From NCBI GenBank assembly GCA_018830945.1, contig JAHJRD010000089.1:1-43248 (forward strand): DNA of 43,248 bases. The letters run 5' to 3'. The DNA is from Nanobdellota archaeon. GTDB taxonomy: Archaea; Nanobdellota; Nanobdellia; SCGC-AAA011-G17; GW2011-AR17. Within the stretch, counting starts at the first letter, position 1, and the number at the start of each line of letters is the position of its first letter. The notes under the pieces were generated by a model. It was not told the origin of the DNA. It made no database searches and saw only the letters and a program-made list of their open reading frames with translations. This document shows, one piece after another, positions 1-43,248 of this stretch. The translations under genes and the position numbers were made by a program.

Positions 1-17
1 CATTTCAACCTTTTTCA

Positions 18-40
18 TAAGATATATATTATATATCTTA
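18..40. promoter_or_regulatory. Perfect AT-rich palindrome next to the start of a leftward gene that leaves the window
   Basis: taagatatata-t-tatatatctta, 11-bp arms around position 29; a minus-strand ATG (cat) lies at positions 1-3. Confidence 0.4.
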
Positions 41-226
41 AATATATAAAGGTTTCGGTTTAAATGCCTTCCATCAAATTCTATAGAAATGAAATTTTTG
101 TATTGTTATCCATCAGTGACTAACGTCTCTCGGAGATACTGGCTGAAAGGAAGCTGAGAACGCCAGTGAACAAGCTTTCTGCGCTGAAAGGAACCCAGAA
201 AAATAATAAAAAAGAAAAAAAGGCCC

Positions 227-973
227 TTATCCCTTTATCGCATATACAAGCGTTGCAGTGGCTCTTACATCAAGGTCCTGCGGCATTATGTTAGTATCAA
301 CTGCAGGCGCTGCTGCTTCCATTGACATTACTGCATCCCTATAGATGTATGGCGAATAGCTGCTTCCTCCTTCAACAGAAACAAGCCTTTCAAGCTCAAC
401 ACCAGCTGCTTCAGCCATTGCCTCTGCCCTTGCTTTTGCGACTTCTGCTGCTTTTGCCAGGGCTTCCTTATCCACTTCCTGCTTTTTCTCTGCAGAAAGC
501 ACGAAATTGATGTTGTCAACCCTGTTTGCTCCTGCGCTGACAGCAGTGTCTATGTAAGCTCCCAGGTTGTCGAGCTTTTTTGTGCTTATCTTGATTGTGT
601 TTCTTGCAACATATCCTGTTATGGCATATTCTTCTGTGTCCCTGTCATATCTCTGCTCAGGATAGATATTATATGATGCTGTCTGCATCTCATCAGTGTT
701 AAGCCCTGCATCTCTTAGCGCAGTTGTCACTGCATTTGAGATTCTTGCATTTTCTGCTTTTGTCTCACCAGCTGTTTCTGCCTTTGTTTCTATATTAACA
801 AAAACCTCTGCCTTGTCAGGGGATGTTGTTATTGTTGATTCTCCGCTGACAGTGAGCACATCCCTTGCAGGCTCAAGGCTGAAGCTGTTTTCCGGTTTTA
901 CAGCAGCCATCACAATAACAGCTGCCACGAGTCCTATAATTATTATTCCTGCTAAAAATCCTTTGATTTCCAT
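227..973 (-). CDS. SIMPL-domain (DUF541) membrane-anchored/secreted protein
   Basis: N-terminal TM helix; LTVSGESTITTSPDKAEVFVNIET...A..NA..SNAVTTALRDAGL...I.TASYNIYPE pattern typical of the SIMPL/DUF541 family. Confidence 0.85.
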   Translation of the reverse strand: MEIKGFLAGIIIIGLVAAVIVMAAVKPENSFSLEPARDVLTVSGESTITTSPDKAEVFVNIETKAETAGETKAENARISNAVTTALRDAGLNTDEMQTASYNIYPEQRYDRDTEEYAITGYVARNTIKISTKKLDNLGAYIDTAVSAGANRVDNINFVLSAEKKQEVDKEALAKAAEVAKARAEAMAEAAGVELERLVSVEGGSSYSPYIYRDAVMSMEAAAPAVDTNIMPQDLDVRATATLVYAIKG

Positions 974-1104
974 ACAGGTTAATAGTGCGAGGTTGTTTTT
1001 AAGTATTTTGGATTTGTTCGGTGGGTGCCGAATTAAACTCTAAATACCAATCACAACATTTATATCCCTCTTTGTCCTTAAATATTCTATTAAAAGGGGT
1101 TATT

Positions 1105-1860
1105 ATGAAGAAACCAATCATTGAACTTAAGGATGTATGGAAAATATACAGAATGGGCGAGACAGATGTAGAAGCGCTGAAAGGCATAAGCATTAGCATA
1201 AATGAGGATGAGTTTGCGAGCATTCAGGGGCCTTCTGGCTCAGGAAAAAGCACTCTCATGCATCTTGTTGGCTGCCTTGACCTTCCTACAAAAGGGCATG
1301 TTTTTCTTGACGGGCATGACATATCAAAGCTGACTGAGAGCCAGCTTGCAACCATCAGGGGCAAAAGAATAGGGTTTGTGTTTCAGGCATTTAACCTGAT
1401 TCCAACGCTCACTGCAATGGAGAATGTCATGCTGCCGATGATATTTAATAATGTTTCAAGGTGGAAAAGAGAGAAAACCGCGACTGAATTGCTTATGGAG
1501 ATGGGGCTTAAGGAAAGAATGAATCATAAGCCAAACCAATTGTCCGGGGGGGAACAGCAAAGAGTTGCAATTGCAAGGGCGCTTGCCAATGATCCTGAAG
1601 TGATTCTGGCGGACGAGCCGACAGGCAACCTTGACTCAACAACAGGCAAGCATATCATGGACTTGATAAGGCATCTTTCCAAAGAGCACAAGAAAACAAT
1701 AATCATGGTCACACATGACCCTTACATTGCGAGTTTTGCAAAAAAGAAGGTTGTGATTGTGGACGGCAAGGTTGGGCATGACCATGAATACCTGAAGAAA
1801 ATTTTATGGAAATCAAACCATGAAGATAAGAAGGGAAACCCTAAAGGAGGTAAAAAATGA
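1105..1860 (+). CDS. ABC transporter ATP-binding protein, MacB/LolD family
   Basis: Walker [10 protein letters not shown], signature [15 protein letters not shown], Walker [13 protein letters not shown]; the ORF opens at 1021 but [13 protein letters not shown] at 1105 is the likely start. Confidence 0.93.
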
Positions 1861-3071
1861 AAAAAATAGTTTTAATGGGTATAATAGCGCTTTTGCTGCT
1901 GTCGACAATGGCAGCTGCAAGGCAGACAGTGGTGACAAAAGCAAGCGAGATGAAGATAGATCTTTTAAGGTATGATCCGGCTCCTGTGCAGCCAGGGGAT
2001 ACAACAGACATCTGGTTTGAGATAATAAATTTGAAGGATACTGCCATAAATGATTTTGACGTTACATTTGTTGAGGAATATCCTTTTAAGCTGGTGTCTG
2101 ACAAATCAGTGCATTTCAATAGGCTTGACACTGGTGAGAAAATCCAGTTTAAGTTTACTGTTGAGGTAAACAAGAATGCGCTTGAAAGCAATAATAATGT
2201 GTTTATTCAGTATTATTCAAGGCAGGCAGGCATTACAACAAGCGAGCCATTTGTGGTATCAGTAAAAAGGCTTGGCTCTATTGTTTCAACATCTGTGGGA
2301 ATAAGCCAGGCAGAAAATAATGCTGCAATGATTGCTCCAGGCGCAGTGGCTAATGTTGAAGTTTCAATACAAAATTCAGAGGATTCTGTCATGAAGGATG
2401 TAAGGGTAACATTGGACTTGTCTTCAACTACAATGCCATTTGCAACTGTCGGAATGACTGCAGAGCAAAAGCTGAAGCAAATAAACCCCGGAGCATCTGC
2501 AAGTGTAGCATATAAGCTTGTTGCGCTGCCTGACGCAGCCGCAGGCGTATACAAAGTTCCAATCACAATAAGCTATTATGATGCAGTTGGAACACTTCAT
2601 GAAACAGAAGATCTTGTCGGCATAATGGTTGGGGCAGAGCCAAAGCTTAAGGTTGTGCTTGACAGCACTGAGCTTACAAAAACTACAAAGAACGGTAATG
2701 TGGTGCTGAAGATAATTAATTACGGCACAACTGATGTAAAGTTTGCAATGCTTACTGTAATGCCTGGAGAGAATTATGGGCTGCTTTCAACTGATGAGCA
2801 TTATATAGGCAATATTGACTCTGACGACTATGAAACAGTTGAATTCAGGCTTAATGCAAACGCAGACAGCCTAACAATTCCTGTGCACCTTGAATACATG
2901 GATGCCAATAATGCGCAGTACTCTGAAAGCCGCAATGTTGAGATAATGCTTTACAGCCCTGCTGACTTAGGGCTAAAGCAGAGCAAGGCATGGCTTTACA
3001 TTGTGGTGCTGATTGTCATTGGCGGCGCATACTTTGGCTACAGGAAATATAAAAGCAAGAAGCAGAAATGA
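1857..3071 (+). CDS. Secreted CARDB/COG1361-like protein with C-terminal TM, ABC operon partner
   Basis: Signal peptide, Ig-like repeats (PVQPGDTTDIWFEIINLKDTAINDF), C-terminal TM; ATGA overlap with both neighbours. Confidence 0.75.
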   Translation: MKKIVLMGIIALLLLSTMAAARQTVVTKASEMKIDLLRYDPAPVQPGDTTDIWFEIINLKDTAINDFDVTFVEEYPFKLVSDKSVHFNRLDTGEKIQFKFTVEVNKNALESNNNVFIQYYSRQAGITTSEPFVVSVKRLGSIVSTSVGISQAENNAAMIAPGAVANVEVSIQNSEDSVMKDVRVTLDLSSTTMPFATVGMTAEQKLKQINPGASASVAYKLVALPDAAAGVYKVPITISYYDAVGTLHETEDLVGIMVGAEPKLKVVLDSTELTKTTKNGNVVLKIINYGTTDVKFAMLTVMPGENYGLLSTDEHYIGNIDSDDYETVEFRLNANADSLTIPVHLEYMDANNAQYSESRNVEIMLYSPADLGLKQSKAWLYIVVLIVIGGAYFGYRKYKSKKQK

Positions 3072-4279
3072 TAGCTGATTATTTCAGGCTTGCCTTTAAG
3101 GGTATTGCCAGGCGAAGAGTGAGAAGCTGGCTTACCCTTATTGGAATTTTTATAGGGATTACAGCAGTTGTATCCCTTATTACATTAAGCCAGGGCATGC
3201 AGGATGCGATTACAGAGCAGTTTTCTAAATTAGGCTCAAACAGGGTGATGATTACTCCTGGAGGAAAAAGCTTTGGGCCTACTGCAGGCGCTGTCATGAC
3301 AGCCAAGTTTGATGACGATGACGCGGATACTGTTCGGCGTGTAAAAGGGGTGGATGATGCTCTTGGGCCGTTGATACGGACAGCAAGCGTTGAATTCAGG
3401 GGGGAAACAAAGGCCATAATGACCTTTGCCTATCCAACAAGCTCCAATGCCATAAGGATTCTGGAAAGAAATGGGGTTATTGATATTGAGGATGGAAGAA
3501 TGTTCCGGCCTTCTGACAGATATGTTGCAATTCTTGGCTATACAAATGCATACGATGATTTTGACAAGGAAGTCAAGGAAGGGAATACTATTAAAATTGA
3601 GGATTATGAGTTTAAGGTAATCGGAATAAGGGGAAAATCCGGCTCGTTCCAGGACATTGCAATGGGCATACCTCTTGATGTGGGGAGGGAGATATTTGAT
3701 GAAAAAGAAGAAGTATCGTCTATCTTTGCGATAATCAAGCCAGGATATGATACCGGCGCTGTTGCAGAAGACATTAAAAAAGCATTAAGAAAGCACAGAA
3801 ATGTTGAAGAAGGCGAGGAAGATTTTACTGTTAATTCCCCGCAGATGCTTCTTGAGTCTGTCACAATGATAACTGATGTTGTGAAAGCTGTTTTAATTGG
3901 AATTGCCGCTGTTTCTATTTTGGTTGGTGGCATAGGGATAATGAACACAATGTACACTTCTGTTGCTGAAAGAACAAAAGAGATTGGAATAATGAAGGCA
4001 ACAGGCGCGAGAAACTCCTCAATCATGATGCTGTTTCTTGTGGAATCAGGCATGCTTGGGCTTATTGGCGGAGTGTTCGGGCTTGCGGCTGGATATGGCA
4101 TAAGCATGGCTGCTGGAAAGATTGCAATGGATGCTGCAGGCATTGAAGTGATTGTGGCTGTTACGCCTGCAATGGTTATTGGCGCCTTAGCATTCTCTTT
4201 TGTGCTGGGAGCGCTTTCAGGGGTTTTTCCTGCGAGAAAAGCATCAAAATTACAGCCAGTGGAGGCGTTGAGGCGATGA
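3068..4279 (+). CDS. ABC transporter permease, MacB/FtsX-like
   Basis: RSWLTLIGIFIGITAVVSLITLSQGM; GGIGIMNTMYTSVAERTKEIGIMKATGA; C-terminal PARKASKLQPVEALRR. Confidence 0.92.
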   Translation: MIADYFRLAFKGIARRRVRSWLTLIGIFIGITAVVSLITLSQGMQDAITEQFSKLGSNRVMITPGGKSFGPTAGAVMTAKFDDDDADTVRRVKGVDDALGPLIRTASVEFRGETKAIMTFAYPTSSNAIRILERNGVIDIEDGRMFRPSDRYVAILGYTNAYDDFDKEVKEGNTIKIEDYEFKVIGIRGKSGSFQDIAMGIPLDVGREIFDEKEEVSSIFAIIKPGYDTGAVAEDIKKALRKHRNVEEGEEDFTVNSPQMLLESVTMITDVVKAVLIGIAAVSILVGGIGIMNTMYTSVAERTKEIGIMKATGARNSSIMMLFLVESGMLGLIGGVFGLAAGYGISMAAGKIAMDAAGIEVIVAVTPAMVIGALAFSFVLGALSGVFPARKASKLQPVEALRR

Positions 4280-5487
4280 TAAAAGATTTTGCAATGCTCA
4301 GCATTTCAACATTCAAGGCAAGGAAAATGAGGTCTTTGCTTACAATGATGGGAATTTTCATAGGGGTTGCATTGCTTGTTACGCTTGTTTCACTTGGAAG
4401 GGGATTGGAAGATTCTATAACGCAGCAGTTTGAAAGCCTTGGCACTGACAAGATATATGTCTTTCCAGGCACAAATATGTTTTCAGCGGCAATCTCAGAC
4501 CAGACATTTTCTGAATCAGAGTTTAATGCGCTTGAAAAAATAAAAGGCGTAAAGCTTGCGGCAGGCATGGTGTTTAGAATTGGAAGAATTGAATATAATG
4601 ATGAAGTAAAATACGTAAGTATTGTAGGCATCCCTCTTGATGAGAAAAGAGAAGTTTTCAAAAGCGTGCATAACATGAAGGTTGAGCAGGGAAGGGACTT
4701 GAAGAATGGCGATAAATACAAGGCGCTTGCCGGCATTGATCTTACTCTTAAGGATATTGTATTTTCAAAAGGCCTGCGGCCAGGAGACAAGGTTATTGTT
4801 GAAGGGCAGGATTTTGATGTTGCAGGGGCTCTTGCCAGAATAGGAAACCCTGACGATGACAGCATGCTGCTGATCCCTCTTGGCACTGCAAGAGAATTGT
4901 TTAACCAGGAGGACAGCTATGGCTATATTTTACTGCAGGCGCAGGAAGGGGCCTTGCCTAAAGCTATTGCAGAAAGTGCTGAGAAAAAGCTGCGCTCAAT
5001 AAGAAACCTGGATGAAGGCGATGAGAATTTCAGCATACAGACAACAGATGACTTAATGGAAACATTTGCTGACATACTGGCAATTGTGCAGGCTGTTTTA
5101 TTAGGTTTGGCTGCGATTTCTTTGATTGTTGGGGGGATTGGCATAATGAACACAATGTACACTGCAATTATTGAAAGAACAAGGCAGATTGGCGTGATGA
5201 AGGCGATTGGCGCGACTAACTGGCATATTGCTTTAATCTTTCAGATTGAGTCTGGATTGCTTGGCTTGGCAGGAGGCATTGTTGGTGTCTTGATTGGAAT
5301 GGGCATTGGAAAGCTGATAGAGTTTGCTGCGCATTCTGCCAATCTTACGTTCTTTAATGTGTCATTTCCTCTTTGGCTGATTGTTGGAGCATTGTCTTTT
5401 TCAACTATCTTGGGTATTGTATCTGGTGTATTGCCTTCAATGCAGGCTGCGAAGATGAAGCCGATAGATGCCCTGCGCTACGAATAG
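4276..5487 (+). CDS. ABC transporter permease, MacB/FtsX-like (paralog of the previous gene)
   Basis: MRSLLTMMGIFIGVALLVTLVSLGRGL; GGIGIMNTMYTAIIERTRQIGVMKAIGA; C-terminal MKPIDALRYE. Confidence 0.92.
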   Translation: MIKDFAMLSISTFKARKMRSLLTMMGIFIGVALLVTLVSLGRGLEDSITQQFESLGTDKIYVFPGTNMFSAAISDQTFSESEFNALEKIKGVKLAAGMVFRIGRIEYNDEVKYVSIVGIPLDEKREVFKSVHNMKVEQGRDLKNGDKYKALAGIDLTLKDIVFSKGLRPGDKVIVEGQDFDVAGALARIGNPDDDSMLLIPLGTARELFNQEDSYGYILLQAQEGALPKAIAESAEKKLRSIRNLDEGDENFSIQTTDDLMETFADILAIVQAVLLGLAAISLIVGGIGIMNTMYTAIIERTRQIGVMKAIGATNWHIALIFQIESGLLGLAGGIVGVLIGMGIGKLIEFAAHSANLTFFNVSFPLWLIVGALSFSTILGIVSGVLPSMQAAKMKPIDALRYE

Positions 5488-5607
5488 TAGCGTGGAGCCT
5501 CGAACGCCAGTGAGAATGCTCTGCGTTACGAGTAAAAAAGGCGGAAACTATAAAAAGTCATTCTTACTATATTTATAGCAACATTATTCATATAAGGAGG
5601 AATAAAC

Positions 5608-6651
5608 ATGAGAAAAATATTAATAGCTGTTTTGTGCGCATTTCTTTTGCTTGCTTCAATAGCAGCTGCGCAGGCTGCTTTGCCGACGATGCAGGCGAAA
5701 GCATCAGACTTGAATATTGCCAAAAACGTAGCTCCTGCAGTGCAGGCAAATGCTTTTGGCGTGAAAGCAGACAAAAGCCAGTGCATGTGCTCTGCAGACA
5801 CTTTGGCTAAGATAGAGCAGATAAAAAAGCTGCTTTCTGAGCTTGAGCAGAGCTGCATGATTATTGAGAATCCGGGAAGGACTCCGCCTTCACAACCTAC
5901 ATTTTCTTCGGGTAACTGCGTTGAGAAGTGCTTGACAGACCAGAATGCAGTTGCTTATTGCAAAGAAAGCTGCATAAAGAATGGAGTTTTGGATAACGTA
6001 TGCTTTGACGCATGCTATGCGCCGTTAAAGGTAAAGTGCGAGAATTCATGCAATGTAGGCGAGCAAAAGCCGGCGGAGCAGCCAGGATGCCTTGACAACT
6101 GCTATCAGACAACCAAAAAGCTGTGCATAGATGCAGGCTGCACAAACCCTAATTCAGACTACAATGAAGGATGCAGGAAATATGACTGCGGAAATTACAT
6201 GGAAAATTGCCAGAAGCAATGCGGAGTGCAGCCGGCTGTTACAACAGAAGCGCCTGATGCGTTAGGGCAGTGCTCTGCATCATGCGAACTAAAGTACTCT
6301 GACTGCAAGAACAGCTGCCATGCAAGTTCAGGCGTGGATGCGCCAAAGTATGACAGCTGTGTTGAGCAGCAGTGCATGCCTATCCTAAAACAGTGCTCAG
6401 CAAGCTGCAATTCCCAGTATGGCAAGCAGGAAACATTTGTCCAGAAAGTAGCTAATGTGTTCAGGACTGCGCAGTACAGGAATGCAAAATGGATATGCCA
6501 TGACGGCACTGAATCAGTTGAAGGAGGGGACACTTCCTGCAAGCCGTCTGAGACATGGTCCAGCTATGCAAAGCAGGCCTGTGAAGGCAAGTGCAGCACT
6601 GAGACAAACAAGTGCGGCGTGAACACGTTTATGGTGTATAACGAGTGCTGA
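5608..6651 (+). CDS. Secreted cysteine-rich protein with repeated CX3C pairs
   Basis: Signal peptide; CVEKC..CKESC, CFDAC..CENSC, CSASC..CKNSC pairs. Confidence 0.7.
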   Translation: MRKILIAVLCAFLLLASIAAAQAALPTMQAKASDLNIAKNVAPAVQANAFGVKADKSQCMCSADTLAKIEQIKKLLSELEQSCMIIENPGRTPPSQPTFSSGNCVEKCLTDQNAVAYCKESCIKNGVLDNVCFDACYAPLKVKCENSCNVGEQKPAEQPGCLDNCYQTTKKLCIDAGCTNPNSDYNEGCRKYDCGNYMENCQKQCGVQPAVTTEAPDALGQCSASCELKYSDCKNSCHASSGVDAPKYDSCVEQQCMPILKQCSASCNSQYGKQETFVQKVANVFRTAQYRNAKWICHDGTESVEGGDTSCKPSETWSSYAKQACEGKCSTETNKCGVNTFMVYNEC

Positions 6652-6722
6652 GGCACTCTTTTTTTATTTCTTTTTTTCATTCTTAGCAAACCTTAAAAAC
6701 AGGGTGATATTACCCATATGCT

Positions 6723-7226
6723 ATGGCAAAAGAAGAGCTTTTGAAGGAATTTGAAGCCGCATTTGAGAAGCTGCGGAAAGAGCTGAAGCTGAAGCATACG
6801 CTTTATGATTATGACAAGGTGTTTTTCTTTACTGACATAATACTGAAAGAGGATTTTGTCGGTATCGGGCTTTCAAGGATGTTGCGCAGCAGGATAGCTG
6901 ACCTTTACATGTCCTGGAGCGGGTATCTGCACGGGCTTATAATGCCAAACCCACAGTCCCTTATTGTAATGTCTGAAAGCAAGCTGTTTGATGCAAAAGA
7001 GAAAGAGGAGATTTCATACCTCATAAGCAGGCTGATGGCTGTTTCAAGAATGCATACGCTGCTGGATGTTTCCAATGATAAGAAAATGGAGGGGGGGTTC
7101 TTTGAGACTGCGCTTGTGTTCTGGAACACTGAATTCAGGCAAAAGGCAGAGGCTATTATGCGCAAGATTCACAAGTATTGGGCAGAGGAAGCTGCGAGAC
7201 ATTCCGCAAAGGGGCAAAGCTCTTAA
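6723..7226 (+). CDS. Conserved hypothetical protein
   Basis: 167-aa ORF with genome-like codon use and a T-rich tract upstream; no family recognised. Confidence 0.7.
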   Translation: MAKEELLKEFEAAFEKLRKELKLKHTLYDYDKVFFFTDIILKEDFVGIGLSRMLRSRIADLYMSWSGYLHGLIMPNPQSLIVMSESKLFDAKEKEEISYLISRLMAVSRMHTLLDVSNDKKMEGGFFETALVFWNTEFRQKAEAIMRKIHKYWAEEAARHSAKGQSS

Positions 7227-7274
7227 GTGTTCTAGGCAAACCTTTTAAATACTTGTTTTCTGCAATTATAGCAT

Positions 7275-8642
7275 ATGGTATTAGAAAAGCTTGGAGAATC
7301 ACTGAAAGGGACACTGGCAAAGATAGCAAGGTCCTTGACTGTTGATGAGAAGCTGATAGATGAATTGGTTCGTGATATACAGAGAGCTCTTCTTCAGGCT
7401 GATGTTAATGTTCAGCTTGTGTTTAATCTGACTAAAGAGATAAAAAGAAGGACTTTGGAAGACAAGCCGCCTGCAGGGGTTTCACAAAGGGAGTATATTG
7501 TAAAGGTTGTTTATGATGAGCTGGTGAAGTTCCTTGGAGGAGAGAAGACCGGCATTGAGGTTGACAAGTCTAAAAAGCCGTTCAAGATAATGATGGTTGG
7601 ATTGTTTGGATCGGGCAAGAGTACGAGCCTTTCAAAGATTGCAAAATTCTATCAAAAGCGGGGATACAAAGTAGCAGCTTTAGGCCTTGACGTGCACAGG
7701 CCGGCTGCTCAGGAGCAGGTAGAGCAATTATGCAAAAGGATAGAGCTAAAATGCTTTATAGACAAAAAAGAAAAGGACCCTTTGAAGATTTACAAGTCTT
7801 TTGAGAAAGAGCTTTCAAAGTATGATCTTGTAATTATAGATACTGCAGGACGTGATGCTCTTAGCGCTGACCTGATTAAGGAGATTGAGGATTTGAATTC
7901 TTATATTAAGCCTAATGAGAATTTACTTGTGATTTCAGCTGATATCGGTCAAAGTGCGCAGAAACAGGCGCAGCAGTTCCATGACTCCTGCCATATCACA
8001 GGCGTTGTGATTACCAAAATGGACGGAACTGCAAAAGGAGGCGGGGCTCTTACTGCATGCGCTGTTACAGGCGCGCCTGTGAAGTTTATAGGGGTTGGGG
8101 AGAAGGTTGATGACTTGGAGCAGTTTAATCCCCCTGGGTTTGTTGGAAGATTGCTTGGAATGGGTGATATTGAGGCTTTGCTTGAGAAAGCGTCTGAGGC
8201 AATGTCTGCTGAAGAGGCAGAGGACATGGGCAGGAAGCTGCTTAAGGGAGAGTTTAATTTTTTAGATTTATATGAGCAGATGTCTGCTTTGAAAAAGATG
8301 GGCTCTTTGTCTAAATTGGTTGACATGATTCCGGGCTTTGGAAACTTGAAAATCCCTAAAGAGATGCTTGAGGGGCAGGAAGGGAAGCTGGAGATATGGA
8401 AGAATATAATGAAGAGCATGACAAAAGAGGAGCTTGAGGAGCCTGAGATTATTGATGGCGCTCGTGTTGAAAGGATTGCAAAAGGTGCTGGTGTTTCTAC
8501 AGGCGCTGTGCGTGAATTGCTGAAGCAGTACAAGATGAGCAGGAAGATGATTAAGGGCATGAAAGGCATGGAAAGCGAGCAGGACATCGGCAAGATGATG
8601 AAGAAGATGAAGGGGAAGATGCCGAAAGGGTTTGGGATGTGA
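7275..8642 (+). CDS. srp54: Signal recognition particle 54 kDa protein
   Basis: GLFGSGKSTSLSKIAKFY, LDVHRPAAQEQ, DTAGRD, TKMDGTAKGGGAL and a C-terminal M domain (MIPGFG). Confidence 0.96.
   Translation: MVLEKLGESLKGTLAKIARSLTVDEKLIDELVRDIQRALLQADVNVQLVFNLTKEIKRRTLEDKPPAGVSQREYIVKVVYDELVKFLGGEKTGIEVDKSKKPFKIMMVGLFGSGKSTSLSKIAKFYQKRGYKVAALGLDVHRPAAQEQVEQLCKRIELKCFIDKKEKDPLKIYKSFEKELSKYDLVIIDTAGRDALSADLIKEIEDLNSYIKPNENLLVISADIGQSAQKQAQQFHDSCHITGVVITKMDGTAKGGGALTACAVTGAPVKFIGVGEKVDDLEQFNPPGFVGRLLGMGDIEALLEKASEAMSAEEAEDMGRKLLKGEFNFLDLYEQMSALKKMGSLSKLVDMIPGFGNLKIPKEMLEGQEGKLEIWKNIMKSMTKEELEEPEIIDGARVERIAKGAGVSTGAVRELLKQYKMSRKMIKGMKGMESEQDIGKMMKKMKGKMPKGFGM
8514..8620 (+). repeat. srp54 3'-tail direct repeat, copy A (inside srp54)
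   Basis: 107 bp matching 9877-9983 at a constant offset of 1363 with 3 mismatches counted by eye. Confidence 0.95.
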
Positions 8643-8689
8643 GAAGAAGGGCATGAAAAGGCTTAATTTCTATACGAAAGCTTTATAAG

Positions 8690-8717
8690 TATCAACTGTT
8701 TGTTGACAACTATCAAC
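8690..8717. promoter_or_regulatory. Candidate operator of the HTH-MNT gene
   Basis: TATCAAC at 8690 and 8711 with inverted GTTGA between them, downstream of TATA-like ctttataag and just before the ATG at 8721. Confidence 0.4.
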
Positions 8718-8720
8718 CAA

Positions 8721-9326
8721 ATGGAGACAATAAACAAAACCGCCAAGGCAATCCTAACTGCTTTATTAAAGGATTTCAGCATCCATACAGCCACTTCTTT
8801 ATCAAAAGAACTGAAAATGAGCAGGCAGGGAACATGGAAGATTCTCAGGAAACTTGAAAAAGACAGGCTCATTCTGCTTGAGCAAATTGGAAAAGGGAAA
8901 ACCAGCGCGCAGAGGATAGGATTAAATTGGGATAATGAGGCAGTGGAGAAAACCCTTGCTCTTTCTTTGGTTCAGGAGGCATTGCAGCATCAAAGATGGA
9001 GGTTTAATTTTGCAGAACTCAAGCAGGAAGTTGATTTTTTAATATTGTATGGAAGTATATTGCATTCCCCGAAAGAAGCCGAAGACATTGACATTATAGG
9101 GGTGGTTTCCAAAGAAAAAAAGCTGGCTGAGATTTCTGATAAGATATTAAAAGTGCAGGAAACACAGGATAAGAAAATCCATTCCATCAATCTAACCCAA
9201 AAAGAATTTAAGCAGGAATTAAAAAGGCCGAATAAGGCGTATGCAGAAGCAATAAAGAAGGGAGTTATTTTATTCGGGCAGGAAAGCTTTATAAAATTCA
9301 TAAGGGGGCTGCAAAAATGGCAATAG
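8721..9326 (+). CDS. HTH (MarR/winged-helix-like) plus MNT-type nucleotidyltransferase
   Basis: N-terminal wHTH (TSLSKELKMSRQGTWKILRKLEKDRLI); nucleotidyltransferase motif YGSILHSPKEAEDIDIIGV (GS..DxD). The ORF track starts at a TTG (8700); METINK at 8721 is more likely. Confidence 0.8.
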   Translation: METINKTAKAILTALLKDFSIHTATSLSKELKMSRQGTWKILRKLEKDRLILLEQIGKGKTSAQRIGLNWDNEAVEKTLALSLVQEALQHQRWRFNFAELKQEVDFLILYGSILHSPKEAEDIDIIGVVSKEKKLAEISDKILKVQETQDKKIHSINLTQKEFKQELKRPNKAYAEAIKKGVILFGQESFIKFIRGLQKWQ

Positions 9327-9871
9327 ACAGCGTGAAAGAATGTTTTGCCGGCGCCTTAAAAGATGAAAGCAAGGGCAGAAAGCATAAGGGGCTTTTGAAA
9401 GCCAAGCCGGACATAAAGGAAGCGGAAGGATATATTATCAAAGCAAAAAAGAATCTGGAGCTGTGCAAATTCTACAGGGAAAAAGGGTTTGATTATAAGC
9501 TTCCCGAAGAATGGTTTTATACCCTTTATTATTGCGCTTTGGCTATTTTATCCAAATTTGGGGTGGAAAGCAGAAGCCAAAGATGCACTGCCCTGTTTCT
9601 TAAATATGTAAAAGACAAGGGCGTTATTGAATATGATGATGAGTTTATCCGGAGAATAACTGTGTATAAGGAAAAAGAAGAAAAATCAGATGTTGATGAG
9701 AGGGAAAAATCAAGGTATAGCCCTTTGGTTGAAATTAAGGAAGTGGCGCAAAATTATGAGAAGATGATGGGCGTCTGCAAGAAAGCCATCTCCCAGTGCG
9801 AAGAGATTGTTTTTTCAAACAAGCAGCTTGAAGTGCCGCCAGAACTATTAAAGCGGGAAAAGAGCCAGTAG
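9317..9871 (+). CDS. HEPN-like protein, partner of the MNT gene
   Basis: Helical; AEGYIIKAKKNLELCKFYREKG...EWFYTLYYCALAILSKFGVESRSQRCTALFL; overlaps the preceding MNT gene. Confidence 0.7.
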   Translation: MAIDSVKECFAGALKDESKGRKHKGLLKAKPDIKEAEGYIIKAKKNLELCKFYREKGFDYKLPEEWFYTLYYCALAILSKFGVESRSQRCTALFLKYVKDKGVIEYDDEFIRRITVYKEKEEKSDVDEREKSRYSPLVEIKEVAQNYEKMMGVCKKAISQCEEIVFSNKQLEVPPELLKREKSQ

Positions 9872-9876
9872 CGGAA

Positions 9877-9983
9877 GAATTGCTAAAGCAGTACAAGATG
9901 AGCAGGAAGATGATTAAGGGAATGAAGGGCATGGAAAGCGAGCAGGACATCGGCAAGATGATGAAGAAGATGAAGGGGAAGAT
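9877..9983 (+). repeat. srp54 3'-tail direct repeat, copy B (orphan)
   Basis: Translates in frame 1 as ELLKQYKMSRKMIKGMKGMESEQDIGKMMKKMKGK, identical to the SRP54 tail; not part of a complete gene. Confidence 0.95.
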
Positions 9984-10142
9984 TCCGGCGGCGTTTGGGG
10001 ATATGAAGACTTGCTGAAAATAAAGAAAAACAAGAAGCACCCCGATTATAAAGAATATATAGAAGAATGGCTTGGGGAAGACTTTGACGCTGAAACGTTT
10101 GATATTGAGGCGGTAAACAGGAGGCTTAAAAGGCTGAAATGA
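9978..10142 (+). pseudogene. C-terminal remnant of a plasmid pRiA4b ORF-3-like protein
   Basis: Frame-0 reading EDSGGVWGYEDLLKIKKNKKHPDYKEYIEEWLGEDFDAETFDIEAVNRRLKRLK* matches the conserved (P)EDCGG.wGY..LL...HP....eWlG..FDpe.FD...vN..L tail; no N-terminal part present. Confidence 0.7.
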
Positions 10143-10519
10143 AGATTGAAACAGATAAAAGCGGTAGGAGAATTTATAAATTCAGCCATTCTGTTGCCCA
10201 AGGCGGCTGGCTATATGCACATAAGGCTTCAAGTGCGGCTATTTCAGACAAGGAAGGGCTGCGCAGCGCGCTTACTGCTGTTTCTGAAGAAGTAGGGATG
10301 TTTGACGTAACAATAAAAATATACGATAATATATTTTTCTTCTTTTTTATGTTTAAGCCCTCTATGGCTCCGCAGGCAATTATTGACGGAATACAAGGCA
10401 AGATAGCAGGCTTTGCCGAGTGGGAAGAAGAATATCTTTTTACAGGGGTTTATGACTTGCAGGAGAAGCATGTCAGAGAATATTTAATGCTTAAAGGGTA
10501 TGATTATGATAAAGGATGA
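10139..10519 (+). CDS. Hypothetical protein, possible HUH-less Y1/IS200-like derivative
   Basis: 126 aa, ATGA-coupled to the pRiA4b remnant; weak P...I..I.G...W...Y...GV.....V..YL pattern; no HUH motif. Confidence 0.4.
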   Translation: MKIETDKSGRRIYKFSHSVAQGGWLYAHKASSAAISDKEGLRSALTAVSEEVGMFDVTIKIYDNIFFFFFMFKPSMAPQAIIDGIQGKIAGFAEWEEEYLFTGVYDLQEKHVREYLMLKGYDYDKG

Positions 10520-10522
10520 GTT

Positions 10523-10586
10523 TTTTATACATAAATAGTCTAAAAAAGACAGTTAAATGCTTAGTTTATACTAAAAATGTATAAAA
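10523..10586. repeat. Inverted repeat enclosing two small hairpins
   Basis: ttttatacat (10523-10532) / atgtataaaa (10577-10586); inner gtct..agac and ttagt-ttat-actaa. Confidence 0.5.
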
Positions 10587-10612
10587 CAACACTTCAAAGG
10601 TCCTATATTAAA

Positions 10613-10679
10613 CCGGGAATAGGGGTTCTTTCTCTTTTACCGGGATTCCCGGTATATAATAAGCTTAGGGTATTCCCGG
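10613..10679. repeat. 67-bp symmetric nested dyad
   Basis: CCGGGAATA-N17-ACCGGGATTCCCGGT-N17-TATTCCCGG, both repeats centred on 10646. Confidence 0.65.
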
Positions 10680-10730
10680 GAAGGCACTAAAACCCTTAGA
10701 ACCACTGCTTATACGCCAAATAAGGGCATT

Positions 10731-11900
10731 TTATGGGCATTTTTCCGCTAAACCTTCATACGCCTTGTCAAACACGCCGTGCGCTGGAGGACCCTGCTTT
10801 CCAATCTCAAGCCTCGTGAAGAACACCCTTGAAGCGCCTGCTTTTAATGCGCCTTCAAATGACGAGGCAACATCAGCGGAATTCTTATATTCTGCCTCTG
10901 TCGCCCATATTGGCTTTGAAATGCCTTTTGACTCAAGAAGCTGCCTGAATGCCTTCACATTAAGCGTTGCCTTGTCCCCAAACTTTACGAAATGCGTGTT
11001 TGCAATGTCGAAGTCTTTTGTTATATCAAAAACTTTTCCCCAGAATGAAAGCGTGCTTTCGCTGTTTCCTGCAGAGCCGGCATGCAATACCCTGCAGCCA
11101 GGGCAAACTTCCTTTATCTTTGCATAACTCTGCTTTAGTATTTCTGCATACTCTTCTGCGCTGCCTTTGAAAAATGTAAGCTGGGCTTCCTTCATTTCAG
11201 GCTCATTGCTTATTTCCCAGTATCTGATTGGGATTTCCAGGCCTTCCATGTCGTCTTTTCCGTCCCCGTCATACCTTTCAACAAGCTTTGCAAGGAATGC
11301 TGTGTAATCATCCATGCTGCACGGCTTGCACCTTGACTTTGGCAATCCTTCTGTGTGCCCTTCTTTTTGGCGTGGATAGAATGTGTCTATTTCAGCAACC
11401 TCGCATTCTGCTGCATGGCACTTGCCTTGGTCCCATTCTGCAAATGGAAAGACAGTAGCGAGTATTGCAATATTGTTCTTTTGCGCCTCTTTAACCCACC
11501 TGTCTGTTTCACTGAAATCAAACCTGTTTTTTTCAGTCTCAATGAAATCCCATACAAAAGGCCCCGGGTGAGGCCTTGTCATGCTTCCGCCTGCTAGCTT
11601 CACTGTCTCAGCCTCAAATGCATCTCCCGTGAGAAAGCCGATGCAGTTGGATTCTATTGAAGACGGGATTGAAACAGGCTTTGGGGCTTCTTTTACAGGC
11701 TCTTGTATTGGCAATTCTTCCTTTGGTTCGTTTGGCTGCTCTTCTATAACTGGCGCTTCAGGCGTTTCTCCTGCGCTTACTGGCGGAGACTCTGCTGGAG
11801 CTTCTGCAACCACAGAAGGCAGTGATGCCTCTTTCTGCGAGCAGCCTGACAAGAGAAGCATGGCAATTAATCCAAAGACAATGTATTTCAAATAAACCAT
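10731..11900 (-). CDS. Secreted lipoprotein with a GH clan-A-like (TIM-barrel) glycosidase domain
   Basis: Lipobox LLLSGC, Pro/Glu-rich linker, RYWEISNEPE (NEP acid/base-like), ISKPIWATEAEY (nucleophile-like). Confidence 0.65.
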   Translation of the reverse strand: MVYLKYIVFGLIAMLLLSGCSQKEASLPSVVAEAPAESPPVSAGETPEAPVIEEQPNEPKEELPIQEPVKEAPKPVSIPSSIESNCIGFLTGDAFEAETVKLAGGSMTRPHPGPFVWDFIETEKNRFDFSETDRWVKEAQKNNIAILATVFPFAEWDQGKCHAAECEVAEIDTFYPRQKEGHTEGLPKSRCKPCSMDDYTAFLAKLVERYDGDGKDDMEGLEIPIRYWEISNEPEMKEAQLTFFKGSAEEYAEILKQSYAKIKEVCPGCRVLHAGSAGNSESTLSFWGKVFDITKDFDIANTHFVKFGDKATLNVKAFRQLLESKGISKPIWATEAEYKNSADVASSFEGALKAGASRVFFTRLEIGKQGPPAHGVFDKAYEGLAEKCP

Positions 11901-11948
11901 CTCAGGATTTTATAGGGCTTTTCTGTATTTAAGCCTTTTCAGCAGTTA

Positions 11949-13532
11949 TCACCTTGGAAGAATATTGCAGTCATACCCCACGTTGATTATTCCCCTGCAG
12001 ATTCTCATGTATCCTTCTGTGTAATTGCCCTCTCCAATCCTGAGAATTTCAGCATCCATTGCAGAGAACATTGCATTCATTTCAGTTTCATTGAACATCG
12101 GCTTCCAGAAGCTTGTTGTCCACTTTGTTTCAAGAGTCTTTTCAGTAAGCCCTCTTGGTATTCTCAACAGCACGTCAGCAGCCCTCTCCCTTAAAAGAAC
12201 GTATGCCTTGTTTGTGTATGCAAGCCTTGCGGCCCTTATGTTCTCAAGATATTCTGTCTGCTCCCTTCTGTCCGGCGTGTGCCCTCCATATTCCTCGAAA
12301 GGCGCGCTGTTCATTGCGTTAAACTCTTCTGTTGTAACAAAAAGGTCCTTTGTCGGCACTTCCCTTAGCCCCCGCCTGTAATACAGCATGTAAGGGTCAT
12401 CGCCATGGATTAATGCAAGCCCCACAGTGGGGAACAACGGCGCAATGTGCCTGTCCATTGACCTGCTTTTTTGGGCAGGTATGTTGATTAAGCTGAGCAT
12501 TGCGCCATACATGGAGGATGTGCCTGTGCAGCCTTGCGTAAGGCTTTCTGCTCCTTCTGGCGGGTTAAGAACCTTGTCAAGCGGAAAAGGACCATCATAG
12601 CCGTAAAGCGCCATGTGCTCAGGCCCGCTTGTAGAGCTTTCATGAATAAGGTTTGTGCGCATCCACTGGGTTAATGCGTATATTGCCTTTTTCTGCGCTT
12701 CTTTTTTCGGGTCTGTTGAAGGAAGAAGAGCCGTGCCTGAACTGCGTATAGCTGGCTTTGAAGATGCAGTGGAAAGCGATTTTGAAGTTTCAAGAATTTT
12801 ATTTGATTTTAGGAATTCAAGGGTATAGAACGGGTTCCAGTCTGTTATTCCGTCCTGCCCGTTTGGGTTAAGATAATGCAGGTTTGTTGTGTAGCCTTCT
12901 ATTCCTGCATAATTATATGTGAGGAACCTTCTTCCGTCAAACAATATCGCAAGCTCATTCTCACTGTAAGATTTTATGCTCCAAGGCACAATCTTATTTA
13001 CTTCCACATAAAGAGATACTGCAATCTTTGGGAGCCACATGTTAAGCGCTTCTTCTTCTGTGAATAGTTTCTTGTCTTCTCCGCCCAGCCTCCTGTTGAA
13101 TCCCGCCGGCGGCGCTGTGTATGGGAAGGGCTGTCCTGCTTCAAGCAATGCAATGTAATATGCCAGTCTCTCCATATTGGGATTTGAATATATTATGCTT
13201 TTTCCTGTTGAATTCCTTGCATTTGCCCATATCATCTGCCCGAACACTTTCGGGTTTTCTTCCTGAAATCTCTGGTACTTGCTCATGTCCACGCCTGAGA
13301 ATGCGGGGTTTCTCGCGTCTGTGAGCGAAAGATGTATTGGATAAGTTGTATCTGCAGGATTGGGAGGAGGAATGCTGGCTGTTGGATGCCTTATCCTGCT
13401 GATGATAGAGCTTAATCTTGAAAAGGATATTGCTTTTCCAGTAAAATCATCCATGGAAATGTCATTATAGTATATGAATGCGCCTGAAGAGATAAGAAGC
13501 AAGGAAAGGATAACTGCAACTGTTGTTTTCAT
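11949..13532 (-). CDS. Membrane-anchored transglutaminase-like protein (paralog of 34377..36221)
   Basis: TQGCTGTSSMYGAMLSLINIPA plus GLALIHGDDPY resemble a transglutaminase-core Cys/His arrangement; start trimmed to MKTTVAVILSLL. Confidence 0.6.
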   Translation of the reverse strand: MKTTVAVILSLLLISSGAFIYYNDISMDDFTGKAISFSRLSSIISRIRHPTASIPPPNPADTTYPIHLSLTDARNPAFSGVDMSKYQRFQEENPKVFGQMIWANARNSTGKSIIYSNPNMERLAYYIALLEAGQPFPYTAPPAGFNRRLGGEDKKLFTEEEALNMWLPKIAVSLYVEVNKIVPWSIKSYSENELAILFDGRRFLTYNYAGIEGYTTNLHYLNPNGQDGITDWNPFYTLEFLKSNKILETSKSLSTASSKPAIRSSGTALLPSTDPKKEAQKKAIYALTQWMRTNLIHESSTSGPEHMALYGYDGPFPLDKVLNPPEGAESLTQGCTGTSSMYGAMLSLINIPAQKSRSMDRHIAPLFPTVGLALIHGDDPYMLYYRRGLREVPTKDLFVTTEEFNAMNSAPFEEYGGHTPDRREQTEYLENIRAARLAYTNKAYVLLRERAADVLLRIPRGLTEKTLETKWTTSFWKPMFNETEMNAMFSAMDAEILRIGEGNYTEGYMRICRGIINVGYDCNILPR

Positions 13533-13637
13533 GATTATATAGAGCAGGACAATGTATTTTAAGGTTTCTGTGATGGCGAAGGAATTTTTCCTAATAAGCA
13601 ATAGAATCCCGGGATGCCCAACCACAAAGTATATAAA

Positions 13638-13666
13638 TGTTTAAATAATTTAAACAATTGTTTAAA
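13638..13666. promoter_or_regulatory. Overlapping palindromic operator candidate
   Basis: TGTTTAAA-taa-TTTAAACA overlapping perfect TTTAAACAATTGTTTAAA (13649-13666), between TATA-like gtatataaa and the ATG at 13669. Confidence 0.6.
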
Positions 13667-13668
13667 AA

Positions 13669-14271
13669 ATGGAAACAATACTAAAATCAGGCATTTGGAA
13701 GATACTGCGGCTTTTCTACAATCAAAGAAATGCAAGGCTACACCTTAGGGACATTGCAAGAAAGGCGGGGCTTAACGAAAATAGCGCCTCAAGGTTTCTG
13801 GAGAAGATGGAAAAAGGAGGCATACTCTCGTCTGAGAAAGACGGCAATCTAAAGAAATATTCCTTGATAAAGGGCGATAATGTGTTTGTTTTGCTTTCGG
13901 TGCTTGATGTGGAGAGGCTGAGCAAGCTTCCGAGCATAAGGCGGAATGCAATCAGATATTTTCTCAATGCGCTTCCCGAACAGCCTGTATTTGTTTTGCT
14001 TTTCGGCTCTACTGCTAAAGGCATATATACAAGGGACTCGGATATTGACCTGCTTTTAGTTGTTAACAGGCGGATTAAAACCGAGGAAGCCGAGAAGCAG
14101 GCAGAGGCGCAAACAGCGATAAAGATAAGCCCGGTGCAGATAACTTATTCAAATTTTGCAAGGGAATTAAGGCTGAAAGAGGATTATGTTATACAATCAG
14201 CTTTAAATACAGGTTATCCTTTAACAAACCACATAATGTATTATGAGGCTGTTTATAATGAAGCTCTTTGA
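13669..14271 (+). CDS. HTH plus MNT-type nucleotidyltransferase (second locus)
   Basis: HTH (LHLRDIARKAGLNENSASRFLEKMEKGGIL); LLFGSTAKGIYTRDSDIDLLLV. Confidence 0.85.
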   Translation: METILKSGIWKILRLFYNQRNARLHLRDIARKAGLNENSASRFLEKMEKGGILSSEKDGNLKKYSLIKGDNVFVLLSVLDVERLSKLPSIRRNAIRYFLNALPEQPVFVLLFGSTAKGIYTRDSDIDLLLVVNRRIKTEEAEKQAEAQTAIKISPVQITYSNFARELRLKEDYVIQSALNTGYPLTNHIMYYEAVYNEAL

Positions 14272-14344
14272 CTTAAACAGATTGATAGGCTCTCCCGAGA
14301 TAGTATCCGGGAAAATAGCGGAATATGAAAAAAACCTAAAATGA
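14258..14344 (+). CDS. 28-aa small ORF between the HTH-MNT gene and bud32
   Basis: MKLFDLNRLIGSPEIVSGKIAEYEKNLK*; overlaps the upstream gene by 14 nt and bud32 by ATGA. Confidence 0.45.
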   Translation: MKLFDLNRLIGSPEIVSGKIAEYEKNLK

Positions 14345-14952
14345 AAACAAAAATAGCGCAAGGAGCAGAAGCCATAATCTGGCTTGACGGAGACAGGATT
14401 GTCAAGGAGAGAATTAAGAAGATGTACAGGCATGAGGATATTGATTCTGCAAGAAGAAAGAAGACAACGCGCTTTGAAGCAAGATTAATGGAGAAAGCTG
14501 GAAAGATAATACCTGTCCCTAAAGTGCATAGCAGCTGCGACAAGGCAATGGTTATTGAGATGGAGTTTATTGAAGGCAAGAAGCTGCGGGATATGGTTGA
14601 GTCAATGACAAAAGAGGAAAGAGGGGATATTTTTAAAAGAGTTGGCAGAAAGGTTGCAAAGCTGCATAATATTGACGTGATTCACGGAGATTTGACAACC
14701 TCAAACATGATTGTTCGTGAGAAAATATATTTCATTGACTTTGGTTTGGGATTTGTTTCTTCAAAGGTTGAAGACAAGGCTGTTGACTTGCATCTATTAA
14801 AGCAGGCTTTGGCCAGCAAGCATCATAAGCAGTTTGAGGAGTGTTTTTCTGCTGTAATGAACGGGTATAAGGAAGAAATTAAGGATTTTAATGCAGTTGA
14901 AAAGCGGATGAAGAAGGTTGAAGAGAGGGGAAGGTACAAGGAGAAGTCATAG
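14341..14952 (+). CDS. bud32: Bud32/KEOPS serine/threonine kinase
   Basis: QGAEAIIW, VIHGDLTTSNMIV, YFIDFGLGFVS, VDLHLLKQAL. Confidence 0.93.
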   Translation: MKTKIAQGAEAIIWLDGDRIVKERIKKMYRHEDIDSARRKKTTRFEARLMEKAGKIIPVPKVHSSCDKAMVIEMEFIEGKKLRDMVESMTKEERGDIFKRVGRKVAKLHNIDVIHGDLTTSNMIVREKIYFIDFGLGFVSSKVEDKAVDLHLLKQALASKHHKQFEECFSAVMNGYKEEIKDFNAVEKRMKKVEERGRYKEKS

Positions 14953-14986
14953 CGTTAATGTTATATACTTTTAATGCCTTCCACCA

Positions 14987-15496
14987 ATGATGAGAAAAAT
15001 ATTATGCGCACTGCCTTTATTGGCACTTGCAGGATGCGTTAAGCAGCCTTACATGCAGCTGGCTCCTGTAAATGGGCCTGTGCTTGTTGAGGAGTCAGGA
15101 GCATCGCAGACATACACGCTTGTTGAGCGCAGTGAGACAGTGCTCAGGCTTTCTGTTTATACTCTTGAAAATGATGTTGAAATCTTCCACAGGAAATGGG
15201 AAAGGCGTGAAGCTCCTGGCGGCTTTGAATGCATTCAGGAAAAAGCTTATTACATGAATGAAGATGAGGGAATGGAGGTTGTGCTTACTGATGATGCCTG
15301 CAATAAAACAGTCGACTCTGTTTATCTTCCTTTCCAGGGAGAATACGGCAGGGGCATGATGACTGCATCGCAAAGGCAGCAGGCTGATGACGGAAAGCAG
15401 GAGATAATTACGGATTTGGGTAAAGTGTTTGCTTTTGAAACTGAAATAGACAATTGGCATGAGTGGAAAAGGCAGCAATTAGCCGATGGCTTGTAG
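14987..15496 (+). CDS. Putative lipoprotein
   Basis: MMRKILCALPLLALAGC lipobox. Confidence 0.6.
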   Translation: MMRKILCALPLLALAGCVKQPYMQLAPVNGPVLVEESGASQTYTLVERSETVLRLSVYTLENDVEIFHRKWERREAPGGFECIQEKAYYMNEDEGMEVVLTDDACNKTVDSVYLPFQGEYGRGMMTASQRQQADDGKQEIITDLGKVFAFETEIDNWHEWKRQQLADGL

Positions 15497-15558
15497 AGGG
15501 CAGCTTGCGGCTGTGGGCATAGAAACGCATATAAGCTTATTTTTCTTCTATTTGTAAT

Positions 15559-15894
15559 ATGATTGAAAGCTATAAATTTGGGGAAATTGTAATTGACGGC
15601 AAAAGCTATCACCATGATGTTATACTGGCTTTAAACAAGGTTATTACAAACTGGGAGCGCGAAGAGGGGCATTTGTTAAATGCAAATGACTTGAAAAACG
15701 CTTTAAAAGAGAAGCCTAAAATTCTTATTATTGGTACAGGCTATGAAGGATGCATGAAGCTTGACTCTTCTGTTGAATTTATCTGTAACAGGCATGGAAT
15801 AAAGCTTATTGCGCAGAAGACAAAAGATGCTGTTAACACATTCAATTCAATGCTTAAGGAAGGGGTTGTTGCCGCTCTTCATTTGGCGTGCTGA
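15559..15894 (+). CDS. Mth938 (DUF498)-domain protein
   Basis: SYKFGEIVIDGKSYHHDVIL...ILIIGTGYEG...LDSSVEFICNRHGIKLIAQKTKDAVNTFN. Confidence 0.85.
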   Translation: MIESYKFGEIVIDGKSYHHDVILALNKVITNWEREEGHLLNANDLKNALKEKPKILIIGTGYEGCMKLDSSVEFICNRHGIKLIAQKTKDAVNTFNSMLKEGVVAALHLAC

Positions 15895-16999
15895 ACCTTT
15901 CAAGATATTCTATTGCCTGTTCTTCATCGTCAGGGGTGTCTTTTAAAATTCTTACAAGCTCCCTCATGTCAGGGTGCGCTTCATAAACACTGTACGCGCG
16001 CTCAAAAAACCATGTGTAGGGCAAATCCCTCATGAGCGTGGCATTGCTTATGGACTTAATCTTTCTGTCTGCATCAGCCATTGCGTTCCATTCCCTGGTT
16101 GCCCTTATCATAAACTCGCGCTTTCTTTCTTCCATCTCTTCTTCAGGAATATCCATTGCATATAATGCTGACAGCTCTTCATAGTATCCTACTGTGAAGT
16201 CTGCTCTCCATTTCCACTTGTTAAGAACCTCAACTGTTTGTTCATAAGGCTTTGAATTAGTCCCGAATTCTATTTCTGAAAAATCAACAGTGCCTGCAAA
16301 CCCAACAAGGGAAGCCAGGGACTCCTCAATTCTTGGGATATAGATATGCCCCCAAACTTGCATCCTGTTAAAGTGCCAGTCCTCGTGTATAGGGGTCATT
16401 ATCTGCCTTGCAATAGGGTCTTTCATAAACTCGTCAGTAATGCTGCAGCCCGGGCGGCTGCTTGAAGTTGAGCTGAAATTAACAACAACCCTTCTGAAAA
16501 CATCAAATCCCTCTGCCCTGTAATATGCTTCTTCATCCTCAAAATTGTCCCTGCGCGAATAAAGAATTGTTGTTTCTGTTACATCATTCCTGTATTCTAT
16601 TGGCAAGGCAATATATCTGGACCTTTCTGGTTCAATGGTTATTTGGAATTTTGGGATGATATACAGCATGTAAGAGACAGAATCGTTTTCAGCAAGCTCA
16701 TCAGCAGCGCCTGGCCTATATTCCCTGTAGTTGGCTGTCTCCTGGAAACCAAGTTCCTTCCGGCCGTAAAGCTTAACCCGGCTGATAAGGTCTATTGTTT
16801 CATAGAATCTTCTTGTATGATAGGAATCTGCGGGGCTTGGGAAAACATCTTCATGGCAGGCGTAGAAATCAGTTCCATGCGCGCTTATTGTAAATACATC
16901 CTCGCAGGTCAATGTTGGAAGCGTGACAGCCTCGGCATTTGTATCTGCTGCGCTTATTATGGCTGCAGGAATCAATGCAAGCAGGGATTTGCACCTCAT
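15854..16999 (-). CDS. Putative secreted zincin/aminopeptidase-like protein with intact HExxH
   Basis: Signal peptide; PIHEDWHFNRM at 16373-16387 followed by RIEESLASLVGFAG. Confidence 0.65.
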   Translation of the reverse strand: MRCKSLLALIPAAIISAADTNAEAVTLPTLTCEDVFTISAHGTDFYACHEDVFPSPADSYHTRRFYETIDLISRVKLYGRKELGFQETANYREYRPGAADELAENDSVSYMLYIIPKFQITIEPERSRYIALPIEYRNDVTETTILYSRRDNFEDEEAYYRAEGFDVFRRVVVNFSSTSSSRPGCSITDEFMKDPIARQIMTPIHEDWHFNRMQVWGHIYIPRIEESLASLVGFAGTVDFSEIEFGTNSKPYEQTVEVLNKWKWRADFTVGYYEELSALYAMDIPEEEMEERKREFMIRATREWNAMADADRKIKSISNATLMRDLPYTWFFERAYSVYEAHPDMRELVRILKDTPDDEEQAIEYLERFSTPNEERQQPLP

Positions 17000-17132
17000 A
17001 CAGAAGGTAATGTTATGGGACTTTATATAGTTTGCTGAAATTTTCAGGCAGTATTGGCTTGGAAAAGAAAGGCGGCTGCCATTTCCTGCCTTAAGGCAAT
17101 TTATTTAAAGAGTATATGCTCTTTTATCATGG

Positions 17133-20100
17133 ATGAAGAGGCGGCTTTTTTGGGTTTTTGGGGTTGTTTTGATAGCCTTGTTTCTGCCGCTGATGTTTGC
17201 AGTTGAAGATGCATACGAGCCGGATAATGTATGGGGCAATGCAACTACAATAGTGACAAACGGCAGCAGGCAAACACATACCTTTGATGTTTCAGGGGAT
17301 GTAGATTATGTAAATTTCTCAGCTGTTGCAGGAGTCCAGTATGTGATTGAAACATACAGGCAAGGTGCAGTCGATACGCAAATTACCCTTTACAGCACAG
17401 ACGGCACTACGAGGCTGGATTCAAATGATGATATAGAAGATGGGTACCAGCAAAATTCAAGGATAGTTCTTGATGCAACTGCAGACGGCACTTATTATTT
17501 TAATATAAGCGACTATAATAGTTCCCAGACCGGCACTTATGAAGTAAGCGTTCTTGAGCAAGGCAGGATGATTCCTTCTCTTGTAAGCCATACGGCAAAT
17601 GCAAATGTCACAAAAAACAAGGTGTTTGAATTTACAACATCAGTGCAGTGTTTGTCTGCTGACTGCTATAATGTTACAGCAACTTTAGATCCTGAGCCAT
17701 TTGCTGTTATTCCTTCCCTTAATGAAAGGGCGCAAAAAATAAAGCCAAAAATCCAAAAGCCTGGAAAAGCAGAAACCGAAGTTTATTCAATGCTTGAAGA
17801 GCAGGAAAAGGTTAGCGTTATTGTTATTATGAAGCAGAAAGATGTTAAAGCGAAAGGAAAAAAGGCGGCTTTAAGCTATTCTGCTTTTGGTGAATTATTA
17901 AACAAGGGTTTTGAGAAGAAGCATGAATATGTTACATTTAACGGCTTTTCCGGGAAAGTTACTAAAGAAGCTTTGGCTGAGCTTGAGAATAATCCGGATG
18001 TTGAGGCGATTTATTATGACAGGGAAGTACACATAATGGCTGAACAGCCTAATATGCTGCAGATAAATGCGGACGATGCTTGGGCAATGCAGGTTGATGG
18101 CGTTAATATTACCGGTGCTGATGAAACAATCTGTATTATAGACACAGGCATTAATTATTCGCATGCTGATTTTGGGAGCTGCGTAAAAACTTCAGATAAT
18201 ATTAATGATGGATGGTGCCCTAAGGTGATCGGCGGGTATACTTCTTTGAATCAAGGTGCAACAGAAAATTCAAATCCTTATGATGACCATAATTATTTAG
18301 GAAGTCAAGGGCATGGCACCCATGTTGCAGGAATTGCAGCTTCACAAAGTGTTGGTTATCAAGGAGTTGCGCCCAATGCAAAAATTGTTGCGATTAAGGC
18401 GTTAGACAATACGGGGTCAGGATATACTTCTGATATAGATGCTGGCATCGATTGGTGCATTGCAAATGCTGTCAGGTTAAACATCACTTCAATTTCAATG
18501 TCTCTAGGGGGACGTTCTAATTATTCTTATTATTGCCCGAACGATGCGCTGAGAGTTCCTATAGATACAGCAATATTGGCGGGCATTCCTGTTTTTGTGG
18601 CTTCTGGAAATATAGGCTATTCAGATAAAATATCAACGCCCGCTTGCATTGAAAACGCAACTTCTGTAGGCGCTGTAAATGGTTTTGATATTATTACATA
18701 TAATAGGGCAAGAATATTGGATCTATTGGCGCCAGGGGTTTCAATAACTGCAACAGATTATGATGGCACTCATGTATCCATGTCAGGAACCTCCATGTCC
18801 ACACCTCACGCTGCGGCTTTAGCTTTATTGTTAAAGCAGTATGCAAAATTAAAATTCTCAAGAAACTTAACAGCTGAACAATTAAAGCATGCAATAACAG
18901 CAAACGGAAAGATGGTTTTTGACTCTTCGAGCAATTTGTCTTTCCCGAGGATAGATGCCCTGGCTTCAATAGACGGAAAGGGAATAATACCCACAACTGT
19001 GGGGGCAAAGCCGTTTTATTCCTTAACCCCCAATCCGCATAATGCTTCTTGTCTCTCACATATTGTACAAGGTGAAACGTGCAGCACTACATGGCAGGTG
19101 AATGTAACAGGTGATGCACATGATACTTTTGCTTTTTTTGTTATATATACAACTGATTACAAAAGAAATGATTCAGCGAAAGTGAACCTGACAATCAGCC
19201 TTGCGCTGCCTGTGTCTTTGAACAGCCCCTCAAACTCCCTGAATTCAAACAACCAGTCTCAAATCTTTAACTGCTCTGTCGCAAATGTAAATTCCCTTAC
19301 AAATATATCCCTTTACGGAAATTTCAATGGCACATGGCTTTTGAACTCAACTTCAAACATAAGCGGAACAGACAACAGCTCTGCATGGCAAATCAACATT
19401 CCTGACGGCAGCTTTGAATGGAACTGCTATGCCTGCAATGATGAAAGGTGTGACTTTGCATCTGCAAACTATTCTTTAGCAATTGACACAGCCATGCCCC
19501 AATTCACAAACCTAAGCTATCCTGCTGTGATTGAATTAGGGGATGAGCAGAGCATCAGCATAAACCTCACTGATGCGCACTTGACTTCAGGCAATATCTC
19601 ATATTCAGGCGCTAATTATACAATGCTTAATTCAACCTCAAATTTCAGCCATTCTTATACGCATGAGCAGAACGGAACCTTGAATTTCACAATATATGCT
19701 TTTGACGCAGCAGGAAACATGAATTCAACAGCAGGAAGCTTTTATGCAAATGACACAAGCAACGGCACAAGGATAAAGTCAGTGTATTTGGCATCTTCAA
19801 CATTAGCATTAGGAAGCAACCAGACAATCACTGCATACATCTACGATAAGTGGCAGCCTTTGAATGTTTATTTTGGCCATAACGGCACTAACATTACAAT
19901 GCCTAACAATACATTAACTAATTTCAGCTATTCATGGGTTGTTTCGCAGTGCGGGACTGTAACCTACAAGATATATGCAAACAATTCACAAGGAATAGCA
20001 AATACCACAACAGGAACATTCACTTCAAATAACTGCTGCGGCAACGGAGTATGCGACGGCAGCGATACATGCTCTTCATGCTCAGCTGACTGCGGCGCTT

Positions 20101-20807
20101 GTTCCACAACAACCTCTTCAGGAGGCGGAGGGGGCGGCGGAGGCGGCGGAAGCATATCAGCAGCCGCAAACACTGCAAGCATTGTTTTAAGCCGCATTTC
20201 TCCTTCAAATCCTGCAAAAGTATCCATTTCCAATTCTGAAATCCCTGTCAGCTCTATCAGGATAGATGTTGCAGCTGAAATAGCGCAGGCAAGGGTGCAG
20301 GTAACTGCATTGAAAGAGCAGCCTTCTTCTGTTAAAAGTCCAGAAAAGCCTGTATACAGGTATCTTGACATATCAACAGGGATAGATGCAAAAGACATTG
20401 TCAGTTCAGAGATTGTGTTTACAGCTGCAAGGGAATGGCTTTTGGAGAATGGCATATTGAAAGATAATGTTGTTCTTTTGCGCTTTAATGAAGGGGAATG
20501 GGTTGAAATGCCTACTTCTTACTTAATGTCAAAGGATAACCTGCATTATTATTCTGCTTCTGTTGGCGGATTTTCAGTGTTTGCAATATCTGTTAAAGAG
20601 AAGAAGATAGTTCCTGAGAAGAAGAAGGAAGAGCCCAAAGAGGAAGCGCCTGAAGTGTCTGGAATGGCTGTTATTGAAGAGCCTGAAGTGAAGATAGAGC
20701 CTTTCTACATAAAGCCTGCATTGCTTGTTTTGGGCATATTGTTCGGGCTTGCAATGGGCGCTGCGCTCTTCATGCACAGAAGGCACAGGAGAAGTTTGAA
20801 GAAATAG
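17133..20807 (+). CDS. Secreted subtilisin-like (S8) protease with PPC domain, Cys-rich CGNGVC motif and PGF-pre-PGF-like C-terminus
   Basis: IDTGINYSHADF (Asp), GHGTHVAGIAA (His), MSGTSMSTPHAAA (Ser); CCGNGVCDGSDTCSSCSADCGAC; Gly10 linker; WLLENGILKDNVVLLRFNEGEW...GGFSVFAIS. Confidence 0.93.
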   Translation: MKRRLFWVFGVVLIALFLPLMFAVEDAYEPDNVWGNATTIVTNGSRQTHTFDVSGDVDYVNFSAVAGVQYVIETYRQGAVDTQITLYSTDGTTRLDSNDDIEDGYQQNSRIVLDATADGTYYFNISDYNSSQTGTYEVSVLEQGRMIPSLVSHTANANVTKNKVFEFTTSVQCLSADCYNVTATLDPEPFAVIPSLNERAQKIKPKIQKPGKAETEVYSMLEEQEKVSVIVIMKQKDVKAKGKKAALSYSAFGELLNKGFEKKHEYVTFNGFSGKVTKEALAELENNPDVEAIYYDREVHIMAEQPNMLQINADDAWAMQVDGVNITGADETICIIDTGINYSHADFGSCVKTSDNINDGWCPKVIGGYTSLNQGATENSNPYDDHNYLGSQGHGTHVAGIAASQSVGYQGVAPNAKIVAIKALDNTGSGYTSDIDAGIDWCIANAVRLNITSISMSLGGRSNYSYYCPNDALRVPIDTAILAGIPVFVASGNIGYSDKISTPACIENATSVGAVNGFDIITYNRARILDLLAPGVSITATDYDGTHVSMSGTSMSTPHAAALALLLKQYAKLKFSRNLTAEQLKHAITANGKMVFDSSSNLSFPRIDALASIDGKGIIPTTVGAKPFYSLTPNPHNASCLSHIVQGETCSTTWQVNVTGDAHDTFAFFVIYTTDYKRNDSAKVNLTISLALPVSLNSPSNSLNSNNQSQIFNCSVANVNSLTNISLYGNFNGTWLLNSTSNISGTDNSSAWQINIPDGSFEWNCYACNDERCDFASANYSLAIDTAMPQFTNLSYPAVIELGDEQSISINLTDAHLTSGNISYSGANYTMLNSTSNFSHSYTHEQNGTLNFTIYAFDAAGNMNSTAGSFYANDTSNGTRIKSVYLASSTLALGSNQTITAYIYDKWQPLNVYFGHNGTNITMPNNTLTNFSYSWVVSQCGTVTYKIYANNSQGIANTTTGTFTSNNCCGNGVCDGSDTCSSCSADCGACSTTTSSGGGGGGGGGGSISAAANTASIVLSRISPSNPAKVSISNSEIPVSSIRIDVAAEIAQARVQVTALKEQPSSVKSPEKPVYRYLDISTGIDAKDIVSSEIVFTAAREWLLENGILKDNVVLLRFNEGEWVEMPTSYLMSKDNLHYYSASVGGFSVFAISVKEKKIVPEKKKEEPKEEAPEVSGMAVIEEPEVKIEPFYIKPALLVLGILFGLAMGAALFMHRRHRRSLKK

Positions 20808-20868
20808 GCAGAGAAGGAGCGCTTGAAGAATGTGCTTTTTTTGTTTTGAAACAGGATATTGCAAGAAG

Positions 20869-20884
20869 TGCAGCGAAGCTCGGC
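20869..20884 (-). terminator. Stop-proximal GCCGRGCTYCGCYGCA motif, copy 1
   Basis: Plus-strand TGCAGCGAAGCTCGGC, just 3' of the stop of 20888..21724. Confidence 0.45.
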
Positions 20885-20887
20885 TTT

Positions 20888-21724
20888 TTACTTGGAAAAT
20901 CCTTTCCACTCTTTAATCGCCCTGTCATACCTGTCCAAAGTTCCGGTATCCATCCACTGGCCTGCAAAGTTATAGCCGTATAATTTGCCTTCAGCAGCTA
21001 TCTTTGGAAAAACATCCTTTTCAACCATTGCAAAACCTTTCTTTGGCACATACTTTAAGACATCAGGCTCTAAAATATAAAGCCCTGCATTGATTAAATT
21101 AGACGGGGGCGCAGGCGGTTTTTCAATGAACTCAACAATTTTCTGCCCCTGCATGCGCGCAACGCCATAATTTGAAGGGTCTGGGACTGTTGTCAGTGCG
21201 ATTGTTGCCAGCGCATGGTTATTCTTGTGAAAAATGTACATGTCAGTCAAATCAATGTCTTTCAGCTCATCTGCATTGCACATCACAAACGGCTCTGTAA
21301 GGTATTTTCTTGCAAGGTTCAATGGCCCTGCAGTGCCTAACGGCTCTGTTTCCTCAATATAATGTATTGTAACTCCGAACCTTTCCCCATTCCCAAAATA
21401 TTCCTTGATTTGGCTGCCTTTGTATCCGATTGAGAGTATAATTTCATTAATGCCAAACTTCTTGAAAAGCTCTATCCCATACTGAAGTATTGGCTTTCCA
21501 TGCACAGGCAGTAATGGCTTTGGAATTTCATCAGTAATCGGCTTAAGCCTTGTTCCTTTGCCGCCTGCAAGTATCAGCCCTTTTCTTAAGGTGTTTGCGC
21601 CGATTGATTCGCGCAGGATGAGCTCAACAGCATGGCTTCTGTTCTTTATTGTAGAGCCGTTTATTCTTTTGTCAATCTGCTTAAGAATATTTGACTCAAT
21701 TGTTAATGTAACTCTCTCTTTCAT
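20888..21724 (-). CDS. Ribbon-helix-helix domain fused to NDP-sugar nucleotidyltransferase
   Basis: N-terminal VTLTIESNILKQIDKRI...RSHAVELILRE (RHH-like), then GLILAGGKGTRLKPITDEIPKPLLPVHGKPILQY. Confidence 0.88.
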   Translation of the reverse strand: MKERVTLTIESNILKQIDKRINGSTIKNRSHAVELILRESIGANTLRKGLILAGGKGTRLKPITDEIPKPLLPVHGKPILQYGIELFKKFGINEIILSIGYKGSQIKEYFGNGERFGVTIHYIEETEPLGTAGPLNLARKYLTEPFVMCNADELKDIDLTDMYIFHKNNHALATIALTTVPDPSNYGVARMQGQKIVEFIEKPPAPPSNLINAGLYILEPDVLKYVPKKGFAMVEKDVFPKIAAEGKLYGYNFAGQWMDTGTLDRYDRAIKEWKGFSK

Positions 21725-21836
21725 AAGAACAGAAGTAAGATATTGTCATATATAAATGTTTTGATTCATCATACTATTTGCTTCATTAAAAACATAAAGT
21801 ATAAAAGGAAAAAGAATATCAGAGTTATGAGTAAAA

Positions 21837-23024
21837 ATGAGGCTTAAATACGCGGCAGCAGCAATTGCAGCGGCGTTTTCTATGAATCCAATGGTTGCAG
21901 CTGACAACAATACTCCACAAATATCTTTTTGTAAAGAACCCTTGCCAAGCAGTACAACAGAATCTCCTGCCAGCGAGCCAGTGGCAAGTATTGTGCAACT
22001 GGCAGCGGAAAATCCTTTCAACAGCCAGCCTTCATCAAATATGGGCTGTGAAGAAACACAGACATTTACATTTTACGGCAGCACATTTCATGCATGCAAG
22101 GATGATGTGAACCAGCAGCTTCTTAATACTTTTACATTAATAGGAAAAATCAAGCAATATGAGAAAGAGGTTCTTGGGCTTGAAGAAACCCTCAACTACC
22201 TTGAGTACAGGAGCAACAGGCCTGGAATGGAGCCGACAACTGTTTACCTTCTCTCCATTGTTCCAGAAAACGATACTGCGCTTGATGCTGTTGTTGTGGG
22301 CATTGCCACTGACAGGGAATATAGGGAGCCATTGACAGTCGCAACAAGGCTGAATTCAACTGTGGATGATTTGCTTGATGAGGAAGCTTATTACAGGGCG
22401 CAAGGTTACGATGTATACAGGCGCGCAACATCTAACTTTGGTTTAGGATGTTATCTTACTCCTGAGCTTATGCAAAGAGCCACTGAGGCAATCATTGCTG
22501 TTGTACTGGAAGAGGACTTTCATTCCAATGTAAGGAAAAACTGGCATAAGTATCCGAAGCCTGATGTTGAAGAATCCACTGCAAATCTTGTAAGCCATGC
22601 CGGCGCTGTTGAGATTGTGAGCCAATATATTGGTGAAGATACTGAAATTTACAGGAGTGCTGTAAAGGCGCTTGAGGATTATAAGCGCTTTTCACTGTTT
22701 GTGGTAGACGCATATAATGACTATGAGGCAATATTAACTGGAGGGCATGCTGATGAAGAAAGGCAGCGATTAACAGATGAGCTTTTTGAGAGGGTGAAAA
22801 AAACCTGGCCAAGCATTACAAATCCGGCTGCATTGTCAGACCGCCTGCCTTACACAAGGCTGTTCCCTCTTGCTTATGCTGTGTATGAGCATCAGGATAA
22901 CGTGAGAGCTTTTGTTGATTTAATGAAAGAGATGCCTGACAGCGAATACTCGGCAATAGGATACATGGAAAAGTATTGCAACGGCTGCAGCTATTCTCCG
23001 CTGACAAGGCATGTGATAGAGTAA
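21837..23024 (+). CDS. Secreted zincin-like paralog of 15854..16999 with degenerate active site
   Basis: Shared CE..tF...G..F.AC..D, DEEAYYRAQGYDVYRR, EES.A.LV..AG; EEDFH at 22509-22523 replaces HEDWH. Confidence 0.65.
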   Translation: MRLKYAAAAIAAAFSMNPMVAADNNTPQISFCKEPLPSSTTESPASEPVASIVQLAAENPFNSQPSSNMGCEETQTFTFYGSTFHACKDDVNQQLLNTFTLIGKIKQYEKEVLGLEETLNYLEYRSNRPGMEPTTVYLLSIVPENDTALDAVVVGIATDREYREPLTVATRLNSTVDDLLDEEAYYRAQGYDVYRRATSNFGLGCYLTPELMQRATEAIIAVVLEEDFHSNVRKNWHKYPKPDVEESTANLVSHAGAVEIVSQYIGEDTEIYRSAVKALEDYKRFSLFVVDAYNDYEAILTGGHADEERQRLTDELFERVKKTWPSITNPAALSDRLPYTRLFPLAYAVYEHQDNVRAFVDLMKEMPDSEYSAIGYMEKYCNGCSYSPLTRHVIE

Positions 23025-23948
23025 TCAGTCAAAAAGAATTCTTGTATTGCCATTATACACTTCCCTATAAATATCTTCGCCGTGCCTTTCCTCTGCAAGG
23101 CGGAAAAGGCAGTAGCCCATTCCCATAAGGCATTTTTTATAGTCTTTCGGCATTTTTTCCTTATCAAGCTTTTGCGCTATTTGAGCAAATTCTGTCCTGT
23201 GTATCTTCAGGCATTCAATGCCTTTTTTCAATTGTTTTCTTGCTTTATTCAGCGCAATTGCATGCTCGCCTTCGTCTTCCCTTAACATTAATCTTCCTGC
23301 AACGCTTTCTGCAAACCCATTCTCAAAAGGCAAATAAGCCATAGGCTCCCTTCTTATCCTTTCAACGCTTGCAGCTCTTGTATATTCCCGCAAAAGCATA
23401 TGCTTGAAGAGGTTGCGCCTTGAGCGCAGTCCTATAATCGTATTTCGTTCATGATTATATTCGCCATAAGCATAAAGCGAACTGCCGAACAATGCCTTGC
23501 TTGTGCTTATGCCAAGCCAGACTATTCCGGCAAGAAGTGTCACCTGCCCCAAGGCTGTAACGAAGGGCGGCATGTTTTGTAAAAATGGTATATTGGGCGG
23601 GTAAGAATGCATTGCCCCTATGCCAGCCAGAAACCCGGTTGCCAGAACCATCTGGTGGTACCCAAACAGGAAGCTTTTTGCGTATAGCGACGGATTATAT
23701 TTGCCGGCATCCAGTGAAAAGAAACTGTCAACACTTTGCTTTGCTTCTTTTAATATTTCTTCCACGCCTGCTTTCTTTACCTTTGTTCCGGCATTGCCCC
23801 AAAAAGGAAGCTTTCCCCTTGCTTCTGTGTCTGTTTTTAATATTGCTTCTAAAGAGGCACGGTTATCCCTTTCAGAAAGATACCTATAAATCTCCTCTGC
23901 TCTCACTCCTGCGATAAATCCATAGTTTTTTTGTTCTTCCAATGCCAT
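23025..23948 (-). CDS. Membrane protein distantly resembling 26023..26823, HExxH position degenerate
   Basis: Two TM helices; LLREYTRAASVERIRREPMAYLPFENGFAES and C-terminal LFRLAEERHGEDIYREV. Confidence 0.55.
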   Translation of the reverse strand: MALEEQKNYGFIAGVRAEEIYRYLSERDNRASLEAILKTDTEARGKLPFWGNAGTKVKKAGVEEILKEAKQSVDSFFSLDAGKYNPSLYAKSFLFGYHQMVLATGFLAGIGAMHSYPPNIPFLQNMPPFVTALGQVTLLAGIVWLGISTSKALFGSSLYAYGEYNHERNTIIGLRSRRNLFKHMLLREYTRAASVERIRREPMAYLPFENGFAESVAGRLMLREDEGEHAIALNKARKQLKKGIECLKIHRTEFAQIAQKLDKEKMPKDYKKCLMGMGYCLFRLAEERHGEDIYREVYNGNTRILFD

Positions 23949-23975
23949 CCCTTCTTTTCCTAATTAAATAAAAAA

Positions 23976-25898
23976 CTATCTTCTCAGCAGCAGCTTGAGG
24001 AAAAACATTGCAAGGATTACCAATACCAAATCACCGGCAATCCAAAACATCCTCTGCTTGTCTGCAAACAGCCATTTTGTCAGGCTTCCTGTATCAACAA
24101 CTGTGTCTTCTGAAGCAGGCGCTCCCTCTTCAGGCAGCTGCACGTCAACGCTTGCCATTTGTGAGAAGATAAGCCCTTTTTCATCCCTTAAGTTAACCCT
24201 GAAATTGTGCACTCCTTCTGCAACATTGTCCTTTAGCTGCATGTAAATGTAGGCATGGTACTGCTCGCCTGCGCCGAGTGATGAAGGCGCTTCTGTTGCT
24301 GTTACTGTTGACCAGCCTGTGGCCTCTGTTACGTCAACAGTAAACGCAGCTGGCTTGCCTCCCTTGTTTTCAATAATTAAAGCCAATACAAACTTTTTCT
24401 TGCCAGGAGGAAGCACCATGTTCTCTTCTTCAATTGAAAGCATAAGCTTTGCCTCGCTCATCAGCTTTTTTGCCTCTGCATCGCACTTGCCTGCTGTCAA
24501 AAGTATTTCTTTTGAATCAGAATCGCTGTTCCCATAGTATACTGTCGCAGTAAGCTTCTCGCTGATTTCCTCAACATTTCCTATGGAAAACACGAACGTT
24601 TTAGTATGCTTGTTGCCGTTTTCATCATATGCATTTATATCAAAGTCATCTGATTCAATGTCAAGCCCGAATGCCTTTGCCTGCAGCCTGATATAAACAT
24701 TCTCCTGGTCCTCAAGCCCTGTGTTCTCAACCTCTACGGTTGCTGTGACTGTGTCTGTGCAGGTGGGGTTTGCATTGCTTACTTTTAATTCGCTTATTAC
24801 AACGCTCTCATCATCCCTCTCAAGCTCAACCTCAATCCTCTCATAATCGCAGTGCTCATCCTCGTCTCCAACCTTGTATGCCTTGACAAACAGGTAAAAC
24901 TCATCATCCTCATCAATGTCTTTTGAAGGCACTCTTAATGTCAATTCAAGTGTTTCAGAGTCTCCGTCATCAATGTATTCAGAGTCAGACACTGCAGATG
25001 CAATGTCCTTGTTCTCGTCAAGATTATATAATATGGCTTCAACAGCAACATTCAGCTTCCTGTTGTAATCATTGTCAACATTAACCTTGATTTCCATGTC
25101 TTCGCCAGGAGTGAAGCTGTCGCCATTGTCTGGCTTTTCAATGCTTATCCTTAAGTATCCGGCTCTTCCATCGCTGCATATTTCAGGCTGGACCTCAACC
25201 TCAAGAGGAACTGTCCTTTCAATGCCGTTTGCAAGAACATGGATTGTGCCTTCATAAGTGTCCAGGTCAACATGCCTTTCAATGTCTGCTGTGACTGTGA
25301 TATCAGCTGACTGCCCTGGCGCAAGGCTTGCTAATGATGAGAAGTCAAATATAATGCCGTCCAGGTCATCATCTGTGAATGTTCCTGTGTAGCTCAATGC
25401 AAATGATGTCAGAGTTGTACTGCCTGTGTTTCTTATTGTAAAGACAGCTGATTCAAGGTCATCTGCCTGGGCTTTTATGCTTACCTTGGATTGAGTTATT
25501 GAGAAGTCTGTTTTTGCATTGATTGTAACGCTGTAGGATTCTGTGTCTGTTTGGTTTCCGTTTCCTGCGGTTATTGTGCCTGTGTATGTTCCTGCAGCAA
25601 GGCTTGGAAGCGTTACTGAAAATGTTTTAATTGCTGTTGAGCCTGCATTAAGGTTTACTATCGGCTCTAATGAAGGGGCTGTGATTGAATTGCCGTTGTA
25701 TGTTAATGCAGTGCTTGTTAATGTTACTGAACTTATGTTTGTGTTGCCGCCATTGGAAACAGTAATATTAAGGCTTACTGTGTCGCCAGGGTTGCCTGAC
25801 GCAGTTGAAATGCCTGTTATGCCTATGTCTGCTGCTGCTGCGCATACTGAAAGCAGCAAAAGCGCTAAAACCATGGTTAATGCGAGTTTTATTTTCAT
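23976..25898 (-). CDS. Surface (S-layer-like) CARDB-repeat protein with C-terminal TM
   Basis: Signal peptide; Ig/CARDB repeats (GNPGDTVSLNITVSNGGNTNISSV; CTDTVTATVEVENTGLEDQENV); C-terminal TM. Confidence 0.8.
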   Translation of the reverse strand: MKIKLALTMVLALLLLSVCAAAADIGITGISTASGNPGDTVSLNITVSNGGNTNISSVTLTSTALTYNGNSITAPSLEPIVNLNAGSTAIKTFSVTLPSLAAGTYTGTITAGNGNQTDTESYSVTINAKTDFSITQSKVSIKAQADDLESAVFTIRNTGSTTLTSFALSYTGTFTDDDLDGIIFDFSSLASLAPGQSADITVTADIERHVDLDTYEGTIHVLANGIERTVPLEVEVQPEICSDGRAGYLRISIEKPDNGDSFTPGEDMEIKVNVDNDYNRKLNVAVEAILYNLDENKDIASAVSDSEYIDDGDSETLELTLRVPSKDIDEDDEFYLFVKAYKVGDEDEHCDYERIEVELERDDESVVISELKVSNANPTCTDTVTATVEVENTGLEDQENVYIRLQAKAFGLDIESDDFDINAYDENGNKHTKTFVFSIGNVEEISEKLTATVYYGNSDSDSKEILLTAGKCDAEAKKLMSEAKLMLSIEEENMVLPPGKKKFVLALIIENKGGKPAAFTVDVTEATGWSTVTATEAPSSLGAGEQYHAYIYMQLKDNVAEGVHNFRVNLRDEKGLIFSQMASVDVQLPEEGAPASEDTVVDTGSLTKWLFADKQRMFWIAGDLVLVILAMFFLKLLLRR

Positions 25899-26022
25899 TT
25901 TTTGCCCCCTATATATATATTGCCTCTAAAGGCTGTTATCTACTCTCTCTTTATAAATGTTTTGTAGAATTACGAGTATAGAGTAAAAGAAAAGCAAACA
26001 AGGATAAAAAGGCGGCTGGAAA

Positions 26023-26823
26023 TCAGGCTTTTCTGTGTTTTCGTTCAAGCATTTTAAGCAATACTTTTTCAGGCTTGTTCGACATTATGATTTCTCTGTA
26101 TACGCCTCTTCCATGCATTTTTTCAGCGAGAAGAAAAGCAGTTGTGCCTACAGCTGTGTCAGCAAGCCGCTGCCCTTCATTTCCCTGCCTGATTCCTGTT
26201 TCACGCAGCGCTATGTAATTGCCTGTTGCCTCTATCAGCGAGCTGTACACATACGCACAGGCTGCTCTATCTGCATTTTCAGTTCCTTCATCCAATGCAG
26301 TTATTGCTGCGCAGCCGTTTCCACATCCTTCTGCAAGGGGCCTGTTATAGAGCCATTTAAGCGGTTCTTTTGTGCAATACTCAACATGGTGGCTGTATTC
26401 ATGCGCAACAAGAAACGGCAGCGCTGCTGTCTCATTGCGTTTTGCTATTATTATACTGCCTTTGAACTGCTCATAAATCCCTTCTGCTTTTGAATCGGCA
26501 TATGCTATCTTTGGCAGCATTGTTTTACAGCCAAGCAAATCATCAACCCTGCCTGACATCCTGAGCAGCCAGTAATCAAGGCACCTTCTTCTGTTTCTGC
26601 CGCCTGTACAATCTTCAAGCTGTGACGAAAGCGAGCCAATGACTTCATCAACCATTGCAAGATTCTGCGGCGCTGAAAGCGCTTTCAAAATGCGGTTCCT
26701 TGCCTCAAACCCGGACTGCCTTACTTCTTCAAGCGCAGTGTCAAGCCTCATAGGAGAATTGCTTATTTCATCAATCCACAGCGCAAGCTTGTTATTTTTT
26801 ACAAGAAGATTTTTTTTGCTCAT
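26023..26823 (-). CDS. HEYSH zincin-like metallopeptidase
   Basis: LPFLVAHEYSHHVEYC at 26389-26403 followed by RPLAEGCGNG. Confidence 0.65.
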   Translation of the reverse strand: MSKKNLLVKNNKLALWIDEISNSPMRLDTALEEVRQSGFEARNRILKALSAPQNLAMVDEVIGSLSSQLEDCTGGRNRRRCLDYWLLRMSGRVDDLLGCKTMLPKIAYADSKAEGIYEQFKGSIIIAKRNETAALPFLVAHEYSHHVEYCTKEPLKWLYNRPLAEGCGNGCAAITALDEGTENADRAACAYVYSSLIEATGNYIALRETGIRQGNEGQRLADTAVGTTAFLLAEKMHGRGVYREIIMSNKPEKVLLKMLERKHRKA

Positions 26824-27557
26824 GCTCGCCTCCTTTCATAGCGCGCAAGGTACGGCCAGTCTTTGCAAGTGGAAACAAGCCTGAACCCATATGCAAAGTC
26901 ATCCAGCTCTTGTGTTTTTCTTGCAACAAGCTTACTGCCTGTATAAGTGATTATTTCAAATCCTGGAAGCGAGCCTGTTTTCCTTATCATGCTGAAAACA
27001 TTATTCTCCGGCAGATGCATAAACTGCATTCCGTTAAAGCACAGCACAGCGCCAATATTTGCCTGCGTTGCAGCATTAGAGAATACCCTCAGCGGATTCT
27101 TTGTCCAGAGAAGCGCGAAAACACATGTTACAATGTCTGGCTTTTCCTTAAATACAGCAGTTTCCATATTGCCTTGTATAAGGACAGGCGCATATTTTTC
27201 TGCTAGAAGCTCAAGGACATCCGGTGTTGTTTCCCCTATAGTGCTTGTGTCATTCGGCAGGGCGTCATATCCATATGTTCTCAGGCGCCTGCCAATCCCT
27301 TTTTCTTCCAAGTATTTCTTTCCTTCCCTTAATCCAATTCCGTGCCCGCATCCCAGGTCAACCCAGACAGCATGCCTCTGTCTCTGAACATAATCCATAA
27401 TAAGCCCTTCCATATTGGTTATATTGCCTTTCGGATTGTTTCCAAAAATCTTTGAATACTCAAAAAGCCCCCTGCCCCTGTCTGTCACATCCAGCCTGCC
27501 TTTTCCCTTTGGGTTTTTCCTTAGCTGAAGCTTTCTCTGCTCTTCTTCAAGCGTCAT
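26820..27557 (-). CDS. Class I SAM-dependent methyltransferase
   Basis: AVWVDLGCGHGIGLREG (motif I), DIVTCVFALLWTKNP, GAVLCFNGMQ. Confidence 0.75.
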   Translation of the reverse strand: MTLEEEQRKLQLRKNPKGKGRLDVTDRGRGLFEYSKIFGNNPKGNITNMEGLIMDYVQRQRHAVWVDLGCGHGIGLREGKKYLEEKGIGRRLRTYGYDALPNDTSTIGETTPDVLELLAEKYAPVLIQGNMETAVFKEKPDIVTCVFALLWTKNPLRVFSNAATQANIGAVLCFNGMQFMHLPENNVFSMIRKTGSLPGFEIITYTGSKLVARKTQELDDFAYGFRLVSTCKDWPYLARYERRRA

Positions 27558-28033
27558 ATCCTAACCTCCTTTATCCTGCCAAGGCTTATGTTTATTTCCC
27601 TCATGCCGCAGAGCACTTCCTGTGCTTTTGCAATACTGTCACCCATAATAGCTGTTAATAAATCCGGCAGTACCTCTATTGTTCCGGGCATATAACTTAA
27701 ATCTCTTCCTGTTTCTATCAGGATAAGCGGAATTGCCAAATCTGCTTTTTTTGCAGCAGCAAGCCTGTGGTGCCCGTTGTAAACAATAAACCTGCCGTAT
27801 TGCCTTAATTCCGCAGGTGCCTCTATTACGGGTATAGGAGGCACATAGTCAGGGAATTCTGCTGGGCCTGCATAAACATTCATGTGCTCCATAAAATGAT
27901 TTCCAAGATAGAGCAGCTCCTCAAGCGGCCTGTTCATCCGGCTTTCTTTCTTTGCCTTGCGCATAAGCCCCTTTGTTGTTCTTTCATGCTCGTAGGGTAT
28001 TACAAGGCTGGCATCGGCGATTACAACTCTCAT
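27554..28033 (-). CDS. ParB/sulfiredoxin-superfamily-like protein
   Basis: IPVIEAPAELRQYGRFIVYNGHHRLAAAKKADLAIPLILIE. Confidence 0.7.
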   Translation of the reverse strand: MRVVIADASLVIPYEHERTTKGLMRKAKKESRMNRPLEELLYLGNHFMEHMNVYAGPAEFPDYVPPIPVIEAPAELRQYGRFIVYNGHHRLAAAKKADLAIPLILIETGRDLSYMPGTIEVLPDLLTAIMGDSIAKAQEVLCGMREINISLGRIKEVRI

Positions 28034-28200
28034 ATCCGCACCTCAATTTTATCCTTCAGCAAAACAACTCCCTTCCCTGACTTTGTGTTAACCTCGTGGA
28101 AATGGATTTCAGTGCTTTCATTCCAGCCAAGGCTCCTGATTAATTCAATCGGGATTGAAACCTTGTACTGGTGGCGGTTACGTGTGATTTTTCGCTTCAT
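28030..28200 (-). CDS. AbrB-like small DNA-binding protein, 56 aa, absent from the ORF track
   Basis: MKRKITRNRHQYKVSIPIELIRSLGWNESTEIHFHEVNTKSGKGVVLLKDKIEVRI*; swapped-hairpin pattern; 4-nt overlaps on both sides. Confidence 0.75.
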   Translation of the reverse strand: MKRKITRNRHQYKVSIPIELIRSLGWNESTEIHFHEVNTKSGKGVVLLKDKIEVRI

Positions 28201-28937
28201 TGTGAGGCTCCTGTGATTATCTTATAAATTTCTTCTTTAATTTCTTGAGTCCGACCTGTAACAAAAAGATAGTCTCCTATTCCCCTGCACCCTTCTGCAT
28301 CAGGCAAGCCTGTTTTAGTGTGAACCTGCCCAATATCCATAGCCCTGCTATTGCCGGAAATTATTGTAAGCATATCTTTTTCATCCACGCCTCTTGCTGA
28401 GAGATGATATGGCAGTGAGATGTCCCTTTCAATCTTATCGCGGTAAGCATGCGCTGTGCCTATAAGCACAATTGCTTTCCCTTTGCCTGCTTTAAGAATG
28501 TAATTAGCCCATAACGCAATGTCTGCTGTGCTGCCTGCAAAATGCCGAGGGTGGTCTATTCCGTGCACTTCAACTCCCCTTTCAATTGCATGCCTTACAA
28601 TTGCATCATATTTCATCGGGTCCCAGCCATAAACCCCGCCAGGGCACTTCAGGCTGTTTCCTTGCTCTACATAGCTGCCCCTTTCCAGCGCTTCAAGGAA
28701 AAGTGTTGAATAGTTTCCTGTTTCAATAAGCCTGGCAACCAAAGCCCCTACTAATATTTCTCTGTGATTCTCTCCTATGATTGTGAATCTTGCAGGGCTT
28801 GCTGCGATTTCTCTTATTACATCTGCATTATGATGGCTTGTGGATGAGTATGTCTTAAGATTTATGCCTCTTAATTCTTCTAGGTCAAATTCATATTTTT
28901 CTATGAGTTTGTCTTCAAGTGTCATAATACCCTTCAA
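28197..28937 (-). CDS. EreA/ChaN/TraB-superfamily-like protein
   Basis: FTIIGENHREILV...LFLEALERGSY...GKAIVLIGTAHAYRDKI; an alternative start at 28925 is possible. Confidence 0.6.
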   Translation of the reverse strand: MKGIMTLEDKLIEKYEFDLEELRGINLKTYSSTSHHNADVIREIAASPARFTIIGENHREILVGALVARLIETGNYSTLFLEALERGSYVEQGNSLKCPGGVYGWDPMKYDAIVRHAIERGVEVHGIDHPRHFAGSTADIALWANYILKAGKGKAIVLIGTAHAYRDKIERDISLPYHLSARGVDEKDMLTIISGNSRAMDIGQVHTKTGLPDAEGCRGIGDYLFVTGRTQEIKEEIYKIITGASQ

Positions 28938-28940
28938 ATG

Positions 28941-28970
28941 ATTACTTATTTATTACTATTTTGGAGTAAT
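28941..28970. promoter_or_regulatory. Candidate AbrB operator/promoter of the five-gene operon
   Basis: ATTACT at 28941 and 28952 with inverted AGTAAT at 28965; minus-strand TATA-like cttataaat just upstream. Confidence 0.4.
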
Positions 28971-29112
28971 GTCTTATTTATAAGCCTTGCGGTTCGTAAG
29001 AACAATGGGTTTTAGGCTATTAAAGCGCTGTTTAAGCGGCCTTTGTAAGCTGCAAAACACGCATGATATTTGCATTCCAAATCCTTATATATTAGCATTC
29101 CATCACAGCAGT

Positions 29113-29718
29113 ATGCAAAGCCTTGAGCATATTATTGACGAGAGAATAAAGTCTTTCCCTGTAACAACTGAAACAGGAAAGCTTATGATGTTTCTTGAAA
29201 AGATTAAGGAGAAACACAAACCAACATATCTGCACTCTCTAAGAGTCGGAATGAAATGCATGGATGCTGCTTCTTTGCTTGAATATAATGAAAAAGAGAT
29301 GTTCGATGCAGGATTATTGCATGACGTGGGGAAGCTTGCGGTGCCTGTTGAGCTGCTTAAAAAAACCAACTTTACAAAAGAAGATCATAAGGCCATGGAT
29401 ATACATCCTGTATATTCTTATCATATTCTTCTTAACGAGCTTCCTTTGACAGCAGAGGTTGCATTAAGGCACCACCGCTATGAAAGCAAAAAAAAGCCTT
29501 ATCCTCAAAAGCTGCCTGCAGTAAGAAGGGACATGGACCTTACTAAAATCTGCGCATATGCAAGGCTTCTTAGCGTTATAGACTGCTATGATGCAATGAC
29601 CACAAGGCATGACAACCATCAGCTTGAAGGGCATAATTATAGAGATGCTTTGATGGCTGAAAGAAAGGGCATGGAAGGGCTTATTGAGAGGCTTTTTGAG
29701 GCTAAAATTCTTGCTTAA
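29113..29718 (+). CDS. HD-domain phosphohydrolase (HD-GYP-like)
   Basis: HSLRVGMKCMDAA...GLLHDVGKLAVPVELL...HPVYSYHIL...ALRHHRYESKKKPYP; TATA-like ttatatatt upstream; start trimmed from 28987. Confidence 0.82.
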   Translation: MQSLEHIIDERIKSFPVTTETGKLMMFLEKIKEKHKPTYLHSLRVGMKCMDAASLLEYNEKEMFDAGLLHDVGKLAVPVELLKKTNFTKEDHKAMDIHPVYSYHILLNELPLTAEVALRHHRYESKKKPYPQKLPAVRRDMDLTKICAYARLLSVIDCYDAMTTRHDNHQLEGHNYRDALMAERKGMEGLIERLFEAKILA

Positions 29719-29881
29719 AAACAGCTTTTTCACTTTTTTCTAAACAGCCTTTAAAAGCCGTATAAAGCCCGAATTTGATGTTTTATAGCATAGAAAGATA
29801 TATAAAGAATGAGCCACTTTTTGTCATAGAGAAGCGTTAATTTTCAACTGATTTTAGCAATGGAAAAACAAGCGAAGATAG

Positions 29882-34232
<4,351 letters not shown>

Positions 34233-34285
34233 AATAGGAATATTCCGGAAAAAGCCAGCCTCTGTCACTTCGTTCCGAGCCCCAC

Positions 34286-34297
34286 GGCTTCGCCGCA
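34286..34297 (+). terminator. Structured downstream motif GGCTTCGCCGCA after gyrA, copy 4
   Basis: Matches RGCTYCGCYGCA core; 54 nt after the gyrA stop; CGGC-TTC-GCCG mini-hairpin. Confidence 0.4.
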
Positions 34298-34354
34298 GGA
34301 CTTCGGCATTAATTCTTTGCTTATAATGTTTTGAAAAGAACAGATTGTTTGAAG

Positions 34355-34370
34355 TGCGGCGGAGCCCGGC
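34355..34370 (-). terminator. Stop-proximal GCCGRGCTYCGCYGCA motif, copy 2
   Basis: Plus-strand TGCGGCGGAGCCCGGC just 3' of the stop of 34377..36221. Confidence 0.45.
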
Positions 34371-34376
34371 TTGTTC

Positions 34377-36221
34377 TCAGCAAAACTCCGGCCTTGGAAT
34401 TAACCCTGAGCAGATATTTCTCCAGCCTTGCCTGTAATCCCCTTCCCCAATGCGCGTTATCTCTGCATCCATATTCTCAAACATTACTCTTCTTTCATCA
34501 GCCTCAAAAATAGGGCGCCAGCTTTCGTAGCCCCACCAGTGCTCAAGCGTGCTTGTTGTGATGTTTGCAGGCGCATATGCAATCACATCCCCTGCCCTCT
34601 TGCTCAATAAAGCATAAGCCATGCGCTCATAAGCATTAAGGTAAATCCTTCTGCTGTTAAGGTACAGCGCCATCTCTGCCCTGTTAGGGGTGTAGCCGTA
34701 GTAAGGCTCAGGCTCTGCATTGTTCATTGCATTGAACTCTGCAATAGTCATGAATATCTCATTTACAGGCACTTCCTGCAGCCCGCGCCTGTTGCTAAGG
34801 CCGTAAGGGTCGTCTCCGTGCATTAATGCGAGGCCTGCTGTCAGGAATAAAGGCCCCCTGTGCCCGCCAATAGTCATGTTTATTGAAACAGGAATGTTTA
34901 TTGTTTTCAACACAGCTGAATAAAGTGAGCTTGTGCCTGAGCATCCCTGTGTCCAGCTTTTCATGCCTTCTGGAGGATTTAATATCTTATCAACAGGATA
35001 GCTGCCGTTGTATCCGTATGCCATGTGGTTAATGTATGCGTTTGCAGCCATCTCATGAAATATGCCCTCCCTTATCCACTGCGTGAATGCGTAGATTGAT
35101 TCTTCCTGGGTTGCCCTTGCCATATCATTGCTTCTTAGGAATTCAAAACTGTAAAAAGCATTCCAGTCAGTTATGCCGGATAGCCCCCCTCCATTCTCCC
35201 AGTTTAAGAAGAATGTGTACGCAGGCCCTGTTGGAAGATCCCAGTAATTAATAAAATACCTGCTGTCAAGCAGGAATGCTTTTTGCTCATTTGTGTATGC
35301 CACTATGCTCCATGGAACAAGCTCATTGACTTCTGTGTAAAGCGAGACAGCTAAATGAGGTATCCACATGCTTAATGCTTCTTCTTCAGTGTAAAACTTT
35401 CTTGTGCTGTCAAGCCTTGCGCCCCATGGCACGTCAAACCCTTCCGGCGGCGCTTCAAAAGGAAACTGCTGCCCTGTTTCAAGCAGCGCAAGATAATGCG
35501 CCAGCATTTCCATCTTTTCTCTTGAATAGATAATGCTTTCTCCTGTGAGATGTTCTTCATCCACCCATATCATCTGCCTGAATATTGCCGGCCGCAGCCG
35601 CTGGAACCTCTGGTATTTTGCAATGTCAGCTAAAGCAAGAATCGGGTTTGCCGTGTCTTCTGCAGATAATGCAACAGGGTATGCAGGATGAGTGCCTGCA
35701 ATGTCAATCCAAATTCTCCTGAATGAATTTCTTACAGCGCTTATCACTCCTGGCCTTATTTCAAGAACAGCTGGCTTGATTTGAATTGCTGTTTTTATTG
35801 CCGCCTGCTCATTCCTTATTTTTAAAATGTCTTCTTTCTCATACTGCGCTTCCATTAAAAGGGTGTTTTCATCACTGTAATCAGGCAAAGCAACTTCTCC
35901 AGCTTGCTCTTCAGTCTCTTCTTCAGTTTCATCAATAATCATATCTTCTATAGCTTCTTCAGGCATTGGTTCAGCAGGCTCTTCTTCAGGAACAATCAAT
36001 GGCTCTTCAATTTCTTCTTCTGGAGGAATCACTGGCAGTGGCTGCAATTCTCTTACAGTCGGCAGTGCTGTTAATGGCTTTATCTCCTTGATAACTGCTG
36101 TATATTCAGTTACAGGGGCTTTTGGAACAGCTATGAAATTGCCTGTAATTCCTGCAAAGACCAATACAAGAATGCATGCAGCAATAATCCCTGCTGCAAT
36201 TAATGCCTTTCCCATCTTCAT
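34377..36221 (-). CDS. Membrane-anchored transglutaminase-like protein (paralog of 11949..13532)
   Basis: TM anchor, Glu/Pro-rich linker, TQGCSGTSSLYSAVLKTINIPV, GLALMHGDDPYGLSNRRGLQEVP. Confidence 0.6.
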   Translation of the reverse strand: MKMGKALIAAGIIAACILVLVFAGITGNFIAVPKAPVTEYTAVIKEIKPLTALPTVRELQPLPVIPPEEEIEEPLIVPEEEPAEPMPEEAIEDMIIDETEEETEEQAGEVALPDYSDENTLLMEAQYEKEDILKIRNEQAAIKTAIQIKPAVLEIRPGVISAVRNSFRRIWIDIAGTHPAYPVALSAEDTANPILALADIAKYQRFQRLRPAIFRQMIWVDEEHLTGESIIYSREKMEMLAHYLALLETGQQFPFEAPPEGFDVPWGARLDSTRKFYTEEEALSMWIPHLAVSLYTEVNELVPWSIVAYTNEQKAFLLDSRYFINYWDLPTGPAYTFFLNWENGGGLSGITDWNAFYSFEFLRSNDMARATQEESIYAFTQWIREGIFHEMAANAYINHMAYGYNGSYPVDKILNPPEGMKSWTQGCSGTSSLYSAVLKTINIPVSINMTIGGHRGPLFLTAGLALMHGDDPYGLSNRRGLQEVPVNEIFMTIAEFNAMNNAEPEPYYGYTPNRAEMALYLNSRRIYLNAYERMAYALLSKRAGDVIAYAPANITTSTLEHWWGYESWRPIFEADERRVMFENMDAEITRIGEGDYRQGWRNICSGLIPRPEFC

Positions 36222-36259
36222 AAGTAGCGCTTTATTTATATATAATCCTTTGCCCTGGC

Positions 36260-37732
36260 TTATTTGTTCAGCGGCCGCATAATCGGAAAAAGAATTACAT
36301 CCCTTATTGAATGCGCGCCTGTCAGAAGCATTACCATCCTGTCAATACCCAATCCCAAGCCGCCCATTGGCGGCATTCCATGCTCCATTGCTGTTATGAA
36401 ATCATCATCCATTGGATGCGCTTCCTCATCACCGCCCCTTCCAAGCTCGGCCTGCTCTTCCAAAAGCTCTTTCTGGCGCACTGGGTCGTTTAATTCAGAA
36501 TATGCATTGCCTATTTCCCAGCCCATTATGAACGGCTCAAACCTTTCAATATGGTTCTCATCCCCTCTTTTTGCCTTGCATAATGGAGTTGATTCTTTAG
36601 GATGGTCTGTTATGAATGTCGGCTGTGTTAATTTTTCAGAAACAAGCTGGTCAAATATCTCTTCAATTGCCTTTCCGCGATTGTATTCGCCTTCATACTT
36701 TACCTTGTAATCATGCATTGTCTTGCGGATATCCTCATCGCTTAGCTCTTTGACATCAATATTAGTATGCTTCTTTATTGCATCAACCATTGAGATGCGC
36801 TCCCACTGCTTTGAAAAATCAAGCGTTACTCCGCAATACTCAACCTGCTCTTTTCCAAGCACTCTTTTGCAGACATGCCTGTAAAGCTCCTCTGTAAGCC
36901 TCATCATGTCATTGTAATCCTTGTATGCCCAGTAGCATTCCATCATTGTGAATTCAGGGTTGTGGGTCCTGTCAACTCCCTCATTCCTGAAGTTCTTGCA
37001 GATTGTGTAAACAGCCTCAAACCCGCCTCCAATCAATCTTTTCAAATAAAGCTCAGGCGAGATAGACAAGTACATGTCCATGTCCCAGGCATTTATCTTT
37101 GTCTTGAACGGCCTTGCGTTTGCCCCGCCGTAAACAGGCTGCAATAATGGGGTTTCAACCTCAACAAAGCTTTTTTTATCCAAAAACTCCCTGACAGCTG
37201 CAATCACCTTGCTTCTTGCCTCAAACACTTTCTTTACTTCAGGGTTGCTTAATAAATCCAAATACCTTTTCCTGTACCTTATTTCAGGGTCCTGCAATCC
37301 GTGGAACTTTTCAGGCAATGGCCTTAATGCTTTTGACAAAAGCTCAAACTTTTTCACATCTATTGACAATTCCCCTCTTTTTGTCCTGAACACTTCCCCT
37401 TCTGCTCCAAGATAATCGCCAAGGTCAATGTACTGCAATAATTCATATTTCTTTTTTAATTCATCTGATGAGAAGTAAAGCTGTATCCTGCCTGTATTGT
37501 CCTGGATGTGCATGAATGTTATTGCGCCCATTGAGCGCAGGCCCATGATTCTTCCTGCTGTTTTTGCTTTTTTTCCTGATTTTTCTTCCGGCTTTAATCC
37601 TAAAAACTTTGCCTGCAGCTCAGACGCAGCGTGCTTTTTATCATAGCTGTATGGATAGGCGTCTATTTTTTTCTCTTTTAATGCCTTTATCTTTGTTTTT
37701 CTCTCGTTTATCAGCTGCTCTTCAGGATCCAT
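36260..37732 (-). CDS. lysS: Lysyl-tRNA synthetase, class II
   Basis: RYRKRYLDLLSNPEV, FVEVETPLLQPVYGGANARPF, FRNEGVDRTHNPEFTMMECYWAY, GLGLGIDRMVMLLT. Confidence 0.96.
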   Translation of the reverse strand: MDPEEQLINERKTKIKALKEKKIDAYPYSYDKKHAASELQAKFLGLKPEEKSGKKAKTAGRIMGLRSMGAITFMHIQDNTGRIQLYFSSDELKKKYELLQYIDLGDYLGAEGEVFRTKRGELSIDVKKFELLSKALRPLPEKFHGLQDPEIRYRKRYLDLLSNPEVKKVFEARSKVIAAVREFLDKKSFVEVETPLLQPVYGGANARPFKTKINAWDMDMYLSISPELYLKRLIGGGFEAVYTICKNFRNEGVDRTHNPEFTMMECYWAYKDYNDMMRLTEELYRHVCKRVLGKEQVEYCGVTLDFSKQWERISMVDAIKKHTNIDVKELSDEDIRKTMHDYKVKYEGEYNRGKAIEEIFDQLVSEKLTQPTFITDHPKESTPLCKAKRGDENHIERFEPFIMGWEIGNAYSELNDPVRQKELLEEQAELGRGGDEEAHPMDDDFITAMEHGMPPMGGLGLGIDRMVMLLTGAHSIRDVILFPIMRPLNK

Positions 37733-37842
37733 GCATGAATAGTAAGAAAATTGATGTTTATATAGGTTTTTGTGCTGTGAGGCCGGCCTCCGGCATGCTT
37801 GTTTTGTTTTCCTGCAATGAGCATTAATCTCCTGTTTGCATA

Positions 37843-37868
37843 TCCGGAAATTTTAACACTTTTCCGGA
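37843..37868. promoter_or_regulatory. Inverted-repeat operator candidate upstream of the putative TA pair
   Basis: TCCGGAAA-N10-TTTCCGGA followed by TATA-like ctttttatatg. Confidence 0.55.
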
Positions 37869-37905
37869 CAAAACTTTTTATATGAGCTGTGGATATATCG
37901 CTCCT

Positions 37906-38208
37906 GTGGTAAAAAGAGGTTTTAGACAGCAATCACAGAAGTTTGGGAAAAGCTTATATAGTCAATTAGACTACATATTTATAGCATTAATAGCTTCCCT
38001 TGTCTTTTATCGGGAGATAGTTCCCCACAGACATTACCTGGAGGAGCACGCCAGGAATTTCCCGTGGCACAAGGTAGTGGAAATTATACTCGCCACTAAA
38101 AACCCGAGAAAGAAAAGGGGTAAGTTTGAAATAGAATTAAACGGCTATTATGTGCTGTTTGAAGTGAAAATGGGCATTATATATGTTATTAATGCCAAGC
38201 GAGGATAA
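37906..38208 (+). CDS. DUF4258-like putative toxin
   Basis: HRHYLEEHARNFPWHKVVEIILATKNPRKKRGKFEIELNGYYVLFEVKMGIIYVINA; start uncertain (ATG 37882 or GTG 37906). Confidence 0.5.
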   Translation: MVKRGFRQQSQKFGKSLYSQLDYIFIALIASLVFYREIVPHRHYLEEHARNFPWHKVVEIILATKNPRKKRGKFEIELNGYYVLFEVKMGIIYVINAKRG

Positions 38209-38211
38209 AAA

Positions 38212-38535
38212 ATGAATTGCTCAAAATGTAAAATACGGCTGAAGGAAGTCAAAGTCAAGGTGTATGGCGCAAAAAATAAGGTGCTAAGCTACCAGTGCCC
38301 TAAATGCCATTATTTTGAGTTTGAGCCGGAATCCTCGAAAAAGGTTGTTGAAGAGCTTAGGGAAACCCCTCTGAAGATTAAGCAGAACATAATCAAGCTG
38401 TCGCAGGACAGGCTTGGCATTTATTTCAATGTGAATATTGTAAGAAGCCTTGGCTTAAAAAAAGGCGAAGAGGTTTTATTGTCTGTTCCTGACAAAAAGC
38501 ATATTCTTCTGGAATTGCAGGAAAATAAGAAATAA
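38212..38535 (+). CDS. Zinc-ribbon (YgiT-like) plus AbrB-like putative antitoxin
   Basis: CSKC...CPKC zinc ribbon, then IIKLSQDRLGIYFNVNIVRSLGLKKGEEVLLSVPDKKHILLEL. Confidence 0.75.
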   Translation: MNCSKCKIRLKEVKVKVYGAKNKVLSYQCPKCHYFEFEPESSKKVVEELRETPLKIKQNIIKLSQDRLGIYFNVNIVRSLGLKKGEEVLLSVPDKKHILLELQENKK

Positions 38536-38558
38536 CCTGCATCCGGCGTGAACCTAAG

Positions 38559-38583
38559 CTATTAATATAATGTGCATTAATAG
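38559..38583. terminator. Hairpin between convergent genes
   Basis: ctattaat-N9-attaatag, 8-bp arms. Confidence 0.45.
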
Positions 38584-38591
38584 AATTACTT

Positions 38592-38607
38592 TGCAGCGGA
38601 GCTCGGC
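38592..38607 (-). terminator. Stop-proximal GCCGRGCTYCGCYGCA motif, copy 3
   Basis: Plus-strand TGCAGCGGAGCTCGGC just 3' of the stop of 38610..43055. Confidence 0.45.
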
Positions 38608-38609
38608 CT

Positions 38610-41600
38610 TTACCAGTTCCCGCCGAACCAGAAGTTCCATTTTTCAGGGTCAATCATGCTGATATTGAACCTTAATCTCCCAAACATTGAATTGAAGTTT
38701 AACAGAAGCCCTGCATCATAATGGGTTTCGTACGGCAATCTCCAATTCCTTTCATCATTGTTTTCAATATGGGGATTGTAATACCATGCAGAGCCGACAT
38801 CTGCATAAACTCCAAGTTCTATTCCAGGGAATATAAAGAATCCGCTGTACTCAGTCAGGGGCTTGCTGAAAATTGCTCCAGCAACCTCAAACAATGGCGA
38901 CCTTACTTCAAGGCTTGCAAGGAAGAAGTTGTTTCCTGATTCTGATGCAAAATCAACCCCTCTTAATGTCTGGTTGCCGCCAAGCATGTATAATGTAGGA
39001 ACCATGCCATAGCTGAATCCGCCTTCTGCTCTTGCAGCGATTGTCACAAGCTCGTGAGGCGTGTAATATCCGCGTATGCCTCCGTTAACATCAACGTTGC
39101 TCATTTCATTGTGGGAAACACTGTATCCCTGCTCAAGATTGAGATAAGCCCTAAAGCCGCCGATTGGGCCTTCCATGCTCCAGAATGTATCATCATAGCC
39201 AAGCCCGAATCCCAGCTTGAGCACGTGGTTGTCTCCGGCAAAGTCAAGATTATTGTTTTGCACTCTTTGGAATTCATATCCTCCTCTTAAGTCAAAGTGC
39301 AGGCTTCTTGTCAGGTCAAACAAATGAGTATAAGTTGCGCCTGTGTAAATGTCATTGGCATAGTGGTTGATGTATGCCTGGGCTGAGAAGTTATTTTCCA
39401 GATCCATATAGCCTATTATTCCCCTGTTCCATTTCTCAAAGTCGCCGATAAAGTCAATGAGCATCATCTTTTCCCACAGGTTGTCTCTTGTGAGTATTGA
39501 AAGCTGCAAAAATCCCGCGCTTCCATTGTATGCGCCCATTGCGGCAAGGTGCATGCTGTCAAACGGAAGGCTTGAAACCGGCTCAACATCCCTTGCTTCA
39601 GGCGCGCCTGAAATCCTTACATCACGAACCCTTTCCATGTAAGGAAGTATAATCCTTTGCCCTCTTGTCCTGAAATTAATTCCATCTTCCCCATATGAAG
39701 GAAGGAACTCATTTGCCTCTGTTGCCGCAATGCTTGTCACCCTGCCTGTCCTCAAGTCCTTTTCAAAAACATCAAAATTATTGCCGTTGAACCGGGCATA
39801 TGCCAGCTTCCCTGCATCTGCGTCAAAGCCCAAAGCGCTGTTGATTTCCCTCTGCGCAGCCTGCTCCAGGTCAATGATTCTTACATCGCTTCCATTGCTT
39901 ATAATAAGATTATTTCCATCAATAACAGCATCCCCTACTTCCAACAATTCATTAAAGTCACCGTCATACATATAGGCGGAAACTCCATACATTGTCTTTT
40001 CCCTTACCATCATATTGCCGTTGGCGCCTTTTGAATAGAACCTTCTTCCGTCTTCAAGCACTCTGTGCAGTGAAAGAGCATTATTTCTTATCTCGCCTGC
40101 ATAAAGCTCCTCATACTCTGCATCATCTCCTGTCCTTAAAACCTCAAGCATAACCCTGCCTCTGCTTATATCAAGAGAAGAAACTGTATCATCATCCTCA
40201 TCAATGTGTACTGGCACAAAAAAGCTCCGGGTTTCATTATTATGTTCATACACAATTTTTAATCCTTCATCAATGTTGAATGAGGCGACAATGCCATTTT
40301 CAGATGTAAATCCCCATGATGCAAGCTGGTCCTCATCAAAAGCACCGTGCTCTGTTGTTGTGTTTGTTGCAGCATCATAAACACAGACAGAAGCCATGTC
40401 TTCAACACGCCTGCTGTTGCATACAGCCGCAACCATTGTCCCGTCTTCAGACAGCTTTGTGTTTTCAGGCTCAATGCCCCTGTCTGAGAAAGGCTTTCTT
40501 ACAATATTGCTGTCAACTTCAAGGAAGAGCTGCCTTCCAATGTCAAAATACATATGCGTATCATTCACAAACGCCATTTCCTTTAATTGGTGAGTTGATT
40601 CAAGATCAGGTATGCGCCTTGCTTCTGTTGTGTTTGTAAAAGAATCATAGATATAGAACTGGAACGGGAAATCCGCTCTTTCTTCCTGGTCCCTTAATGA
40701 CATCCTGTTGTTTACTGCGAATACCATATACCTGCCGTCATTTGACATTGCCCTGCCAAACACAGTATGGCTTTCCTCAAAGCCCCTCACAAATCTTTCT
40801 GTTTCAGAGTCAATTGCAAGCCTTTGCTGGATTCTTTCTTCCTGTCTTGCACGCCTTGGCGCAACAAGGTTTTCAAGGTTCCCGTCTTTCATTCTGAGGA
40901 AAGTGAGATCTTGAGGCACAGGATTATTATTAACAACAGGCATGGCTTCCATGTAGATTGCGCCGAAATCAGCGCCAATCCTGCTTACCTGGTATGTTGT
41001 GCCGTTGGATGAAACAAACAAGCCGTCATTGTTTGCAGTGAATGCATTGTGCCTTGTTTCCTGCCTTTCTCCTGCTTCTTCATCTGCTGAAAGCTCCCTT
41101 CTTAACAATTGCTCGGCAGAAGGCGCCTGCATCCTGTGCATTGTCCTTGCAAAGCCTTTCAATGAATTGAATAATATCTCATCATCTGAAAGCCACTGCG
41201 GTGAAATAGCTGCTATGTTCGCATCATCCACTTTGTAATGCGTCTTTTTATCCATCTCATACATGTAAAGGCTTATGTTCAGGTTTTCATCGCCGACAAA
41301 TGCTATCCTGCTGCCGTCAGGCGAGAATCTTGGCGAGCCAGCATTAAAGCTTCCGTCTGTTATTGCCCGCATCTGCCCTGTCTCTAATTCCATTAAATAG
41401 AGATTGTCAACATACCAGTCATCTTTCCTGTCTTCTTTTGATATTACAAGCTTCCCTTCACTATAGTCAATCCCATTGTACCCTGACTGCCCTTCTGTCA
41501 GCTGCTCAAGCTCTTCTGTTGCTATATTAAATATGAATACCTGCGCAAATCCGTTCTTATGCCCTATGAATGCAATCCTTTCCTCATCAACAATTCTCGG

Positions 41601-43055
41601 GCTTTTTATTACAAGTATGTCCTCAAGCTTGAATTCTTTTTCACTTCCTAAATCCAAATCCCTGTCTTCACTGTCATATGTGTAAGGAACAACCCTTAAT
41701 ACATCAGAATCATTGTTTCTTATTGAATAAACAATCTTTGAGCCGTCAATGTCAGCGCCGCCCCTGAAGTTGTGCAATGAGTCATTGGTGTCGCGCCTGT
41801 CGCACACGATTGTCGCGCCAGAAATCCTGCTTAATTCATCAACATGCTTTGCATACAGGCAGTTCTGCCCAACATCCCTTGCTCCTGCAACAAAAAAGCC
41901 GCCATGGGCTGCCAATACAGCGCCGCCTTCCATCTTTACTGCCCTGCTTACAATGTCAGGGTTTCCTCTCAAATGGCTGTAAAGCTCTTCTGCTTTATTG
42001 TCAAGCCTGTTTTGCAGCTCATCAATGCTTATACCTAATGATTTTTTTACATTGTCTGGGAATTCATCGCCCATGTTCTGCCTTAATCTTATCAATGCCT
42101 GCTCCCCGAATTCCTCTGCAATAAACTTTGAAATGAACTGCCCTTCCTTGTACATGAGCCATGTGCCATTAGCCATCCACATCCTGTCCAATGGCAGGAA
42201 AAAGCCGTTTTGGTAAGCGTTTCTTATGAATGTGTCTGCCTCAGCATCCCAGTGGTTTGGCGTTGATACATACTCTGCAGTTCCTTCAATGAGCCAGAGC
42301 GGAATATTGAAATTTTCAACATCCTGTGTTGCGCTCACGTTTGTCATTTTCTGGATGTCATGCCAGTGAGTATACTCGTGCTTCCATACGTGCTTCCAGT
42401 CTGAGAAGTCTCCTTCGAACAATGATAATACCCTGTACTTCATGTCTTCGCTTACAAATGTGATTCCGCCTAATCCTTCAGGCACATAAGGGAGGAGTCT
42501 TGTCTGCTCAAAATCCCTTCTTGAATGGTATAAGTAAGACCATGTTTTTAAGTCAGCTGCGTTGTTGCCAAACAAATTGCTTAAGTCATCATAGCATAAC
42601 TCTGAATAATCAATAAAATCCTCAAGCATTGTTTCATTATATGTATATACTCTAAAATGCTGCGTCTCGTAATTGCTCCAGTCAAGCTCTTCATAATTAG
42701 GGCGGTGATGGCCAAAGTTCCTTGCGCCTAAGTTCTGCACTAATCTTGACCTGCCTGAGCTTCTCCAGAATAGGTTGAACATCTGCTCCATGAGCTGCTC
42801 GCCTGACGCCAATACTTCCTCCCTGTTGAAGAATTCCGAGTCAGCAATTCTTAATGCATATGTGTCTTCAAGGTCTTCAGTTTCTTTTAATTCATCAATT
42901 GTGACTGGCGTTGTGTCAATCTGCGCTGCTGTTGGCTGTATTATAAGGTCTTCAATGGATTGTGCTTGAGCGTCTGCTATTGACGGAATTGCTATTGAAG
43001 ATGCTAGTGCAAGCCCCCCTAAAACATTCTTTAAACCTGCTTTTTTATGCCTCAT
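38610..43055 (-). CDS. Secreted gluzincin-like protease, TolB-like beta-propeller and Omp85/BamA-like beta-barrel fusion
   Basis: Signal peptide; WKHEYTHWHDIQKM and WLIEGTAEYVS; TolB-like blades (GSPRFSPDGSRIAFVGD); C-terminal LGGNQTLRGVDFASESGNNFFLASLEVRSPL and GVYADVGSAWYY. Confidence 0.8.
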   Translation of the reverse strand: MRHKKAGLKNVLGGLALASSIAIPSIADAQAQSIEDLIIQPTAAQIDTTPVTIDELKETEDLEDTYALRIADSEFFNREEVLASGEQLMEQMFNLFWRSSGRSRLVQNLGARNFGHHRPNYEELDWSNYETQHFRVYTYNETMLEDFIDYSELCYDDLSNLFGNNAADLKTWSYLYHSRRDFEQTRLLPYVPEGLGGITFVSEDMKYRVLSLFEGDFSDWKHVWKHEYTHWHDIQKMTNVSATQDVENFNIPLWLIEGTAEYVSTPNHWDAEADTFIRNAYQNGFFLPLDRMWMANGTWLMYKEGQFISKFIAEEFGEQALIRLRQNMGDEFPDNVKKSLGISIDELQNRLDNKAEELYSHLRGNPDIVSRAVKMEGGAVLAAHGGFFVAGARDVGQNCLYAKHVDELSRISGATIVCDRRDTNDSLHNFRGGADIDGSKIVYSIRNNDSDVLRVVPYTYDSEDRDLDLGSEKEFKLEDILVIKSPRIVDEERIAFIGHKNGFAQVFIFNIATEELEQLTEGQSGYNGIDYSEGKLVISKEDRKDDWYVDNLYLMELETGQMRAITDGSFNAGSPRFSPDGSRIAFVGDENLNISLYMYEMDKKTHYKVDDANIAAISPQWLSDDEILFNSLKGFARTMHRMQAPSAEQLLRRELSADEEAGERQETRHNAFTANNDGLFVSSNGTTYQVSRIGADFGAIYMEAMPVVNNNPVPQDLTFLRMKDGNLENLVAPRRARQEERIQQRLAIDSETERFVRGFEESHTVFGRAMSNDGRYMVFAVNNRMSLRDQEERADFPFQFYIYDSFTNTTEARRIPDLESTHQLKEMAFVNDTHMYFDIGRQLFLEVDSNIVRKPFSDRGIEPENTKLSEDGTMVAAVCNSRRVEDMASVCVYDAATNTTTEHGAFDEDQLASWGFTSENGIVASFNIDEGLKIVYEHNNETRSFFVPVHIDEDDDTVSSLDISRGRVMLEVLRTGDDAEYEELYAGEIRNNALSLHRVLEDGRRFYSKGANGNMMVREKTMYGVSAYMYDGDFNELLEVGDAVIDGNNLIISNGSDVRIIDLEQAAQREINSALGFDADAGKLAYARFNGNNFDVFEKDLRTGRVTSIAATEANEFLPSYGEDGINFRTRGQRIILPYMERVRDVRISGAPEARDVEPVSSLPFDSMHLAAMGAYNGSAGFLQLSILTRDNLWEKMMLIDFIGDFEKWNRGIIGYMDLENNFSAQAYINHYANDIYTGATYTHLFDLTRSLHFDLRGGYEFQRVQNNNLDFAGDNHVLKLGFGLGYDDTFWSMEGPIGGFRAYLNLEQGYSVSHNEMSNVDVNGGIRGYYTPHELVTIAARAEGGFSYGMVPTLYMLGGNQTLRGVDFASESGNNFFLASLEVRSPLFEVAGAIFSKPLTEYSGFFIFPGIELGVYADVGSAWYYNPHIENNDERNWRLPYETHYDAGLLLNFNSMFGRLRFNISMIDPEKWNFWFGGNW

Positions 43056-43248
43056 TTAATTTCGAGCATAGTAATTGGAATGAGGTTTATAAAGCTTTAG
43101 GTGGAAAGTATGTATTAAGCTTCAGAGGAGAGCCTTAAGTTGCTCATAGGGATTGGCCTTTCTTAAGTTCCATGTTTGAAACAGGCTCAACATTATCTCG
43201 GTTGTTTTCTGTCCTTGTTCTGTTCGTAAACAACCTATAATTTTTTCC

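Follow-up and report, generated by a model that had tools for sequence, protein, structure and literature searches.

Comparing one chromosomal locus across four species of a single Nanoarchaeia genus, we showed that a small AbrB-like gene, its promoter element and its flanking genes stay constant, and that the enzyme genes around the AbrB gene are replaced between species. The locus is probably a site of controlled enzyme exchange and not one fixed five-part machine, a reading which covers both its architecture and its regulation. The window, a stretch of 43,248 nucleotides, is contig C81 of a Nanobdellota genome (G000; 1.5 Mb, 95% complete). Because the same element and flanks accompany other enzymes in the congeners, the five genes found in this window do not constitute a fixed set.

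The operon and its enzymes

Reading the open reading frames of the window gave five genes (P0001 to P0005) on the minus strand between 26023 and 28925, all of them, the short AbrB-like one included, already present in a preliminary description of this DNA. The operon, its control region and its flanks are as follows.

29005 to 29718, plus strand: HD-domain protein, conserved left flank before gyrB/gyrA
28975 to 28983, minus strand: TATA box TTATAAATA of the operon promoter, read from the sequence and aligned in four congeners
28937 to 28970, minus strand: putative AbrB operator, from repeats and the conservation of a 21-mer
28197 to 28925, minus strand: P0001 (242 aa), hydrolase resembling the TIKI/ChaN/EreA superfamily, by motif and weak profile
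28030 to 28200, minus strand: P0002 (56 aa), DNA-binding protein of AbrB/MazE fold, constant operon member, by weak profiles
27554 to 28033, minus strand: P0003 (159 aa), small ParB/Srx-like protein with a YNGHHR motif, by weak profiles
26820 to 27557, minus strand: P0004 (245 aa), class I SAM-dependent methyltransferase, Methyltransf_23 above gathering score
26023 to 26823, minus strand: P0005 (266 aa), putative metallopeptidase of gluzincin type, HEYSH-x19-EG, by motif
23976 to 25898, minus strand: putative S-layer protein (NF033506, E=5e-55), conserved right flank with its own promoter, outside the operon

Consecutive genes overlap by the 4 nt ATGA at all four junctions (28197-28200, 28030-28033, 27554-27557 and 26820-26823), as described earlier, and a purine-rich Shine-Dalgarno-like sequence lies before every operon start, inside the preceding gene. 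The first gene had been drawn from TTG 28937; we place its start at ATG 28925, because the TTG sits at the border of the 21-bp element conserved in the promoter, and in the congener STB_88 the homologue opens with the same MTLEDK. The idea that the overlaps are remarkable in themselves was rejected: of about 35 close pairs on the same strand in the regions sampled, 11 overlap by exactly 4 nt, which is the commonest spacing, and a second run of three occurs in the window at 1105-5487, so that the overlap indicates an operon and nothing beyond. Among ORFs of at least 40 aa, checked for a RiPP precursor peptide gene, AbrB was the only short gene in the operon. The operon proteins matched no component in PADLOC and most had no match above cut-off in Pfam, NCBIfam or PHROG, which agrees with the earlier statement that no named system fits. 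Profile searches did not resolve the families to housekeeping functions, and a specialised role is therefore possible.

The enzyme families are putatively named by motif and by weak profile matches, with P0004 above cut-off. P0001 presents an ExH motif (E52, H54), E78 in LEAL and a later H159, a 2His/2Glu pattern kept entirely in its STB_88 homologue. This arrangement is that of the TIKI superfamily (ChaN, EreA/Bcr135, RRSP), and in the endopeptidase RRSP the pattern is essential for activity (PMC6254334). Unlike for established members, the likeness of P0001 is one of motif, and the sequence match lies below the Pfam cut-off (PF04187, ChaN/Tiki, E=0.0018 for the STB_88 homologue); a Foldseek search with its AlphaFold model gave generic alpha/beta matches alone, with no clear fold match. 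P0004 scored 29.3 bits against PF13489 (Methyltransf_23; cut-off 27); it has a homologue in the congener UBA9640, and a scan of the genome contig collection returned no relatives. In P0005, residues H141, E142, H145 and E165 (HExxH-x19-EG) are invariant in seven relatives, and there is weak similarity to the active-site region of M1 aminopeptidases (HExxH-E). The protein falls within a genus-level branch (support 99/100) of a zincin family found in 29 of 371 genomes of the phylum; its AlphaFold model (pLDDT 41) was unusable.

About 40 of the 159 residues of P0003 match ParB profiles, weakly, and a role as ParB partition protein was rejected on account of this short match and because no parA lies beside the gene. 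Paralogues of P0003 are found beside RNase HII in G000 and in STB_88 (L019 5018-5768 and L020 5618-5782), convergent to it, two in tandem across a contig break in the former and one in the latter. Directly after the S-layer gene, the window also encodes a relative of the zincin family (23025-23948, minus strand) with REYTR in place of the lost HExxH; since the syntenic genes of STB_88 and UBA9640 keep HExxH, this protein is likely a pseudo-enzyme in the window species.

Constant frame and exchanged genes

About 100 related genomes were searched for four of the five proteins, and 30 for AbrB. The syntenic locus, running from the gyrB/HD side to the S-layer gene, was found in all three congeners, STB_88 (G001), Yes70-37 (G002) and UBA9640 (G003), and the S-layer flank in G001 and G003. 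Since the operons of G002 and G003 are split over contigs, gene order was read within pieces and AbrB was seen where the contig reaches, which is not the case in G002. The contents are listed below, TGL-TPR denoting transglutaminase-like proteins with TPR repeats.

STB_88, between HD/gyrB and the S-layer gene: TGL-TPR, EreA-like, TGL-TPR, AbrB, DUF3419-like methyltransferase, TGL-TPR, all with 4-nt overlaps
Yes70-37: DUF1284-like, TGL-TPR, TGL-TPR, then another TGL start at the contig end
UBA9640, piece 1: DUF1284-like
UBA9640, piece 2: TGL-TPR, AbrB, zincin, a 271-aa protein of unknown family, TGL-TPR, TGL
UBA9640, piece 3: TGL, TGL, DUF1284-like, DUF3419-like methyltransferase, then the S-layer gene

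The TGL-TPR proteins carry a Transglut_core2 domain (PF13369, E=1.1e-6 in P0009) with invariant N-C, H and E residues. They share the N-C...H...E triad and the TPR repeats with SirB1-like proteins, and differ from known PF13369-TPR proteins in being multiplied within one operon in the congeners and missing altogether from the window genome. Within the genus, homologues of the operon proteins are scattered, and those of the EreA-like, ParB-like, methyltransferase and zincin proteins also occur singly elsewhere. Searches with single sequences detected no homologue in the other genera of the family; the one exception farther out was a distant zincin belonging to a different family of the same order. 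The zincin tree does not place the two operon zincins as sisters, though its support here is weak. The proteins are unequally conserved: AbrB is 80-82% identical between species of the genus, whereas the EreA-like protein reaches 44% and the genus zincins 24-28%.

The gene starts suggest how replacement may have occurred. A start, ATGACGCTTGAAGA, is common to genes of unrelated families and was seen in this operon only; its 14-mer ATGACNCTTGARGA occurs exclusively at operon gene starts, namely those of the EreA-like gene in two species, P0004, a DUF1284-like gene and many TGL genes. Homologues located outside the operon (the methyltransferase at L021 and the EreA-like genes of genomes G106 and G255) lack a start of this type. 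Starts reading M-x-[LI]-E-[DE] were present in 4 of 12 non-TGL operon genes versus 3 of 143 background genes (Fisher p=7e-4), and these three background genes themselves sit at this locus. Because the start is common to unrelated families and confined to the operon, these data suggest cassette replacement, in which incoming genes would have taken over the body of a resident gene behind its retained start. Alternatively, selection may have favoured a single initiation sequence. Like this locus, integron cassette arrays and polymorphic toxin loci combine a constant control and start region with variable coding cassettes, but here no integrase or attC-like element was seen at the junctions and the common sequence is the 14-bp gene start alone.

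The AbrB protein and its candidate operator

The ATTACT/AGTAAT repeat reported earlier at the promoter is real and lies just downstream of the TATA box (28983-28975): ATTACT at 28970-28965 is inverted relative to AGTAAT at 28957-28952, and a second AGTAAT follows 11 bp on, at 28946-28941. The 21-mer AGTAATAAATAAGTAATCATT (28957-28937) is identical in four species and stands behind the TATA box in each. With up to 3 mismatches allowed it has one copy per congener genome and zero in reversed controls; in 257 Gb of scanned genomes it was recovered at these operon loci only. Between congeners, the operon promoters share 21-47 bp, versus 8-18 bp for ordinary control promoters; the S-layer promoter is intermediate, with 11-27 bp in common. 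In the latter (25898-26000, minus strand), a 27-bp block TTTATAAAGAGAGAGTAGATAACAGCC is identical in G000 and STB_88, not in UBA9640, and strong promoter conservation is therefore not unique to AbrB control. The operon element lies far beyond what chance would give. AGTAAT-N4-5-AGTAAT has seven sites in the 337 kb sampled, which are exactly the four operon promoters and three distant AbrB promoters, versus a mean of 0.43 tandem sites for 60 composition-matched hexamers (AGTAAT included) and 3 for the next best.

The profile matches of P0002 are weak (PF04014, E=0.011, below cut-off; phrog_661, E=6e-4; weak matches to AbrB structures in the PDB). The protein is of domain length, its 56 aa corresponding to the DNA-binding domain alone, without the C-terminal toxin-binding segment. 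A profile search recovered members of this AbrB subfamily from three distant families (G352, G222 and G147; 47-61% identical), and in all three genomes tandem AGTAAT hexamers at a 10-11 bp step lie behind the TATA box of AbrB itself. The neighbours of these genes are unrelated to the operon: a protein of 703 aa, the end of a contig, and two proteins that look exported, one of them with the GAHG...ASC pattern described below. The link between protein and site is therefore independent of operon content, and the possibility that AbrB travels with TGL proteins was rejected since its relatives in other families have other neighbours. From these observations we infer that AbrB would bind the AGTAAT half-sites, and its autoregulation at this candidate site is well supported by the comparison of promoters. 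Likewise supported is the earlier view that the genes form a single transcriptional unit equipped with a DNA-binding regulator and a promoter repeat of its own.

In the AbrB-led transcript of G147 (contig C21, L117 4255-5673, minus strand), a lipoprotein-like protein of 472 aa has no Pfam match and displays GAHG...ASC, which by reading of motifs resembles caspase/CHAT-type peptidases.

The arrangement recalls that of autoregulated AbrB/MazE operons, such as that of MazE6, which autoregulates via an 18-bp operator (PMC9477884): a small DNA-binding protein is encoded in the operon that it is expected to repress, and the operator overlaps the promoter. It differs from them by the absence of a toxin partner and of a toxin-binding tail, by the position of the AbrB gene in the middle of the operon and by a candidate operator in which AGTAAT is repeated in tandem every 10-11 bp, downstream of an archaeal TATA box. 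Each part resembles something known, but the literature searched contained no description of this operon, nor of an AbrB-operator pair framing an exchanged-enzyme locus in DPANN archaea.

Possible mechanism and function

Together, these features would describe an accessory operon of one Nanoarchaeia genus, located at a constant chromosomal site, coupled in translation and autoregulated through AbrB. AbrB would bind AGTAAT half-sites spaced by roughly one helical turn immediately downstream of the TATA box, blocking its own promoter until a signal relieves the block; the whole operon would then be translated in a single coupled run. New genes may enter behind the start module ATGACGCTTGAAGA, after a Shine-Dalgarno sequence, and an insert would then be expressed and controlled at once. 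The payload would consist mostly of hydrolases of peptidase-like fold (TIKI/EreA-like, zincin, transglutaminase-like-TPR) together with methyltransferases, and it could serve, under certain conditions, to process or modify proteins or peptides inside the cell, its specificity changing rapidly in the manner of conflict or scavenging systems.

Such a protein- or peptide-processing role is our tentative preference. Catalytic residues are kept in the EreA-like, zincin and TGL proteins. Zincin and transglutaminase-like genes are also neighbours elsewhere: in G000, contig C109 (L023 2934-6634) holds in a row two radical SAM genes, a transglutaminase-like gene and a zincin, and in Yes70-37, contig C135 (L026) a zincin/transglutaminase-like pair lies beside a nitrilase-like gene. 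Conditional processing is favoured because three unrelated peptidase-like folds recur in the operons and because of these neighbourhoods; the theme leaves out the ParB-like and DUF1284-like proteins. A broader proposal, possible and somewhat more doubtful, is that the AbrB-operator pair serves as an expression platform of Nanoarchaeia, in which unrelated enzymes would be swapped at a fixed locus behind one start module and would answer to a shared switch for stress or conflict. The zincin, TIKI, transglutaminase-like and distant, possibly caspase/CHAT-like payloads would then form a new system of regulated intracellular proteolysis.

Roles in conflict and in scavenging are about equally probable. 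A locus of defence or inter-microbial conflict, in which AbrB would both sense and repress, with the swapped enzymes serving as effectors directed at mobile elements or partners, is rather unlikely: turnover of content at a fixed site, autoregulation and peptidase-like folds speak for it, and AbiE-like genes (by reading) adjoin the operon in Yes70-37 and UBA9640, but PADLOC is silent, no nuclease or toxin domain was recognised, and no relatives occur in viral contigs, plasmids or phages, so that these collections give no sign of a mobile-element origin. Bacterial AbrB reports the transition state, and AbrB might similarly report starvation in a nutrient- or peptide-scavenging operon through which a reduced archaeon recycles host peptides. 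The hydrolase content, the AbrB-type control and the small genomes (1.2-1.6 Mb) are consistent with this explanation; it is unlikely, however, as metabolic operons normally keep their enzymes, this one is without a transporter, and two methyltransferase types and DUF1284-like proteins fit poorly.

Very improbable is a fixed five-component system for defence, toxin modification or peptide maturation with its proteins in a set ratio, the stoichiometric system that the preliminary description had drawn from strict coupling. The four ATGA couplings, the Shine-Dalgarno-like sequence at each junction and the lack of a named match would suit it, but it is largely refuted by the congeners: the five genes occur together in no relative, the three syntenic operons keep the element and carry other enzymes, homologues are found alone, and overlapping by 4 nt is usual here. 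A type II toxin-antitoxin unit of MazEF kind, with AbrB as antitoxin, would account for the AbrB/MazE fold and the operator repeats at the start site, but can be practically dismissed given a 56-aa AbrB without toxin-binding tail, neighbours of no toxin family and partners that vary by species.

DPANN archaea are largely uncultured, and to our knowledge almost nothing is known of how they control and renew their accessory genes. The regulator-site pair, a 56-aa protein and about 34 bp of DNA, can be tested in vitro without culture. The locus illustrates clearly how whole genes can be replaced within a coupled operon whose promoter, regulator and gene starts are fixed, and it ties several unnamed enzyme families to a common switch.

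The gyrB of Yes70-37 (contig C124, L037 1482-6998, minus strand) is an ORF of 1838 aa with intein splicing and LAGLIDADG domains; it contains three intein-splicing stretches, and the gyrB of the window (635 aa) has none. In the window at 20888-21724 (minus strand), a sugar nucleotidyltransferase (PF00483) presents an N-terminal segment of about 45 aa which reads like a ribbon-helix-helix domain, an unusual fusion.
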